Shown here: positions 1-64,000 of the stretch, in pieces
How positions within the stretch are numbered: the stretch's first letter is position 1
How the letters are laid out: each line of letters opens with the position of its first letter
Assembly (NCBI RefSeq): GCF_900116005.1
Contig: NZ_FOYI01000001.1
Coordinates: 555,920 to 619,919 of the forward strand
Direction: 5' to 3'
From: Poseidonocella sedimentorum
GTDB lineage: Bacteria > Pseudomonadota > Alphaproteobacteria > Rhodobacterales > Rhodobacteraceae
DNA length: 64,000 bases
Translations under genes and position numbers: made by a program
Notes under the pieces: model-generated
The model's database searches: none
What the model saw: only the letters and a program-made list of their open reading frames with translations
Told to the model about the DNA's origin: nothing

Positions 1-1273
1 GCTGGACCACGTAGCCGGTGTAGGCGCCCATCATGATGAACTCTCCATGGGCCATGTTGATCACGCCCATGACGCCAAAGGTGATGGCGAGGCCGATGGC
101 GGCGAGGAAGTAGATCGAGCCGAGCGAGAGCGCATCGAGCACCAGATCGATGACCTGGTTGATGGCGACGGAGCGGTCGATGGAGACGAGCGTGGCGAGG
201 GCGGAAGCGACGACGCGCGGCTCGGCGGCGGTGTAGCGCTCGTAGAAGACATGCGCGCCGAGGATGGCGTCGATCTGGGCCAGTGTCGCGGCGGGCTCGA
301 CGGCGCCTTGGGTGACGAGCACGGCATAGGCGCGGTCGCGCGCGGCGCTGCTGTCGAGCTCTTCGAGCGGGATGCCGGCGACAGCGCCGCCGTCGATGTT
401 GGCCTCCAGCGCGGCTTTCTGCGCGGCGGGGTCGATGAGCGGCGGCGCGAGCCCCTCCTTCACCAGCATGTCATAGGCCTCGAACCGGGTGAGCTGCGCG
501 CTGCCGGGGGTCAGTGTGGCGGCGATGTCGGGATCTTCGGGCAGGGTCTCGGCCACGGCGCGGCGGGTGACGACAAGCGGGTTGAGCGCGGCGCGCACGT
601 CCACGCCGAGATCGCCGGCAAAGCTCTCGATGGCGTCGATGCGCGTCGCGGTGTCCTCGGCAAAGCGGATCTGGAGGAGGCGGTGCTGCCGCTCCTTGCG
701 GGCCTTGATCGCGGCGTCGGGCTCGTTGTCGATGGCCCGCGACAGCGCGGCGAGGTGGGAGGCCTCGGGATCGCGCGAGATCGCGTCAAGCGCCTCGATC
801 CGCTCGGCCGCATCGGGGCTGGAGAGCTGGAACCGGACGAGCGCGGCGCCGATCATGCCGCGGATGCCGCTGTTGGGCTTGAGCTGGTCCATGGCCGATT
901 TCGGGGCGAGCCCGGTCTCGCTGCCGTCGCCGATGTCGATGAGCCGAAGCTGCGCGGCGCCTTCTGCATCCTTGCCCGCGTCCTCGGTGTAGAAGAAGAG
1001 CCCGTCCTCCTCGCGCTGCCAAAGCTCCTTGTTCTGCCAGCGGCTGAGCAGTTCCGGCGCGGCGTCGAGCCCGCTGTCGGCGATGGCGTCGATCGCCGGG
1101 CCGATCGTGCGGCGGGAGCTTTTTTCGAGGATCTCGCGATGCTCCTGAAGGAGCGTCTGCAGGGGCGAGAGGTCTTGCGCGGATGCCAGGTTGGCAAACA
1201 GCATCGTCACGGCGACGAGCAGGGTCTTGAGGCCAAAGGTCACGGCGGCTTCCCAATAGGTCTGTCTTGGCAT
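1..1273 (-). CDS. urtB: Urea ABC transporter permease UrtB (partial, N-terminal part)
   Basis: Membrane permease of the high-affinity urea ABC importer; the 3' part lies beyond the window start. The minus-strand frame is open to the edge. It starts with a hydrophobic signal-like segment ([15 protein letters not shown]), followed by about 300 residues of predicted periplasmic domain typical of proteobacterial UrtB. The first permease helices begin near the edge ([20 protein letters not shown], then [13 protein letters not shown]). The ATG at 1273 has no clear ribosome site; a GTG at 1243 is preceded by GGGAAG and gives a cleaner signal peptide, so the true start may be 1243. It lies 95 bases downstream of urtA, separated by a hairpin. 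urtCDE would be expected next, outside the window. Confidence 0.9.
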
Positions 1274-1326
1274 GACGCGCGCGCGGATCGCGCGGTGTCA
1301 GCAGGGGCCCGCCCTTGGGCGGGGGA

Positions 1327-1350
1327 GGAGGGGCGCGCGAACGCCCCTCC
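1327..1350 (-). terminator. Hairpin between urtA and urtB
   Basis: A perfect 9-bp stem (GGAGGGGCG / CGCCCCTCC) with a 6-base loop lies directly after the urtA stop and before urtB. There is no long T-run. It is more likely an attenuator or mRNA 3'-end stabiliser that lets the binding protein be made in excess over the permease than a full terminator. That role is inferred from position. Confidence 0.5.
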
Positions 1351-1368
1351 GGGTTCGGTCGTCCGGCC

Positions 1369-2652
1369 TCAGTAGTTCGAGGTCAGCTGGACGCAGGTCT
1401 CGGTCTCGGTGTTGTACATCCCGCAGCCGAGTTCTTTCCAATCCGACACGAGCACCGCGGATTCGGGCAGGTAGTCGGTCCATGCATCGCCCGGAACCGG
1501 ATCGGTTTCGGAGATGATGTCGAACTGGCCGTCTTCGAGGATCTCGCCGATCAGCACCGGCTTGGAGAGGTGGTGGTCGGTGCCCATGACCGCCATGCCG
1601 CCGGTCAGGTTCGGGAACTCCTGGCCCCACATCGCTTCGCGCACGGCATCCACGTCGGTGGTGCCGGCCTGCTCGACAGCGTTCACCCACATGTTGAAGC
1701 CGATGTAATGCGCTTCCATCGGGTCGTTGGTGACGCGATCTTCGCCCATCAGCGCTTTCCATTCCTCGACCCAGGCGGCGTTGGCCTCGGTGTCGGCGGA
1801 CTGGAAGTAGTTCCACGCTGCGAGGTGGCCGACGAGGTTGGTGGTGTCGAGGCCCGAAAGCTCTTCTTCACCCACGGAGAAGGCCACGACGGGGATGTCG
1901 TCGGCGGAAACCTCAGCGGCCGCGAGCTCCTTGTAGAAGCCGATGTTGGCATCGCCGTTGATGGTCGAGATCACGCCGACCTTCTTGCCGTCTTCGCCGA
2001 GGTTGATCACGTCCGCGACGATCGTCGCCCAGTCGGAATGGCCGAAGGGGGTGTAGTTGACGAAGATGTCCTCTTCGGCGATGCCCTTGTCCTTGAGGTA
2101 GGCTTCAAGAATGCGGTTCGTGGTGCGCGGGTAGACGTAGTCGGTCCCCAGAAGGGCGAATTTCTCGACGCCAAGCTCTTCGAGGAAGTAGTCGGTCGCG
2201 GGGATGGCCTGCTGGTTGGGGGCCGCGCCGGTGTAGAAGACGTTTTTGGAGCTTTCCTCGCCTTCATACTGAACCGGGTAGAAATAGAGCGCGTTGAGCT
2301 CTTCGAGCACGGGCAGCGCGGCCTTGCGGCTCGAGGAGGTCCAGCTGCCGAAGGTCACGGCGACGCCATCGTTGGAGATCAGCTCACGCGCCTTTTCGGC
2401 AAAGAGCGGCCAGTCGGAGGCCGGGTCCTTGATCACGGCTTCGAGCTGGCAGCCCAGAACGCCGCCTTTTTCGTTTTGCTTGTCGATGAGCATGACCATC
2501 GTGTCTTTGAGCGTGGTCTCGGAGATCGCCATCGTGCCGGAGAGCGAGTGGAGAACGCCGACCTTGATCGGGCAGTCTTGCGCCATCGCCTGACCGCCTG
2601 CGCCGAGTGCCGCGAGCGACGCGCCCATCATGAGTGTCCGAAGTTTCGACAT
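1369..2652 (-). CDS. urtA: Urea ABC transporter substrate-binding protein UrtA
   Basis: Periplasmic urea-binding protein of the Urt importer, 427 residues, the usual size. The start is the ATG at 2652 (MSKLRTLMMGASLAALGAGG), which gives a classical signal peptide ending QAMAQD. A longer open frame upstream encodes no signal peptide and is rejected. Mature-chain motifs fit the Leu/Ile/Val-type binding fold of UrtA (KVGVLHSLSGTMAISE near the N-terminus; FYPVQYEGEESSKNVFYTGA mid-chain). First gene of the urt operon. In this family expression is usually raised under nitrogen limitation, but no clear NtrC or sigma-54 site was found upstream. Confidence 0.95.
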   Translation of the reverse strand: MSKLRTLMMGASLAALGAGGQAMAQDCPIKVGVLHSLSGTMAISETTLKDTMVMLIDKQNEKGGVLGCQLEAVIKDPASDWPLFAEKARELISNDGVAVTFGSWTSSSRKAALPVLEELNALYFYPVQYEGEESSKNVFYTGAAPNQQAIPATDYFLEELGVEKFALLGTDYVYPRTTNRILEAYLKDKGIAEEDIFVNYTPFGHSDWATIVADVINLGEDGKKVGVISTINGDANIGFYKELAAAEVSADDIPVVAFSVGEEELSGLDTTNLVGHLAAWNYFQSADTEANAAWVEEWKALMGEDRVTNDPMEAHYIGFNMWVNAVEQAGTTDVDAVREAMWGQEFPNLTGGMAVMGTDHHLSKPVLIGEILEDGQFDIISETDPVPGDAWTDYLPESAVLVSDWKELGCGMYNTETETCVQLTSNY

Positions 2653-3088
2653 GGTTTTCAGTCCCGTCAGTTGTGCCACGGGCGACCCGCACGTTCGGCG
2701 TACAAGCCCGCGCGGGCTTGGCCCGCACCTCCCGCAACTTATGTTGCATCTCGTGTGGTGTTGGGCGGCTTTCCGGCCCCGGCCACACGTCCGACCCCGC
2801 ACACCTCTCATGCGGAGCCAGCCGGACTATTCGGCAGGTCTGGAATTGGAGGAAGGCAATCCCGAATGGCGGGCGGGGATCGCCTGCGGTGGCGGGGCGA
2901 TATGCTTAAAAAATGTGCCGAAAATGGTGATGTGATTAAAAATTAGGCTTAAAATGGTATGAATTTCGGCAACCGCAGTGCTGCTTGGCGGTTTCGCAGC
3001 GGTGCGACGCGGGCGTGACGCCTCCGGGGTGGCGGCCCATGACACCCGCCTGCGGCCCCTCGTGATTTCGCCAGTCGTCCGCCCGGTG
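2653..3088. promoter_or_regulatory. Long leader and promoter region of urtA
   Basis: 436 bases without a supported gene. The half next to urtA is GC-rich with small inverted repeats (for example AAGCCCGCGCGGGCTT near 2706-2721). An unusually AT-rich block at about 2905-2965 is the best candidate for the promoter, which would give urtA a leader of roughly 250 bases. A GG/GC pair resembling a sigma-54 site in that block has the wrong spacing (12 rather than 10 bases between), so it is not called. Confidence 0.4.
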
Positions 3089-3673
3089 TCAGGCGCGGAG
3101 CGCGTCGCGGGTTGCCTTGGGCATGATCTGCGCCGTCACGATGGGCGCGCCGGTATCCGGATCGAAAAACGGCGTGTCGCGCCAACGATCGGAGAGATTG
3201 GCGGCGATCATGCGGGTCATCAGGCCCCAGACCAACTTGGGCATCCCCTTGTGGCGCGGTGCGCTGCCGGGCGGGCCGGGCAGGGAGGCGATGGTGCGGA
3301 TCTTGCCGAGCGGGGCGGGATCGTAGAGCCGGTCCACCATCATCCCGACGAAAGCGAGCCGGGGGCGGGCCAGCGTGTTGCACAGCGCGGTGTTGCAGCA
3401 GGCCGCGTACCAGCGAAAGAGCCCGCTGGGCGAAAGGCGCAGGATGGCGAGATTCGCCTGACCTTGTGTGAAGCGCACGCGGTCCGGCGACATCTGGAAC
3501 AGCGCGACGGCGCCCTCGGTCAGCTCGGTCTCGAAATGCCGGGCGGCGCTTCGGCAATCGCCGCAATGGCAGCGCAGATGGGTGCCCGCGCGCGGCGAGA
3601 TCGCGGTGAGCTGCCCCGCCACCGCACCGCAGCGGCAGGAAAACCCGACATCGCGCCCGCCGCGCACGGCCAT
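3089..3673 (-). CDS. DUF6151-like protein with GFA-type cysteine motifs
   Basis: 194-residue protein of unknown function. The N-terminus has paired metal-binding-type cysteines (FSCRCGAV at residues 9-16, then RCHCGDCRSAARHF), as in GFA (glutathione-dependent formaldehyde-activating enzyme)-like and DUF6151 proteins; a further C-C pair sits in the middle (YAACCNTALCNT). Zinc binding is likely; no catalytic activity can be assigned. The ATG at 3673 lies 3 bases downstream of the phaZ stop, so the two are probably co-transcribed. The same frame extends far upstream inside phaZ but has no family similarity there, which supports this start. Confidence 0.7.
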   Translation of the reverse strand: MAVRGGRDVGFSCRCGAVAGQLTAISPRAGTHLRCHCGDCRSAARHFETELTEGAVALFQMSPDRVRFTQGQANLAILRLSPSGLFRWYAACCNTALCNTLARPRLAFVGMMVDRLYDPAPLGKIRTIASLPGPPGSAPRHKGMPKLVWGLMTRMIAANLSDRWRDTPFFDPDTGAPIVTAQIMPKATRDALRA

Positions 3674-3675
3674 GC

Positions 3676-4998
3676 TCAGGCGGCCGACTTCTTGGTGGGC
3701 TTGCCAGCAGGTTTGTTCGCGGCCTTGCTGTCGGCCTTTTGGCCGGTCTCGCTGATGACGCGTGGCGCGCCGGCGTTGGCGTCGATGAACTCGAGCACAA
3801 GGGGGCGGATGTTGTTGCGCCAGCTGCGGCCGGCGAAAATTCCGTAATGGCCCGCGCCTTCTTCGAGGTGGCTCGCCTTCTTCTCGGCCGGCAGTCCGGT
3901 GCAGAGGTCGAGCGCGGCCACGCATTGCCCGGGGGCGGAGATATCATCCTTGGAGCCTTCGACGGTCTTGACCGCGACCGAGGTGATCGCGCCGATGTCG
4001 ACCGGAACGCCGTCGACCACGAAGCGGTTCTCGGCGATTTCGCGCCCCTTGAAGATGCGCTCGACGGTGGAGAGGTAGAATTCGGCCGGCATGTCCATCA
4101 CCGCGAGGTACTCATCATAGAAGCGGTTGTGCTTGTCGTGATCGGCGGCCTCGCCGCGGGCAACGCGCAGGATCTGATCGGTGAAGGCGGTGCTGTGGGT
4201 CTCGGCGTTCATCGAGATGAAGGAGGCAAGCTGCAGGAGCCCCGGATAGACCAGCCGCCCGACGCCCTTATACTTGTAGCCCACGCGCTGGATCATCGTG
4301 CCCTCAAGCTGGCCCATGGTGACGCGGCGGCCGAAATCCGTCACGTCCGTCGGCGTCGCGTCGGGATCGATCGGCCCGCCGATGAGCGTGAGCGAGCGCG
4401 GCTGCGCCGTGGGGTCTTCCTGGGCGAGATAGGCCGTGGCGGCGAGGGTCAGCGGCGCGGGCTGGCAGACGGCGATCACATGGGTGTCGGGGCCCAGATG
4501 GCGCAGAAAATCGACGAGGTAGAGCGTGTAGTCCTCGATGTCGAACTTGCCTTCGGAGACGGGAATGTCGCGCGCGTTGTGCCAATCCGTGACGTAGATC
4601 TCGCAATCGGGCAGAAGCGAGGTCACGGTGGAGCGCAACAGCGTCGCGTAATGGCCCGACATGGGGGCCACGAGCAGCACCCGGCGCGGCTTGGGATCGC
4701 GGCCCAGCACCTTGAAGTGGATGAGATCGCCGAAGGGTTGTTCAAGCTCGGTCTCGACGGTGACGAGGTGGTCCTTGCCATCTTCGCAGGTGAAGGAGTG
4801 AATGCCCCAATCGGGCTTGGCGACCATCCGCTCAAAACTGCGCTCGGTGACCTCGCCCCAGGCCTCGAGCCACTTGATCGCCGGATGCGGCACCATGGCA
4901 ACCGCGGGGTAGGAGGCCATTGTCTTGGCTGTTGCGCCGAGCCATTGATTGGTGTTGCGCATCGTTTCCATGAGGTCATAAGTTGCCATGTATTTCAT
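3676..4998 (-). CDS. phaZ: Intracellular poly(3-hydroxybutyrate) depolymerase PhaZ
   Basis: Breaks down intracellular PHB granules to release 3-hydroxybutyrate units. 440 residues, the size of Cupriavidus-type PhaZ. The start is the ATG at 4998 (MKYMATYDLMET), preceded by a strong AAAGGAG site. The nucleophile is the Cys at about residue 178 in VCQPAPL, replacing the usual lipase-box Ser, as known for amorphous-PHB depolymerases. The C-terminus is Lys/Ala-rich (KAANKPAGKPTKKSAA). It is divergent from phaC, with a shared 127-base intergenic region that contains a TGC-rich motif, so PhaR control of both is plausible. Confidence 0.93.
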   Translation of the reverse strand: MKYMATYDLMETMRNTNQWLGATAKTMASYPAVAMVPHPAIKWLEAWGEVTERSFERMVAKPDWGIHSFTCEDGKDHLVTVETELEQPFGDLIHFKVLGRDPKPRRVLLVAPMSGHYATLLRSTVTSLLPDCEIYVTDWHNARDIPVSEGKFDIEDYTLYLVDFLRHLGPDTHVIAVCQPAPLTLAATAYLAQEDPTAQPRSLTLIGGPIDPDATPTDVTDFGRRVTMGQLEGTMIQRVGYKYKGVGRLVYPGLLQLASFISMNAETHSTAFTDQILRVARGEAADHDKHNRFYDEYLAVMDMPAEFYLSTVERIFKGREIAENRFVVDGVPVDIGAITSVAVKTVEGSKDDISAPGQCVAALDLCTGLPAEKKASHLEEGAGHYGIFAGRSWRNNIRPLVLEFIDANAGAPRVISETGQKADSKAANKPAGKPTKKSAA

Positions 4999-5091
4999 GG
5001 AAAACTCCTTTATAGTTGCACGGGATAGCCCGCGTACACGTACGGGGGAGAGCCCATAGGGGCGCGGCGTTTCCAGTGGATGGACGGGAAT

Positions 5092-5102
5092 GCTGCAGCT
5101 GC
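5092..5102. promoter_or_regulatory. TGC-rich motif in the phaZ-phaC divergent promoter
   Basis: GCTGCAGCTGC lies 24 bases upstream of the phaC start, between divergent phaZ and phaC. Known PhaR operators in Paracoccus and Rhodobacter have the form CTGC-N3/4-GCAG. This site is related (TGCA core, overlapping CTGC and GCAG halves) but does not have the canonical spacing. Confidence 0.35.
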
Positions 5103-5125
5103 GAGAATAGGGGGAAAACGCATTT

Positions 5126-6922
5126 ATGACAACGATAAGTGACAAAGAGGGTGAAGCATTGGCCCGCCTCAACGAAAATCTCGCCAAGATGGAAACCCTG
5201 TCGCAGCGGCTCGTTGCTGCACTTGCAAAGCACCAGCCCTCCGATCCGGCGCTCTCGGGGCCGGAGCAGGATCTCTTTGTGCGGGCGGGTCAGGCCTATT
5301 GGCAGGAGGCGATGCTCCACCCTGCGCGGCTCATCGAGCAACAGTTCGACTACTGGGGCCGCACGCTGCGGCACTACGTCGAGGCGCAACAGGCCTTTCT
5401 GTCGGGGACCCTCGCCGCGCCGGAGGATCCCGGGCCGAACGATCCGCGCTTTGCCAACCCGCTGTGGCAGTCCAACCCCTATTTCAACTTCGTCAAGCAG
5501 CAGTACCAGCGCAATGCCGAGGCCATCGAACAGGCACTGGGCGCGGCCTGTGACGAGCTGGAGCCGGGTGACGCGCACCGGCTGCGCTTCTTCACCCAGC
5601 AGATCATCGACATGATGAGCCCGACCAACTTCCTCGGGACCAACCCCGATGCGCTGGAGCGAGCGGTGGAGACCGATGGCGAGAGCCTGGTGAAGGGGCT
5701 GGAGAACCTGATCTCCGATCTGGAGGCCAATAACGGCGATTTCGCCGTGCGGCTCGCCGATGAGAGCGCTTTCGAGGTGGGCGGAAATATCGCGACGACG
5801 CCGGGCGAGGTGGTGTTTCGCAACCATCTCTTCGAGCTGATCCAATACGCCCCGGCGACCGAGCAGGTCCAAGAGACGCCCGTCATCCTCTTCCCGCCCT
5901 GGATCAACAAGTTCTACATTCTTGACCTCAAGGAAAAGAACAGCCTGATCCGTTGGATCACCGAACAGGGCTTCACGCTCTTCCTCGTGAGCTGGGTCAA
6001 TCCCGATGCAAGCTATCGCGACATCGGGCTCGCCGATTATGTCGAGGACGGGTATCTGACCGCGATCCGCGAGGCGCGCGCGATTTGCGGCACGGAGCAG
6101 GTCAACGCGGTGGGCTATTGCATCGCCGGGACGACGCTGTCGCTCACGCTGGCGCTGCTCAAGGCGCGCGGGGAAACGCCGGTGCGCTCGGCCACCCTCT
6201 TCACGACGCTGACCGATTTCTCCGATCAGGGCGAGTTCCAGCCCTTCCTGCAGAACGATTTCGTCGACGGGATCGGGGCCGAAGTCGAACGCGAGGGGAT
6301 CTTGAAATCCAGCATCATGTCGCGGACGTTTTCCTTCCTCCGGGCGGGCGATCTCATCTACCGGCCCGCGATCCGCAGCTACATGATGGGCGAGACGCCC
6401 CCGGCCTTCGATCTGCTGTTCTGGAATGGCGACGGGACGAACCTTCCGGCGAAAATGACGATGGATTACCTGCGCGGCCTCTGCCAGCAGGACCGCTTTG
6501 CCCAGGACGGGTTTGAGCTGCTGGGCCACCGGCTGCGGCTGCGCGATCTGGATGTGCCGGTCTGCGCGATCGCCTGCGAGACCGATCACATCGCCGCCTG
6601 GGCCGACAGCTATCGCGGCGTCTGTGCGATGGGCGCGCGCTCCAAGACCTTCATCCTGTCGCAGTCGGGCCATATCGCGGGGATCGTGAACCCGCCCTCC
6701 AAGAAGAAATACGGCCACTACACCAACGGCGACATGTCGCTCAGCGCCGAGGATTGGCGCGCGACCGCCGAGTTCCACGAGGGTTCGTGGTGGCCCCGCT
6801 GGGGCACCTGGCTCAAGCGGCGCTCAGGCAAGAAAATCCCCGCGCGCACCCCTGGCGATTCGGCCCATCCCTCGCTCGGCCCCGCGCCGGGAACCTATGT
6901 GAAACGGGTGCGCCCCGCCTAA
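5126..6922 (+). CDS. phaC: Class I polyhydroxyalkanoate synthase PhaC
   Basis: Polymerises 3-hydroxyacyl-CoA into polyhydroxyalkanoate at the granule surface. 598 residues, full length for class I. An N-terminal PhaC_N region precedes the alpha/beta-hydrolase core. The modified lipase box VGYCIAG carries the catalytic Cys at about residue 332. The partner Asp is in CETDHIAAW (about 487) and the His in QSGHIAG (about 516). The start ATG follows an AGGGGGAAAA site. PhaA and PhaB, which supply the monomer, are not nearby. Confidence 0.97.
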   Translation: MTTISDKEGEALARLNENLAKMETLSQRLVAALAKHQPSDPALSGPEQDLFVRAGQAYWQEAMLHPARLIEQQFDYWGRTLRHYVEAQQAFLSGTLAAPEDPGPNDPRFANPLWQSNPYFNFVKQQYQRNAEAIEQALGAACDELEPGDAHRLRFFTQQIIDMMSPTNFLGTNPDALERAVETDGESLVKGLENLISDLEANNGDFAVRLADESAFEVGGNIATTPGEVVFRNHLFELIQYAPATEQVQETPVILFPPWINKFYILDLKEKNSLIRWITEQGFTLFLVSWVNPDASYRDIGLADYVEDGYLTAIREARAICGTEQVNAVGYCIAGTTLSLTLALLKARGETPVRSATLFTTLTDFSDQGEFQPFLQNDFVDGIGAEVEREGILKSSIMSRTFSFLRAGDLIYRPAIRSYMMGETPPAFDLLFWNGDGTNLPAKMTMDYLRGLCQQDRFAQDGFELLGHRLRLRDLDVPVCAIACETDHIAAWADSYRGVCAMGARSKTFILSQSGHIAGIVNPPSKKKYGHYTNGDMSLSAEDWRATAEFHEGSWWPRWGTWLKRRSGKKIPARTPGDSAHPSLGPAPGTYVKRVRPA

Positions 6923-6998
6923 AGCTGCCCGCCGTCTGCGCCTCTCGGGTGAGGGGTGCGGCCGCGCCTCCGTACAATTTTGAAGCGATACAATGCCT

Positions 6999-7022
6999 TA
7001 GCGGCAGGAGGTCTTGCCGCTA
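6999..7022 (+). terminator. Hairpin after phaC
   Basis: A perfect 8-bp stem (TAGCGGCA / TGCCGCTA) with an 8-base loop lies 76 bases after the phaC stop and just before the phasin operator. There is no U-tract, so it is a weak or factor-dependent terminator at best. Confidence 0.45.
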
Positions 7023-7029
7023 GGTCACG

Positions 7030-7040
7030 CTGCAACGCAG
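7030..7040. promoter_or_regulatory. PhaR-type operator upstream of the phasin gene
   Basis: CTGCAACGCAG fits the known PhaR binding pattern CTGC-N3-GCAG exactly. It sits about 140 bases upstream of the phasin start. Further TGC-rich stretches follow (7096-7110 and 7119-7131) before the start codon. In Paracoccus and Rhodobacter, PhaR represses phaP and is released when PHB is present. phaR itself lies about 2.4 kb downstream. Confidence 0.65.
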
Positions 7041-7180
7041 CAAAAGTCTTTACGTCATAAAAAACAGCCTCATCAGAACAAAAAACTCTTGAATTGCCGC
7101 AATGCAGCATGCATATGGGATGCAGACGCAGAAACGGCCCGGGACGAAAGCGGGCTCCTCCCAATTGAAAGAGTGTCACC

Positions 7181-7633
7181 ATGGCTACCAAGCAAACCCA
7201 AGATTTCACCGCCATCTTCAAAGACATGATGGGCGCATTCCCGATCGACACCAAGGCGATGACCGACGTGTTCCAAAGCTCCACGACCCTGAATGAAAAA
7301 CTGTCGGGCGTTGTTCTGGAAGCTGCTGAAAAATCCACCGAGATCTCCTCGGCATGGACCAAGGACACTCTGGGCCGTCTGTCGGACATGTCCAAAGCGA
7401 AAGCCGAGCCCGCCGACTACGCCAAGGCGATGACCGATTTCGCCTCCGCCACCGCGGAAGTTGCGTCCGAGCACATGGCCGCCTTCGCTGAAGTTGCCAA
7501 GAAAGTGCAGATGGAAACCGTCGAGCTGATGATGGCTGCTGGCAAGGACTTCTCCGAAGACGCCGCTGCTGCCGTTCAGAAAGCGACCAAAGACGTGTCG
7601 ACCGCTGCCAAGAAAGCGGCCAACGCCAAGTAA
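7181..7633 (+). CDS. phaP: Phasin PhaP (PHB granule-associated protein)
   Basis: Small amphipathic protein that coats PHB granules and controls their size and number. 150 residues, almost entirely helical, Ala/Lys-rich, with no signal peptide and no cysteine. The central stretch (TLGRLSDMSKAKAEPADY...FASATAEVASEHMAAFAEV) is typical of the phasin_2 family. Codon use is visibly more selective than in its neighbours, as expected for an abundant protein. It has its own leader with a PhaR-type operator and its own strong terminator, so it is probably monocistronic. Confidence 0.92.
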   Translation: MATKQTQDFTAIFKDMMGAFPIDTKAMTDVFQSSTTLNEKLSGVVLEAAEKSTEISSAWTKDTLGRLSDMSKAKAEPADYAKAMTDFASATAEVASEHMAAFAEVAKKVQMETVELMMAAGKDFSEDAAAAVQKATKDVSTAAKKAANAK

Positions 7634-7690
7634 GCCGCAGGCAAGATCACGCCGGTACTTTCCTCCCAGTTTTTTCGCCGGTGTGTTTTC

Positions 7691-7723
7691 TGGGCGGGCC
7701 TTCGGGTCCGCCCAATTTTGTTT
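7691..7723 (+). terminator. Rho-independent terminator of phaP
   Basis: A 10-bp stem (TGGGCGGGCC / GGTCCGCCCA, one G-U pair) is closed by a TTCG tetraloop and followed by ATTTTGTTT. It lies 57 bases after the phasin stop. A textbook intrinsic terminator, consistent with a highly expressed single-gene transcript. Confidence 0.85.
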
Positions 7724-7813
7724 CAGAGTGATTTTTTTCAAAGTGCCGCGCGCGGGGCAGGGTCCTCGCGCGCGGTTTGTGTTTGAGGAGGGTGCCGGAC
7801 AGCGCCCACCCGA

Positions 7814-9214
7814 TCAGCGCCAGCGGCGCAGCAGGCCAAACCCGCCCAGACCGGCAAGCAGAAGCGGCAGGCCCGCGGGCAGGGGCACAGGCGCGGCTGC
7901 GATGAGCGCTGCGGCCTCGGAGGCGGTGTAGCGCGCGCCGCCGATGACGACCGTGCCGAAGTTGAGGAAGGTGCCCGACAGCAGATCGCCGCCCGACAGG
8001 AAGGATAGCTCCAGCCGGTTCCCGCTCAGGCGCGCGCTTTCGAAGGCGGCGAGACCTGCGCCGAAGCTCAGCGTGTTGCTGCCCGTGCCGCCGTCGAAGA
8101 TCCCGGTGCCCAGAAGGCCCGAGGTGATCGTCATGATCCCCAGCTCATCGTCGCCGCCGCCGAAGATCACGTCGCCGTAGACTTCGCTGCCGCCGTCCAA
8201 TTCAAGGCTGCTGTCGCCCATGCCGGCCGCGAGCGCGATCGCGGTGCCGCCGCGCCCGTTGAGGATGCCGCGGTTGGTGACAAAGAGCGAGGAGACCGCC
8301 GCCGGATCGGTGTTGATCGCCTTGGGCCCCTCGATGGTGCCGTCGTTGATGATGGTGAGCGAGGTCGGCGCGCGCAGGGCGGAGACGCCGTCGTCATAGA
8401 CCTCGTCGATGTCGATCCCGCCGTTGTCGTTGGCATCCGGCGCGGTGGATTTGATGAGCCCGCCCGCGTGGTTGACGATCAAGCCCTCATCGACGTCGAT
8501 CCCGTCATCCGAGCCGATGATCTGGCCGAAATTCTGGACCTCGCCGCCCGCGAACTGGACCGCGTCCTCGTCTTCGATGCTGTCGTCGATCAATCGGATC
8601 GTGCCGCTGTTTTCGAGATAGAAATCGCCGCGCGCCTCGATCACCTCTTCGCCGCCGATGATCTCGCCGGTGTTGAACACGCTCGCGCCAAAGGAACGCA
8701 GCTGCAGCGCGCGGCCTTCGGTGGATGTGATCGTACCGGCGTTGGAGACGAAGGCATTGGGGCTGTCGGTGCCGGCGCGGATCGCCTGGCGCCGGGCCGA
8801 GATCGTTGCGCCGGCTGCGTTGAGGACGGTCAGGTCCGATCCGCCGTCCATCTCGATGCCGCGATCCCCGCTCGAAATCGTGCCGTCGTTGACGATGGTG
8901 ACGATGTCGCCCTCGCCGAGGATGGCGTGGCCACCGTTGGAGGTATTGGTCTGGGTAATCGTGCCGCTGTTGACAACCGAGACAGCGTCGCCGGTCAGCG
9001 CGACGGCGGGCACATCCTCGTCATCGCTCTCGATCGACGCGCCGATGGCAACGATGACCTGAACCGCATCCGTGCCCGAGCTGACCGGGCCGCTGCCGGG
9101 CGCGAGGCAGGCGATGTCGGTGCCGAGGCTGGTACAGGTGGCGGCCTGGGCCGTGAGCGGCGCGAGCGCGAGCAGGCTCAGCGCGGTGCCGGCGAGTAAT
9201 CTGGAATGCGTCAT
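7814..9214 (-). CDS. Secreted beta-helix-like protein with VPLPA-CTERM tail
   Basis: 466-residue predicted exported protein. A signal peptide (ALSLLALAPLTAQAA) is followed by many short repeats built around N-x-G-T-I motifs (VVNSGTITQ, VNDGTISSG, VSNAGTITST, IINDGTIEGP), the pattern of right-handed beta-helix or autotransporter passenger proteins. The C-terminus is a protein-sorting signal: VPLPAGLPLLLAGLGGFGLL followed by RRWR, as in VPLPA-CTERM proteins of Rhodobacteraceae, which are thought to be processed by exosortase-type enzymes. There is no beta-barrel domain, so it is not a classical autotransporter. Asp/Glu-rich stretches suggest an acidic extracellular protein, perhaps surface or matrix. 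Divergent from phaR; no metabolic link to PHB is evident. Confidence 0.8.
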   Translation of the reverse strand: MTHSRLLAGTALSLLALAPLTAQAATCTSLGTDIACLAPGSGPVSSGTDAVQVIVAIGASIESDDEDVPAVALTGDAVSVVNSGTITQTNTSNGGHAILGEGDIVTIVNDGTISSGDRGIEMDGGSDLTVLNAAGATISARRQAIRAGTDSPNAFVSNAGTITSTEGRALQLRSFGASVFNTGEIIGGEEVIEARGDFYLENSGTIRLIDDSIEDEDAVQFAGGEVQNFGQIIGSDDGIDVDEGLIVNHAGGLIKSTAPDANDNGGIDIDEVYDDGVSALRAPTSLTIINDGTIEGPKAINTDPAAVSSLFVTNRGILNGRGGTAIALAAGMGDSSLELDGGSEVYGDVIFGGGDDELGIMTITSGLLGTGIFDGGTGSNTLSFGAGLAAFESARLSGNRLELSFLSGGDLLSGTFLNFGTVVIGGARYTASEAAALIAAAPVPLPAGLPLLLAGLGGFGLLRRWR

Positions 9215-9393
9215 CTGTAGATGTCCCCCATCTGTGGTAGTTTGGTCCAGCGTCGCGCCCGGTGAGGGCGGCGACTGCTGCAGCGCTTCTGCATGGGAGA
9301 CTTGACGCTTTTATGACAAGTTTGATCAAACACGCCGCGCCATGCGCCCCGTGCATAGTGCTTTCCTTTTGCGCAAGCCTGTCCTAGGCTTCG

Positions 9394-9406
9394 CTGCACT
9401 GCTGCA
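9394..9406. promoter_or_regulatory. TGC-rich motif just upstream of phaR
   Basis: CTGCACTGCTGCA ends 17 bases before the phaR start. PhaR is known to be autoregulated in related bacteria through CTGC/GCAG motifs; this one is only an approximate match. A 12-bp palindrome, GTTTGATCAAAC, also lies in the intergenic region at 9320-9331, of unknown meaning. Confidence 0.35.
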
Positions 9407-9423
9407 TACTTGGGAGGTCGCGT

Positions 9424-9978
9424 ATGTCTGCCACTGAAAAGCCCCTGCTCATCAAGCGCTATGCCAGTCGCCGTCTCTACAATACCGAGACCAGCGATTA
9501 CGTGACGCTCGATGACATCGCCGGGTTCATCCGGGAAGGGCGCGAGGTGCAGATCGTTGACCTTAAGTCAGGCGATGACCTCACGCGGCAATACCTGCTT
9601 CAGATCATCGCCGAGCATGAGAGCCGGGGCGAAAATGTCCTTCCGATCAACGTGCTGAACGATCTCGTGCGCAGCTATTCGAGCCAGGCGACCTCGATGG
9701 TCCCGCAGTTCCTCGCGGCGAGTTTCGAAATGCTGCGCGACGGGCAGAGCAAGATGGTCGAGAACATCACCTCGATCAATCCGATGGCCCAGATGCCCGG
9801 ATTCGACGCGCTCAAGGCTCAGCAGGAAGCCTTCCTCAAGGCCATGACCGGCGGCGTCATGCCCGGCGGCATGAGCGGGCCCGCCCGGGAGGACGAGGCG
9901 CCTTCGGGCGAGAACCTCGATGATATCCGCAAGGAGCTCGCCGAGCTGCAGCAAAAGCTCTCCAAGCTTTCCAAGTAG
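9424..9978 (+). CDS. phaR: Polyhydroxyalkanoate synthesis repressor PhaR
   Basis: DNA-binding regulator that also binds PHB; it represses phasin and itself until granules titrate it away. 184 residues. The N-terminal PHB/PHA accumulation DNA-binding domain is clear (LLIKRYASRRLYNTETSDYV, residues 9-28). The following PHB_acc region spans about residues 60-105. The C-terminal tail is a short coiled coil (ELAELQQKLSKLSK). The start ATG follows GGGAGGTCGCGT. It ends 3 bases before the convergent aminotransferase gene. Confidence 0.95.
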   Translation: MSATEKPLLIKRYASRRLYNTETSDYVTLDDIAGFIREGREVQIVDLKSGDDLTRQYLLQIIAEHESRGENVLPINVLNDLVRSYSSQATSMVPQFLAASFEMLRDGQSKMVENITSINPMAQMPGFDALKAQQEAFLKAMTGGVMPGGMSGPAREDEAPSGENLDDIRKELAELQQKLSKLSK

Positions 9979-9981
9979 CGG

Positions 9982-11199
9982 TCAGGTGCCATAGGCGGGC
10001 GCGCGGCCGGGGGCCGGCGCGCAGACCGCCTTCGCCGCCTCGATGAGCGCGCGGGCGATCCCGGTGATCTCGCCCAGCGTGAGCGCGGGTGGCAGGCGCA
10101 GATCGCACGCGCGCGCGAGCATCGCTTCGGTCTGGGGCAGCACCGGCGTCTGGCCGAGGAACTGCCAGTTCCAGAAGGCGCGCGCGTTGTCGGTGGCCCG
10201 GCCGAAGACCTGCACCGAGACGCCCCGCTGTGACGCTTCCGCTACGAACCCGTCGATCTGCTCGGGGCTCATGCCGCTGAGGTTGAACTGCATGGAATCC
10301 GGCGCGCGGATCTCCTTGGCCAGTGGCTGCGGCACGTTGAACCACGGGCTCGCCGCGAGCAGCTCCGCGAGCCGGTCGTATTTCGCGCGCCCCGCCGCCA
10401 CCCGGCGCGGGATGTCGTCGAGCTGGGCACGGATCACCGCGGCCGAGAGGTTCGACAGGCGCAGGTTGAAGAGCGGCAGGCGGTTTTGCCAGCGGGTGAA
10501 GGCCGCGCGCAGTGCCACGTCGTGGTCCGCGAGGTGCTGTGCCCAGGTGTGCTCATAGGCGCCGGACATGATCACCGCGCGGGCGAAGAGGTCGGGATCG
10601 TCGGTCACGAGCATCCCGCCCTCGCCACCGTTCACCAGCTTGTAGGATTGGAAGCTGAACGCGCCGATCACGCCCATGCTGCCCGCCGGGCGGCCATCCC
10701 AGCTTGCGCCAAGCGCGTGGGCCGCGTCTTCGATGAGCGGCACCTGATGGGCCTCGCACAGCGCCGTCAGCCGGTCCATGTCGGAAATATGGCCGCGCAT
10801 GTGGCTCACGAGGACCGCATCGACCCCGCCCCTCAACTGGCGCTCCACGTCATCCATATCGAGCCGGTAATCTGCGCCGACCTCGGCCAGAACCGGCGTC
10901 GCGCGGGCATGGATCACCGAAGAGGGCACCGCCGCGAAGGTGAAGCCCGGGATCAGGACCCGCGCGTCGCGGGGCAGGTCGAGCGCTTCGAGCGACAGGA
11001 ACAGCGCAGCCGAGCAGGAGGAGACGGCGAGCGCGTAGCGCCGGCCGAGCAGGGCGGCAAAGGCCTCCTCCAGCCGGGCGACCGGCGCGTTGGCCGGATC
11101 GGCGTAGCGAAAGAGATCCCCGCTTTCAAAGAGGCGGTCGACCTCGGCGCGGGCGTGCGCCGGGATGGGTTCGGCGGTCGGGGTGCGGCTCGGGGTCAT
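9982..11199 (-). CDS. DegT/DnrJ/EryC1/StrS-family PLP aminotransferase
   Basis: 405-residue pyridoxal-phosphate enzyme of the sugar-aminotransferase superfamily. Visible features are the cofactor region SSCSAALFLSLEAL (about residues 60-73), the Asp of LIEDAAHALGA, and the Schiff-base Lys in FSFQSYKLVNGGEGG (about residue 190). These families usually aminate keto-sugars for cell-surface polysaccharides, but no sugar genes are nearby. It lies on the same strand as the amine operon upstream, separated by an AT-rich 103-base gap that probably holds its own promoter. A role in that amine pathway is possible but unsupported. Confidence 0.8.
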   Translation of the reverse strand: MTPSRTPTAEPIPAHARAEVDRLFESGDLFRYADPANAPVARLEEAFAALLGRRYALAVSSCSAALFLSLEALDLPRDARVLIPGFTFAAVPSSVIHARATPVLAEVGADYRLDMDDVERQLRGGVDAVLVSHMRGHISDMDRLTALCEAHQVPLIEDAAHALGASWDGRPAGSMGVIGAFSFQSYKLVNGGEGGMLVTDDPDLFARAVIMSGAYEHTWAQHLADHDVALRAAFTRWQNRLPLFNLRLSNLSAAVIRAQLDDIPRRVAAGRAKYDRLAELLAASPWFNVPQPLAKEIRAPDSMQFNLSGMSPEQIDGFVAEASQRGVSVQVFGRATDNARAFWNWQFLGQTPVLPQTEAMLARACDLRLPPALTLGEITGIARALIEAAKAVCAPAPGRAPAYGT

Positions 11200-11302
11200 T
11201 AGTTTCCACTTTTTGAAATCGAATCTTTCGCTTTTCTAAATATACTATGTAACGGCATCACGAAACTGCCGTGGAGCGCGCGGAAAAATCTAGGGGGGCG
11301 TG

Positions 11303-12619
11303 TCAGAGCCCGAGCCGGTCGCGCAGGGCGTACCAGCTCATGGCGAGCGCAAGCAGCGGGCTGCGCAGCGCGCCGCCGCCGGGGAAGGGCGCGATGGGCA
11401 CCGCCGCCATGGCATCGAAGCCTCGGGTGTCGCCGTGGATCGCATCGGCCAGGATCTGGCCTGCGTGGGTCGCGGTCCCGACCCCGTGGCCGGAATAGCC
11501 AGACGCGTTCCACAGGCCCGGCGCGGGGCGGGCAAAGAGCGGCATGCGCGCGCGGGTGATAGCGAGGGTCCCGCCCCAGGCATGATCGATCTTCACGTCG
11601 GCAAGATGCGGAAAGACCCGGGCCATCGGCTTGCGCACCAGCGCGGCGATGTCGGCGGGGAAGCGGTAGCCATAGCTCTCGCCGCCGCCGAAAAGCAGCC
11701 GCTTGTCATGGCTGAGGCGAAAGTAGTTCACCACGAAGCGCGAATCCGCGACCGCCACGTCCCGGGTCAGCACCTCCGCCGCGCGTTGCCCGAGCGGCTC
11801 CGTCGCGACGATGAAGTTGTTGATCGGCATGACGCGGGCGGCGACGGCGGGCTGGAGCCCGCCAAGATAGCCGTTGCAGGCGAGGATCACGTGATCGGCG
11901 GTGATGCTGGCGTGCTCGGTGCGGATCTCGGTCCGGTTTCCGGAGCGGGGCCCGGGGCGCAGCGCGGTCACCGGGCTTGCCTCGTGGATCACGGCGCCGG
12001 CGGCTTCGGCGGCGCGGGCGAGCCCCTGGGCGAAGCGCAGCGGGTGCAGGTGGGCCGCGCCCATGTCGAGGATCCCGCCGCGATAGTCCGGCGAGGGACA
12101 GAGCGCGCGGCAGGCGGCGGCGTCCAGCGCCTCGATCTCGTCATAGCCGTAGCCCCGGGACAGATGCGCGGCGTATCGGTGCAGATCGCGCACATCGCCC
12201 TCCGAAGAGGCCGTCCAGGCGACGCCGTCGCGCAGGTAGCAGTCGATCCCGTGGCGTGCGATGAGATCGCGCACCAGCGCCTTGGCGTCCTCACCCATCT
12301 CCCACAACAGGCGCGCCGCATCTTGGCCGACGCGCTTTTCGAGGGTGTCTTGCGTCTGGCGCTGGCCCGAGCCGAGCTGGCCGCCGTTGCGCCCCGAGGC
12401 GCCGAAGCCGGCGCGATGGGCCTCCAGCACCACGACGCGCACGCCCCGTTCGGCCAGATGCAGCGCCGCCGACAGCCCGGTGTAGCCCGCGCCCACGATC
12501 ACCACATCGGCGCGGCTCTCGCCCTCGGCGCGGGCCCGGAGCGGCCCGGCGTCCGCCGTCGCGGCGTACCATGAGGCGGGATAGGCGCCGGGCTTGTCGT
12601 TGGCGTAAAGCAGGTCCAT
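11303..12619 (-). CDS. FAD-dependent oxidoreductase, PuuB-like (gamma-glutamyl-amine oxidase)
   Basis: 438-residue DAO-family flavoprotein. The FAD-binding Rossmann motif is near the N-terminus (DVVIVGAGYTGLSAALHLAERG, about residues 39-60), followed by GFGASGRNGGQLGSGQR, characteristic of the PuuB/OrdL subfamily. It probably oxidises a gamma-glutamylated amine or a secondary amine to an aldehyde plus ammonia or amine. Last gene of the operon, 8 bases after the upstream ligase gene. The gene order ligase-amidotransferase-oxidase resembles the Puu putrescine pathway. Confidence 0.85.
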   Translation of the reverse strand: MDLLYANDKPGAYPASWYAATADAGPLRARAEGESRADVVIVGAGYTGLSAALHLAERGVRVVVLEAHRAGFGASGRNGGQLGSGQRQTQDTLEKRVGQDAARLLWEMGEDAKALVRDLIARHGIDCYLRDGVAWTASSEGDVRDLHRYAAHLSRGYGYDEIEALDAAACRALCPSPDYRGGILDMGAAHLHPLRFAQGLARAAEAAGAVIHEASPVTALRPGPRSGNRTEIRTEHASITADHVILACNGYLGGLQPAVAARVMPINNFIVATEPLGQRAAEVLTRDVAVADSRFVVNYFRLSHDKRLLFGGGESYGYRFPADIAALVRKPMARVFPHLADVKIDHAWGGTLAITRARMPLFARPAPGLWNASGYSGHGVGTATHAGQILADAIHGDTRGFDAMAAVPIAPFPGGGALRSPLLALAMSWYALRDRLGL

Positions 12620-12627
12620 CGGGCGGC

Positions 12628-14001
12628 TCAGACGTTGAGGAGCAGGTGCTCGCGCTCCCAGGGGGAAATCACCTGCAGGAACTCCTCGTATTCGGTCCGC
12701 TTCATGATCGAATAGACCCGCGCGAAATCGCGCCCCAGAACCTCGTGCAGAGCATCGGCCTCCTCGAAGAGATCGAGCGCCTGACCGAGCACTTCGGGCA
12801 CATCCGGCTCGCCTTCATAGGCGTCACCCTCGAACACGGGGCGCGGCGTGATCCCGTTCACCATCCCCAGATATCCGCAGGCGAGCGAGGCGGCGAAGCC
12901 GAGGTAGGGGTTGCAATCCATCCCCGCGACGCGGTTCTCCACCCGGCGGCTTTCCGGCCCCGAGAGCGGCACGCGGATGCCGGTGGTCCGGTTGTCGCGG
13001 CCCCACTCGAGATTGATGGGCGCGGCGTGGTCGCGCACGTAGCGGCGGTAGCTGTTGACGTAGGGCGCCTGCATCGCGACGGCGGAGGGCAGGTGGGACT
13101 GGAGCCCGCCGATGAAATGCATGAAGGCGGCGGTCTCGGCGCCATCGGCGTCCGAAAAGAGGTTCTGGCCGGTCTTGCGGTCCAGCACCGAGTGATGAAT
13201 GTGCATCGCGCTGCCCGGCTCATGGGCGATCGGCTTGGCCATGAAGGTCGCGAAACAGTCGTGGCGCAGCGCGGCCTCGCGGATCAGCCGCTTGAAATAG
13301 AACACCTCGTCGGCAAGCTTGACCGGATTGCCATGGCGCAGGTTGATTTCAAGCTGGCCCGCGCCGCCTTCCTGGGTGATGCCGTCGATCTCGAAGCCCT
13401 GGGCCTCGGCGAAATCGTAGATGTCGTCGATCACCGGGCCGAACTCGTCCACCGCGGTCATCGAATAGGCCTGTCGCGCGGCGGCGGGGCGGCCCGAGCG
13501 GCCGACCATCGGCTTGATGTCCTGCGCCGGATCGAGGTTGCGGGCGATGAGGAAGAACTCCATCTCCGGCGCGACGACCGGTGTCCAGCCGCGCGCCTCG
13601 TAGAGCCCGACCACGCGTTTGAGCACGTTGCGCGGCGAGAAGGGGACCGGCGTGCCGTCTCGGTCGAAGGCATCGTGGATCACCTGAAGCGTCCAGTCCC
13701 CGGTCCAGGGCGCGGCGCTCGCGGTGGTCATGTCGGGGCGCAGGATCATGTCCCGTTCGAGAAAGCCCTGGGCCCCGGCGGCGTCGGACCATGTGCCGGT
13801 GATGGTCTGGTAGAAGATACTGTCGGGCAGGTGGAAATAGTCCTGCCGCGCGAATTTGGAGGCGGGGACGGCCTTGCCGCGGGCGATCCCGGGGATGTCG
13901 GAGATGATGCACTCGACCTCGTCGAGACGCCGCCCCTCCAGATAGGCCTTGGCCTTGGGGGGAAGATCGTCGGTCCAGTGGTCGCTGCTGTCGCGGCTCA
14001 T
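12628..14001 (-). CDS. Glutamine synthetase family protein, PuuA-like gamma-glutamylamine ligase (1)
   Basis: 457-residue ATP-dependent ligase of the glutamine synthetase superfamily, likely joining glutamate to an amine. The glutamate/metal motif GSAMHIHHSVLD lies at about residues 258-269, and the ATP/phosphate motif NRTTGIRVPLSG and ENRVAGMDCNPYL further on. The regulatory adenylylation loop of true GlnA is absent, as in PuuA. It overlaps the amidotransferase gene by 4 bases. Its paralogue lies two genes upstream, so the two may handle different amines or form a pair. Confidence 0.87.
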   Translation of the reverse strand: MSRDSSDHWTDDLPPKAKAYLEGRRLDEVECIISDIPGIARGKAVPASKFARQDYFHLPDSIFYQTITGTWSDAAGAQGFLERDMILRPDMTTASAAPWTGDWTLQVIHDAFDRDGTPVPFSPRNVLKRVVGLYEARGWTPVVAPEMEFFLIARNLDPAQDIKPMVGRSGRPAAARQAYSMTAVDEFGPVIDDIYDFAEAQGFEIDGITQEGGAGQLEINLRHGNPVKLADEVFYFKRLIREAALRHDCFATFMAKPIAHEPGSAMHIHHSVLDRKTGQNLFSDADGAETAAFMHFIGGLQSHLPSAVAMQAPYVNSYRRYVRDHAAPINLEWGRDNRTTGIRVPLSGPESRRVENRVAGMDCNPYLGFAASLACGYLGMVNGITPRPVFEGDAYEGEPDVPEVLGQALDLFEEADALHEVLGRDFARVYSIMKRTEYEEFLQVISPWEREHLLLNV

Positions 14002-14681
14002 GTCCGGGCCTCCCCGCGCAGGACCGCGCCCATGTGGGCGGCCACGAAGGGCGCATCGGTGGGCGCGTCGAGGCTCTCTTCGGCAACCTGCAGAAGATCG
14101 GCCGGGACCACGTTCGGCCCGCGCAGCTCGATCAGCCCGCGCAGCATCCGCGGCCCGTATTCCGGGTGGGGCTGGAGGCTGAAGATCCGCGGGCCATACT
14201 GTAGCGCGGCGTAGCGGCAGAAGGGGCTGGAGCCCACCACCTCGGCGCCCTCGGGCAGGGCCGTGATCTGATCCTGATGCCAGGCATTGAGCGCGATCGC
14301 CTCGCCCAGAAGCGTGTAGCCGTGGCGCCCGACGGCCCAGCCACGGGCGTATTTCTCGACCTTTCCGCCAAGCGCCTGGGCGATGATCTGATGGCCGAAG
14401 CAGATCCCGACCAGCGGCTTTTGCGCCGCCACGATCTCACGGATCAGCGCCTCCAGCCGGGCGATCCAGGGCAGCGGGTCATAGGCGCCGTGGCGCGAGC
14501 CGGTAATGAGCCAGCCCTCGGCCGCATCCGCGCTGTCGGGGAACGCGTCGTCGACGACGTTGAAGGTCGAGAAGGTGAAGCCCTGTCCGGAGAGGAGCTC
14601 CTGACATTGTTCGGCGTAGTCGCCGGTTTCAGGCTCAAGCTCGCGCGGGGCGTGGCCAGCCTGAAGAATACCGATATGCAT
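13998..14681 (-). CDS. Class I glutamine amidotransferase-like protein (PuuD-like role possible)
   Basis: 227-residue GATase1-fold protein. The nucleophile Cys is in GICFGHQIIAQ (about residue 95), and the His-Glu pair in LQPHPEYGP. It has no synthetase domain attached, so it works as a stand-alone hydrolase or as the glutaminase subunit of an adjacent ligase. Given the neighbouring glutamine-synthetase-like ligases, hydrolysis of a gamma-glutamyl product (as PuuD does for gamma-glutamyl-GABA) is the simplest reading. The sequence type is closer to GMP-synthase-like amidotransferases than to E. coli PuuD. Confidence 0.8.
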   Translation of the reverse strand: MHIGILQAGHAPRELEPETGDYAEQCQELLSGQGFTFSTFNVVDDAFPDSADAAEGWLITGSRHGAYDPLPWIARLEALIREIVAAQKPLVGICFGHQIIAQALGGKVEKYARGWAVGRHGYTLLGEAIALNAWHQDQITALPEGAEVVGSSPFCRYAALQYGPRIFSLQPHPEYGPRMLRGLIELRGPNVVPADLLQVAEESLDAPTDAPFVAAHMGAVLRGEART

Positions 14682-14768
14682 GTGTCACCTGAGGGTCTTG
14701 ACTGCGCGGAGGCTAGACCGTGGCGGGGCGCGCGGCAAGGCCCGTCACGGGGGGAGGAGACGGGCCGG

Positions 14769-16082
14769 TCAGACCGTCTCCAGCAGGTAGGTCCAGTGCC
14801 GCTCGGCGGGGACACCGGCGAAGAGCGCGAGCTCCTGGCGCTTGGTCATCGCGAGGTTGGCGATGAGCTCGGCTGGGAAGATCCGCGCCATGACAGGATC
14901 GCTCTCGAAGCCCGCGATCGCGCTCTCCCAGTCGGCGGCGAGGCCGGGCAGGTCAAGCTCGTAGGCGTTGCCGGTGATCGGGGCGGGCGGCGGGGCCGCG
15001 TCTTCGAGCCCGGTGAGGATCGAGCCGAGGATCACCGTGAGCAGCAGGTAGGGGTTGACGTCGCCGCCCGCGACGCGGTGTTCGATGCGCCGCGCCGAGG
15101 CCGGCCCGCCGGGAATGCGGATCGCGGCGGTGCGGTTCTCATAGGCCCAGGCCGCGCCGGTGGGGGCGTGCGCCCCGGGCACGAGGCGGGTGTAGCTGTT
15201 GGCGTGGGGGGCGAAGATGAGCGTTGCGCCGGCCATCGAGCCAAGGCAACCGGCCACCGCGTGGCGCAGCGCCTCGGTGCCCTGGGGGGCGCCATCGTCG
15301 AAGATGTTGCGCCCGTCGCCATCCCAGATCGAGACATGCACATGCATCCCGTTGCCGGGCTGGTCGGCGAAGGGTTTGGCCATGAAGCTCGCGGCCATGC
15401 CATGGCGCCGGGCGAGCCCGCGCACCAACACCTTGAACAGCCACGCATCATCGGCAGCGCGCAGCGCGTCCTGATGGTGGAGCGTCACTTCGAATTGCCC
15501 GAGCCCGGATTCGGAAATCGCCGCCTCGGCGGGAATGCCCATCGCGCCGGCGGCCTCGTAAAGATCGGTGAAGAAGGCATCGAAGGCGTCGAGCTGGCGC
15601 AGATCGAGCACGGCGGAGGTAGACAGGCGCCGCCCGCTGAGCGGGCTCGCGGGTGGGGCGAGGGCGGTATCGGCGTCGTCGATGAGATAGAATTCCATCT
15701 CCACAGCGGCTTGCGCCGTCAACCCGCGCGCGGCGAGGCGCGCCGAGACGCCCGCCAGCGCATGGCGCGGATCGCCCGCGAAAGGCGCGCCGTTTTCGTG
15801 GAACATCCAGAGCGGCTCCAGCGCGGTGCGCCCGCTGAGCCAGGGCATGGGCACCGGGCCCCGACCGGTCGGTTTGAGGATGCCGTCGGCGTCGCCGGTC
15901 TCGAACAGCAGAGGGCTGCCCTCGATATCGGCGCCGGTCACGTCCACGTTGAGCGCCGAGAGTGGCATCCGCAGGCCCGCGGCGATCTTGTCCGCTCCTG
16001 CGCCGGCCATGCGCTTGCCGCGCATTTGGCCGTTGAGATCGGCGGCGGCGACGCGGATCGTCGGCAGGGCGGTCAGCTCCAT
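14769..16082 (-). CDS. Glutamine synthetase family protein, PuuA-like gamma-glutamylamine ligase (2)
   Basis: 437-residue second member of the glutamine synthetase superfamily in this operon. Motifs: NGMHVHVSIWDGDG (glutamate/metal), ENRTAAIRIPGG (ATP), IEHRVAGGDVNPYL. It begins MELTALPTIRVAAADLNGQM. It is clearly divergent from the 457-residue paralogue, so not a recent duplication. It lies 76 bases after the permease gene and 87 bases before the amidotransferase. Substrate unknown; amine or amino acid gamma-glutamylation is inferred from context. Confidence 0.85.
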   Translation of the reverse strand: MELTALPTIRVAAADLNGQMRGKRMAGAGADKIAAGLRMPLSALNVDVTGADIEGSPLLFETGDADGILKPTGRGPVPMPWLSGRTALEPLWMFHENGAPFAGDPRHALAGVSARLAARGLTAQAAVEMEFYLIDDADTALAPPASPLSGRRLSTSAVLDLRQLDAFDAFFTDLYEAAGAMGIPAEAAISESGLGQFEVTLHHQDALRAADDAWLFKVLVRGLARRHGMAASFMAKPFADQPGNGMHVHVSIWDGDGRNIFDDGAPQGTEALRHAVAGCLGSMAGATLIFAPHANSYTRLVPGAHAPTGAAWAYENRTAAIRIPGGPASARRIEHRVAGGDVNPYLLLTVILGSILTGLEDAAPPPAPITGNAYELDLPGLAADWESAIAGFESDPVMARIFPAELIANLAMTKRQELALFAGVPAERHWTYLLETV

Positions 16083-16158
16083 GACGCGGCCTCCGGGCAG
16101 CGTGCGGGGCTGTGGCGCAGCGAAAGACGGGCGGACAGGAGCGAAAGATGGGGCATGA

Positions 16159-16965
16159 TCACCTGATAAGCTTGGGGCGCAGGCGCAACCTGGGGCGCTC
16201 TGCGGCCGAAAGATGGCGGTTGAGTCGCGCGTTCATGAGGCCGAACCCGCCCGCGATGAGCAGGGTCAGCACGATGAAATAGAAGGCGAGGATCGGGTAG
16301 GGCACGAAGGGATTGTAGGTCTTGTCGGCGAAATAGCTGGCGTAATAGAGCGCGTCGCCGCGTTGCTGGAGCGCGGGAAACCCCGAGAAGAAGACCAGCG
16401 TGGTGGCGTGAAAGAGGAAGATCGCCTCATTGGTATAGGCCGGCCAGGCGAGTCGCAACATCGTCGGGAAAACCACCCGGTGGAAGCGGGTCCAGCCCGA
16501 GAGGCCGTAGGCATCCGCCGCCTCCAGATCGCCGCGCGGGATCGAGCGCAGCGCACCGTAGAAGATCTCGCCGGAATAGGCGGCGGTGTTGAGAAAGAGC
16601 ACCACGAGCGCCCCGAGCCAGGCCGATGTGAGCGCCGAGACGGCCGGCACCACGCCTTTGAGCGACAGAAACAAGAAGTAGGCGAAAAAGAACTGGATGA
16701 AGAGCGGCGAGCCGCGGAAGAGGAAGATGAACCACTCGGCCGGTTTGCGAAACCTGCGCCGGGGGCTGGCCTTGGCGACGGCGAGCGCCACCGCGAGGAT
16801 GAAGCCCGCCAGCAGCGCAAGGGCGCCGAAGTAGATGTTCCAGATCATGCCCGAGCCGATCAACGTGAACTGCTGGCAGAGGGTGAAATCGCTGCGCGGC
16901 AGCAGCCGCTCGCCATAGCCGAGCGAGCGCAGCCCGTAATCCGCGATGGTCTGCCAGCAGCTCAT
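16159..16965 (-). CDS. Polar amino acid ABC transporter permease (HisM-type)
   Basis: 268-residue inner-membrane permease of the histidine/lysine/arginine/octopine importer class. The first helix is at about residues 40-62 (MIWNIYFGALALLAGFILAV). The EAA cytoplasmic loop reads GDLEAADAYGLSGWTRFHRV. It overlaps the preceding permease gene by 4 bases, which implies translational coupling and a heterodimeric channel. Confidence 0.9.
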   Translation of the reverse strand: MSCWQTIADYGLRSLGYGERLLPRSDFTLCQQFTLIGSGMIWNIYFGALALLAGFILAVALAVAKASPRRRFRKPAEWFIFLFRGSPLFIQFFFAYFLFLSLKGVVPAVSALTSAWLGALVVLFLNTAAYSGEIFYGALRSIPRGDLEAADAYGLSGWTRFHRVVFPTMLRLAWPAYTNEAIFLFHATTLVFFSGFPALQQRGDALYYASYFADKTYNPFVPYPILAFYFIVLTLLIAGGFGLMNARLNRHLSAAERPRLRLRPKLIR

Positions 16966-17849
16966 GCCGGCCCCTCCCGGCGCAGAGCGTCGCCGCCCGC
17001 CGTGGCCTGCCCGTGCGTGAGCCGGCGCATGAGCCGCTCAAGCCCGATCTCGGAGACCCGCGTGAGCGCGAGGTAGAAGACCAGCAGCCCGAGGAAATAC
17101 CACATGCGCCAGTCGCCGTGGGGGTAATCGGTGAAGCGCGGGGTCTTGGTTCCGCCAAGCTCGCGCGCCCAGTAGACGATATCCTCGACCCCGAGCAGGA
17201 AGAGAAGCGGCGTCGCCTTGACCAGCACCATCCACAGGTTCGACAGGCCAGGCAGGGCATAGACCCACATCTGCGGCACGAGGATCCGCCAGAAGCTCTG
17301 GCGCCGGGTCATGCCATAGGCCTCGGCGGTTTCCAGCTGGGCGCGGGGCACGGAGCGCATGGCGCCATAGAGCACGTTGGAGGCAAAGGCGCCGAAGACG
17401 ATGGCGAAGGTGAAGACGGCGATGGCGAAGCCATAGGCCTCATGGATCGCTTGCGGCGCGTTGCCCATCGGGATCTTGGCCGCCGGGCAGACGAGGAAGT
17501 TCGCGCCCTGCCGCACCGGTTCGGTCCAGTCGGGACAGACGACGCGGTGTTTGACCCATTCCAGCGCCTGATCGAGCGCGATGACGAAGAAGAGGAAATA
17601 GGCGATGTCCGGCACGCCGCGCACCATCGCGGTATAGGTCCGGCCCAGCAGCGAGATCGCAAGGATCGACGAGCGCGCCGCGATCGCACCGATGAACCCG
17701 AAGGCCAGCGCGACCGGCGCGGTGACCGCGAGCAGCAGCAGCACTGTGCCGAAGCTCTTGTAGAAATTCATATGCACCCCGGTGGTCAGATAACAACTGA
17801 ACCAGCGGATCCTGTCGAGCGTGTCGGGGTCGGTGCAATAGGAGAACAT
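16962..17849 (-). CDS. Polar amino acid ABC transporter permease (HisQ-type)
   Basis: 295-residue partner permease. Several membrane helices (FGTVLLLLAVTAPVALAFGF near residue 32). The EAA loop reads RAQLETAEAYGMTRRQSFWR. A longer-than-usual periplasmic segment between early helices contains two cysteines (VCPDWTEP and LVCPAAK) that could form a disulfide. Works with the HisM-type permease, the binding protein and the ATPase of the same operon. Confidence 0.9.
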   Translation of the reverse strand: MFSYCTDPDTLDRIRWFSCYLTTGVHMNFYKSFGTVLLLLAVTAPVALAFGFIGAIAARSSILAISLLGRTYTAMVRGVPDIAYFLFFVIALDQALEWVKHRVVCPDWTEPVRQGANFLVCPAAKIPMGNAPQAIHEAYGFAIAVFTFAIVFGAFASNVLYGAMRSVPRAQLETAEAYGMTRRQSFWRILVPQMWVYALPGLSNLWMVLVKATPLLFLLGVEDIVYWARELGGTKTPRFTDYPHGDWRMWYFLGLLVFYLALTRVSEIGLERLMRRLTHGQATAGGDALRREGPA

Positions 17850-17894
17850 GGGGGCAGGGGGCGCCCGCGCACGTGGCGCGCGCCCCGTCTTTGA

Positions 17895-18620
17895 TCAGAA
17901 GGTGCTGGTGTCTTCGCCGAACCACTTGATCAGCAGTTCGTTGAGCGAGCCGTCTTCCTTCATCGAGGTGATGGCCGCGTCGAACTTGGCTTTGAGCTCG
18001 GTGTCGCTTTCGCGCAGGCCAAGGCCGATGCCGCCGCCGAGGGGCACAGGCTCACCCACGAGTTTGAGGCCCGCGTCATTCTCCTCGGCGATCGGCAGGA
18101 GGAAATCGCTGTCGGCAAAGACCGCGTCGGCCTCGCCGCTGCGCACGGCCGCGACGGTCTCGTCGGGCGTGGCGAATTCCAGCAGCGTCGCGCCGGTTTC
18201 GGCCACGTGGCCCGCCTGGATGGTGTTGGTCTGGGCCGCGACGACGCCGCCTTCGAGATCCGCGTCATCGGAGAGCGCCATGTAGCGCGACGCGGTGGGC
18301 GGGTAGTAGTTTTGCGTGAAATCAATGACTTTTTCGCGCTCTTCGGTGATCGACATGCCCGCGATGATGGTGTCGTAGTTGCCCGAGGTCAGGTTGGGGA
18401 TGATCGAATCCCAATCGTTGGTGACCCACTCGCAGGTCAGCTCGGCGCGCGCGCAGAGCTCATCGCCAAGCTCGCGTTCGAAGCCGTCGACTTCGCCTGC
18501 GTCATTGATGAAATTATACGGAGGGTAGGCGCCCTCCGTGCCCATGCGGACGACGTCCTGGGCCAGGGCCATCGTGGCGGTCAGCGCCAGCGCCGCCGTG
18601 CCGAGAAGCAGATGTTTCAT
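17895..18620 (-). CDS. Periplasmic amine/amino acid-binding protein of the ABC importer
   Basis: 241-residue type-3 solute-binding protein. Signal peptide MKHLLLGTAALALTATMALA, with cleavage before QDVVRMG. Ligand-fold motifs are EGAYPPYNFINDAGEVDGFE at the mature N-terminus and AGMSITEEREKVIDFTQNYY. This is the lysine/arginine/ornithine/octopine branch, which binds cationic amino acids or amines. The downstream ligases suggest the imported compound carries a free amine. Confidence 0.9.
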   Translation of the reverse strand: MKHLLLGTAALALTATMALAQDVVRMGTEGAYPPYNFINDAGEVDGFERELGDELCARAELTCEWVTNDWDSIIPNLTSGNYDTIIAGMSITEEREKVIDFTQNYYPPTASRYMALSDDADLEGGVVAAQTNTIQAGHVAETGATLLEFATPDETVAAVRSGEADAVFADSDFLLPIAEENDAGLKLVGEPVPLGGGIGLGLRESDTELKAKFDAAITSMKEDGSLNELLIKWFGEDTSTF

Positions 18621-18648
18621 GGTTGGGAACTCCCTTGTTTATGGTTGG

Positions 18649-19437
18649 TCATGCTGCGCGGGTCGAACTCAGGAAGCCGCGAAGCCGTTCGGATTGCGGG
18701 TTGCCGAAGAGCGCGCCCGGCGGGCCTTCTTCCTCGATCAGCCCTTTGTGCAGGAACACGACGTGGTCAGAGACGTCATGCGCCATTTTCATGTCATGGG
18801 TGACGATCAGCATCGTGCGCCCCTCGGCGGCCAGATCCTTGATCACCCGGACAACCTCCTGCTCCAGCTCGGGGTCGAGCGCGGAGGTGGGCTCGTCAAA
18901 CAGCAGCGCGCGCGGCTCCATGCAGAGCGCGCGGGCGATCGCGGCGCGTTGCTGTTGGCCGCCCGAGAGCTGGGCGGGCCATGCGTCGGCCTTGTCACCG
19001 ATCCCGACCTTGTCGAGATAACCGCGCGCCGCGGCCTCGACCTCGTCGCGCGGACGGCCGAGCACGGTCACCGGCGCTTCCATGACATTGTCGAGAACGC
19101 TCATGTGGGACCAGAGGTTGAACTGCTGGAACACCATCGACAGGTTCGTGCGGATCCGCAGGACCTGCTTGGCGTCGGCCGGACGGCGGGCAAGGCCGGT
19201 GCCTTTCCAGCGGATCGGCTCGCCCTCGAAGAGGATCTCGCCCTGCTGGCTGTCTTCCAGCAGATTGGCGCAGCGCAGGATGGTCGATTTGCCCGAGCCC
19301 GACGAGCCAATGAGCGAGACGACATCGCCGCGCCGCGCGGTGATATCGACGCCGCGGATCACCTCGACATCGCCGTAGGCCTTGTGCAGACCCCGGATAT
19401 CCAGCACCGCAGTGCCCTGTGCCTCGGCTGAACTCAT
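18649..19437 (-). CDS. Amino acid ABC transporter ATP-binding protein
   Basis: 262-residue ATPase. Walker A GSSGSGKST, Q-loop MVFQQFNLWSHM, signature LSGGQQQR, Walker B ALLFDEPTSALD, H-loop VTHDM. The ATG at 19437 (MSSAEAQG) is chosen over one 14 codons upstream because GGAG sits at the right distance. First gene of the eight-gene operon reaching to 11303. The promoter should lie in the 196 bases between it and the TerB-like gene. Confidence 0.93.
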   Translation of the reverse strand: MSSAEAQGTAVLDIRGLHKAYGDVEVIRGVDITARRGDVVSLIGSSGSGKSTILRCANLLEDSQQGEILFEGEPIRWKGTGLARRPADAKQVLRIRTNLSMVFQQFNLWSHMSVLDNVMEAPVTVLGRPRDEVEAAARGYLDKVGIGDKADAWPAQLSGGQQQRAAIARALCMEPRALLFDEPTSALDPELEQEVVRVIKDLAAEGRTMLIVTHDMKMAHDVSDHVVFLHKGLIEEEGPPGALFGNPQSERLRGFLSSTRAA

Positions 19438-19633
19438 CGCCGCTCCATCTTCCCCCCGGGGCCTTGGGTCGCCCGGCACCCGGCACCCGCTGGGCGCCGC
19501 TCAATTCGACATATAAGGACGGAGATTTCAGCGCTTGGCAATGGGGTGCGCCGGGTTTGACTTCGGGTCATTCGGCTCAAATCGGGCGAAAGGCGTCGAA
19601 TCGGGCAGTGTTTCGGGCGATATCGGCGCCTGT

Positions 19634-20074
19634 TCAGCCGCGTGTCTCGATGCGCTGCCGCGCCATCGCGCTGTCCACGTCCGTCACGCCCAGAAGCGAT
19701 GTCACGAGGCGCAAAAGCGAGTCCTCCTCATGATCGCGCGCGCCATCGGCCAGCGCCACCTGCCACAGGGCCTCGATCACAGCCAGCCGGTCCTCATAAG
19801 GCACTGTGTCCTTGATCGCGCGGGTGAAACGCACCGTGTCGGGCGCCTCGGCCTCCAGCGCCTCGGCCTCGCCGCGCAGGGCGCGCGCATCCGGCTCCGA
19901 TAGCCCGTAACGGGCCGTGAGCACACGGTCGATTCGCGCGATCTCGGCGGCCGCATAATCGCCATCGGAGCGCGCCAGCCGGACCATGAGCGCCGCGAGG
20001 GCAAGCCGACCGTCCGCTTCGGTCAGCGGCGCGGGCTCGGGGGCGAGGAGGGATTTGAGAAAGTCACCAAACAT
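19634..20074 (-). CDS. TerB-family (tellurite-resistance-like) protein
   Basis: 146-residue soluble helical protein. The start is MFGDFLKSLLAPEP at 20074. The TerB-like domain is recognisable from paired acidic motifs that bind metal in this family (VRLARSDGDYAAAEIARID and VALADGARDHEEDSLLRLV). Single-domain TerB proteins are common in Rhodobacteraceae, where the function is unknown; tellurite resistance should not be assumed. It is 58 bases downstream of ppk2 on the same strand. Confidence 0.8.
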   Translation of the reverse strand: MFGDFLKSLLAPEPAPLTEADGRLALAALMVRLARSDGDYAAAEIARIDRVLTARYGLSEPDARALRGEAEALEAEAPDTVRFTRAIKDTVPYEDRLAVIEALWQVALADGARDHEEDSLLRLVTSLLGVTDVDSAMARQRIETRG

Positions 20075-20132
20075 CCGCTCGATATAGTCGGTCCGCCCGG
20101 GAAGGGCAAACCGCCAGGCCAAAACTTTCGCC

Positions 20133-21104
20133 TCAGTACTTGGAGGGGACGTACAGCTCGGGCGGCAGCACCGCGCGCTCGTAGTCGGGGTTGAAGACCC
20201 GGTCGGGCAGTTCGACCTCCTCGTGCGGCACGTCTTCGTAGGGGAAGAGCGAGAGCAGGTGGTCGATGCAGTTGAGCCGCGCGCGTTTCTTGTCATTGCC
20301 GGGGACGATGTACCACGGGCTCTCGGGGATGTTGGTGCGCGCCAGCATCTCTTCCTTGGCCTTGGTGTATTGCTCCCAGCGGACGCGCGATTGCAGGTCC
20401 ATGGGCGAGAGTTTCCACTGTTTGAGCGGGTCGTGGATGCGCATGAGGAATCGCATCTGCTGTTCTTCATCCGTTACCGAGAACCAGTATTTCACAAGGT
20501 GAATGCCCGACCGGCGCAGCATCCGCTCGAATTCTGGCACGTCCTCGAAGAACTGCTCGACCTCGTCTTCGCCGGCAAAGCCCATGACCCGCTCGACCCC
20601 CGCGCGGTTGTACCAGGAGCGGTCAAAGAGCACGATCTCGCCGCCTGCGGGCAGGTGCGGGACGTAGCGCTGGAAATACCACTGGGTCTTTTCGCGGTCC
20701 GACGGGGCGGGCAGGGCCACGGTCCGGACAACGCGAGGGTTGAGCCGCTGGGAGATGCGCTTGATCACGCCGCCCTTGCCGGCGCTGTCGCGGCCCTCGA
20801 AGATGACGACGACCTTCTTGCGGTGATAGACCACCCAGTCCTGAAGCCGGATCAACTCGGCCTGAAGCCGCAGGAGCGATTTGAAATACTCCGGGCGCGG
20901 GATCGTCGGCCCATGGGCGGCGCGGTAGATCTCGCGGATCTTCATCGACAGCACCGCGTCCTCAAGCTCGATCTCGTAGTCTTCGTCGAGCGTGTCGGCG
21001 AGTTCGGTCTCGAGCCAGTCGCGGGGATCGGGGTCGGTGGGCGTCTCGGCGGGTGTCTCGGTGGGTGTGTCGGTGGGTGTGTCGGTGGGTCTGTCGGTGG
21101 GCAT
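20133..21104 (-). CDS. ppk2: Polyphosphate kinase 2 (PPK2 family)
   Basis: 323-residue kinase that transfers phosphate between polyphosphate and nucleotides. Walker A-like loop FEGRDSAGKGG (about residues 101-111), Walker B region VLFDRSWYNRAGVERVMGF, and the lid segment with conserved Arg residues. The first 25 residues are a low-complexity T/P/E/D repeat (PTDTPTDTPTETP) encoded by a 12-bp DNA repeat, not part of the enzyme fold. Single PPK2 domain; whether GDP, ADP or NMP is the acceptor cannot be told by eye. Confidence 0.9.
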   Translation of the reverse strand: MPTDRPTDTPTDTPTETPAETPTDPDPRDWLETELADTLDEDYEIELEDAVLSMKIREIYRAAHGPTIPRPEYFKSLLRLQAELIRLQDWVVYHRKKVVVIFEGRDSAGKGGVIKRISQRLNPRVVRTVALPAPSDREKTQWYFQRYVPHLPAGGEIVLFDRSWYNRAGVERVMGFAGEDEVEQFFEDVPEFERMLRRSGIHLVKYWFSVTDEEQQMRFLMRIHDPLKQWKLSPMDLQSRVRWEQYTKAKEEMLARTNIPESPWYIVPGNDKKRARLNCIDHLLSLFPYEDVPHEEVELPDRVFNPDYERAVLPPELYVPSKY

Positions 21105-21105
21105 C
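21034..21105. repeat. 12-bp tandem repeat in the 5' end of ppk2
   Basis: Six imperfect copies of TCGGTGGGTGTG (plus strand) lie side by side and encode the P-T-D/E-T repeat at the PPK2 N-terminus. Two central copies are identical. Since 12 is a multiple of three, copy-number change would keep the frame. Confidence 0.85.
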
Positions 21106-21242
21106 GGAATTCCGTTCGCGCTGTCGTCTCGGGGCGTCTCGGTCCCGCGTGCGGCGGGGCCGAGCCCGGTTTACCCTGCGAAGTGTAACAGTCGCATCAC
21201 GGTTTTCCGACACCCGCATTGAGGCGCCGCGATCAAGCGCGA

Positions 21243-22886
<1,644 letters not shown>

Positions 22887-23061
22887 GCGCTCTCGCTCCC
22901 GTGATTTGTCGGCGCGTTCCGCCTGAATTGCTCACTGCTCGCCACGGTCGAAAAACCGCGGCATCACGGGACTTGAATACTAAGAGATTCGGCGCGCCAG
23001 CGCAACAGTACCCGCAATATCGTGTTGGCAGAACCTGCCGCTTCTCAATATTTTGAGACGT

Positions 23062-23427
23062 CTAGTCCGCGCTCGGCACCAGCGGAGCATCGTCGGCCGA
23101 GGGGGGCAGCAGCGAGCCGCCCTCCATTCCGGGCAGAATCGGCGCGTCCGCGCCGCTCTCGATCGGCGCGTCGCCGAGCCGGTCGATGACCGAGGTCCCG
23201 GCGCTGTTGGAGGCCGCGAAAACCGTCAGGGCGATCGAGGTGCAGATGAAGGCCGCGGCGAGATACCACGTCAGTTTGCCGAGCGCGGTTGCCGCCGCCC
23301 GGCCGGAGATCGCGCCGCCGCCACCGCCGCCCATGGAGCCCAGACCGCCCTCGTTACGCTGAAGCAGAACCACCCCGATGAGGGCGAGTGCGAGCAGCAA
23401 GTGGACGATGAGCAGGACGTTTTCCAT
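23062..23427 (-). CDS. secG: Protein translocase subunit SecG
   Basis: 121-residue SecYEG accessory subunit. First membrane helix NVLLIVHLLLALALIGVVLL, then the conserved QRNEGGLGSMGGGGGG loop, then a second helix (YLAAAFICTSIALTVF). The C-terminal tail is Pro/Asp-rich and variable, as in other alphaproteobacteria. secG followed by pyrG is a common alphaproteobacterial gene order. Confidence 0.95.
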   Translation of the reverse strand: MENVLLIVHLLLALALIGVVLLQRNEGGLGSMGGGGGGAISGRAAATALGKLTWYLAAAFICTSIALTVFAASNSAGTSVIDRLGDAPIESGADAPILPGMEGGSLLPPSADDAPLVPSAD

Positions 23428-23635
23428 AAGGCGGTTCCGAAGCGTCGGTTCTGAGGGTCCGCGACGACTTAGGGCAATCGGCGCGACACTGCAAGGCGAT
23501 GCATGCGCAAATCCGATTTACACTTCCTTCAGACATTTGAGGAAGAGATTAAAACCGGATGGCCCGGCTCCGGGCGATGTCCCGGAATTACCCGCCAGGA
23601 AGGATCGCCACGACGATGTGGCGGAGATTGATTGC

Positions 23636-24691
23636 ATGAGCAGTACAAGTGTTCTGATCGTTGACGACAGCGCCACGCAGCGCAGACTGATCGCCGATGC
23701 TCTTTCGTCGCACCCCGATATCGAGATCGCCGGCGAGGCGGCCGATGCCTACGAAGCGCGCGATCTCGTCAAGCAGCGCAACCCCGATGTGCTGACCCTC
23801 GATGTCGAGATGCCTGGGATGAACGGGTTGGAATTCCTTGGCCGGCTGATGCGGGCGCGCCCGCGTCCGGTGATCATGGTGTCCAGCCATACATCGCGCG
23901 GCGACGATGCCGCGATCCGGGCGCTCTCGATGGGGGCGGTGGCCTGTATCGGCAAGCCGTCGGGCGGCAATCCGGGCAATCTCTATCGCAAGCTGCCCGA
24001 GCTTGTGCGCCTCGCTTCCGGGGCGCGGATGCATCAGGTCACTCCGGCGGAAGGCAAGGATGAGCGCCGACTGCGCCCCCGCCCCGTGGTTGACGAAAGC
24101 TTTCGGCCCGGCAACTGGCTAGTGGCGATCGGCTCCTCGACGGGCGGTGTCGAAGCGCTGACCGCAGTCCTGTCGCACTATCCCGCGCTTTGCCCGCCGA
24201 CGGTGATCAGCCAGCACATGCCGGAAAACTTCCTGCGCAGCCTCGCGACCCGGCTCGACAACTTCCTGCCGCCCAAGGTCTCGCTCGCCAAGGATGGCGA
24301 TCTGCTGGAGCCCGGCCGCGTCTTCATCGCGCCCGGCGATCGCCATGTGGAAATTCGCGGGACCGACGGGCGCTGCCGCATCGCGCTATCCGATGCGCCG
24401 GCCGAGAACGGCCACCGGCCGTCCGTCGATGTGATGTTTCGCTCGCTTGTGCCGAAGGCGCGCAAGGTTCTGGCGGTGCAGCTCACCGGCATGGGCAACG
24501 ACGGCGCGGCCGAGATGCTCTCCCTGCGCAAGGCCGGGGCGCGCACCATCGGACAGGACAAGGCGACCTCGATGATCTACGGCATGCCCGCGCGCGCTTT
24601 CGAGCTCGGCGCGGTGGAGCGGCAGCTCCCGCTGGAGCAGATCGGCGCGGCGATCCTCGACCAGACGCGGCGCGTCGCCCGCCCGAACTGA
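23636..24691 (+). CDS. cheB: Chemotaxis response regulator protein-glutamate methylesterase CheB
   Basis: 351 residues. The receiver domain has the phospho-acceptor Asp in LTLDVEMPGMNG (about residue 56). The C-terminal methylesterase has its catalytic residues in GSSTGG (Ser), SQHMP (His) and GMGNDGA (Asp). It removes methyl groups from chemoreceptors when phosphorylated. The start is MSSTSVLIVDDSATQ with GGAG upstream; a longer open frame to the left is non-coding. No other che genes are in the window, so this is a detached copy. Confidence 0.93.
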   Translation: MSSTSVLIVDDSATQRRLIADALSSHPDIEIAGEAADAYEARDLVKQRNPDVLTLDVEMPGMNGLEFLGRLMRARPRPVIMVSSHTSRGDDAAIRALSMGAVACIGKPSGGNPGNLYRKLPELVRLASGARMHQVTPAEGKDERRLRPRPVVDESFRPGNWLVAIGSSTGGVEALTAVLSHYPALCPPTVISQHMPENFLRSLATRLDNFLPPKVSLAKDGDLLEPGRVFIAPGDRHVEIRGTDGRCRIALSDAPAENGHRPSVDVMFRSLVPKARKVLAVQLTGMGNDGAAEMLSLRKAGARTIGQDKATSMIYGMPARAFELGAVERQLPLEQIGAAILDQTRRVARPN

Positions 24692-24832
24692 GCCTACGGA
24701 CCCGCCCCGCACAAGGGCCCCGGCGCCGGTGCGCCCCGCGCCAAATGACGCTGACCGCGATTTACCGGTTTCCCCCCCGCATCCCGCCGGATATATCGGC
24801 ACGGGTTTCAATCCGCTGACCGGGAGAACGGA

Positions 24833-26125
24833 ATGGCGAACGTGGTTGTCGTGGGCGCACAATGGGGCGACGAGGGCAAAGGCAAGATCGTGGACTGGCT
24901 GAGCGAGCGGGCGGACGTGATCGCGCGCTTTCAGGGCGGGCATAACGCCGGCCATACGCTCGTCATCGACGGCGAGGTCTACAAGCTGCACGCGCTGCCG
25001 TCCGGGGTCGTGCGCGGCGGCAAGCTTTCGGTGATCGGCAACGGGGTTGTGCTCGACCCGTGGCACCTCCTGGGCGAGATCGAGACGATCCGCGCGCAAG
25101 GCGTCGAGATCACCCCCGAGACGCTGATGATCGCGGAGAACACGCCGCTCATCCTGCCGTTCCACGGCGAGCTCGACCGCGCGCGGGAGGGCCAGAACGC
25201 CATGGCCAAGATCGGCACCACCGGCCGCGGTATCGGTCCGGCTTATGAGGACAAGGTGGGCCGCCGGGTCATCCGGGTCGCCGATCTGGCCGACCGCGCG
25301 ACGCTGGAGACGCGCGTCGACCGGGCGCTGGTCCACCACAACGCGCTGCGCGCCGGGCTCGGGCTTGAGCCCATCGACCGCGACGGGCTGATCGCCAAGC
25401 TTGAAGAGATCGCGCCCGAGATCCTGAAATTCGCGGCCCCGGTCTGGAAGGTGCTCAACGAAAAGCGCAAGGCGGGCAAGCGGATCCTCTTCGAAGGGGC
25501 GCAGGGCGCGCTGCTCGACATCGATTTCGGCACCTATCCCTTCGTGACCTCCTCCAACGTCATCGCGGGGCAGGCAGCGACCGGGACGGGCATCGGACCC
25601 GGCGCGATCGACTTCGTGCTCGGGATCGTCAAGGCCTACACCACCCGCGTCGGCGAGGGGCCGTTCCCGACCGAGCTCGACGACGCCGACGGCCAGCAGC
25701 TCGGCGAGCGCGGTCATGAGTTCGGCACGACCACCGGGCGCAAGCGCCGCTGTGGCTGGTTCGACGCCTGCCTCGTGCGCCAGACCTGCGCCACCAGCGG
25801 CGTCAACGGCATCGCGCTGACCAAGCTCGACGTGCTCGACGGGTTCGAGACGCTCAAGATCTGTACCGGCTACGCGCTCGATGGCGAGGTGCTCGATTAC
25901 CTGCCGACCGCGGCCGACCGGCAGGCGCGCTGTACGCCGGTCTACGAGGAGATGCCGGGCTGGAGCGACTCGACCGAAGGGGCGCGGAGCTGGGCCGATC
26001 TTCCGGCCAACGCGATCAAATACGTCCGCCGCGTCGAGGAGCTGATCGGCTGCCCCGTCGCGCTGCTGTCCACCTCGCCGGAGCGGGAGGACACGATCCT
26101 CGTCACCGATCCGTTCTCGGACTGA
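24833..26125 (+). CDS. purA: Adenylosuccinate synthetase
   Basis: 430-residue enzyme of AMP synthesis (IMP + aspartate + GTP). N-terminal GTP loop [20 protein letters not shown], followed by QGGHNAGHT. Later motifs are [16 protein letters not shown] and [13 protein letters not shown]. Full length; the start ATG follows GGGAGAACGGA. A small DUF2842 gene follows 7 bases downstream. Confidence 0.98.
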
Positions 26126-26132
26126 GCGGGCC

Positions 26133-26366
26133 ATGCGCTATCGCACCCGCCGCCGCCTGTCGCTCCTGATCCTGCTGGTCGGGCTGCCGGTCTACATCAT
26201 TCTGGCGGTGTGGCTGGTGAGCCTGCTCGATCGCCCGCCGCTCTGGGCCGAGTTTGTGCTCTACGTGGCGCTTGGCCTCGTCTGGGCCTTTCCGCTCAAG
26301 GCGGTGTTCCGGGGCGTGGGGCAGGCCGAGCCGGACGCCGCACCTGGCCGGGACGGCGAGGGCTGA
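26133..26366 (+). CDS. DUF2842-like small membrane protein
   Basis: 77 residues with two predicted membrane helices (LSLLILLVGLPVYIILAVWL and FVLYVALGLVWAFPLKAVF). An Arg-rich N-terminus (MRYRTRRRLS) predicts an inside start, and the short tail is Gly/Asp-rich. This matches the DUF2842 family found in Rhodobacteraceae next to purA. Function unknown. Confidence 0.8.
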   Translation: MRYRTRRRLSLLILLVGLPVYIILAVWLVSLLDRPPLWAEFVLYVALGLVWAFPLKAVFRGVGQAEPDAAPGRDGEG

Positions 26367-26408
26367 GATGATCGGCGCGCGATCCGGGCCGCATTCGGGG
26401 AGCGCGGC

Positions 26409-27080
26409 GTGATCCTGCGCTCGGACCAGCCGCTCACGCTCATCGGAGGCGGCGCGGTGAGCGACGCGGGCTTTGACGCGGCACTTGCGCACGCGCCGAG
26501 GATCGTCGCGGCGGATGGCGGCGCGCGCCACGCGCTGGCGCGCGGACAGATGCCCGAGGCGGTGATCGGCGATATGGATTCGATCCGCGCCGGGGAGATC
26601 TCGGCGCTGCCCGCAGACCGGCTCCACCGGATCGACGAGCAGGACAGCACGGATTTCGACAAAGTGCTGCGCAACGTGGAGACGCCGCTGTTTCTCGGGC
26701 TGGGCTTTCTCGGCGCGCGGCTCGATCATGAGTTGGCCGTGCTCAATACGCTGGTGCGCCAGCCGCACAAGCGCGGGGTCCTGATCGGAGAGCGGGATAT
26801 CGCGCTGCTCTTGCCCCCCGCGCTGCGGCTGGACCTCGCGCCCGGCACGCGGGTCTCGCTCTTTCCGTTCGGGCCGGCCTCGGGGACAAGCGACGGGCTG
26901 CGCTGGCCGATCGGCGGGATCGGGTTCTCGCCCGATGGGCGTGTGGGGACATCCAACATCGCCGACGGCGCGGTCTATCTTGCGATGACGACGGCCAAGA
27001 TGCTGCTCATGCTGCCGACCGATTGCCTCGGCGCGATGCTCGACGGGCTGGCGGAGGCGCCCCGGTGGGATAGCCTCTGA
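26409..27080 (+). CDS. Thiamine pyrophosphokinase
   Basis: 223-residue enzyme converting thiamine to thiamine diphosphate with ATP. GTG start preceded by GGGGAG. Motifs of the family are VAADGGARHAL and AVIGDMDSI (substrate and metal), EQDSTDFDKVL, and LGFLGARLDHELAVLN. The C-terminal half is the beta-sandwich domain (GTSNIADGAVYLAM). Confidence 0.9.
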   Translation: MILRSDQPLTLIGGGAVSDAGFDAALAHAPRIVAADGGARHALARGQMPEAVIGDMDSIRAGEISALPADRLHRIDEQDSTDFDKVLRNVETPLFLGLGFLGARLDHELAVLNTLVRQPHKRGVLIGERDIALLLPPALRLDLAPGTRVSLFPFGPASGTSDGLRWPIGGIGFSPDGRVGTSNIADGAVYLAMTTAKMLLMLPTDCLGAMLDGLAEAPRWDSL

Positions 27081-27285
27081 CCCCTGGCCCTGACCCCCGC
27101 CCCTGATCCCCGGCGCCGCGCGAGGGGCGGGGCAAGGCAATTGCGCGCTTCCGCGCACGCGTTTCTGCCCGGTGGGGGCGCGACGCGCCGTCTTGGCGGG
27201 CGCGCCACGTTGAGCGCGCGAAAGCGCTCGCACCCGCCGCGGGGCTTCTCTATAAGACGGCGGAAACGCGCAAGGAGCCCCTGTC

Positions 27286-28074
27286 ATGTCCGCAAGCAAC
27301 TCCCCCATTGATCTCGCCAAGCTGGTCGCCGCGCGGCGCGCGGTGGATTTCGTGGAGAGCGGGATGCGGGTCGGGCTGGGCACCGGGAGCACGGCGGCGC
27401 ATATGGTGCGCGAGCTGGGGCGCCGGGTGCGCGAGGAGGGGCTTGAGATCGTCGGCGTGCCGACCTCGACCGCGACAGCGCGGCTTGCAGAGGAGCTTGG
27501 CATCCCGCTCACCACGCTCAACGAGGCCGGATCGCTCGATGTGACCATCGACGGCGCGGATGAGTTTGACGACACGCTGACCCTGATCAAGGGCGGCGGC
27601 GGGGCGCTGTTGCAGGAGAAGATCGTCGCGGCGGCGTCGGAGCGGATGATCGTCATCGCCGACGCCGGCAAGCACGTGGGCACCCTGGGCGCCTTTCCCT
27701 TGCCGGTCGAGGTCCTTGAGTTCGGGATGCAAAGCACGCGGCGCCATATCGCAGCGCTGCTGGATGAGGCGGATGTGTCCGGGCGCGAGGCGGTTTTTCG
27801 TGAGCGCGATGGCGCGCGTTTCGTCACCGATGAGGGCAACCACATTCTCGATCTGCATCTGGGCCGGATCGGCGATGCGCGCCGGCTGGCCACCGCGCTC
27901 AACACCGTGCCGGGTGTGGTGGAGAACGGGCTTTTCATCGACCTGTGCGACACGGTGATCATCGGGCACAGTGACGGGCGGGTGGAGATCGGCGATCTGG
28001 CCTCCGGGGCCTTTACCGAGGAACATGGCACCGGCGAAGAGGGCGAGAACCTGTTTCGCGACATCGCCGGCTGA
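27286..28074 (+). CDS. rpiA: Ribose-5-phosphate isomerase A
   Basis: 262-residue pentose phosphate enzyme interconverting ribose 5-phosphate and ribulose 5-phosphate. Diagnostic motifs: GLGTGSTAAHMV (phosphate loop), DVTIDGADEFD, LIKGGGGALLQEKIVAAAS (catalytic Asp/Glu/Lys region). AAGGAG precedes the ATG. gor follows 22 bases downstream, so the pair may feed NADPH-linked metabolism together. Confidence 0.96.
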   Translation: MSASNSPIDLAKLVAARRAVDFVESGMRVGLGTGSTAAHMVRELGRRVREEGLEIVGVPTSTATARLAEELGIPLTTLNEAGSLDVTIDGADEFDDTLTLIKGGGGALLQEKIVAAASERMIVIADAGKHVGTLGAFPLPVEVLEFGMQSTRRHIAALLDEADVSGREAVFRERDGARFVTDEGNHILDLHLGRIGDARRLATALNTVPGVVENGLFIDLCDTVIIGHSDGRVEIGDLASGAFTEEHGTGEEGENLFRDIAG

Positions 28075-28096
28075 TCCGGGCTAGAGGAGTTTTGAC

Positions 28097-29473
28097 ATGA
28101 GCGCATTCGACTATGATCTCTTTGTCATCGGTGGCGGCTCGGGCGGCGTGCGCGCGGCGCGGGTCGCGGCGGGCGAGGCCGGGGCGCGGGTCGGGCTGGC
28201 CGAGGAGAGCCGCTATGGCGGGACCTGCGTCATCCGCGGCTGCGTGCCCAAGAAGCTGATGGTCTTCGCGTCGGAATTCGGCGGTATGATCGAGACGGCC
28301 TCGGCCTATGGCTGGGGGCATCAGGCCGGCGCTTTCGACTGGAGCGCATTTCGCGGCACGCTGCACGCCGAGCTGGACCGGCTTGAGGGGATCTACCGCA
28401 AGCTGCTGAAAAACGCCGGTGTCGACAGTTTCGACGCGCGCGCGGTGATCAAGGATCCGCACACGGTGGCGCTGTCGACGGGCGAGACCTTTACCGCCAA
28501 GCATATCCTCGTGGCGACGGGCGGCCATCCGGTCCGGCCCGATGTGCCCAATGCGGAGCTCGGGATGGTCTCGGACGATCTCTTTGAGCTCGACGCGCTG
28601 CCGGAGCGGTTGCTGATCATCGGGGGCGGGTTCATCGCCTGCGAGTTTGCCTGCATCATGCAGGGGCTCGGGGTTGCGGTCACCCAGTTTTACCGGGGCG
28701 GGCAGATCCTGCGCGGGTTCGACAACGAGGCGCGCGATCTAATGGCCGAGGAGATGATCGCTCAGGGCATCGATCTGCGCGTCGATACCGAGATTGCCGA
28801 GATGAGCCCGGTCACGCCGGGCGCGCAGGGCGGGCCGATCCGCGTGCGCTGCATCCACGGGACGGACCAGACCTTCGACGCGGTGCTCTTTGCCACCGGG
28901 CGCGTGCCCAACACCAAGGGGCTCGGGCTGGAGGAGGCGGGCGTCAAGCTCGGGCGCGGCGGCGAGATCGTGGTCAACGAATACAGCCAGAGCGACGTGC
29001 CCTCGATCTTCGCCATCGGCGATGTGACCGAGCGGATCACGCTGACACCGGTTGCGATCCGCGAGGCGATGGCCTTTGTCGAGACGGTGTTCCGGGGCAA
29101 TCCGACCCCGGTGGATCACGTGCTGGTCCCCTCGGCGGTCTACACCCAGCCCGAGCTCGGGGCGGTGGGGCTCAGCGAGGAGGCGGCGCGCGAGCTGGAG
29201 CATATCGAGGTCTACACGACCACGTTCCGCCCGATGCAGAGCGCCTTTGCCGGCAAGCCCGACCGGGTGCTGATGAAGCTCGTGGTCTCACAGGCGTCGC
29301 GCCGGGTTCTGGGCTGCCATATCGTCGCGCCGGCAGCGGGAGAGATGATCCAGATGGCGGCGATCGCGATCAAGATGGGCGCCACGAAAGAGGATTTCGA
29401 CCGCACCGTTGCGGTCCATCCGACCATGGCGGAGGAAATCGTGACCATGCGCCATCCGACGCGGACGGCTTGA
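28097..29473 (+). CDS. gor: Glutathione-disulfide reductase
   Basis: 458-residue flavoprotein that reduces oxidised glutathione with NADPH. FAD motif FVIGGGSGGVRAARVAA; redox-active disulfide GGTCVIRGCVPKK; nucleotide-binding GGGFIACEFA; C-terminal catalytic His-Glu in VAVHPTMAEE. These indicate Gor rather than dihydrolipoamide dehydrogenase. Ribosome site GAGGAGTTTTGAC before the ATG. Confidence 0.94.
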   Translation: MSAFDYDLFVIGGGSGGVRAARVAAGEAGARVGLAEESRYGGTCVIRGCVPKKLMVFASEFGGMIETASAYGWGHQAGAFDWSAFRGTLHAELDRLEGIYRKLLKNAGVDSFDARAVIKDPHTVALSTGETFTAKHILVATGGHPVRPDVPNAELGMVSDDLFELDALPERLLIIGGGFIACEFACIMQGLGVAVTQFYRGGQILRGFDNEARDLMAEEMIAQGIDLRVDTEIAEMSPVTPGAQGGPIRVRCIHGTDQTFDAVLFATGRVPNTKGLGLEEAGVKLGRGGEIVVNEYSQSDVPSIFAIGDVTERITLTPVAIREAMAFVETVFRGNPTPVDHVLVPSAVYTQPELGAVGLSEEAARELEHIEVYTTTFRPMQSAFAGKPDRVLMKLVVSQASRRVLGCHIVAPAAGEMIQMAAIAIKMGATKEDFDRTVAVHPTMAEEIVTMRHPTRTA

Positions 29474-29529
29474 TTTCGAGCCACGATTGCACAGGTATGT
29501 CACGAGACAACAAAGAGGACAGAGGCTGA

Positions 29530-30690
29530 ATGTCTGAGAACAACGGCGGCCCCTGGGGCAGCGGAAACGGGGGCGGCGGCCAGAGCGGCGGCGGCAACCG
29601 GGGTGGAAATCGCGGCGGCGGGCGCAAGCCCGGCGGCGAGTCGCAGATCCCCGAGATCGACGATCTGGTGAAGAAGGGCCAGGAGGGCCTGCGTGTCCTC
29701 ATGGGCGGGCGCGGCGGCGATGGCCGCAGCGGCGGCTCGGGCGGGCCTTCGGGCCCCGGCTTTTCGCGCGGCACACTGGGCCTCGCGGCGCTGGTGCTCG
29801 TGGGGATGTGGGCGTTTTCGAGCTTCTATACGGTGAAGCCCGAGGAACAATCGGTCGAGCTTTTTCTGGGGAAATACTCCGACACCGGCCAGCCCGGGCT
29901 CAACTTCGCGCCCTGGCCGCTGGTCACCTACGAGGTGCTCAACGTGACCTCGGAGCGGACGGAGAACATCGGCGCGGGCAATGGCCGCAACGACAACGGG
30001 CTCATGCTCACCACCGACGCCAACATCGTCGATATCGAGTTCCAGGTGGTCTGGAACATCAACGATCCGGCCAAGCTTCTGTTCAACATGCGCGATCCGC
30101 AGCTGACCGTGGCGGCCGTGTCCGAATCGGTGATGCGCGAGATCATCGCGGCGTCGAACCTCGCGCCGATCCTCAACCGTGACCGGGGCATCATCGCCGA
30201 CACCGCCAAGGACAACATCCAGTCGACGCTGGACGACTACGAGAGCGGGATCAACATCGTGCGGATCAACCTCGATGCGGCGGACCCGCCCGAGCAGGTG
30301 ATCGACGCCTTCCGCGACGTTCAGGCCGCCGAGCAGGAGCGCGACCGGCTGCAACGTCAGGCCGATGCCTATGCCAATACCGTGCTCGCCGAGGCGCGCG
30401 GTCTGGGCGCACAGGTGCTTGAGGAGGCCGAGGGCTATCGCGCCCAGGTGGTCAACGAGGCGATCGGTGAAGCGAGCCGGTTCCTTGCGGTGGCGCAGGA
30501 ATTCAACGCGGCCCCCGAAGTCACGCAGCGCCGGCTCTATCTCGAAACCATCGAGCGCACGCTCGGCGGGGTCGACAAGATCCTGCTTGACGAAGGCGGC
30601 GAGGGCGGCTCCGGCGTCTTGCCCTATCTGCCGCTCAACGAGCTCAACCGATCCGGGGCAGCCTCCCGCACGAACGAAGGAGCGAACTGA
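29530..30690 (+). CDS. hflK: FtsH protease modulator HflK
   Basis: 386-residue SPFH-domain inner-membrane protein that, with HflC, forms a large cage around FtsH. Gly/Asn/Arg-rich cytoplasmic N-terminus (about residues 1-75), a single membrane helix (GLAALVLVGMWAFSSFY), then the SPFH/band 7 domain (VKPEEQSVELFLGKY) and a coiled coil rich in Ala/Glu. Stop and hflC start overlap by one base. Confidence 0.95.
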   Translation: MSENNGGPWGSGNGGGGQSGGGNRGGNRGGGRKPGGESQIPEIDDLVKKGQEGLRVLMGGRGGDGRSGGSGGPSGPGFSRGTLGLAALVLVGMWAFSSFYTVKPEEQSVELFLGKYSDTGQPGLNFAPWPLVTYEVLNVTSERTENIGAGNGRNDNGLMLTTDANIVDIEFQVVWNINDPAKLLFNMRDPQLTVAAVSESVMREIIAASNLAPILNRDRGIIADTAKDNIQSTLDDYESGINIVRINLDAADPPEQVIDAFRDVQAAEQERDRLQRQADAYANTVLAEARGLGAQVLEEAEGYRAQVVNEAIGEASRFLAVAQEFNAAPEVTQRRLYLETIERTLGGVDKILLDEGGEGGSGVLPYLPLNELNRSGAASRTNEGAN

Positions 30691-31799
30691 TGCGCAAATC
30701 AGGTATTTTCATCGCCGCCGGCGTTGTCGTGCTGGTCGGTATCTTCATGTCGCTCTTCATCGTGGACGAGCGCGAGAAGGCCCTTGTCCTGCAATTCGGC
30801 CAGATCCGCCAGGTGGTTGAGGAGCCGGGGCTCGGCTTCAAGGTGCCCTTGATCCAGGAGGTCGTGAAATACGACGACCGGATTCTGTCGCTCGACACCG
30901 ACACGATCGAGGTCACGCCGTCGGATGATCGCCGGCTCGTGGTCGATGCCTTCGCGCGCTACCGGATCGCCGATGTGGTCCAGTTCCGTCAGGCGGTCGG
31001 GGTGGGCGGGATTCGCGCCGCCGAAGTGCGCCTGTCCTCGATCCTCAACGCCCAGATCCGCGAGGTGCTCGGCGCCGATCAGGTCACGTCCGACGTGATC
31101 CTCTCGCCCGAGCGGCGCGATCTTGCGCTGCGCATCCGCGCCCAGGCCCGGACCAGCGCCGATAGCCTCGGGCTGGAGATCGTGGACGTTCGGCTCAAGC
31201 AGACCAACCTGCCCGAAGAGAACCTCGAAGCGACCTTTGCGCGGATGCGCGCGGAGCGTGAACGGGAAGCGGCGGACGAGATCGCGCGCGGTAACGAGGC
31301 GGCCCAACGGGTGCGCGCCGCGGCGGACCGGACGGTGGTCGAGACGGTCTCGAACGCCGAGCGGGAAGCGGAGATCACCCGGGGTGAGGCCGATGCGGAA
31401 CGGAACCGCGTCTATGCCGAAGCCTTTGGCGACAATCCCGATTTCTTCGCCTTCTACCGCTCGCTGACCGCCTTCGAGCGGACCTTGCAGTCGGAGAATT
31501 CGACGCTTGTGATCTCGCCCGACAGCGAGTTCATCAGGCCGCTCTTTGAAGCGATCCGGGCCGAAGGTCTTGAGCCGGTGCAGATGGGCAATATCGATCT
31601 GGACGCGCTGCGCGAGATGGCGCCGGAGACCGGGACATCGCCCGACCTGCCGGAGGCCGAGCGCTTGCGGCTTGAGGAAGACGCCGCCGCCGAGGCGCCG
31701 CAGGAGCCCGCATCGGAGGCTGAAGCGGCGGAGACTGAGGCGGTTGAGACCGAGGCCGAGGCGGGCGATGCCGAGGCCGAAACCCCGACCGGGAATTGA
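30690..31799 (+). CDS. hflC: FtsH protease modulator HflC
   Basis: 369-residue partner of HflK. Membrane helix near the N-terminus (FIAAGVVVLVGIFMSLFIV), SPFH domain (REKALVLQFGQIRQVVEEPG), long coiled coil (ARMRAEREREAADEIARGNE). The C-terminus carries an acidic Ala/Glu extension of about 50 residues (AAEAPQEPASEAEAAETEA) not present in E. coli HflC. The stop overlaps the start of a small DUF2065 gene. Confidence 0.95.
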   Translation: MRKSGIFIAAGVVVLVGIFMSLFIVDEREKALVLQFGQIRQVVEEPGLGFKVPLIQEVVKYDDRILSLDTDTIEVTPSDDRRLVVDAFARYRIADVVQFRQAVGVGGIRAAEVRLSSILNAQIREVLGADQVTSDVILSPERRDLALRIRAQARTSADSLGLEIVDVRLKQTNLPEENLEATFARMRAEREREAADEIARGNEAAQRVRAAADRTVVETVSNAEREAEITRGEADAERNRVYAEAFGDNPDFFAFYRSLTAFERTLQSENSTLVISPDSEFIRPLFEAIRAEGLEPVQMGNIDLDALREMAPETGTSPDLPEAERLRLEEDAAAEAPQEPASEAEAAETEAVETEAEAGDAEAETPTGN

Positions 31800-31993
31800 T
31801 CGCCCAGATCCTTTTCGCCCTCGGGCTTGTACTGTTTGTGGAGGGGCTGGCCTATGCGCTGGCCCCCCATCTTTTGGAGCGCATGCTGGAGATGCTGCGC
31901 GCGCTGCCCATCCCCAGCCGCCGGCAGGTCGGGCTTGTGGCCATGGCGCTCGGGTTGATGCTGGTTCTGGCCTCCGATCTCATCCCGTTCTGA
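31796..31993 (+). CDS. DUF2065-like small membrane protein
   Basis: 65 residues from a TTG start that overlaps the hflC stop. Two membrane helices (ILFALGLVLFVEGLAYALA and LVAMALGLMLVLASDLIPF). This is the small DUF2065 protein regularly encoded after hflC, sometimes called YjeT in enterics. Function unknown; probably translationally coupled to hflC. Confidence 0.85.
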   Translation: MIAQILFALGLVLFVEGLAYALAPHLLERMLEMLRALPIPSRRQVGLVAMALGLMLVLASDLIPF

Positions 31994-32143
31994 CCCCGCC
32001 CGCGCGCCACACGCCGGGGTGAAGAATTGTGACCCCGGATTGTGTTGCACCTTCGATGCCCTACATTGATGCTTGAAACCTCCCGGTGTGCTAGTCCTAG
32101 GGTGTCGCAGCCGGGTGGGCATGAACAGACAGGAGATAGTCGA

Positions 32144-33613
32144 GTGAAACCGCAACAAATCGCCATACCGGTTCGGGATCCGATGACCGGGCTTCGCGTG
32201 TGGAGCCTCGCGTTTGTCGCAGTGCTTCTGCTGATGCTTCAGACAGTCGCCGCGCGCGCGCTTCCCGAAAGCTTCGCCGACCTCGCTGACAAGATCAGCC
32301 CCTCGGTCGTCAACATCACCACATCCACCGTCGTGGCCCAGAGCACCGGGCCGCAGGGCGTCGTCCCCGAGGGCTCGCCCTTTGAGGATTTCTTTCGCCA
32401 GTTTCGCGAGCGCGAAGGCGAGGGCAACCGCGCCCGGCGCACCTCGGCGCTCGGCTCGGGATTCGTGATTTCCGAAGATGGCTACGTGGTCACCAACAAC
32501 CACGTCATCGAGGGCTCCGACCGGATCACCATCGAGTTCTTCTCCGGCGAGGAGCTTGCCGCCGAGGTGATCGGGACCGATCCCAAGACCGATATCGCGC
32601 TGCTGAAGGTCGAGGCCGACAAGCCGCTGCCCTATGTAAGCTTCGGCGACAGCGACACCGCCCGCGTGGGCGACTGGGTGATTGCGATGGGCAATCCGCT
32701 GGGGCAGGGCTTCTCCGTCTCGGCCGGGATCGTCTCGGCGCGCAACCGCGCGCTCTCCGGCACCTATGACGACTACATCCAGACCGACGCCGCCATCAAC
32801 CGCGGCAACTCCGGCGGGCCGCTCTTCAACCTCGACGGCGACGTGATCGGCGTGAACACCGCGATCCTGAGCCCCAACGGCGGCTCGATCGGCATCGGCT
32901 TCTCGATGGCCTCCAACGTGGTCACCCGCGTGGTCGACCAGCTGCGCGACTTCGGGGAGACCCGCCGCGGCTGGCTTGGCGTGCGACTGCAACCGATCAC
33001 CGATGACATGGCCGAAGCGCTCGGGCTGTCCTCGACCGCGGGCGCCCTCGTGGCCGATGTGCCGGACGGGCCGGCGGCGGATGCGGGCATTCAGGCCGGC
33101 GACGTGATCGTGACCTTTGACGGGGAGGACGTGGCCGATATCCGCGATCTGACGCGGCAGGTCGGCGCCACCGAGGTCGGCAAGACCGTGCGCGTCGTGG
33201 TCAACCGGGGGGGCGAGACCCAGACCATCCTGGTCACGCTCGGCCGCCGCGAGGAAGCTGAGGGGACGATCCCCGCCGTGGCTCAGGCTCCCGAGGTGGA
33301 AGAGCCCGCCGAGAAGAGCCTGCTTGGCCTCACCATCGCGCCGCTCACCGATGAGATGCGCTCCGGGATGGGGCTCGGCGCTACGGTCGACGGGCTGGTG
33401 ATCACCGACATCGACGACACCAGCCAGGCCTATGAGAAGGGCCTGCGCGCGGGCGATCTGATCACCGAGGCGGGCCAGCAGAAGATCACCAGCATCGCCG
33501 ATTTCGAAGAGCAGATCGCGGCGGCGGAGGAGGCCGGGCGCAAATCGCTCCTGCTTCTGATCCGCCGGGACGGCAACCCGCGTTTCGTGGCGCTCGCGCT
33601 TGACGCCGAGTGA
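32144..33613 (+). CDS. degP: Do-family periplasmic serine protease (DegP/DegQ-like)
   Basis: 489-residue envelope protease and chaperone. The start is a GTG at 32144 with AGGAG 8 bases upstream, followed by a signal/anchor (VWSLAFVAVLLLMLQTVAAR). Catalytic triad: His in TNNHVI, Asp in KTDIALLK, Ser in RGNSGGPLF. Two PDZ domains follow (RRGWLGVRLQPITD and SLLGLTIAPLTD). A longer ATG-initiated frame from 32042 would bury the signal, so it is not preferred. Adjacent to hflKC, forming a membrane quality-control block. Confidence 0.93.
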   Translation: MKPQQIAIPVRDPMTGLRVWSLAFVAVLLLMLQTVAARALPESFADLADKISPSVVNITTSTVVAQSTGPQGVVPEGSPFEDFFRQFREREGEGNRARRTSALGSGFVISEDGYVVTNNHVIEGSDRITIEFFSGEELAAEVIGTDPKTDIALLKVEADKPLPYVSFGDSDTARVGDWVIAMGNPLGQGFSVSAGIVSARNRALSGTYDDYIQTDAAINRGNSGGPLFNLDGDVIGVNTAILSPNGGSIGIGFSMASNVVTRVVDQLRDFGETRRGWLGVRLQPITDDMAEALGLSSTAGALVADVPDGPAADAGIQAGDVIVTFDGEDVADIRDLTRQVGATEVGKTVRVVVNRGGETQTILVTLGRREEAEGTIPAVAQAPEVEEPAEKSLLGLTIAPLTDEMRSGMGLGATVDGLVITDIDDTSQAYEKGLRAGDLITEAGQQKITSIADFEEQIAAAEEAGRKSLLLLIRRDGNPRFVALALDAE

Positions 33614-33811
33614 TCCGCGCGCGCCGGCCCGCATCGGCCGGCCGCTTTGAGAGGCAAACCGTCCCGGGCGCCAGCGCGCGGGGCGGTTTATTCATCGGCG
33701 CACTGAGAATTCGCTGCGTCTCCGCTGGGCCTCGGCTCTGGCCAAAGCCACGGAATCCGACTATCCCGCCAGCCAGCGAAGGTCGCCTGCGCGGCATAGG
33801 AAGGACACTGC

Positions 33812-34936
33812 ATGACGATTGAAACCCCGGGCCCGATCGAGGAAAATCTGCGCGATGCGATTTCCTCCGTCGAGGAGATCATCGAAGACGCGCGCAACGG
33901 GCGGATGTTCATCCTCGTCGATCACGAAGACCGCGAGAACGAGGGCGATCTGATTATCCCCGCCCAGATGGCGACGCCGGATGCGATCAATTTCATGGCG
34001 ACCTACGGGCGCGGGCTCATTTGCCTTGCGATGAATTCCGACCGGATCGAACAGCTTGGCCTCAAGCTGATGAGCGCCAACAACTCCTCGCGCCACGAGA
34101 CCGCCTTCACCACCTCGATCGAGGCGCGCGAGGGCGTGACGACCGGCATCTCCGCGCAGGACCGGGCGCGCACCGTTTCGGTGGCCATCGATCCGACCAA
34201 GAGCGCGGCCGACATCGCCACCCCGGGCCATGTCTTTCCCTTGCGCGCGCGTCAGGGCGGCGTGCTGGTCCGCGCGGGCCACACCGAGGCCGCGGTCGAT
34301 ATCTCGCGGCTGGCCGGGCTCAATCCCTCGGGCGTGATCTGCGAGGTCATGAACGATGACGGGACGATGGCGCGCCTGCCCGAGCTGATCGGATTCGCGC
34401 AGCGCCATGGGATCAAGATCGGCACGATCTCCGATCTGATCGCCTATCGCCGCCGCCACGACAACCTCGTGCGCATCACCCGCGACGAGATCATCACCTC
34501 CGAATTCGGCGGCGAATGGCGGATGCGGATCTACGCCGATGAGACCCACGGCGACGAGCATGTGGTGCTGACCAAGGGCGAGCTTGACGGCGACGCGCCG
34601 GTGCTGGTGCGGATGCACGCGATGGATCCGTTTCTCGATGTGATCGGCACCGGGCCGCGCGGGCGTGCCGACGAGTTCGCCGATGCGATGCGCCTTGTGG
34701 CCGAGGAAGGGCGGGGCGCGGTCGTGCTGCTGCGCGACACCTCGATGAAGCTCACGCCCGAAGACCACGTCTCGCCGAAAACGCTGCGCCAATACGGGCT
34801 GGGGGCCCAGATCCTGTCCTCGCTCGGCCTGTCGAAGCTGATCCTGCTCACCAATTCGCCCACCCCCCGCGTGGTCGGGCTCGACGCCTACGGGCTCGAG
34901 ATCGCCGGCACGCGCAAGATTTCGGAGCTTGGCTGA
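33812..34936 (+). CDS. ribB: 3,4-dihydroxy-2-butanone-4-phosphate synthase (RibB with degenerate RibA-like domain)
   Basis: 374-residue riboflavin enzyme. The N-terminal RibB domain is intact (LVDHEDRENEGDLIIPAQM at about residues 35-53; GICAQD-equivalent TGISAQDRARTVS; GHVFPLRAR). The C-terminal 150 residues align in layout with GTP cyclohydrolase II but lack its three zinc-binding cysteines: the region has no Cys at all where GxxxGSxRCDCG is expected. So only the RibB activity is supported. The stop overlaps the ribH start by one base. Confidence 0.92.
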   Translation: MTIETPGPIEENLRDAISSVEEIIEDARNGRMFILVDHEDRENEGDLIIPAQMATPDAINFMATYGRGLICLAMNSDRIEQLGLKLMSANNSSRHETAFTTSIEAREGVTTGISAQDRARTVSVAIDPTKSAADIATPGHVFPLRARQGGVLVRAGHTEAAVDISRLAGLNPSGVICEVMNDDGTMARLPELIGFAQRHGIKIGTISDLIAYRRRHDNLVRITRDEIITSEFGGEWRMRIYADETHGDEHVVLTKGELDGDAPVLVRMHAMDPFLDVIGTGPRGRADEFADAMRLVAEEGRGAVVLLRDTSMKLTPEDHVSPKTLRQYGLGAQILSSLGLSKLILLTNSPTPRVVGLDAYGLEIAGTRKISELG

Positions 34937-35478
34937 TGGCCGTGACCCACGATGACGCGCTCGCCCGCCCGAGCTTTGACAAACCGGTGAAAATTCTCAT
35001 CGTCGTTGCGCCCTATTACCGTGCCATCGCCGAGGACCTGCTCGCCGGCGCGCGGGCCGAGATCGAGGCCGCGGGCGGTAGCCACGAGACCGTCGAGGTG
35101 CCCGGCGCTCTGGAAGTGCCCTCCGCCATCGGCATCGCCGAGCGGCTCTCGAATTTCGATGGCTACGTGGCGCTCGGCTGCGTCATCCGGGGCGAGACGA
35201 CCCATTACGATACGGTCTGCAACGACAGCTCCCGCGCGCTCACGCTCCTCGGGCTTCAAGGCCTGTGTATCGGCAACGGCATCCTGACGGTCGAGAACGC
35301 GGCGCAGGCCGAAGTGCGCGCCGATCCGGCGGGTCAGAACAAGGGCGGCGGCGCGGCCGCAGCGGCCTTGCATCTCATCGCGCTGGCCCGTAGATGGGGC
35401 GGCTCGCGCAAGGGGGTCGGCTTTCAGCCCCAGGGCGACGAGTATCAGATCGCAAGCTCATCCAAAGGCACCGCATGA
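34936..35478 (+). CDS. ribH: 6,7-dimethyl-8-ribityllumazine synthase
   Basis: 180-residue lumazine synthase, the penultimate step of riboflavin synthesis. Conserved VPGALEVPSAI and GCVIRGETTHYDTVCND motifs, and NGILTVENAAQAEVRA. Translationally coupled to ribB (TGATG) and to nusB (ATGA overlap). The ribB-ribH-nusB order is typical of alphaproteobacteria. No FMN riboswitch is seen before ribB. Confidence 0.96.
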   Translation: MAVTHDDALARPSFDKPVKILIVVAPYYRAIAEDLLAGARAEIEAAGGSHETVEVPGALEVPSAIGIAERLSNFDGYVALGCVIRGETTHYDTVCNDSSRALTLLGLQGLCIGNGILTVENAAQAEVRADPAGQNKGGGAAAAALHLIALARRWGGSRKGVGFQPQGDEYQIASSSKGTA

Positions 35479-35960
35479 CCAAGAGCGAGACCCTCTCGGG
35501 CAACCAGAAACGCAAGATGCGCTCCGCCTCCCGGCTCTATGCCGTGCAGGCGCTGTTCCAGATGGAGGCCGCGGGCCAGACCATCGACGCCATCCAGCGT
35601 GAGTTCCTCGACCACCGCTTCGGCGCATTCGTGGAGGACGAGGGGATCGAGTATATCGAAGGCGATGTGGAGCTCTTCGGCGCTCTGGTGACGGAGGCTG
35701 TCAACAATCAGGCCCGAATCGACCAGATGACCGACCGCGCGCTTGTGGCCAAGTGGCCCATCGCCCGGATCGATCCGACCTTGCGCGCGCTCTTCCGCGC
35801 GGCGGGGGCCGAGTTCCTCGACCCCGAAACGCCCCCAAAGGTGGTCATCACCGAATTCGTCGATGTCGCCCGCGCGTTCTTTCCCGAAAGCCGCGAGCCG
35901 AAATTCGTCAATGCCGTGCTGGACCACATGGCGCGAGAGGCCCGCCCCGAGGCCTTTTGA
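35475..35960 (+). CDS. nusB: Transcription antitermination factor NusB
   Basis: 161-residue all-helical protein that binds boxA of rRNA leaders with NusE. RSASRLYAVQALFQMEAAG is the conserved first-helix region; later WPIARIDPTLRALFRAAGAE and VVITEFVDVARAFF. The ATG at 35475 overlaps the ribH stop by 4 bases; the longer upstream frame lies within ribH and is rejected. Confidence 0.95.
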   Translation: MTKSETLSGNQKRKMRSASRLYAVQALFQMEAAGQTIDAIQREFLDHRFGAFVEDEGIEYIEGDVELFGALVTEAVNNQARIDQMTDRALVAKWPIARIDPTLRALFRAAGAEFLDPETPPKVVITEFVDVARAFFPESREPKFVNAVLDHMAREARPEAF

Positions 35961-36099
35961 TCGCGCCCGGGGAGCGACGGACGGGGCGCGAGGCCGGGCG
36001 CCAACAAAGCTGCCCGGTGCGGTCGTTTTCGTATGACGCCGCGCCGATTTTGCGCCAGTCTCTCTACGTGCAGAAGCGCGACCCTGCAAAGGAGAGCCC

Positions 36100-36741
36100 A
36101 TGACCAGCCACAGGTTCTGGGACCGTCAGGCCCGGAAATACGCCCAATCGCCGATCTCGGACGAGGCGGCTTATGAGTACACCTTGGAGCGGATCGGCGC
36201 CTATCTGACGCCGGAGGCCGAGGTGTTGGAGCTCGGCTGCGGCACCGGGTCCACCGCGCTGCGCCTTGCGCCGCAGGTCCGCGCCTATGCCGCGAGCGAC
36301 TATGCGCCGGAGATGATCGCGATCGCGCGCGAGAAGGCAGAGGCGGCCGGGGCAAAGACGCTTCACTTCCGCGTCGCCGGCGCGCATGAGATCGCGCCCG
36401 AGGGGCGGGGGTGGGATGCGGTGATCGCACTGAACCTGCTGCATTTGCTGCCCGATCCGGAGGCGGCGGTGGCGCATGTGCACGGGCTGCTCAAGCCCGG
36501 CGGGCTCTTCATTTCCAAGACCTTTTGCCTGCCGGACGGGCGTGCGCCGCTCTGGCTCCATGCGATGCGCGCGGCGCTGCCGGTCCTGCGCGTCCTGGGC
36601 AAGGCGCCGGCGGTCACGTTCCTGAAAGTAGCCGAGCTTGATCGGGCCACCGCACGCGCCGGGTTCGAGATCTTGGAGGCGGGCAATTACCCCGCAAACC
36701 CGCCGCGGCGGTTCATCGTCGCGCGCAAGCTGGATGCCTGA
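36100..36741 (+). CDS. Class I SAM-dependent methyltransferase
   Basis: 213-residue soluble methyltransferase. SAM-binding motif I is VLELGCGTGSTALRL (about residues 45-59), followed by the acidic loop (AASDYAPEMIAIAREKA) and motif AVIALNLLHLLPDPE. Substrate unknown. AAGGAGAGCCC precedes the ATG. It lies immediately upstream of the probable 6S RNA. Confidence 0.85.
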   Translation: MTSHRFWDRQARKYAQSPISDEAAYEYTLERIGAYLTPEAEVLELGCGTGSTALRLAPQVRAYAASDYAPEMIAIAREKAEAAGAKTLHFRVAGAHEIAPEGRGWDAVIALNLLHLLPDPEAAVAHVHGLLKPGGLFISKTFCLPDGRAPLWLHAMRAALPVLRVLGKAPAVTFLKVAELDRATARAGFEILEAGNYPANPPRRFIVARKLDA

Positions 36742-36790
36742 GCGCCAAGGTGCGGAAAAGTGGCGGGCCCGCACGCAGCCGTCTGGTTAT

Positions 36791-36931
36791 CTCATTCCCG
36801 AGGACCTGTATGTACAGGTGGGCGCCAGGTAACCGGACCAGGATCCGGACAGAGCCAGCTCCCTCGGAATTGCTTAAGGCCACCGGAATGCAACCGTTGA
36901 CGAGAAGGGCAGCACCCGCCTCGGAAGGAGG
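36791..36931 (+). ncRNA. ssrS: Probable 6S RNA
   Basis: About 140 bases with 6S-like architecture. The closing stem CCGAGG (36798-36803) pairs with CCTCGG (36919-36924). On the 5' arm a mini-hairpin ACCTGTA-TG-TACAGGT (36804-36819) is followed by GGGCGCCAGG, and the 3' arm carries GGGCAGCACCCGCC, resembling the conserved 5' and 3' arms of enterobacterial 6S. Central internal segments (TTGCTTAAGG, CACCGG) would form the open bubble that mimics a promoter. In E. coli and R. sphaeroides 6S precedes the 5-formyltetrahydrofolate cyclo-ligase gene; here that gene is absent. Boundaries are approximate. Confidence 0.6.
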
Positions 36932-36935
36932 TAGT

Positions 36936-37046
36936 ATGCCCGGGCCCCGCCGACAAGGGGGCGCGCGCAAATTCATGGCCCCAAGCGGCGCGCGGCGCGG
37001 TTTCCCTTGCCGCCCCGAAATTCCGGGCTTAGGCATCGGGGCATGA
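36936..37046 (+). CDS. Possible small ORF coupled to the YmdB-like gene
   Basis: A 36-codon frame starts with ATG 6 bases after a perfect GGAGG and ends in TGA overlapping the next gene's ATG (ATGA at 37043-37046). The product is Arg/Gly/Pro-rich (MPGPRRQGGARKF) with no recognisable family. The Shine-Dalgarno-like run also lies at the 3' end of the probable 6S RNA, so it may be there for RNA structure. It occupies the place where a folate cyclo-ligase gene is usually found. Whether it is translated is unknown. Confidence 0.3.
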   Translation: MPGPRRQGGARKFMAPSGARRGFPCRPEIPGLGIGA

Positions 37047-37855
37047 GACTTCTCTTTCTTGGTGATGTCATGGGCCGCGCGGGCCGCGCCGCCGTGACCG
37101 AACATCTTCCCGGGCTGCGCGAGGACTGGCGACTGGATTTCGTCGTGGTCAACGGCGAGAACGCCTCCAACGGCATGGGGCTGACCGGCGATCATGCCAA
37201 GGCGCTGCTGGAGGCGGGCGCCGATTGCGTGACCCTCGGCGATCATGCCTTCGACCAGAAGGACATGCTGCGCGCGATCGAGGGTGAGACGCGGCTCCTG
37301 CGCCCGCTCAACTACGCCAAATCCGCCCCCGGGCGCGGCGCGCGCCTCTTCGAGGATCGGCGCGGGCGAAAGATCCTCGTGGCTCAGGTGCTGGGGCAGG
37401 TCTTCATGAAACGCGCCTTTGACGATCCGTTCTCCCATCTCGACGCCGTCCTGCGCCAGCATCCGCTCGGCGGGCAGGCGCAGGCGATCCTCGTCGATGT
37501 GCATTGCGAGGCGACGAGCGAGAAGATGGCGATCGGGCATTTCTGCGACGGGCGCGCGAGCCTCGTGGTCGGCACCCACACCCACGTGCCCACCGGCGAT
37601 GCCCAGATCCTCCCCGGCGGGACGGGGTATCTCACCGATGCGGGGATGTGCGGCGATTACAACAGCGTGATCGGGATGGACAAGGCCGAGCCCATGCGCC
37701 GCTTCGTGACGGGCATGAGCAAGGAGCGGTTTACCCCCGCGCTCGGGGAGGCAACACTCTCGGGCGTGTTCGTCGAGACCGACGACCGGACCGGCAAGGC
37801 CACCTCGATCCGCATGGTCCGGCAGGGCGGGCGGCTGGAGGCGGCGGGGCCGTGA
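37043..37855 (+). CDS. YmdB-like metallophosphoesterase (TIGR00282 family)
   Basis: 270-residue calcineurin-fold phosphodiesterase. Metal-binding motifs: LFLGDVMGRAGR (Asp), VVNGENASNGMG (Asn/Glu), LGDHAFDQ, VDVHCEATSEK and GTHTHVPTGDA (His). Family members such as Bacillus YmdB hydrolyse 2',3' cyclic nucleotides; the cellular role here is unknown. The start ATG is chosen because the residues immediately following match the family; a longer frame upstream overlaps the RNA. Confidence 0.9.
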   Translation: MRLLFLGDVMGRAGRAAVTEHLPGLREDWRLDFVVVNGENASNGMGLTGDHAKALLEAGADCVTLGDHAFDQKDMLRAIEGETRLLRPLNYAKSAPGRGARLFEDRRGRKILVAQVLGQVFMKRAFDDPFSHLDAVLRQHPLGGQAQAILVDVHCEATSEKMAIGHFCDGRASLVVGTHTHVPTGDAQILPGGTGYLTDAGMCGDYNSVIGMDKAEPMRRFVTGMSKERFTPALGEATLSGVFVETDDRTGKATSIRMVRQGGRLEAAGP

Positions 37856-37942
37856 GGCGGGCATCTGGTCGCGGGGCGCGCGCGCAGGCTTGCCCCCGGC
37901 CCCGCGATCGCGGAAGATGCACGGCGGAACTGACGGGAGCCT

Positions 37943-39730
37943 TTGATTTTGGGTAATATCCTGACCCTGTCGCAGTCGGCGGAGGCCATTCTGGCGCTCT
38001 GTGTCGTGGCGCTGATGTTCGTGATGTTCCTGCGGGAGACCTTCCCGACGGAGGTCGTCGCGTTCACCGGTGTATCGGTGCTGCTCCTGACCGGCGTTCT
38101 GCCCTATGAGGACGCGCGCACGGTGCTGGCGAACCCCGCGCCCTGGACCATCGCGGGGATGTTCATCGTCATGGGCGCGCTGGTGCGCACCGGCGCGCTG
38201 GAGGCCTTCACCTCGCTCACCGAACGCCACGCCCGGACCCGGCCCAAGCTCGCGCTCGCGGCGCTGATGGGGATCGTCGTGCTGGCCTCGGCGGTGGTGT
38301 CCAACACGCCGGTCGTGGTGGTGATGATCCCGGTCTTCGTCCAGCTTGCGCGCACCATCGGGATTTCCGCTTCGCGGCTGCTCATCCCGCTGTCTTATGG
38401 CGCGATTTTCGGCGGCACGCTGACGCTGATCGGCACATCGACCAACCTGCTGGTGGATGGCGTCGCGCGCAGCAACGGCCAGCGCCCCTTCGGCATTTTC
38501 GAGGTCACGCCGCTGGCGATCGTCCTCGTGGCCTGGGGCATGTTCTATCTCGCCTTCATCGCGCCGCGCCTGCTGCCGGAGCGGCCGAGCATGGCGACGA
38601 TGCTCTCGGATCGCTCGCGCATGAAGTTCTTTACCGAGGCCGTGGTCCCGCCCGAATCCAACCTCATCGGCCGCGAGGTCACCGGGGTGCAGCTGTTCCG
38701 CCGCGACGGGGTGCGCCTCGTCGACGTGGTGCGCGGCGACGAATCGCTCCGGCGCGATCTGAAGGGCGTGACGTTACAGGTCGGCGATCGCGTGGTCCTG
38801 CGCACCCAGATGACCGAGCTGCTGTCGCTCCAGCGCGACAAGTCCCTCAAACGCGTGGACCAGCTCTCGGCTAAGGAAACCACGACCGTCGAGGCGTTGA
38901 TCACGCCGGGCTGCAAGATGGTCGGGCGGCGCCTCGGGGCGCTCCGGCTGCGGCGGCGCTTCGGCGTCTACCCGCTCGCCGTCCACCGCCGCAACCAGAA
39001 CATCGGCCGCCAGCTCGATGATCTCGTGGTGCGCGTGGGCGACACGCTGCTGCTCGAAGGCGCGCCCGATGACATCCAGCGCCTCGCCGCGGAAATGGAG
39101 CTCGTGGACGTCTCCCAGCCCTCCGCCCGCGGCTTCCGGCGCTCCCACGCGCCGCTCGCGCTCGCCGCGCTCATGAGCATCGTGGGGCTCGCGGCCTTCA
39201 ACGTCGCGCCGATCCTGGTGCTGACCGTCTTCGCCGTCACCGCGGTGCTTGTCACCCGCTGCATCGATGCTGATGAGGCGTTTTCCTTCATCGAGGGGCG
39301 CCTTCTCGCGCTGATCTTCGCCATGCTCGCCATCGGCGCGGCGCTGGAGGCATCGGGCGCGGTGGCGCTGATCGTGGATGCGGTGGCCCCGGCGCTGACC
39401 GGCCTGCCGCCCTTCCTCGTGGTCTGGGCGATCTACCTGCTGACCAGCATCCTGACCGAGCTGGTGAGCAACAACGCCGTGGCCGTCGTGGTCACCCCCA
39501 TCGCGATTGGTCTGGCCCAGGCGGTCGGGTTCGACCCGCGCCCGCTCGTGATCGCGGTGATGATGGCCGCCTCGGCCAGTTTCGCCACGCCCATCGGCTA
39601 CCAGACCAACATGCTCGTCTACGGCCCCGGCGGCTATCGTTTCACCGATTTCCTCAAGGTCGGCATCCCGCTCAACCTCTCGACCGGGTTGCTCGCCTCC
39701 GCCCTGATCCCATGGTTCTGGCCGCTCTGA
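37943..39730 (+). CDS. SLC13-family (DASS) permease with two TrkA-C domains
   Basis: 595-residue membrane transporter of the divalent anion/sodium symporter group. N-terminal helices (MFVMFLRETFPTEVVAFTGV; ASAVVSNTPVVVVMIPVFVQ) and a mirrored C-terminal half (LVSNNAVAVVVTPIAIGLAQ) carry the paired SNT/SNN motifs of the ion/substrate sites. Between them sit two RCK_C regulatory domains (about residues 215-295 and 305-385). Such proteins carry dicarboxylates, sulfate or other anions. TTG start, with GGGAG upstream. It is convergent with the LuxR-type gene and close to the CoA-ligase operon, so the substrate could be a dicarboxylate used there, which is inference. Confidence 0.88.
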   Translation: MILGNILTLSQSAEAILALCVVALMFVMFLRETFPTEVVAFTGVSVLLLTGVLPYEDARTVLANPAPWTIAGMFIVMGALVRTGALEAFTSLTERHARTRPKLALAALMGIVVLASAVVSNTPVVVVMIPVFVQLARTIGISASRLLIPLSYGAIFGGTLTLIGTSTNLLVDGVARSNGQRPFGIFEVTPLAIVLVAWGMFYLAFIAPRLLPERPSMATMLSDRSRMKFFTEAVVPPESNLIGREVTGVQLFRRDGVRLVDVVRGDESLRRDLKGVTLQVGDRVVLRTQMTELLSLQRDKSLKRVDQLSAKETTTVEALITPGCKMVGRRLGALRLRRRFGVYPLAVHRRNQNIGRQLDDLVVRVGDTLLLEGAPDDIQRLAAEMELVDVSQPSARGFRRSHAPLALAALMSIVGLAAFNVAPILVLTVFAVTAVLVTRCIDADEAFSFIEGRLLALIFAMLAIGAALEASGAVALIVDAVAPALTGLPPFLVVWAIYLLTSILTELVSNNAVAVVVTPIAIGLAQAVGFDPRPLVIAVMMAASASFATPIGYQTNMLVYGPGGYRFTDFLKVGIPLNLSTGLLASALIPWFWPL

Positions 39731-39737
39731 GCGCGGA

Positions 39738-40364
39738 TCAGGAGCCTTTTTCGGCCGGGAGGCGCGAGGCGTAGTAGAAGGCGATCGCCTGGGCGCGATT
39801 GCGCACCGAGAGCTTCTCGTAGAGGTTGGAGAGGTGGAATTTCACCGTATTGGTGGTGATCCCGAGCTCGGCCGACAATTCGCGGTTGGTCAGCCCCTTG
39901 GACAGCGCTTCGAGGATCGCGCGCTCCTTGCGCGAAAGCGACTGGATCGGATCGGCCTGAAGCTCGCGCACATCGACGAAGGGAAAGACCATCTTGCCCG
40001 CCGCCACGTCCACACAAGTTGAGAGCAGCCCGTTCACCTCGCCCGAGCGGGGGGCGAAACCGGCCGCTCCCGCCGCCATGGCCCGCCGGGGCAGATCGCC
40101 TGCCTGATCATCGAAGATGACGATCCGGGGCGGTGCGCTCTGCTCGCGCAACACCTCGATGAGCTTGGCCGCGCCCAGAAGCGGCAGGTTCCATTCCACG
40201 ACGCCCACGAGCGTCGGCACCCGCAGAAACGCCGAGAGAAACCCCTCGGCCGTGGCGCTGGTGGCGATGACCGAAAAGCGGTCGTCCTTCTCGAAAATCT
40301 CCGACATGGCCGACAGTACGAGCGGATTGCTGTCGGCGAGCATGATCTCGATCGGCGTGGGCAT
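39738..40364 (-). CDS. LuxR-type response regulator with degenerate receiver
   Basis: 208 residues. N-terminal receiver-like domain; C-terminal GerE/LuxR helix-turn-helix (LSRKERAILEALSKGLTNRE and TTNTVKFHLSNLYEKL). In the receiver the usual phospho-acceptor Asp of the LDLNMP motif is replaced: the segment reads VVEWNLP, with Glu at that position. The conserved Thr/Ser and Lys switch residues also appear missing (IVIFDDQ, GFAPRS). It is therefore probably not phosphorylated and may be always active or ligand-controlled. No histidine kinase is adjacent. Divergent from the aminotransferase/CoA-ligase operon, which it probably regulates. An upstream start at 40409 is possible. Confidence 0.85.
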   Translation of the reverse strand: MPTPIEIMLADSNPLVLSAMSEIFEKDDRFSVIATSATAEGFLSAFLRVPTLVGVVEWNLPLLGAAKLIEVLREQSAPPRIVIFDDQAGDLPRRAMAAGAAGFAPRSGEVNGLLSTCVDVAAGKMVFPFVDVRELQADPIQSLSRKERAILEALSKGLTNRELSAELGITTNTVKFHLSNLYEKLSVRNRAQAIAFYYASRLPAEKGS

Positions 40365-40413
40365 TTTGTCTAACCTTTTGATCTCACTTACGTTTGGCGA
40401 ATAAACCACCCTA

Positions 40414-40492
40414 TTGGGCAGGGGTGATTTCAGTATACGATTGGATACTTACACGAAAGTATGGGAAAAAGACTACCCAAATAGCTGCCCAA
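40414..40492. promoter_or_regulatory. Inverted repeats in the LuxR/aminotransferase divergent region
   Basis: TTGGGCAG (40414-40421) and its exact inverse complement CTGCCCAA (40485-40492) flank an AT-rich stretch that also holds a 6-bp-arm hairpin, ATACTT-N6-AAGTAT. The location between divergent regulator and operon suggests an operator, possibly allowing looping. This is position-based inference. Confidence 0.45.
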
Positions 40493-40578
40493 AAGCAGGA
40501 GTAACTGACGTTGCCCGCCAAGGCAATCGCGCGTTTCTTAGGCCGACCGACTACATCCGCGCATTGGGGAGGCATGCC

Positions 40579-41823
40579 ATGGACACCGTCATCTACCCGA
40601 AACTCACGATTCCCGCCACGATCGCCGCCGGGCCGGGGCCGGGCAACACCGATGAGCGCGTGCTGAACGCCTTCGCCTCGGCGGGGGTTGCCGATCACAT
40701 GCACCCCGACGTGCTGCGCGGGATGGTCGAGTGCAAGGAGATGCTGCGCGCGATCATGGGCACGAAAAACACCTACACCTACGGCGTCGCCGGGACCGGC
40801 TGGAGCGGGTTGGACGTGATGTTCAACGCGGTGATGCCGGGCGACACGGTGGTGATGTTCGTCAACGGGACGTTCTCCGGCCTCGACGGGCTGACCGTGC
40901 GGATGAAGGCCGCGACCGCCGAAGAACTCGCCGCCGCGCCCCTCGATCCGCAGCCCGCCAGCGTCACCATCGTCAACGTGCCCCATGGGGAGTCCGTGAC
41001 CGCCGATGTGATCGATGCCGCCCTTGCCGAGCACAAGCCCAAGTGGGCCGCCATGGCGCATTGGGAGACCGGCTCGGGCCGGACCAACGACATCGCCGCG
41101 CTCTCGGCCGCCTGCGAGAAACACAGGGCCATGGGGCTGGTCGATGCGGTCTCGTCGCTCGGCGTCGAGGATTTCGCAATCGATGACTACCCCGGGATCG
41201 TCGGCTGGGCCTCCTGTCCGCAGAAGGGCATCTGCTGTCTGCCGCTGACCTATGCGCCAGTCTCCTTCTCGGACCGCTACATCGAGGCGCTCAAGGCCAG
41301 CGGGACGCGCAGTTTCGTCCATCATCCGATCCTCGAGGCGCGTCACTGGGGCATCATCGACGGCAAGGATGCGGAAAAAGGCACCTATCACCGGACCCAT
41401 TCGGCCTACGCGGTCGCCGCCTTCCACGAGGCCCTGCGCATCACGCTTCAGGAAGGGCTCGCGGCTCGGTCGGAAAGCTACCGGTTCTACGAGAGCGCCC
41501 TGCGCGCGGCGCTGGAGGAGATGGGCTGCGAGGTGACGTCCAACATGACGTCGCTCGTGGTCTTCAACCTCCCCGGCGCCTTCGCGGGCCGCGAGATGGA
41601 GCTGGTCCAGGCCTGCCGCGCCGAGAATTTCGGCATCTGGCCGACCCTGTCGGAGCCGGTCCAGATCCGCATCGGGATCCTCAACCTGCTCTCGACCGAC
41701 CATATCAACACCATCGTTTCCCGTTTCGCCGATGCGGCGGAAAAGCTGGGGATGCCGGTTGATCGCGCCGCGCTCGATGCTATCCTCGCCAAGCATTTCG
41801 GAGAGACCATCGCGGCGGAATAG
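40579..41823 (+). CDS. Class V aminotransferase (serine-glyoxylate aminotransferase-like)
   Basis: 414-residue PLP enzyme of the AGXT/serine-glyoxylate aminotransferase superfamily. The start is MDTVIYPKLTIPATIAAGPG, preceded by GGGGAGG. Cofactor motifs: YGVAGTGWSGLD (phosphate), HWETGSGRTNDI, LVDAVSSLGV (PLP Asp), and Lys216 in CPQKGICCLP as Schiff base. The sequence around Lys (KGICCLPL) differs from the KxxxxPPG of typical serine-glyoxylate enzymes, so the substrate may differ. The pairing with malate-CoA-ligase-like genes recalls the serine cycle (sga-mtkAB), but hydroxypyruvate reductase, PEP carboxylase and malyl-CoA lyase are not here. Confidence 0.85.
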   Translation: MDTVIYPKLTIPATIAAGPGPGNTDERVLNAFASAGVADHMHPDVLRGMVECKEMLRAIMGTKNTYTYGVAGTGWSGLDVMFNAVMPGDTVVMFVNGTFSGLDGLTVRMKAATAEELAAAPLDPQPASVTIVNVPHGESVTADVIDAALAEHKPKWAAMAHWETGSGRTNDIAALSAACEKHRAMGLVDAVSSLGVEDFAIDDYPGIVGWASCPQKGICCLPLTYAPVSFSDRYIEALKASGTRSFVHHPILEARHWGIIDGKDAEKGTYHRTHSAYAVAAFHEALRITLQEGLAARSESYRFYESALRAALEEMGCEVTSNMTSLVVFNLPGAFAGREMELVQACRAENFGIWPTLSEPVQIRIGILNLLSTDHINTIVSRFADAAEKLGMPVDRAALDAILAKHFGETIAAE

Positions 41824-41833
41824 GGCGGCCTGA

Positions 41834-43033
41834 TTGGAAATACATGAGTATCAGGCCAAGGAGGTGCTGTCGCGTTTCGGCGTGACGGCGCCTCCCGGCG
41901 CGCTCGCCTACAGCCCCGAGCAAGCCGCCTATCGCGCGCGCGAGCTGGGCGGCGACCGCTGGGTCGTAAAGGCACAGGTCCACGCCGGCGGGCGCGGCAA
42001 GGCCGGCGGGGTGAAGCTTTGCTCCAGCGATCAGGAAATCCAGAATATCTGCGAAAACCTCTTCGGCCGGAAGCTGGTGACCCACCAGACGGGGCAGGGG
42101 GGCAAGGGCATCTACCGCGTCTATGTCGAGGCCGCGGTGGAGATCGAGCGCGCGTTCTATGTCGGGCTGATGCTCGACCGCTCCAGCCAGCGGGTGATGA
42201 TCCTGGCCTCGCCCCATGGCGGCGAGGAGGTCGAGGAGATCCTCAGCCAACGGCCCGGCAGCGTCACCCGCACGACCATCGAGCCCGCCGCCGGGTTGCG
42301 CGATTTTCAGGCGCGCGAGATCGCCTTCGCGCTTGGCGTCTCCCCCGCGGTGACGCAGCAGATGGTCCGCACGCTCAAGGGCTGCTACCGCGCCTTCACC
42401 GAGCTTGATGCCACCATGATCGAGATCAACCCGCTCGTGACCACCGCCGATGGCCGGCTGCTCGCGCTCGATGCCAAGATGGCCTTCGACGACAACGCGC
42501 TCTTCCGCCACCCCCAGATTTCCGAGCTGCGCGACAAGTCGCAAGAGCACCCGCTGGAGAGCCGCGCGGCGGATCGCGGGCTGAACTACGTCGGGCTCGG
42601 CGGGCATATCGGCTGCATCGTCAACGGCGCGGGGCTGGCCATGGCGACGATGGACACGCTCAAGGCCGCGGGCGGGGAGCCGGCCAATTTCCTCGATATC
42701 GGCGGCGGGGCCTCGCCCGAACGGGTGGCCAAGGCGTTTCGCATCGTGATGGCCAATGACCGGGTGCAGGCGGTGCTGGTCAACATTTTCGCCGGCATCA
42801 ACCGTTGCGACTGGGTCGCGCGCGGGGTGGTGCAGGCGATGCAGGAGATGCAGAGCGACATTCCCGTCGTGGTGCGTCTTGCTGGCACGCACCTGGTGGA
42901 GGGGCAGAAGATCCTCGCGCAATCGGGCCTGCCGATCATCCGCGCCGCCACGCTCAGGGACGCCGCCGAGCGCAGCGTCGCCGCCTGGCGCAGCGATCAG
43001 GCCCAGGCCACCAAGCTCTGGGCCGAGCCGTGA
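41834..43033 (+). CDS. mtkA: Malate-CoA ligase / succinyl-CoA synthetase-like beta subunit
   Basis: 399-residue ATP-grasp subunit that makes an acyl-CoA from a dicarboxylate with subunit alpha. TTG start: MEIHEYQAKEVLSRFGV, followed 2 residues later by PPGALAYSPEQA, which is much closer to Methylobacterium MtkA than to housekeeping SucC. Other family motifs: VKAQVHAGGRGKAGGVKL, NPLVTTADGRLLALDAKM, GAGLAMATMD, NIFAGINRCD. It lies 10 bases after the aminotransferase and overlaps the alpha-subunit start. Assignment to malate rather than succinate or another acid is by resemblance. Confidence 0.85.
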   Translation: MEIHEYQAKEVLSRFGVTAPPGALAYSPEQAAYRARELGGDRWVVKAQVHAGGRGKAGGVKLCSSDQEIQNICENLFGRKLVTHQTGQGGKGIYRVYVEAAVEIERAFYVGLMLDRSSQRVMILASPHGGEEVEEILSQRPGSVTRTTIEPAAGLRDFQAREIAFALGVSPAVTQQMVRTLKGCYRAFTELDATMIEINPLVTTADGRLLALDAKMAFDDNALFRHPQISELRDKSQEHPLESRAADRGLNYVGLGGHIGCIVNGAGLAMATMDTLKAAGGEPANFLDIGGGASPERVAKAFRIVMANDRVQAVLVNIFAGINRCDWVARGVVQAMQEMQSDIPVVVRLAGTHLVEGQKILAQSGLPIIRAATLRDAAERSVAAWRSDQAQATKLWAEP

Positions 43034-43920
43034 GCATCCTGATCGACGGGCAGACCCGCGTTCTGGTGCAGGGGATCACCGGCAAGCTCGCCCAGTTCCA
43101 CACCCGCCGGATGCAGCTTTACGGAACCAACGTCGTTGGCGGCGTGGCGCCCGGGCGCGGGGGCGAGAGCGTCGAAGGGCTGCCTGTGTTCGACACGGTC
43201 AAGGCGGCGGTGGCGGAGACCGGGGCGACGGCGAGCCTCGTCTTCGTGCCGCCCCCCTTTGCCGCCGACAGCATCATGGAGGCCGCCGACGGCGGTATCA
43301 GCTATTGCGTCTGCATCACCGACGGCATCCCGGCGCAGGACATGATCGCGGTCAAACGTTACATGTGGCGCTACCCGCGCGAGCGGCGGATGATCCTCAC
43401 CGGGCCGAACTGCGCCGGCACCATCAGCCCGGGCAAGGCGCTGATGGGCATCATGCCGGGCGAGGTCTACCTGCCGGGACCGGTGGGCATCATCTCACGC
43501 TCCGGAACGCTGAGTTACGAGACGGCAGCCCAACTAAAGGCGCTTGGCGTCGGCGTTTCGACATCGGTGGGGATCGGCGGCGATCAGATCAACGGCTCGT
43601 CGTTTCGCGATGTGCTTGGCTGGTTCGAGCAGGACGATGACACCGAGGTGATCGCAATGATCGGCGAGATCGGCGGGCCGCAGGAGGCCGAAGCGGCGGA
43701 GTTCATCAAGGGCCACGTCAGCAAGCCGGTCATCGCCCATGTCGCCGGACAGACCGTCCCCCACGGCCGCGCCTTCGGCCACGCCGGTGCGATCGCCGTG
43801 TCACGTGGCGACAGCGCTGCGGACAAGATCGAGATCCTCTCCGAAGCCGGGGTGATCATCGCCGAGAGCGCCATAGAAATCGGCCAAACGATCGCAGATG
43901 CGCTCGGCCACCAACCCTGA
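43030..43920 (+). CDS. mtkB: Malate-CoA ligase / succinyl-CoA synthetase-like alpha subunit
   Basis: 296-residue CoA-binding subunit. GTG start overlapping the beta stop (GTGA). CoA-binding Rossmann start MSILIDGQTRVLVQGITGK, then GGVAPGRGGESVEGLPVFDT, GPNCAGTISPGKALMGIMPG, and the phospho-His (about residue 251) in FGHAGAIAV. Length and motifs equal those of MtkB/SucD. The operon ends at two long palindromes. Confidence 0.87.
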   Translation: MSILIDGQTRVLVQGITGKLAQFHTRRMQLYGTNVVGGVAPGRGGESVEGLPVFDTVKAAVAETGATASLVFVPPPFAADSIMEAADGGISYCVCITDGIPAQDMIAVKRYMWRYPRERRMILTGPNCAGTISPGKALMGIMPGEVYLPGPVGIISRSGTLSYETAAQLKALGVGVSTSVGIGGDQINGSSFRDVLGWFEQDDDTEVIAMIGEIGGPQEAEAAEFIKGHVSKPVIAHVAGQTVPHGRAFGHAGAIAVSRGDSAADKIEILSEAGVIIAESAIEIGQTIADALGHQP

Positions 43921-43969
43921 ACGCCCGCGGGCCGCCAAAGGTCAATGCTGTCGACCGGGTCTGGAGCCG

Positions 43970-44019
43970 TTTTCTGATTGATCAGAAAACGTGCCGGAAA
44001 ATGATCGATCATTTTCCGG
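43970..44019. terminator. Twin perfect palindromes between convergent genes
   Basis: Two back-to-back perfect palindromes. The first, TTTTCTGATTGATCAGAAAA (43970-43989), has 9-bp arms and a 2-base centre; the second (43994-44019) has 12-bp arms, CCGGAAAATGAT and its complement, with a CG centre. Both contain A- and T-runs on either side, so each can act as an intrinsic terminator on both strands, serving the CoA-ligase operon and the convergent transglutaminase gene. Confidence 0.65.
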
Positions 44020-44080
44020 TCCCGCCCGATGGCCAGGGGTGTGCGTTTCCAGTCCGGCGGGGCAGGTGGCTGGGGCAGGC

Positions 44081-44947
44081 TCAGCCGGTGCGGACATCGA
44101 CGGAGACATCCATCGACAGAAGATCGCCGGGCCGTCCGTGGAAGCTGCCGATGACGGGCGCGACCTGACCGATCCGTCTTGCGACCGCGACGGGGATCAG
44201 ATTGGTGGCGCCGACCGAACGATTGGTGGGGTCGAACGCGATCCAGCCGGCGCCGGGCACGAATACCTCGACCCAGGCATGGGTCGAACCCGCATCTGCG
44301 GAGCCCAACTGATCGCCGCCGGGATCGTAGAGGTATCCCGACACGAGGCGCGCGCCGAACCCGAGGGTTCGGACGGCTTCGGCGAAGAGCACCGCGAAAT
44401 CACGGCAGGAGCCCCAGCCCCTGTCGAGGGTTTCGAGCGGGCCTTGCGTGCCTTCCGTCTCCCGGCTCTGGTAGGAAATACGGGCGGTCACGCCGTTGCT
44501 GATGTCCTTGAGCAAGGACAGCGTGTCCGTCGGCTGCCCCATGATGAACCCGGTCACCCAGGCCGTGAGGCGCCCGGTGTCATCGGCGTATTGCGGCGTG
44601 GTGAGCGCACCGAGATCGGTCCGGTCGTCGGGCGCATAGCGAAACGGATATCGCGTCGCCGATGCCGCAATCGGGAAGACGGGCCAGACCGCGGCGCGCA
44701 GCTCCAGCCGCACGCAGGAGCGGATGGACAGCAGCGTCGCCGCCGTGTCGAACTGCGCCGTTGCGATCGCGTTGTTGGCCACGTCATTGGACCAGTCGAC
44801 GCGGGCCTCGGGCGTGATCTCCAGATCGAAGGAGGTCAGGCTCAGGTCCCGCGTCTCGCGCGGGCGCAGCATCAGCCGGTGCTGGCCCAGGTGGACCGGG
44901 GAGGCGTAGTGATAGGTCGTTACGTGGGTGATGGTGACGGATGGCAT
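44081..44947 (-). CDS. Transglutaminase-like family protein
   Basis: 288-residue predicted cysteine protease/transglutaminase-fold protein. The N-terminal bacterial transglutaminase-like domain has HVTTYHYASPVHLGQHRLML. Catalytic triad: Cys in GWGSCRDFA (about residue 185), His in GSTHAWVEVF, Asp in AFDPTN. No signal peptide is seen. Proteins of this type are widespread and of unknown substrate. It lies 31 bases downstream of the helicase gene on the same strand. Confidence 0.85.
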   Translation of the reverse strand: MPSVTITHVTTYHYASPVHLGQHRLMLRPRETRDLSLTSFDLEITPEARVDWSNDVANNAIATAQFDTAATLLSIRSCVRLELRAAVWPVFPIAASATRYPFRYAPDDRTDLGALTTPQYADDTGRLTAWVTGFIMGQPTDTLSLLKDISNGVTARISYQSRETEGTQGPLETLDRGWGSCRDFAVLFAEAVRTLGFGARLVSGYLYDPGGDQLGSADAGSTHAWVEVFVPGAGWIAFDPTNRSVGATNLIPVAVARRIGQVAPVIGSFHGRPGDLLSMDVSVDVRTG

Positions 44948-44978
44948 CGGGGCGCGTCCTCGTGGTCCGGGCCGCCGA

Positions 44979-46187
44979 TCAGTTGGCCACCCGTTCGGAC
45001 CGGGCCCCCGCACGGCGCCGCCGCCGCCGCTTGCCGCCGGGTTTTTTCGGCTCTTCGCCAGCACCGGGCCAGGCCCGGCCGCCGCCGATCTCGACGCGCA
45101 TGCCGAGCACCTTCTCGATTGCCTTGAGCTCGCTCACCTCATCGGAGGCGCAAAACGCGATCGCCTGGCCGCTTTTGCCTGCGCGCGCCGTCCGCCCGAT
45201 CCGGTGCACGTAGTTCTCCGGCACGTTCGGCAGATCGTAGTTGTAGACATAGGCCACGCCGGGAATGTCGATCCCGCGCGCCGCAACGTCCGTTGCGACC
45301 AGCACGCGCACCGACCCCTCCTTGAAGGCCGCGATGGCGCGGTCGCGCTGTCCCTGGCTCTTGTTGCCGTGGATCGAGGTGGCGGCGAATCCGGATCGGT
45401 CGAGCTGTTTCATCAGCCGCTCGGCGCCGTGTTTGGTGCGCGCAAAGACAAGCGCGCGGTCCTGCCGGTGGCCGCGCAGCAGCTCGATCAGCAGCCCCTG
45501 TTTCTGGTCCTTGGCGACGAAATGCACCGAATGGCTGACCTTGTCGGCGACCTTGCCCGGAGGCGAGACCTCGACGCGGACGGGATCGTTCAGGTACTGG
45601 CGCGAAAGCTCGGCCATCGACTTGGGCATCGTGGCCGAAAACATCATCGTCTGGCGGTCGGGGTTCAGCATCGGGGCGATGCGGCGCAGGGCGTGGACAA
45701 AGCCGATGTCGAGCATCTGGTCGGCCTCGTCGAGCACGAGGAACCGCGTCTGGCCGAGATCGATGGCCCGGCGGTCCATCAGGTCGATCAGCCGGCCGGG
45801 CGTGGCCACGAGAATGTCCGTCCCGCGGGCGAGCCGCTCGGTCTGGGCGTTGATCGATTTGCCGCCGACGACGAGCGAGATCCGCAGATCGGCGGTGAGC
45901 CCCTGCAGCGTCTGGACGATCTGGCTCGCCAGCTCGCGCGTGGGGGCGAGCACGAGGCCGCGGGCCGAGCGCGGCGCGGGGCGTTCTTGCTGTTTCGAGA
46001 GCGTCACGATCAGCGGAAGCCCGAAGGCGGCGGTCTTGCCGGTGCCGGTCTGGGCGATGCCGAGAATGTCGCGGCCCTCGAGCGCGTGCGGGATCGCCTT
46101 TTGCTGAATCGGGGTCGGTTGTGTCAGTCCGAGGCCCTCGAGCCGCGTGACCATGCGGGCATTGAGCCCAAGTTCGTCAAACGTCAT
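44979..46187 (-). CDS. DEAD-box RNA helicase (RhlE-like)
   Basis: 402-residue ATP-dependent RNA helicase. The start is MTFDELGLNARMVTRLEGLG at 46187. Q motif PTPIQQKAIP, motif I AQTGTGKT, Ia PTRELA, II VLDEADQ, III FSATMP, VI HRIGRTAR. The C-terminal tail is Lys/Arg-rich (KKPGGKRRRRRRAG) for RNA binding. Divergent from a cold-shock protein gene, a sensible pairing for RNA structure remodelling at low temperature. Confidence 0.93.
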   Translation of the reverse strand: MTFDELGLNARMVTRLEGLGLTQPTPIQQKAIPHALEGRDILGIAQTGTGKTAAFGLPLIVTLSKQQERPAPRSARGLVLAPTRELASQIVQTLQGLTADLRISLVVGGKSINAQTERLARGTDILVATPGRLIDLMDRRAIDLGQTRFLVLDEADQMLDIGFVHALRRIAPMLNPDRQTMMFSATMPKSMAELSRQYLNDPVRVEVSPPGKVADKVSHSVHFVAKDQKQGLLIELLRGHRQDRALVFARTKHGAERLMKQLDRSGFAATSIHGNKSQGQRDRAIAAFKEGSVRVLVATDVAARGIDIPGVAYVYNYDLPNVPENYVHRIGRTARAGKSGQAIAFCASDEVSELKAIEKVLGMRVEIGGGRAWPGAGEEPKKPGGKRRRRRRAGARSERVAN

Positions 46188-46642
46188 GTCTATCCTTGGC
46201 CGGACCTTGCGTCCGGCATCACCGAGGCGCGCGCAGGCGCGGTCGGTCGGGGTGCACCCGGGGCGTTCGCAACGGCGCCGCATTGCGCCGGGGCCACCCT
46301 GGGCGGGGTCCCCCCTGCGTGATGTGGGAAAACGGTGCGTCAGGGCCGGGGGCGGGGTATCCCGCCTGCTCACGCGGCAGAGCGATAACGCCCTGTCTAC
46401 ATGGCGAGCCGCCGATTGCTTGTCAATGATACGGCGGGAGCAGGCGGCCGCGACGCGGCGAATTTTCGCAAACGGGCGCGATAATCCTTGTATGTCGCCC
46501 GCGAAAAGCGCATGTGTGCGCTGCTAACGTTATTTGCTTCGAACCACTGCTTCCGTTCATCCGGCTCTCAGTTGATCGATTCAGTCTGACTTTGCCGAGC
46601 TGCCGCGTACTGTGGGCAGCACTTGAACAGGAGACCACGGAT
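46188..46642. promoter_or_regulatory. Intergenic region between helicase and cold-shock genes
   Basis: 455 bases with no supported gene. The left part is GC-rich. From about 46480 the base composition becomes more balanced (TGCTAACGTTATTTGCTTCG), probably the promoter and long structured leader of the cold-shock gene, as usual for cspA mRNAs. The repeat-like GCCGCGACGCGGC near 46447 may form a hairpin. No small ORF with a good start was found. Confidence 0.4.
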
Positions 46643-46849
46643 ATGGCCAAAGGCACCGTGAAATTTTTCAATACTCAAAAAGGCTTCGGCTTCATCGAAA
46701 CCGAAACCGGTGGCAAGGACGTCTTCGTCCACATTTCCGCCGTTGAGCGCGCCGGTCTGACGACTCTGTCGGACGCCCAGAAAGTGACGTTCGAGGTCGA
46801 AACCGGCCGTGACGGCCGCGAAAGCGCGACCAATCTCGCCCTCGCGTGA
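46643..46849 (+). CDS. cspA: Cold-shock protein (CspA family)
   Basis: 68-residue single OB-fold RNA chaperone. RNP1 KGFGFIE and RNP2 DVFVHISA are intact; start MAKGTVKFFNTQ. Ribosome site ACAGGAGACCACGGAT. Codon choice is strongly biased, as for a highly expressed gene. A longer frame upstream is leader, not protein. Confidence 0.96.
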   Translation: MAKGTVKFFNTQKGFGFIETETGGKDVFVHISAVERAGLTTLSDAQKVTFEVETGRDGRESATNLALA

Positions 46850-46973
46850 GTTGAACAGGGCAATGGGCGCCTCGCGCGCCCACTGCCCGACTTCGCTTGC
46901 GCCCAAACCCGGTCAGGGCTGCGATCGTGCCAAACGGCGCGGGCCTGACACTCGGCCGAAGCGGCATGCGCGG

Positions 46974-47021
46974 ATGAACTGGCCCGCATGAATTGGCCCG
47001 CATGAATTGGCCCGCATGAAT
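46974..47021 (+). repeat. Tandem mini-ORF array in the tspO leader
   Basis: A 14-bp unit (TGGCCCGCATGAAT) is repeated three times. It creates ATGs at 46974, 46988 and 47002, each starting a five-codon frame M-N-W-P-A-TGA whose stop overlaps the next ATG (ATGA). The last overlap (47016-47019) leads into tspO, which also begins M-N-W. Because the unit is 14 bases, each frame shifts by -1 relative to the previous one and the stops line up with the starts. It looks like tandem duplication of the tspO start site, giving a chain of termination-reinitiation steps. Confidence 0.85.
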
Positions 47022-47474
47022 TGGGTCGTCTTCACGGCCTGCCTTGCGGCCTGCGCCGCCCCGGCGGTCTCCGGCATGCTGTTCAAGCCCGGCGACTGGT
47101 ACGCCCGCCTCAACAAGCCGCGGTGGACACCGCCTGACCGGATGTTTCCCGTCGTCTGGCTGATCCTCTACGTGAGCATGTCGATCGCGGCTGCGCGTGT
47201 GGCCGATGCGCCCTCTGGCGCGACGCTTCTGGCCCTCTGGGCGACGCAAATCGCCTTCAACACCCTGTGGTCAGGGGTCTTTTTCGGATTGAAGAAAATC
47301 CGGGCCGCGCTGGCCATCCTGGCCGTGCTCTGGATCTCGGTCCTCATCACCACGCTGGCCTTCTGGCAGGTCGACCCTGTCGCCAGCGCGCTCTTCGGCC
47401 TCTACCTTATCTGGATCACGGTGGCATTCGCGCTGAATGCCGCCATCTGGTCCCGCACTCCGCACACTGCCTGA
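47016..47474 (+). CDS. tspO: TspO/MBR family tryptophan-rich sensory protein
   Basis: 152-residue five-helix membrane protein. Conserved ...KPRWTPPDRMFPVVWLILY (about residues 31-49), LWATQIAFNTLWSGVFFGLK, and later YLIWITVAFALNAAIW are the TspO signatures. In Rhodobacter, TspO binds tetrapyrroles and modulates photosynthesis or stress gene expression. The ATG at 47016 continues directly from the upstream mini-ORF array; a TTG at 47007 would add MAR but is less likely. Confidence 0.93.
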   Translation: MNWVVFTACLAACAAPAVSGMLFKPGDWYARLNKPRWTPPDRMFPVVWLILYVSMSIAAARVADAPSGATLLALWATQIAFNTLWSGVFFGLKKIRAALAILAVLWISVLITTLAFWQVDPVASALFGLYLIWITVAFALNAAIWSRTPHTA

Positions 47475-47536
47475 TCGGGCCTTGCGCCCCTCCCCGGCAG
47501 GTCATTTTTCCGACCCCAACTCCAAGGAGTTTCCCC

Positions 47537-48217
47537 ATGGCGACCCACGGTTCATCAAGACAGGCGACCGCGCTCCGCGATCCGTTCAAGAGCATGGCCA
47601 AACCCAAGAAACCGGCGGAAAAGCCCAAGGAGAAAGCTGTCATCCAGCTCGGCGAGCACAGCCGGTACCAGATCAAGTCGGGCTGGCTTGCGGGCACTTT
47701 CGTGGCGCGCGCCTTTCCCAAACCTCCGACAAAGGCCCGCGGCATGATCGCCGAGGCGACCGGCGCGACGGAAGAGGCGGCGATTGCCGCGCTGCACGAG
47801 GTCATCGACGCGCGCGAAACCCGCCGCAATGAAGAGCGGCGCAGCGATTCTGAAAACGGCGTCGATGTGCCCAGCGTGGAAGAATATGTCGAGGCGGTCC
47901 GTCAGGTAACGCTGTCCGGCCCGCAGCGCGCCATGCTCAAGGCGCTCTCGCTGGCGGGTGACGAGGGGATGACCGATGCGCGCATGGCCAATGCGGCGGG
48001 CTACAAGTCCAAGTCCTCGGCCAATAAATCCTTCATGGCGACGGGGCATTTGATCGCGGAATACCTCTCGTCCGAGGCCGAGGGCGGCGCCGCCCCGGAC
48101 GCCGCGGACGGCACGGCCCTGCTCGGCTTTCGGGCCGAGACCGACGAGGGCAAGGATGATCTCGGCAACTGGATCCTGCACCCCGAGCTTCGCCTGGCGG
48201 TGCGCCAGGTTCTCTGA
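47537..48217 (+). CDS. Hypothetical protein with lysine-rich N-terminus
   Basis: 226 residues, no signal peptide or membrane helix. AAGGAG is well placed before the ATG. N-terminus basic (MAKPKKPAEKPKEKAVIQL at residues 20-38). The middle is acidic-helical. The C-terminal 90 residues (MLKALSLAGDEGMTDARMAN, YKSKSSANKSF, GNWILHPELRLAVRQVL) resemble a small domain I associate with some predicted HNH/McrA-type nucleases, but no nuclease motif is present. Function unknown. Separate from the tspO transcript by 62 bases. Confidence 0.65.
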   Translation: MATHGSSRQATALRDPFKSMAKPKKPAEKPKEKAVIQLGEHSRYQIKSGWLAGTFVARAFPKPPTKARGMIAEATGATEEAAIAALHEVIDARETRRNEERRSDSENGVDVPSVEEYVEAVRQVTLSGPQRAMLKALSLAGDEGMTDARMANAAGYKSKSSANKSFMATGHLIAEYLSSEAEGGAAPDAADGTALLGFRAETDEGKDDLGNWILHPELRLAVRQVL

Positions 48218-48289
48218 CCTCGCTTGCGGGGCGGCGCGTTCTGCGAGGCGTTGGCGCAGGCCGGGACCGGCAAACCCCAAGCGTGACAG

Positions 48290-48618
48290 CCCCTGATCGA
48301 ACGCGGCGCGTCGGGCTGACCTTTCACGGGCGCTCGGCGCGCAGTCGGTCGATGCGGCGGTCGACACCGTCGGCGGCGACGCCTTTTCCCGGGTGCTCAA
48401 GATGCTGAAACGCGGTGGGCGGCGGGTGCCCTCCGGCGCCATCGCCGGGCCCATCGTCGGCTCCGATCTGCGCGTGATGCACCTCACGGACATCACCCTC
48501 ATCGGCTCCACCGCCCGGATCTGGCCGAGGTAGTCCCACTCAAAAGGTCGTCGCGGCGCAAGAGGCGTTCCTCAGCAAGACCCAGACCGGCAGCTTCGGA
48601 GTGATCCCGACGGACCTC
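48290..48618 (+). pseudogene. Decayed zinc-type alcohol dehydrogenase/quinone oxidoreductase (C-terminal fragment)
   Basis: Translation in pieces gives recognisable MDR-family sequence: DAAVDTVGGDAFSRVLKMLK, GGRRVPSGAIAGPIVGSDLR, LTDITLIGSTARIW, then after an in-frame TAG and frame change AAQEAFLSKTQTGSFGVIP, which matches the usual C-terminus. No start, Rossmann N-terminus or catalytic domain remains. The 3' end touches the AraC-family gene. It is probably the leftover of a target gene once paired with that regulator. Confidence 0.75.
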
Positions 48619-49509
48619 TCACATGAGCCGCGCCGCGCCCTGCACCGACCGGCTCCAGTCCCGCGGCGAGTGGCCGTAGAGGCGTTTGAATTCGCGGCTG
48701 AACTGCGACGTGCTCGCATAGCCCACGTCCCATGCCGCTTCGTTCACGGTCTTTCCCTGGGCGATCTTCATCGCGGCGTTGTTGAGCCTCATCGATTTGA
48801 CGAACTGGATCGGGGACATGGTCGTCGCCTCCTTGAAACGCCGGTGAAACACGGCCCGGCTCATCCCGACATGGCGCGCCATATCGTCGATGGTGAGCGG
48901 TTCCTGCAGGTGGCTGGAGAGGTAATCGATGGTGCGCGCGATCTCGTTGCCGACGCCGAAGGCCCGCCGTGCGGCGGCGCCGGCCTCGCCCCGGAGCACC
49001 GCGTAATAGAGCTCGCGCAGGCGCCCCGGCCCGAGCACCGCCGTGTCGACCGGGCTGTCGAGCAGCTCCAGAAGCCGGCGCAGCGCCTCGGTGAACCCCG
49101 CGTCCCACGCCGCGAGCGCGAGCGCTGGCGGGGGAGGGGCTTCGGACCTGCGCACGGCCCCGGCGGCGCTCTCCATTTCGATCGCAAGATCGCGCATGAC
49201 CCGCGGCTCCAGCGCGATCATCACGCCCAGAAGCGGGCTGTCCTCGGAGGCCTGCGGCGCGCCCGCCTCAACCGGCAGGGTCATCGGGCAAAGGAGGTAT
49301 CGGCTGCTGTCGTAGACGCGGTGCGCGCCGTCCAGAACCGCCTCCTTGGAGCCGCCAAGAATGGCCACGACCGTCGGCTCATAGACCGCCGGCACACACG
49401 GCACCGGCTCGGTCACGCGAAAGAGCCGCACGCCTTTCAGCGCGGTCTGGACGAGGCCAGCCTGCGGCAGGCGGCGCTCGATGATCCGGGTGATACGGTC
49501 CTTGCTCAT
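48619..49509 (-). CDS. AraC-family transcriptional regulator
   Basis: 296 residues. N-terminal AraC_N (type I) sensor domain (VPAVYEPTVVAILGGSKEAV; LLCPMTLPVEA), C-terminal double helix-turn-helix (LTIDDMARHVGMSRAVFHRR; AAWDVGYASTSQFSREFKRL). The start is MSKDRITRIIERRL at 49509, 19 codons inside the longest frame. This subfamily typically controls divergent oxidoreductases; an SDR gene is divergent here. Confidence 0.9.
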   Translation of the reverse strand: MSKDRITRIIERRLPQAGLVQTALKGVRLFRVTEPVPCVPAVYEPTVVAILGGSKEAVLDGAHRVYDSSRYLLCPMTLPVEAGAPQASEDSPLLGVMIALEPRVMRDLAIEMESAAGAVRRSEAPPPPALALAAWDAGFTEALRRLLELLDSPVDTAVLGPGRLRELYYAVLRGEAGAAARRAFGVGNEIARTIDYLSSHLQEPLTIDDMARHVGMSRAVFHRRFKEATTMSPIQFVKSMRLNNAAMKIAQGKTVNEAAWDVGYASTSQFSREFKRLYGHSPRDWSRSVQGAARLM

Positions 49510-49668
49510 GACCGTAGGCTGGCAAGGAAAATGGCCGAATGCAATGCGCGCGAGACAATCGGGCAAGTATTCGCGATTATTGTGCCTGTTTCGAGCGATG
49601 TCGGAGAGTTATCTGCTTTCTCGACAGAACAAGAACGCCCCCGGACCCCGGGGCAGAGGAGAGACCAG

Positions 49669-50619
49669 ATGGCAGACACGATGTTCGCACCCAAGGGCTG
49701 GACGCCCGAGCGCCTCGGCCCCCTTGAGGGCAAGACCTATCTCATCACCGGCGCAAACGCCGGGGCGGGCTTTCAGGCGGCGAGGATGCTTTTGAAGCAA
49801 AACGCGAAAGTCGTCATGCTCAACCGCTCGGCCGAAAAATCGCAGGCGGCGATCGAGGCGCTCCGGGCCGAATTCGGCGCCGGCGCCGATGTGAGCTTTG
49901 TGCGGATGGATCTCTCGGTTCTGGACAGCGTGCGCGCCGCGGCCGGGGAGGTGGCGCAGACCGTGCCCCGCATCGACGCGCTCATCTGCAACGCCGCCAT
50001 CGCGCAGGTCCCGACGCGCAAGCTCACGGTGGACGGGTTCGAAAGCCAGCTCGGCACCAACCACTACGGCCATTTCCTGCTCTGCGGCCTGCTCTTCGAT
50101 CGGATCGCGCAGTCGCGGGGCCGGATCGTCGTGGTGGCGAGCCTTGGCTACAACATGGGCCTCAAGACGATCAAATTCGACGACATGAACTGGGAAGAGG
50201 GCTACGGCGCGAACACCGCCTATTCCCAGAGCAAGCTTGCGCAGATGATGTTCGCCTTTGAGCTGCAGGACCGCCTCGCCGCCGCGGGCCGGAGCGATGT
50301 GGAAGTCTATGTCTGTCACCCCGGCTCCTCGGCGACCTCTCTCATCTCGACCAGCGGTAGCCGCATGATGCGCCTTGTCTGGTGGCTCATGACCAAGACG
50401 CCGATGGTCCAGACCGCCGAGCAGGGCGCCTATCCCGAAGTCATGTGCGCGACCGAGGACGGGCTGGAGCCGCGCGCGCTCTACGGCCCGACCGGCACGC
50501 GCGAATTCGTCGGCCCGGTCGGTCGCGGAACCCTGAACCCCCACGCGCATGACAAACCGGTCATGGCGCGGCTGTGGGACGTCTCGGAGGAGGCCGTCGG
50601 CTTCAAATGGTCCGTCTGA
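49669..50619 (+). CDS. Short-chain dehydrogenase (protochlorophyllide reductase-like)
   Basis: 316-residue NAD(P)-dependent SDR. Cofactor motif TYLITGANAGAGFQAARMLL (about residues 24-43), DALICNAAIAQ, catalytic YSQSKLAQMMFAFEL (Tyr-x3-Lys). The sequence type is the retinol dehydrogenase/protochlorophyllide oxidoreductase branch; true light-dependent POR is not implied. Divergent from the AraC gene. GAGGAGA precedes the ATG; the long frame to the left is antisense to the regulator. Confidence 0.88.
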   Translation: MADTMFAPKGWTPERLGPLEGKTYLITGANAGAGFQAARMLLKQNAKVVMLNRSAEKSQAAIEALRAEFGAGADVSFVRMDLSVLDSVRAAAGEVAQTVPRIDALICNAAIAQVPTRKLTVDGFESQLGTNHYGHFLLCGLLFDRIAQSRGRIVVVASLGYNMGLKTIKFDDMNWEEGYGANTAYSQSKLAQMMFAFELQDRLAAAGRSDVEVYVCHPGSSATSLISTSGSRMMRLVWWLMTKTPMVQTAEQGAYPEVMCATEDGLEPRALYGPTGTREFVGPVGRGTLNPHAHDKPVMARLWDVSEEAVGFKWSV

Positions 50620-50685
50620 GCGGCGAAGATCGGCGATGAGGGTTTTCTGGCTGTTGCCCGGGCCATGCACTCGGTCGTCGACGCG

Positions 50686-51585
50686 CTACGTCAAAAAGGC
50701 GGAGAACCCATCCGGCCCGGCCAGGAAGTCCAGAAAGCTTCGTACCTTGGCGGGTAGGTAGCTACGATCAGGGTAAATTGCCTGAATATGCAATTTCGGC
50801 CATGCGATCCCGGGCAATACGGTTTCAAGTCGACCGTCTTTCACGTCGTTCTGGGCTGACCAGTTTGGCAGCATGGCAAAGCCCATGCCAGCGACTGCCG
50901 CCTGATGAAGAATGTTCTCGTCGGAGCTTACCAGAATCGGCCTGAGCCTGAGATCCAGCCCATTCTCGCCACCAAATTTGAGGCGCCCGTCCGCGGCAAC
51001 CCGAGAATAGGCAAGCAGCGGCGCGTTGATCAGATCTTCCGGGGTATCGGGGCGGCCGAACCTGTCCAGGAATGCAGGCGCCGCCACCAACTGAAACGTG
51101 ACCTCCGCCAGTTTGCGCGCGATCAGACCCTCGTCCAGCTTGAACGCAACGCGCAGCGCCAGATCGATTCCCTCTTCCACCATGTTGATCTTGCGCCCGC
51201 TCAGGTCGACATCAAACATCACATGCGGGTTTTGCTGATGATAGGCGGTCAGGATGTGCGAGAAGGCTGGAGTGGACATCCAGGCAGGCATCGACATTCT
51301 GAGCGTACCGCGCGGTGACAGGCTGTCGGAGGTCAATTGCGCCTCAGCTTCGGCCAAGCCATCAAGCAAGGGGCGGATCGTCAGCAAATACTGCGCGCCA
51401 GCCTCGGTCAGACTCACGTTGCGGCTGTTGCGATTGAGCAGGCGCGCGCCGACGCGCGCCTCCACATGCTTGACGTGTTTGCTGGTCATCGCAGGCGAGA
51501 GACCAAGGCGCTCCGCCACGGCGGAAAAGTTTTTGTGTTCAGCGACTTCGGCAAAAACACGCAGGCTCAGAAGTGTGTCCATCAT
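50686..51585 (-). CDS. LysR-family transcriptional regulator
   Basis: 299 residues. N-terminal winged helix-turn-helix (FAEVAEHKNFSAVAERLGLS, about residues 9-28), C-terminal substrate-binding domain (LRMSMPAWMSTPAFSHILTA). Start ATGATG at 51585/51582. Divergent from a DoxX-VOC-cytochrome b561-NmrA operon, which it most likely regulates. Base composition from here to 54.3 kb is less GC-biased than the flanks. Confidence 0.9.
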   Translation of the reverse strand: MMDTLLSLRVFAEVAEHKNFSAVAERLGLSPAMTSKHVKHVEARVGARLLNRNSRNVSLTEAGAQYLLTIRPLLDGLAEAEAQLTSDSLSPRGTLRMSMPAWMSTPAFSHILTAYHQQNPHVMFDVDLSGRKINMVEEGIDLALRVAFKLDEGLIARKLAEVTFQLVAAPAFLDRFGRPDTPEDLINAPLLAYSRVAADGRLKFGGENGLDLRLRPILVSSDENILHQAAVAGMGFAMLPNWSAQNDVKDGRLETVLPGIAWPKLHIQAIYPDRSYLPAKVRSFLDFLAGPDGFSAFLT

Positions 51586-51699
51586 CAACTCACAGTGAAT
51601 GTTCAATCAACAAATACCCTAATGATGTCGAAAAGGGAAAGGTCTATCACTGTCTGCATCACAACACGCTGCAACAGCGATTTCAGGAAAGACAACGAC

Positions 51700-52128
51700 A
51701 TGACGACACTCGACACAAACCCCGTACAAACCAACAAGGGCTGGACCATCGGCCTGTGGATCGCCCAGGCCCTCCTGGCTGCGATGTTCCTGATGGCAGG
51801 CGCCACAAAGCTGACGTCCGGATCGGCCGACCTGGTCGCGATGGGCATGGGCTGGGCGGAAAACGCGCCCTTCCTGCTGATCAAGTTCATCGGACTTGCG
51901 GAAGTTGCCGGTGCTCTTGGGCTGATCCTGCCGGCCGCAACACGCATCATGCCGGGTTTGACGACACTGGCCGCCGCCGGTCTTGCCGTGATCATGGTTC
52001 TGGCTTCTGGCCTGCACATCATTCGCGGCGAGTTCGAGGTGCTGCCGATCAACGCGATCCTGTTTGCACTGGCCGCCTTCGTGGTCTGGGGCCGCACGAA
52101 GAAGGCAGCGATCGCACCGCGCGCCTGA
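51700..52128 (+). CDS. DoxX-family membrane protein
   Basis: 142 residues with four predicted helices (WIAQALLAAMFLMAGATKL; FIGLAEVAGALGLILPAATR; LTTLAAAGLAVIMVLASGLH; INAILFALAAFVVWG). DoxX-like proteins often sit in redox or quinone-related operons. First gene of a four-gene operon. AGGAAAGACAACGAC precedes the ATG. Confidence 0.88.
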   Translation: MTTLDTNPVQTNKGWTIGLWIAQALLAAMFLMAGATKLTSGSADLVAMGMGWAENAPFLLIKFIGLAEVAGALGLILPAATRIMPGLTTLAAAGLAVIMVLASGLHIIRGEFEVLPINAILFALAAFVVWGRTKKAAIAPRA

Positions 52129-52193
52129 TCGCCCCTGACGCGCCCCGGTATCTCCCGCCGGGGCGCCCCAATTCTTCAACAGGTTGCCTTCCC

Positions 52194-53081
52194 ATGCTCA
52201 AATCCGTGCCCGCCGACCATACAAACCTGTCTCCGCAAACTGACCGCCTGTCTTGGGGCGTGGTGGACCTTCAGGTCACCGACCTTGATCGCGCGGTTGC
52301 CTTCTGGACCACTGCCCTGGGGTTGATCGAACGCGACATTGCCTCCCCCGGCATTGCATTGGGAACAAAGGCCCGGACGCTGATCAACCTTCATCCCGGT
52401 GCGAATGCCCCTGTCAAAGCGCCCTTTACGGGCATGTATCACCTAGCGATTGGTGTGCGCAGTCAGGCCGAATTCTCGCGGCTGCTTGCCCGCCTGATCC
52501 ACCTGAAGATTCAGGTGGGACCGACGGATCACCTGATGGCGAAGTCTCTGTATTTGCAGGATCCTGACGGTCTGGAAATCGAAATAACCTATGAGACGCC
52601 AGAACGGTTTTCGCATTTCGGCGACATGAGTCGAGGGCTGGCGCTCTACGATGTTGACGGCAATGCCCATTCCGGACGCGGCCCGCTCGATCTGAAGGCC
52701 GAGCTGGCCCATGCGGCGGGCGCAGACCCCTCGGCGCCCTTGGCCGACGACAGCTACCTCGCGCATCTGCACCTCAAGGTCGCCGCACTCGAGCCTGCCC
52801 TCGACTGGTTCGAGACCCTTGGATTTGAGCGCCACCTGACGCTGGACGCTTGGGGCTTTGCCGATATGAACGCTGGCAAGCCCAACACGCATCGCCTGGC
52901 GATGAACATCTGGTCCGGGCCAAACCGCCCGCCCAGGCCGACAGACATGGCGGGGTTGGTGCACTACGAACTCATCACCCATGGCGACTTCGCCGCCCCG
53001 AACCATCTGCGCCGAGACGGCGACGTCCTGCGCGGGACCGATCCCGCAGGTATCGCCCTCACTCTGCGCAGCGACACGTAG
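52194..53081 (+). CDS. VOC-family protein, catechol 2,3-dioxygenase-like
   Basis: 295 residues with two vicinal-oxygen-chelate modules (about 18-130 and 175-285). Metal-ligand positions are visible: His in MYHLAIGVR, Glu in PDGLEIEITYE, and His residues in LAHLHLKVAAL and LVHYELITHG. Resembles Bacillus CatE-type extradiol dioxygenases or glyoxalase/quinone-detoxifying VOC enzymes. Context with DoxX, cytochrome b561 and an NAD(P)-binding protein suggests quinone or electrophile handling. Confidence 0.83.
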   Translation: MLKSVPADHTNLSPQTDRLSWGVVDLQVTDLDRAVAFWTTALGLIERDIASPGIALGTKARTLINLHPGANAPVKAPFTGMYHLAIGVRSQAEFSRLLARLIHLKIQVGPTDHLMAKSLYLQDPDGLEIEITYETPERFSHFGDMSRGLALYDVDGNAHSGRGPLDLKAELAHAAGADPSAPLADDSYLAHLHLKVAALEPALDWFETLGFERHLTLDAWGFADMNAGKPNTHRLAMNIWSGPNRPPRPTDMAGLVHYELITHGDFAAPNHLRRDGDVLRGTDPAGIALTLRSDT

Positions 53082-53090
53082 GAGAGCACC

Positions 53091-53591
53091 ATGAGCACAT
53101 CCCCCGCAGCCTACCGCCCCGCGCAGATCATCTTGCACTGGGTCGTCTTTGCGGCCCTCTGGGTGCAGTGGCTTTTCAACGAGCCGATGAAGCGCACCCT
53201 CAGGGCACTGCAGACACATGCCACGCCCGCAGGCAATGACACGACGATGGCCTGGGTTCATGCGGGATTTGGATCAGCGATCTTTCTCGCTGTGTTGGCG
53301 CGGCTGTACCTGCGCTACCGCTACGGCGCGCCCGGCCACGCGCCCGGGACATCCCCGATGCAGGCCAGGATCGCCACGACTGTTCACTGGGCGCTCTACG
53401 GCGCGCTGATCGGCATGGTGATCACCGGCGGGATGACATGGAACGGCGTTGCCGATCTGGGTGATGTGCACGGGTTTTTGAACATCGTGCTCTTTGGTTT
53501 GATCACGATCCATGCTGCCGCCGCCGTGTTCAACCAGTTCGTGCGCAAAGATGGCACGCTGCTGCGGATGATGGTGTCGCGCAAAACCTAA
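53091..53591 (+). CDS. Cytochrome b561 family protein
   Basis: 166-residue di-haem-type inner-membrane cytochrome. Helices with haem-ligand His residues: AQIILHWVVFAALWVQWLF, MAWVHAGFGSAIFLAVLARL, ATTVHWALYGALIGMVITGG, FGLITIHAAAAVFNQFV. The four histidines fit the YodB/CybB branch that moves electrons to or from quinone. It starts 9 bases after the VOC gene. Confidence 0.9.
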   Translation: MSTSPAAYRPAQIILHWVVFAALWVQWLFNEPMKRTLRALQTHATPAGNDTTMAWVHAGFGSAIFLAVLARLYLRYRYGAPGHAPGTSPMQARIATTVHWALYGALIGMVITGGMTWNGVADLGDVHGFLNIVLFGLITIHAAAAVFNQFVRKDGTLLRMMVSRKT

Positions 53592-53645
53592 CCGAAACGG
53601 GGTCCGTCACAATGGCGGGCCCACCCTTTGTCACAGGACATGAAG

Positions 53646-54320
53646 ATGACGAAAACGATCCTCCTTTACGGCGGCTCCGGCCGCACTGGAACATTTGTGA
53701 TGCAAAAGGCCCTGGCCGCGGGACACAGCGTGCGCGCCTTGGTTCGCAACCCGGCTGCGATATCGCAAACCCACCCCCAACTGACGCTTGTCAAAGGCAC
53801 GCCCGAAAATGCCGACGATGTCGCAAAGGCGATGCAGGGCTGCGACGTGGTTATCAGCACGCTGAACAACGCGCGCGCCTCCGACTCCCCGTTTGCCAAG
53901 CTGGTAAACCGCGACACGCTGTTGAAGGATATCTTTGATATCACCATCGCCGCGATGCGCGAACAAGGCCTGCGCCGCATCGTGTCGTTGGGGGCCGCCG
54001 GGGTGAACGACAGCTATGACACCGCACCCTTTGTGATGCGGATGCTCATCAAGTGGTCCAATCTGGGCCAGGCCTACCGCGATCATGAAATGGTCGAGGA
54101 TGCGCTCGCCGCGTCTGGTCTGGATTGGACAGTGGGCCGCGCGATGATGCTGGGCAAAAAGGACGGCACGGCCCCCGTCATCGAAAGCTATGTGGTGGAC
54201 GGGGCCAACAAACCCAAGCCCGTGATGCAGATTTCACGCGCCTCGGTGGCGCAATGGCTGATCGATGCCCTGGACCGCGAAGACCTTCACGGGAAAGCCC
54301 CGTTGATTTCGCAAAAATAA
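53646..54320 (+). CDS. NAD(P)H-binding atypical SDR (NmrA/YwnB-like)
   Basis: 224 residues. N-terminal dinucleotide motif ILLYGGSGRTGTFVMQKALA; later RIVSLGAAGVNDS and SGLDWTVGRAMML. The catalytic Tyr of classical SDRs is replaced, as in flavin reductase/biliverdin reductase B-like proteins. The ATG at 53646 has AGGA at optimal distance, better than the ATG at 53640. Last gene of the operon, followed by a terminator. Confidence 0.87.
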   Translation: MTKTILLYGGSGRTGTFVMQKALAAGHSVRALVRNPAAISQTHPQLTLVKGTPENADDVAKAMQGCDVVISTLNNARASDSPFAKLVNRDTLLKDIFDITIAAMREQGLRRIVSLGAAGVNDSYDTAPFVMRMLIKWSNLGQAYRDHEMVEDALAASGLDWTVGRAMMLGKKDGTAPVIESYVVDGANKPKPVMQISRASVAQWLIDALDREDLHGKAPLISQK

Positions 54321-54327
54321 AACATGG

Positions 54328-54361
54328 CCCGCCGCGATGGACCTGCGCGGCGGGTTCGTTT
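54328..54361 (+). terminator. Terminator of the DoxX operon
   Basis: A 9-bp perfect stem (CCCGCCGCG / CGCGGCGGG) with a 9-base loop, followed by TTCGTTT. It starts 8 bases after the stop of the NAD(P)H-binding protein gene. Confidence 0.7.
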
Positions 54362-54479
54362 CCCGCATCACAACACGACGCGATTTTGCTCTTGCCCGCC
54401 CCCATCTGACTAGGGCGCGTGCGCGCGCCCCTCGGGGTCATGATGAGCATCAGGGCGCTGCCATCCGATAAACCTCGGA

Positions 54480-54995
54480 TCAGGTCTCCAGCGCCCGACG
54501 GTGTGCTTTGCCATGCACCACGAGATCAAAGCCTTCTTCAGCGGTCGGTGGTGCGAAGTGACTGGAAAACTGGTGGAACTGGGCCTCCGTCACCGCGAAC
54601 GGGTGGTCTCCCGCCGCGTTGCGCGCGCGCAGCCGCGCCAGGCAGACCTCGTCTGGCACATCGAACACATGAAGCACATGCGCGGCTCCGGTGCCGGCGA
54701 TGATTTCCCGCATCCAGGCGCGTTGCGCGGCGGTGTTCGCCGGGAAGTCGAGGACCACCGACACGCCTGCGTTCAGAAGCGCAACCACGTGAGGCCCCAT
54801 GACTGTTTGGAGCTTCGATGAGCACCGCAGATAATCCTTCAGCGAATGCAGCTCTTCTGCGAAGAGCGCCTCGAGCCAGACGTCCTCGGCAACAAGAACC
54901 GTTCCGGGCGCGGCCCCAAGCTGGGCGGCCATGGTGGACTTCCCGGATGCGATCTTGCCGCACAGCATGTGCAGCGTCGGAGAGTCAGATAGCAT
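54480..54995 (-). CDS. P-loop kinase-like ATP-binding protein
   Basis: 171 residues. Walker A HMLCGKIASGKSTMAAQLG near the N-terminus, a Walker B-like VSVVLDFPANT, and Arg residues of a lid (RLRARNAAGDHPF). Resembles small AAA_33/zeta-toxin-type kinases or gluconokinase-like proteins. The start MLSDSPTLHML at 54995 is preferred over an upstream ATG at 55082. No antitoxin-like partner is adjacent, so a toxin role is not claimed. Confidence 0.8.
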   Translation of the reverse strand: MLSDSPTLHMLCGKIASGKSTMAAQLGAAPGTVLVAEDVWLEALFAEELHSLKDYLRCSSKLQTVMGPHVVALLNAGVSVVLDFPANTAAQRAWMREIIAGTGAAHVLHVFDVPDEVCLARLRARNAAGDHPFAVTEAQFHQFSSHFAPPTAEEGFDLVVHGKAHRRALET

Positions 54996-55158
54996 TGTTA
55001 GGGCCCCCTCATCTCGGGTGAAATGACTTCTGGTATGGCCTGTGGCCGGACCTGATCCCACAGCATTGGCCTCGGCCGCCAAGGCTTTGACAGATCATGC
55101 ACCCCGCATGTCTTGCTTGGTAGCGCGTTCAACGGCGCGCCGCTTGAGATGCCGCGCT

Positions 55159-55611
55159 TCAAGAGGCGACCCAGCGTGGATCTTTGGCCACGAGTTCGAC
55201 GGTGTTGCCGTCGGGGTCGAAGGTGAAAACGCCGCGCCAACCCACCCAGTCGAATGTTTCGACGGTGTATTCCAGCCCGAGGTTCTCATACCAGCCGATG
55301 ACGGCCTCCTGCTCATCCCACGGCAGGCTGAGCGCAAGGTGATGAAGCGATGAGCCTGGACCCGTCGCCGGGGGCAGGTCAGACGCCTGCGTCCGGCCTG
55401 CGGCTTCGATGGTATGACGAAACAGCGCCAGAACCGCCGTATGGCCGCCAAATCCCTCGGCGATGCGAAGAAATACGATACGGCCGTTGTCCGGATCGTT
55501 GAGCGGTTCGAGCCCGATGACATCGCGATAGAACGCGACCATTGCATCAAGATCGATGCACCGGATGGCGATTTCGCCCAAGGCGCGGACAGTGAAACCT
55601 CGTTGAGACAT
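55159..55611 (-). CDS. VOC-family (glyoxalase/bleomycin resistance) protein
   Basis: 150 residues, single-chain two-module VOC fold. Motifs: IAIRCIDLDAMVAFYRDVIG; SSLHHLALSLPWDEQ; WRGVFTFDPDGNTVELVAKD, where the His and final Glu are probable metal ligands. The start is MSQRGFTVRAL with AGAGG upstream. Downstream on the same strand of the DUF4386 gene, 47 bases after it. Substrate unknown. Confidence 0.82.
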   Translation of the reverse strand: MSQRGFTVRALGEIAIRCIDLDAMVAFYRDVIGLEPLNDPDNGRIVFLRIAEGFGGHTAVLALFRHTIEAAGRTQASDLPPATGPGSSLHHLALSLPWDEQEAVIGWYENLGLEYTVETFDWVGWRGVFTFDPDGNTVELVAKDPRWVAS

Positions 55612-55658
55612 GAAACCTCTCATGGTTGTTTGTGACAGGCCGAAACCGGCTCTCCATG

Positions 55659-56336
55659 TCAGAGCGGGTTTCTCTGAAAAAGCAGCCGGATGCAAAACGC
55701 CGTCTCGGCGAGGATCGTCAGCAGATACGCCGGCACGAAGGCCTCGGACCATTCGGGGGAGAAAAAGCGCAGGCCGCTGCCGATCAGATAGACGAGCCCG
55801 GCGATCGCGAGGCCAGCCCCGAAGATCTTCGCAAAATGACCGGATCGCCAGACAAGCAGACCCATGATCAAGCTGTTGACGCCAAAGAAGACGAGGCCGA
55901 GATCATAGCCATGTCCGTGCAGATCGAGGAACACCAGCGCAAGTGCGTTGGCACCCACACGCGCGCCGGGGCCGGAAATCAGAAGCCACGCGGCCTGGAG
56001 GGCCATGAGGTTCGCGGCGATCAGTACGGTCTGGATCAGCCGGAACACCATCGCCGACAGGGCAAGCCCCGGCGACGCGGCCCGAAAGATCAGATAAAGC
56101 AGTATGGCGAGCCCGGCATCGCAAAGCGCCATCACCAGGTCGGCGGCGATGGCCAGCCGGAACTGGCCCGGGGCGGCCAGGATCGCCGCCGCGGTGCCTG
56201 CCGCATCGTCAAGGTCGATCAACGGGCCACGCAGGCCCAGCTCGGCCCCCAGACCCGCGACGATGATGAGCAGGTACAGCACGCCCGCAAGGCGGGCTTG
56301 GCGGGCAAACGCGGGCATCGGTGCGGGATCGGTCAT
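55659..56336 (-). CDS. DUF4386-like integral membrane protein
   Basis: 225 residues with six predicted helices, the first being LAGVLYLLIIVAGLGAELGL, a typical DUF4386 start (RxAGxxYL). A strong AAAGGAGG ribosome site lies inside the end of the upstream transporter gene, and the ATG overlaps that gene's stop by one base. Function of the family is unknown. Confidence 0.82.
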   Translation of the reverse strand: MTDPAPMPAFARQARLAGVLYLLIIVAGLGAELGLRGPLIDLDDAAGTAAAILAAPGQFRLAIAADLVMALCDAGLAILLYLIFRAASPGLALSAMVFRLIQTVLIAANLMALQAAWLLISGPGARVGANALALVFLDLHGHGYDLGLVFFGVNSLIMGLLVWRSGHFAKIFGAGLAIAGLVYLIGSGLRFFSPEWSEAFVPAYLLTILAETAFCIRLLFQRNPL

Positions 56337-57325
56337 CAGGGCCTCCTTTCGGTGCGATGGGCCACAACGTACCGGAACGGCTTCGCGCCGAACATTGCCG
56401 GAAAGGCACCGGTGCGGTTCAGGAACGTACCGCCAGCCGGGTCGGGGCCCGGTTTCGGCTTTGCCGGCGCTGGCGTCGTCGGGCGGCTCGCCCGTTGACC
56501 TGCCCAGACCGAGCCGAGGACGATCAGCGCGCCGAGGCATTGCAGCAAAGACAGCGACTGGCCCAGCACCACCCAGCCAAGGATCACCGCCGTGACCGGG
56601 CTCATCATGCCCAGCATCGCGACCGCGCCGGGCTCGATCCGGGCGACGCCCCGGAACCAGAGCGCATAGGTGGCCGCAGCACCGATGAGCCCGAGCCAGA
56701 CCAGCCCGGCAAGGTTCGTCGCCGTCAGTGTCGGCAGCGCGGGTTCCACGATCAGCGCCAGCGGCAACAGGATCAACCCTCCGGCGGTCAACTGCCAGGC
56801 GGTGAAGCTGAGGGCCGAGACGGGCGGTTGCCATTTCCGGCTGAGGACCGTGCCGGCGGCCATGGACGCGGCGCCACCGAGGCCGGCGGCGACGCCGATG
56901 GGATCGAGGGCGGCGTCCGGCGAGATCAGCAGGAGCGCCACGCCGATGACGCCGGTCGCAGCCGCGGCAACCGCGCCCGCCCGGATTGGCGTGCGGAGCC
57001 AGCCGCGCGCCATGAAGATCACCATCATGGCCTGAAGCGAGCCGAGCGTGGCCGCGACCCCGCCGGGAAGCCTGTAGGCCGCCACGAAAAGCAGCACCCA
57101 GAACAGCGCGAAGTTCAGGCCGCCGAGCAGAAAGGCCCGGCCCAGCCAGGCCCGGGGGGGCAGGCAACGCGTGACAGCAAGCAGCAGCAGTCCGGCTGGC
57201 AAGGCCCTCAGCGCGGCGAGGGTCACGGGGTATCCCGCGGGCAGCGCCTCGGTCGTGACCAGATAGGTGCTGCCCCAGATCGCCGGGGCGAGCGCTGTGA
57301 GAAGGATGTCGGTGGTGCGGGACAT
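56336..57325 (-). CDS. EamA/DMT-family transporter
   Basis: 329 residues with about ten helices in two EamA repeats (LAPAIWGSTYLVTTEAL at the start of the first; AGTVLSRKWQPPVSALSFTA opening the second). These are drug/metabolite exporters of broad range. The C-terminal 60 residues are Pro-rich and non-membrane (PTTPAPAKPKPGPDPAGG), longer than usual. It is followed by a coupled DUF4386 gene. Confidence 0.88.
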   Translation of the reverse strand: MSRTTDILLTALAPAIWGSTYLVTTEALPAGYPVTLAALRALPAGLLLLAVTRCLPPRAWLGRAFLLGGLNFALFWVLLFVAAYRLPGGVAATLGSLQAMMVIFMARGWLRTPIRAGAVAAAATGVIGVALLLISPDAALDPIGVAAGLGGAASMAAGTVLSRKWQPPVSALSFTAWQLTAGGLILLPLALIVEPALPTLTATNLAGLVWLGLIGAAATYALWFRGVARIEPGAVAMLGMMSPVTAVILGWVVLGQSLSLLQCLGALIVLGSVWAGQRASRPTTPAPAKPKPGPDPAGGTFLNRTGAFPAMFGAKPFRYVVAHRTERRP

Positions 57326-57347
57326 GGGTCTGTCTCCTGATGGGGTC

Positions 57348-57497
57348 TCACCGGAGCGGATGGAAGGGAAAGCGCGGGCGGTCCGGCCAGGGATCGAGGC
57401 CGATGTCGCGCATCAGATGCGGCGGCAGTTCGCGCGGAACCCCGCGCGGGATGCGGTGGCGGCGCCGGGCTTCATTGCGGAGGGACGTGTGGGTCAT
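57348..57497 (-). CDS. DUF1127-like small protein
   Basis: 49-residue basic protein (MTHTSLRNEARRRHRIPRG). The segment LPPHLMRDIGLDPWPDRPR matches the core of DUF1127 proteins, several of which are small Arg-rich regulators of phosphate or RNA metabolism in alphaproteobacteria. AAGGAA is correctly spaced before the ATG. It fits exactly between the DsbA-like gene (11-base gap) and the EamA gene (22-base gap) in the same operon. Confidence 0.75.
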   Translation of the reverse strand: MTHTSLRNEARRRHRIPRGVPRELPPHLMRDIGLDPWPDRPRFPFHPLR

Positions 57498-57508
57498 TGC
57501 ATTTCCTT

Positions 57509-58147
57509 TCAGGCGGCGAGGCGGAGGGCGGCGCGCAGCTGAGCGGCCAGATCCTCTCGCGGTCCGTTGACGAGGCGGGAGCCGGTCTCGCGGACGATGA
57601 GGGTTGGAATGGACCGGACCTGAAGGGCGCGGGCGTATTGCCGGTCGGCCTCGACGGCACGACGGGTGGCCGGGTCTTCGAAAACATCGGCGAAGGCAGC
57701 GCTCTCGAAACCGAGATCCCGGGCGGCGTGCAGCACCGTTGCCGGATCGGCGACGTTTCGCGCTTCGGTCAGATGCGCGCGCTGCAGGCGGTCAGCCATG
57801 TCCCAGTGGGCGGCCTGTCCGCCAAGCCGCTCCGCCGCCTTGCACCCGAGCGCTGCGGTCAGCCCATGGGGATACTCGAACGGCGCCGCGCGCATCGCGT
57901 CGATATCGACACGCTCAGGCCGGTCGCTGACCTCGCGGCAGGCCGCCCAGTGCCCGAGGATGGTCGCGCGGGCGTCTTCCGGCGCGCCCCAGCGGGTGGC
58001 CATCTCGGCGCGGCTGGCTTGCAGCACGAAGGTGCGATGCTGGATGTCGAGGTCGAACTCGGCGTCAAGCGCCCGCATCCGCGACGAGATGTTGAAGCAC
58101 CAGCAGCAGACCACATCGTGGAAGAAGTCGACGGTGAGGGACGCCAT
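57509..58147 (-). CDS. DsbA-family oxidoreductase (FrnE-like)
   Basis: 212-residue thioredoxin-fold protein. The active site is CCWC near the N-terminus (VDFFHDVVCCWCFN), and the cis-Pro region RSIPTLIV is present. No signal peptide, so cytoplasmic, as FrnE-type DsbA proteins are. The ATG at 58147 overlaps the WrbA-like gene's stop (TGATG). Probably a thiol-disulfide or glutathione-dependent isomerase in stress defence. Confidence 0.87.
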   Translation of the reverse strand: MASLTVDFFHDVVCCWCFNISSRMRALDAEFDLDIQHRTFVLQASRAEMATRWGAPEDARATILGHWAACREVSDRPERVDIDAMRAAPFEYPHGLTAALGCKAAERLGGQAAHWDMADRLQRAHLTEARNVADPATVLHAARDLGFESAAFADVFEDPATRRAVEADRQYARALQVRSIPTLIVRETGSRLVNGPREDLAAQLRAALRLAA

Positions 58148-58770
58148 CACGCGGCCTCCCGTGACTGGGTGCCCCCGGCAAGCCGCGCGGCGATTCCGGC
58201 GACATGCGCGCCCTGAAAGCGCGCGCCGGCGAGGTCGGTCTCGGTGGGGGCGCGCGCGCCGTCCGCGCCCGCGATGGTGCCCGCGCCATAGGGCGCGCCG
58301 CCGATGATGCCCTCGGCCGTCGTCTGGCCGGCAAAGCTGTAGGGCATGCCCGCGATCAGCATCCCGAAGTGCTGGAGCGGGATCTGTGTAGAGAGCAGCG
58401 TCGCCTCGTGCCCGCCATGCTGCGAGCCGGTGGAGGCGAAGACGGCGGCGACCTTGCCGACAAGCGCATTCCGCGCCCAGAGGCCGCCGGCCTGATCGAG
58501 GAAGGATTTCATCTGCCCGGCCATCATGCCGAAGAGGGTCGGCGTGCCGAAGATGATGGCGTCGTAGGCTTCGAGATCGCCCGGTGCGGCAACGGGCGTG
58601 TCATCCGCCACGAAGCCAGCCTTCTGCCGGATTTCCTCGGGAACAGTTTCAGGCACGCGGCGCAGGTCGACATGGGTGCCGGGCACGCTGCGCGCGCCTT
58701 CGGCTTCGGCCTGCGCAAGGGCGCGGACATGGCCATAGCTGGAATAGTAGAGAACGAGAACACGGGTCAT
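58147..58770 (-). CDS. wrbA: NAD(P)H:quinone oxidoreductase, WrbA-like
   Basis: 207-residue flavodoxin-fold enzyme that reduces quinones by two electrons. FMN-binding start [16 protein letters not shown], then [20 protein letters not shown] and [16 protein letters not shown], all WrbA signatures. Start MTRVLVLYY at 58770. First gene of a five-gene operon, 107 bases downstream of a LysR-type gene on the same strand. Confidence 0.93.
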
Positions 58771-58877
58771 GGGATCCTCTCGGGGCATGGGGTTTCGATG
58801 CCTGAGAGGATCGGGGATCAGCCGCGCCGGAATAACCCGCGCCGCGTCACTTCATTCTTTACGCAGGTTGAAGAATG

Positions 58878-59765
58878 TCAGGACCGGAGCGCCGCGCGCA
58901 GGTGGTCGAGAAACGCCGTGACCTTCGCGTCCATCCCCAGCCGCGAGGCCGACACGGCGAAGATCTCCGGCGCGGGAAGCTCCCAGTCGGGCAGAACCCG
59001 CACCAGCGCGCCCCGCGCCTCGGCCTCGTTCGAGACGAAGTCCGGCAGGGTGCCGATGCCCTGACCCGCGATCAGGAGGTCGCGCAGGACGAGGCTGTTG
59101 CCGACCCGAACCGGCGGATCGAGGCCCATCGTGACCGTGCCGGACGGGCCGGTCAGCGCCCATGACGTCAGGTGGTCCGCAAGCAGGAAGCCGATCACCC
59201 GGTGCCGGGCGATGTCCTGCGGGACAACCGGCATGCCCGCCCGTTCCAGATAGGCGGGTGCCGCGAAGATCCGTTGCCGCATTGTCCCGACCTTTCGCGC
59301 CACCAGCGCCGAGTCCGGCATGGCAGGCCGAATGCGGATCGAGACATCGAACCCGCCCTCGACCATGTCGACAACGCGGTCGTCCATGGACAGCGTCAGC
59401 CGCACATCGGGGTAGGCGTCAAGAAACGCCGGCAGGATCGGCGCGATCACCGTCTGCCCGAACGAGCTGGAGGCGTTGACCTTCAGGTGGCCGCGCACGG
59501 CCCCGGCGCCATCCCGGATGCGCGTCTCGACCCCGGCAACGGCGTCCAGAATGCCTGTCGCCTCGTCGTAGTAGAGCCGCCCGGCATCGGTGAGCGACAT
59601 GGCGCGGGTCGTGCGGGTGAGCAGGGTGGTCCCCAAGCTCTCTTCGAGCAGCTTGATCTCCCGGCTCAGAAGCGCGGGCGAGACGCCAAGATCCTCCGCC
59701 GCACGCGCGAAGCTGCCGCGTTCGACGATGCGGCGGAAGGCGTGCATGACGGAAAGTTTGTCCAT
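58878..59765 (-). CDS. LysR-family transcriptional regulator
   Basis: 295 residues. HTH FRRIVERGSFARAAEDLGVS (about residues 10-29), then the usual LysR effector domain (LKVNASSSFGQTVIAPILPA; VVDMVEGGFDVSIRI). The start MDKLSVMHAF is 22 codons inside the longest frame. Likely regulates the WrbA-DsbA operon that follows. Confidence 0.9.
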   Translation of the reverse strand: MDKLSVMHAFRRIVERGSFARAAEDLGVSPALLSREIKLLEESLGTTLLTRTTRAMSLTDAGRLYYDEATGILDAVAGVETRIRDGAGAVRGHLKVNASSSFGQTVIAPILPAFLDAYPDVRLTLSMDDRVVDMVEGGFDVSIRIRPAMPDSALVARKVGTMRQRIFAAPAYLERAGMPVVPQDIARHRVIGFLLADHLTSWALTGPSGTVTMGLDPPVRVGNSLVLRDLLIAGQGIGTLPDFVSNEAEARGALVRVLPDWELPAPEIFAVSASRLGMDAKVTAFLDHLRAALRS

Positions 59766-59960
59766 CTCGGTCGGCACTCTATCGAATTGCTTGGCGTTCC
59801 GAGCTGGAACGCTACCGCCCCCGAATAGCACAGACCAGAATATGCGCGAAATACCTGGCCGAGAGCCCGTATCGTCCCGCCTGATTGATCCGGGTCGTCG
59901 CCACGGCGTCAGGCAGGCGCCGATCTGGAGCTCGGGCGCATTCTGCGCAATATTTCAATC

Positions 59961-60965
59961 ATGGGCTACGTTACCTCATTATTCGCGCGAAAGATGGTCG
60001 CCGCGGCGGGCGCCGACGTCGATGCCGCCGCTGTGCTTGCCTCGGTCGGTCTCGATGCGGAAGGGCCTTGGGATCCGAAGGCGATGCTGCCCGCGGATAG
60101 TTATTACGATATGCTGGAGCGCATCGCCGCGCAGACGGATGTGACCGATCTGCCGGTGCGCGTTGGTGCGTCCATGCGGCTCGACGAGTACGGCGCACTG
60201 GGGTTGGCGTTCAAGGCGGCGACGACTCTCGGCAGCTCCTATGCGCGGGTCGAGCGGTATGGCCGGCTCTGGACCAGCGTGGTGGAGTATGAGCTGCGCC
60301 CCGATCCGCGCGGCACGCTCTTCATCCTGCACAGGTCCGGCGAACGGCGGCTGGGCCTTCGGCTGTCGAACGAGGCGACGCTGGCGAGCGCCGTTTCGAT
60401 CGCGAGGCAGGTCAGCCCGGTGCCCGTCACGCCGCTGGAACTGCTGGTCCGGCATCCGGCCCCGAAGTCCACGGCCTCCCATGCCGGCTATTTCGGCTGT
60501 CCCATCCGGTTTGGCGCGCAATTGGATGCGATCCTGTTCTCGCGGAAGACGCTGGCGCAGCCCAACATTCTCGGAGACGAGGGAATTTCGCGGTACCTGA
60601 TCTCGCATCTGGATGCCGAGTTGTCCGAAATTGCCGAGGAGGCCCCGCTGGTCGCCCGCGCGAAGGACGCCATCGCACAGACGCTCAGCGAGGGTGCGCC
60701 CAGGATGGCGGATATCGCGCGCGGCCTTGGCCTGAGCGCGCGCTCCTTTCATCGGCGTCTGTCGGAACACGGGATGAGCTTCCAGACCCTGGCCGAGGAC
60801 ACCCGCCGCGACCTTGCCGAGGGGCTGTTGCGCGACGAAAGCTATTCCCTGTCCGAGATCGCGTTCCTGACGGGGTTCTCCGAACAGAGCTCATTCACCC
60901 GGGCTTTCAAACGCTGGGTCGGCACGACGCCAGCGAGTTATCGCAAGGAACGATCGAGCCGTTGA
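59961..60965 (+). CDS. AraC-family transcriptional regulator (ArgR/OruR-type)
   Basis: 334 residues. N-terminal Arabinose_bd/DUF4066-like sensor half (residues 1-190). C-terminal double HTH: PRMADIARGLGLSARSFHRR and SEIAFLTGFSEQSSFTRAFK, ending PASYRKERSSR. The 195-base gap to the divergent LysR gene shows nothing further. Followed on the same strand by an NmrA-like gene, which it may control. Confidence 0.9.
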   Translation: MGYVTSLFARKMVAAAGADVDAAAVLASVGLDAEGPWDPKAMLPADSYYDMLERIAAQTDVTDLPVRVGASMRLDEYGALGLAFKAATTLGSSYARVERYGRLWTSVVEYELRPDPRGTLFILHRSGERRLGLRLSNEATLASAVSIARQVSPVPVTPLELLVRHPAPKSTASHAGYFGCPIRFGAQLDAILFSRKTLAQPNILGDEGISRYLISHLDAELSEIAEEAPLVARAKDAIAQTLSEGAPRMADIARGLGLSARSFHRRLSEHGMSFQTLAEDTRRDLAEGLLRDESYSLSEIAFLTGFSEQSSFTRAFKRWVGTTPASYRKERSSR

Positions 60966-61071
60966 CGCCGCTTTGGCGACGGCGGTCAAAACGGTGGCCA
61001 GCCCGGTCAATACCGCGCGGCGCCCCCGCTGCTACCCCTTGGCCATTGCCTGAAGTCAAGGAGCAAGACCC

Positions 61072-61899
61072 ATGCCAACGAAACCTGTCCTCGTCATCGG
61101 CGCCACCGGCAAGACCGGGGCCCGCGTCGCCACCCGCCTCGAAGCCAAGGGGCACGATGTGCGCCGCGGCGCACGCAAATCCGCCACGCCTTTCGATTGG
61201 GAGGCGCCAGACACCTGGGCTCCGGCCCTGCGCGGTGCCCGCGCGGCCTATGTCACCTACTTCCCCGATCTCGCATTCCCCGGCGCGGTCGAGACGCTCG
61301 AGTCCCTCGTCGAGACGGCGAAAGACGTCGGCGTCGAGCACCTCGTCCTGCTGTCGGGCAGGGGCGAGCATCACGCCCGTCTCGGTGAGCAGGTCGTGCG
61401 CGATTCAGGCGTGGATTTCACCATCGTGCGAGCCGCCTGGTTCGCGCAGAACTTCTCCGAAGGCTACCTGCGTGACCCGATCCTTGCCGGCGTGCTGCCG
61501 ATGCCCGGCGGCGATATCGCCGAGCCGATCATCGACATCGACGACATTGCGGATGTCGCGGTCGCGGCGCTGACCGAAGAGGGCCACAAGGGCGAGCTCT
61601 ACGAGGTGACGGGGCCACGCCTGATGACCTTTGCCGACATGGCGCGTGAGATGTCAGAGGCGACCGGGCGGCCGATCCGGCACATCCCCATCAGCTTCGA
61701 GGATTTCCACGCCAACATTGCCCAATCGGGCGGAGAATTCGTGGCCGACGTCTTCACGGCCATCGCGCGCGAGACACTCGACGGGCGCAATGCGCACACG
61801 GCCGACGGCGTGATGCGCGCCCTCGGCCGGCCGCCGCGCGCGTTCGCCGAGTTTGCCAGAGGTGCGGCCCGGGCGGGCACCTGGTCCAATGCCGCCTGA
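61072..61899 (+). CDS. NmrA-like NAD(P)-binding protein
   Basis: 275-residue atypical SDR. VLVIGATGKTGARVATRLEA at the N-terminus binds the dinucleotide; HLVLLSGRGEHHARLGEQVV and FTIVRAAWFAQNFSEGYLRD are typical of NmrA/azoreductase-type members. Similar in concept to the NAD(P)-binding protein at 53.6 kb, but not a recent copy. Followed 32 bases later by a DUF4345 gene. Confidence 0.87.
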   Translation: MPTKPVLVIGATGKTGARVATRLEAKGHDVRRGARKSATPFDWEAPDTWAPALRGARAAYVTYFPDLAFPGAVETLESLVETAKDVGVEHLVLLSGRGEHHARLGEQVVRDSGVDFTIVRAAWFAQNFSEGYLRDPILAGVLPMPGGDIAEPIIDIDDIADVAVAALTEEGHKGELYEVTGPRLMTFADMAREMSEATGRPIRHIPISFEDFHANIAQSGGEFVADVFTAIARETLDGRNAHTADGVMRALGRPPRAFAEFARGAARAGTWSNAA

Positions 61900-61931
61900 C
61901 GCGTAACCCACTCACACTGAAAGGACAGTCC

Positions 61932-62411
61932 ATGACCCTCGCTCACCTCCAGAAGATCGCGCTCGGCATTGCCGGGCTCTCGGCCCTTGGCATCGGGATG
62001 GCAATAACCTTCACCCCGCAAACGTTCTACGCGAGCTATGGCATCGCTCTCGGCTCCGACCCGAGCCTGTTGAGCGAGTTGCGCGCGCCCGGCGCCGGCC
62101 TCACCGCCCTCGGTGCCATCATGCTGGCGGGACTGGTCCGGCAGTCCCTGAGCGAGGTGGCTGTCGTCGCGGCGCTCGTCGTGTTCCTTGGCTTTCCTGC
62201 GGGACGCATCGTTGGCCTCGTCTTCGACGGCATTCCCTCGGCCGGGATCATCGCAGCGCTTGTCTTTGAGGTGGCGGTTGCCGCGCTGTGCCTCTTCGCC
62301 TTTCGGCCCGGGAGGGCTTTGTTGCAGAAATCGGATTGTGACCGGACTTCCCCTTTCCCCGGACAGACCTATCCTACGGGCACCGTGACGGGTATGCCGA
62401 GAGAGGTGTAG
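61932..62411 (+). CDS. DUF4345-like membrane protein, C-terminus replaced by IS sequence
   Basis: 159-residue reading frame. The first ~127 residues are a four-helix DUF4345/DoxX-like protein (LGIAGLSALGIGMAITFTPQ; AGLTALGAIMLAGLVRQSL; AALVFEVAVAALCLFAF). At position 62315 the frame enters the terminal repeat of an IS5-family element and gains about 31 foreign residues (ALLQKSDCDRTSPF) before stopping. The insertion hits near the natural end, so the protein may still fold. Confidence 0.8.
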   Translation: MTLAHLQKIALGIAGLSALGIGMAITFTPQTFYASYGIALGSDPSLLSELRAPGAGLTALGAIMLAGLVRQSLSEVAVVAALVVFLGFPAGRIVGLVFDGIPSAGIIAALVFEVAVAALCLFAFRPGRALLQKSDCDRTSPFPGQTYPTGTVTGMPREV

Positions 62412-63240
62412 CGGTTGAGCACCGCGACGCGGGTCTGGATTTCGGCGACCTGCCGGTCGAAGTCTCTCGACATCAGGGATTGGCCGAGAAGCTTGATGCA
62501 GTTCATTTTGCTCTCGACGCGGCTTCGGCGGTGGTATCCGCTCCATTTTCGCCAGATGGCGCGGCCGAGGTATCGCGATGCATTGACTGCCTCGTTGCGG
62601 GCGACAGCTCCAGCGCTGGAGGGTTTCCACGGCTTCGCGTTCTTGCGCGGCGGGATGACTGCATGCGCGCGACGGGCTGCAATCGCGTCGTGGCATTTTC
62701 GAGTGTCGTAGGCCCCGTCAGCCGTCGATGGCTTGGTCTGGCGGTCCGGCGTTTCGGGCCGCCGTGTTTGCGAGCGTTCCATTCCCCTTCGCCTTCCGAC
62801 TTGATGCCGGTACTGTCGATGAGCAGGCTCAGCGGGCCGGTGCCTCCACGAAAGGGCAGGCTCACGTTCAGTGTCTTCTGGCGGCGGCACAAGGTGCTGA
62901 AATCCGGCACCGCCCAGTTCAACCCGACCAACCGCAGCAAGCTCTCGACGAAACCCGTGGTCTGCCGGAGCGGCATGCCGAAAAGCACCTTCAGAGTCAG
63001 GCAAGTCTGGATCGCGGCATCGCTGAATTGTTGCTGCCGCCCACGTTTTCCCGTTGGCGGTGGCGTCCAGTCCCTCTCCGGATCAAACCAGATCGAAAGC
63101 GATCCGCGTTGCTTCAGTGCTGTGTTGTACGAAGGCTAGTTCCTGGTCTTGTACTTCGTAAGGGCCCAACTGCTCATGCCACCCAGCTATCATGCTGGAT
63201 TCATGCAGTGAATCCCCGGCGTAATTTGTGCAACAAAGCC
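62315..63240 (-). mobile_element. Defective IS5-family insertion sequence (about 926 bp)
   Basis: The ends are 17-bp inverted repeats: GGCTTTGTTGCAGAAAT at the left (62315-62331) and GGCTTTGTTGCACAAAT read from the right (63240-63224), differing at one base. This is the classic IS903/IS5-type end. The element carries one transposase gene, minus strand, broken by a stop and an internal deletion. No direct target duplication is visible (left flank GGGAG, right flank ACTCC), which suggests rearrangement after insertion. Confidence 0.9.
62369..63177 (-). pseudogene. IS5-family transposase (broken)
   Basis: Reconstructed from the ATG at 63177: MSSWALTKYKTRN, then an in-frame TAG where relatives have Trp, then PSYNTALKQRGSLSIWFDPE and GRQQQFSDAAIQTCLTLKVL, continuing through FSTLCRRQKTLNVSLPFRGG and LLIDSTGIKSEGEGEWNARK. 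After HGGPKRR about 50 residues including the second DDE segment are deleted, and the frame shifts. The end is again normal (STADGAYDTRKCHDAIAARR ... YHRRSRVESKMNCIKLLG ... LGIPVT). It cannot make active transposase. Confidence 0.88.
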
Positions 63241-63395
63241 ACTCCGAAGGATCAGACACTCTCTCAACACCGGATCTCTGTCCCAACGGGGCAGGGCAGG
63301 GGACACGAAGCGCCGCTTTACTGTGAAGAAAGTGTGCATGAATCTCTTAACAACAGGCAATAATACAAGCTTGTTAGCGTGTAGGAGAAATAGAG
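63241..63395. other. Non-coding stretch between IS element and VPLPA remnant
   Basis: 155 bases right of the IS with no supported gene. It does not continue the DUF4345 reading frame, so sequence that originally followed that gene is gone. AT content rises sharply from about 63310. This whole 63.2-63.66 kb segment has a different composition from the rest of the window. Confidence 0.4.
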
Positions 63396-63556
63396 ATGAA
63401 AACTCTGATTTTGCTGAATGTAGCACAGGTGTTGCAAATTTTGATTTGGTGAATGTGCCTATGACTTCCGAGGTTCCCCTTCCCGCAGCGGGGGCATTGT
63501 TGATCGGTGGCGTGGCTGCCTTAGGTGTAGTTCGTCGCTGCTTTAACCACGGCTAA
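63396..63556 (+). pseudogene. Remnant of a VPLPA-CTERM secreted protein gene
   Basis: TAGGAGAAATAGAG followed by ATG AAA ACT CTG looks like a real translation start (MKTLILLNVAQVLQILIW, then TGA). In another frame, just downstream, is a complete sorting tail: SEVPLPAAGALLIGGVAALG followed by VVRR. Start and tail are out of frame and the body is missing, so this is an internally deleted gene. It is followed by a strong terminator. Confidence 0.65.
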
Positions 63557-63574
63557 TATTTTTTAAAATGAATC

Positions 63575-63601
63575 AAAAAACGCCCTTTTAGGGCGTTTTT
63601 T
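63575..63601 (+). terminator. Rho-independent terminator after the VPLPA remnant
   Basis: AAAAAACGCCC-TTTTA-GGGCGTTTTTT: a perfect 11-bp stem with a run of T, strongly intrinsic. It is 18 bases after the remnant's stop codon. Confidence 0.88.
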
Positions 63602-63616
63602 ATGGCGATTGTATAT

Positions 63617-63646
63617 TTGACAAACCAAAACGGATTCCTATATAAC
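63617..63646 (+). promoter_or_regulatory. Orphan sigma-70-like promoter
   Basis: TTGACA (63617-63622) and TATATA (63639-63644, spacer 16) or TATAAC (63641-63646, spacer 18) form a near-consensus promoter pointing right, directly into the second IS element. Whatever it drove has been displaced by the insertion. Confidence 0.5.
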
Positions 63647-63651
63647 TGACC

Positions 63652-64000
63652 TAGGGTCAGGACTCATAGCCAATAAATGACGATTGCTGCGAGAGCGATG
63701 GCCGAGAGGAAGACCTTGGGGCAGCGATCATACCGGGTTGCGACGCGCCGCCAATCCTTGAGCCTGCCGAACATGATCTCAATCCTGTTGCGTCGCTTGT
63801 ATCGACGCTGATCGTATTTCACGGGCGTCTTGCGTTGCTTTCGACCCGGGATGCAGGGCCTTATCCCTTTGTCTTTCAAAGCGTCTCTGAACCAGTCGGC
63901 GTCATAGCCACGGTCTCCGAGCAGCCAGTCTACATTCGGCAGGCTGCTCAGCAGTGCCCGCGCGCCGATGTAGTCGCTGACCTGACCAGCGGTCACGAAA
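63652..64000 (-). mobile_element. Second IS5-family insertion sequence (partial, cut by window end)
   Basis: The element end is near 63652-63655, next to CTAGGGTCAGGACTCA, which resembles ends of IS427-type IS5 elements. It carries a transposase gene on the minus strand that runs off the window. It is a different subgroup from the 62.3-kb element. Confidence 0.75.
63664..64000 (-). CDS. IS5-family transposase (partial, C-terminal 112 residues)
   Basis: C-terminal half of a DDE transposase. The second catalytic Asp is in WLLGDRGYDADWFRDALKDK, the region GIRPCIPGRKQRKTPVKYD follows, and the catalytic Glu is in RRNRIEIMFGRLKDWRRVAT, ending AAIVIYWL. The N-terminus lies beyond the window. In this part there is no frameshift or stop, so the copy may be intact. 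Confidence 0.9.
   Translation of the reverse strand, partial: FVTAGQVSDYIGARALLSSLPNVDWLLGDRGYDADWFRDALKDKGIRPCIPGRKQRKTPVKYDQRRYKRRNRIEIMFGRLKDWRRVATRYDRCPKVFLSAIALAAIVIYWL

Follow-up and report, generated by a model that had tools for sequence, protein, structure and literature searches.

In E. coli and in Haloferax, reinitiation after termination is an established process at gene pairs that overlap (Huber et al. 2019, PMC6728339). In that report, coupling was found at four of five overlapping E. coli pairs. Removal of the Shine-Dalgarno motif abolished reinitiation at one of these pairs, cut it by 60-90% at three and was without effect at the fifth, a pair that showed no coupling (PMC6728339). 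Short tandem arrays located just before start codons are described for the TAACTGA heptamers of Beggiatoaceae and others, where array length changes unit-wise between strains (PMC4679880). Very short reading frames can also lie just upstream of a gene: the minigene mg2, of two codons, precedes txe and is reported to influence its translation, as tested with reporters (PMC8708949).

The locus presented here belongs to a window of 64,000 nucleotides (the whole stretch of DNA that was analysed), in which positions 46974-47024 read ATGAACTGGCCCGC / ATGAATTGGCCCGC / ATGAATTGGCCCGC / ATGAATTGG, with ATGAATTGG being the start of tspO. Contingency loci are slippage-prone short tandem repeats, and the tspO array is like them in having a non-3n tandem unit at a translation start, so that its copy number could change; unlike in contingency loci, gaining or losing copies does not shift the frame of the gene, whose start is the last unit. 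Similarly to the ATGA- or TGATG-coupled pairs, at whose overlaps ribosomes are described to restart, stops within the tspO array overlap the next starts (PMC6728339). The pairs in that report differ from our case, however, in that the array chains three overlaps via five-codon frames that come from tandem repetition and its first frame follows no long gene (PMC6728339); coupling at the tspO array is putative. With the TAACTGA arrays it shares the short tandem run just before a start codon; in the description of those arrays a single heptamer serves many genes and places stops in all three frames (PMC4679880), whereas the unit here repeats the start of tspO itself and occurs at a single gene. 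The mg2 minigene is likewise a very short frame just upstream of a gene but, as described, it is a single copy located 15 nt before that gene and has its own ribosome-binding motif (PMC8708949).

Results

The array is made of four copies of a nine-base segment, the beginning of tspO; copy 1 deviates at one base, and copies 1 to 3 are each followed by the same five bases. Tandem Repeats Finder reported it with a score of 95 (Table 1). Codon 2 is AAC in copy 1 and AAT in copies 2 to 4. An earlier note, made from the letters alone, had read the ATGs at 46974, 46988 and 47002 as each opening M-N-W-P-A-stop, with the TGA inside the next ATGA, and the final ATGA as leading into tspO; this reading is correct, and the fourth ATG, that of tspO, is at 47016. 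Stop and start overlap as ATGA at all three junctions of the array, which is the arrangement of ATGA-coupled gene pairs. The same note had remarked that the 14-base period keeps stops aligned with starts. The alignment holds, but it represents one arithmetic property and not several coincidences: every stop falls in the next start because the unit begins with ATGA and the period leaves a remainder of 2 on division by 3 (3n+2). Immediately upstream, the ATG at 46966 is a would-be fourth link of the stop-start chain.

No tandem run was found in the 120 bases before the match start at any of 80 related tspO loci (the best 80 of 154, one of which, L004, has 66 upstream bases only), nor at any of 29 further family loci, some of which may be the same species. 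Among 295 family genomes, the source genome alone contains the pattern of two linked units. The nearest two among the best 80 of 154 loci belong to an alphaproteobacterial MAG (L002, TspO 72% identity) and to Marimonas arenosa (L003, 70%). Both are without the array, showing alignment gaps of 23 and 34 bases at its site, and both carry AAC, the codon of copy 1. In Marimonas, an ATG is placed similarly to 46966 but in frame with tspO, and the start of the protein (P0043) is listed as MDVEGMNW. At the protein level, the nearest TspO is 76% identical, among 116 other matches of the protein search; the cluster of our protein has one member, on one contig, and the same-genus genome G001 has no tspO match. 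The close TspO relatives that we viewed start with M-N-W or M-S-W. Judged by these sequence comparisons, the array at tspO is lineage-specific as far as sampled.

The TspO protein scores above the curated cut-offs of both profiles (PF03073, 126.9 bits, cut-off 24; NF047825, 197.8 bits, cut-off 180). The NCBI TspO equivalog NF047825 is matched from residue 1, an alignment that speaks for the fourth ATG being the actual start of tspO. The hairpin that follows the upstream csp gene (Table 1) is possibly the csp terminator, an arrangement that would leave tspO with its own promoter. The csp-tspO order is common to L002 and L003, the closest two of the best 80 of 154 loci, and the other 78 are without a csp match. 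The sole Rfam row, the cspA thermoregulator at the neighbouring csp, reached 24.5 bits versus a gathering score of 78.

Table 1. Features of the tspO locus (window coordinates) and period-14 arrays at the starts of other genes (by genome).
Feature	Position or genome	Strand	Basis and remarks
cold-shock-domain protein gene (csp), upstream of tspO	46643..46849	+	profile search; locus comparison
GC-rich strong hairpin after csp, without T run	46858..46889	+	fold; stems at same place in L002, L003
three-codon frame ATG CGC GGA TGA, TGA within first array ATGA	46966..46977	+	sequence reading
tandem array	46974..47024	+	period 14, 3.6 copies, 97% match
mini-ORF 1, MNWPA-stop, unit 1 of 14-bp array, AAC codon (as in L002, L003)	46974..46991	+	sequence, ORF translation
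mini-ORF 2, MNWPA-stop, unit 2	46988..47005	+	sequence, repeat call, ORF translation
mini-ORF 3, MNWPA-stop, unit 3, TGA within tspO start	47002..47019	+	sequence, repeat call, ORF translation
tspO, 152 codons, start codon in fourth ATGA	47016..47474	+	Pfam PF03073, NCBIfam NF047825
period-14 array at phnF	G387		profile match downstream
period-14 array at olsA, olsB-olsA junction	G012 (L130)		NCBIfam for olsB
period-14 array at PNPOx-family gene	G285		preceding gene unnamed
period-14 array at SWIM zinc-finger gene	G388		weak match, 23.4 bits, cut-off 19.6
period-14 array at small gene after murC	G145 (L132)		murC by NCBIfam

Our repeat survey covered 464 kb, i.e., C22:1-400000 (20 stretches) plus the window, or about 13% of the genome. 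There are 95 arrays scoring at least 40 in this span, 24 of them with a period not divisible by 3, and within those 24 the tspO array alone combines 3 or more copies with a match of 90% or more. The tspO repeat is more than chance. Two linked units were not found elsewhere in the genome, allowing up to 1 mismatch, and a single unit is present once elsewhere in the 464 kb, within a long open frame. The window contains, at 21033-21101, a 12-bp repeat of 5.8 copies within a 367-codon open frame.

Shine-Dalgarno pairing is -3.3 kcal/mol for unit 1, -4.0 before 46988 (unit 2) and -2.1 before both 47002 and 47016. For comparison, csp reaches -8.9 kcal/mol, and for the 74 related loci with an ATG at the start of the match the median is -7.5.

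A search for four ATGAs spaced 14 bases apart returned arrays in 10 of 394 family genomes. The last ATG opens a real gene in 6 of these 10, tspO included, and the remaining arrays (G243, G157, G317 and G265, the latter a 7-mer) end without one. At three of the five other gene-start cases, the stop of the preceding gene lies inside the first ATGA (olsB in G012, murC in G145, and G285), a position at which a relay would count. The four ATGA units between olsB and olsA read MSARS, MSVGS, MSVGS and MSFGS, each followed by a stop; the genus sample for G012 is one genome. The small gene after murC is without a Pfam or NCBIfam match and is present in all 9 genus genomes searched. G145 alone of these 9 has 42 extra bases (3 x 14, with an ATGA each) between murC and this gene; in the other 8, murC directly overlaps the next gene as GTGA (7 by script; the eighth has these bases too, but its contig falls short of the script's length requirement). 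The stop-start register is kept in the inserted units. This is the cleanest history among the arrays found, and it means that an overlapping junction is able to take up extra units. The four ATGAs of G145 are intact, although adjacent units agree at just 4 to 6 of the remaining 10 positions (a count by eye). Such a pattern could reflect selection on the ATGAs; however, the search itself demanded ATGA.

An array sits at a gene start in five of the nine other period-14 genomes, which is above the upper bound of ~10% for the ATGA sites that could be gene starts (binomial tail ~0.001). This excess tells against the relay being a by-product, but the bound takes no account of arrays that break a frame inside a gene and are removed. 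The tspO array is one of a small recurrent class of start-codon arrays. No description of start-codon tandem arrays or chained mini-ORFs was found among the open-licence papers listed, which does not prove absence from the literature.

Control searches were carried out for periods 13, 11, 17 and 16 in 223 family genomes each, and for periods 14 and 13 in phage contigs. Per 223 genomes, a match was found in 4 for period 14 (G000, G012, G145 and G157), in 3 for period 13, in 1 for period 16 and in 9 for period 11, where six derive from a dispersed 11-bp motif; period-17 ATGA arrays were absent from all 223. Gene-start cases amount to 6 in 394 genomes for period 14, three of which are in the shared 223 (G000, G012 and G145), and to one each for periods 11 and 16, at a biotin ligase-like gene and at an HPr kinase-like gene (L409, G005), respectively. 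The 16-bp units of L409 show GGAG- or GGGG-like motifs before the ATG. The period-13 family case runs in frame into a PEP mutase-like domain starting at residue 47, and a perfect five-unit 13-bp ATGA array (L280, 18-86) lies where a frame resembling the large subunit of phage terminase begins.

The phage-contig matches were filtered by dropping arrays with unit identity below 0.6 outside ATGA and those with internal shorter periods (mostly 7-mers), keeping one array per 400-base bin. After this, 17 of 83 period-13 arrays lead into a frame of at least 60 codons, versus 6 of 54 period-14 arrays among the matches listed (Fisher p 0.17). Of ten proteins encoded after phage-contig arrays, three gave a family match in the profile search, namely exonuclease and head-tail attachment for period 14 and terminase for period 13; the other seven gave none. 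With so few cases in family genomes, no preference for a phase can be claimed, and there is none in the phage contigs. Since gene-start arrays of periods 11, 13 and 16 exist, the stop-start phase is not needed for an array to persist, and the idea of the 14-base period as a designed feature is weakened accordingly.

Discussion

We consider it likely that the array arose by slippage-type tandem duplication of the tspO start in this lineage and that the relay is an arithmetic by-product. Near-identical units arranged head to tail, their absence from the orthologous place in relatives and the analogous arrays at unrelated genes all support duplication. The earlier note had named a recent slippage duplication as one possibility; duplication stands on the grounds just given (near-identical units, none at the 80 and 29 related loci, analogous arrays elsewhere), and we infer both its recency and a change of copy number. 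The duplication of the tspO start would have proceeded stepwise, by a slippage-type process. As copy 1 shares AAC with the nearest two relatives and AAT is found in copies 2 to 4, a two-copy stage probably came first: one synonymous change (AAC to AAT) would have occurred in the present start copy, and the AAT copy would then have expanded. Since the intact gene start is the final copy, extra units do not alter the TspO protein. In all likelihood, the stop-start relay is a by-product through which the duplication stays harmless. We think that most of the gene-start pattern in the family comes from ATGA being common at such places and from non-3n insertions being harmless provided that the final copy serves as the start.

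A ribosome that initiates at 46974 is predicted to terminate within the following ATGA and to start again, with at most three such rounds on its way to tspO; other ribosomes probably initiate at 47016 directly. The expected effect would be a TspO yield that is neutral to modestly lowered, with no sensing device involved. The relay may pass ribosomes on but, given the weak Shine-Dalgarno pairing in the array, it would probably work poorly, and much of the output may come from direct starts at 47016.

Other origins and roles can be proposed for the same bases. The earlier note had suggested an attenuation device, and each mini-ORF indeed holds one Trp and one Pro codon, as a leader peptide sensing tryptophan or proline supply might. 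However, a single codon of each kind per frame is not a run of regulatory codons, and the Trp codon is a copy of the gene start, belonging to the M-N-W or M-S-W with which the close TspO relatives we viewed begin. The region 46955-47060 folds as its shuffles do (z +0.26), the + strand from 46415 to 47261 has no terminator-like site and the array has no Rfam match; fold, terminator scan and Rfam thus gave no terminator with a competing antiterminator after the leader. Moreover, tspO is not an amino-acid biosynthesis gene. The attenuation claim is therefore one that we abandon as extremely improbable. It is very doubtful, too, that the array is an iterated DNA-binding site for a regulator, overlapping the tspO start. 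Identical direct repeats can be operators, and dispersed 11-bp repeat arrays exist in this family, but no second pair of linked units was found in the source genome, the lone single copy in the 464 kb is within a long open frame, a 14-bp spacing does not correspond to a helical repeat and the unit consists of coding sequence from a gene start. An assembly artefact, conceivable in a draft genome of 27 contigs, is equally hard to credit: the genome is 99.86% complete with 0.27% contamination, copy 1 differs from the others by one base, and the 51 bp of the array are shorter than a usual short read.

A selected role for the relay deserves more weight, although we regard it as unlikely. The earlier note had offered a translation-coupling device, and coupling by termination and reinitiation may occur here. 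In this scenario, the chain of stops and starts was selected for coupling, with the number of units setting a step-down of tspO output or keeping a distant start coupled. The ATGA register is perfect in all units of the array, it is kept where arrays have been inserted at the ends of murC and olsB in genera other than this one, and reinitiation at overlapping pairs is established in E. coli and Haloferax (PMC6728339). Against this, the 3n+1 arrays of the phage contigs lead into frames of at least 60 codons at least as often as those of period 14 among the matches listed, and the array at tspO was not found outside this lineage. Shine-Dalgarno pairing in the array is weak, and in the E. coli pairs reported, removal of the motif mostly cut or abolished reinitiation (PMC6728339). 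A broader version, which we hold to be quite unlikely, would make ATGA-unit 3n+2 arrays self-sealing relays, i.e., copy-number rheostats that arise repeatedly at gene starts in this family. If it were true, slippage could lengthen or shorten an array and step the output of the gene up or down without breaking its frame, and ribosomes would have a way to the gene, whether from its old start or from a gene before it such as murC or olsB, at any number of units.

Returning to duplication with the relay as a by-product, a gene start or an overlapping junction can gain bases through the self-closing duplication of an ATGA segment, with both proteins unchanged. If ribosomes do travel along the relay, these arrays provide natural constructs for testing how many times a single ribosome can restart. 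If the arrays are neutral, they caution against reading every chain of tiny frames upstream of a gene as regulatory.

The dispersed 11-bp motif met in the period-11 search consists of direct repeats, e.g., TATGACNTGCA, present at up to 24 places per genome in G197 (L379), G146 (L380), G020 (L383), G001 (L385), G184 (L386) and G070 (L381). Its reverse complement, GTCATA...GTCATA, presumably resembles the sites of PhoB/OmpR-family regulators.
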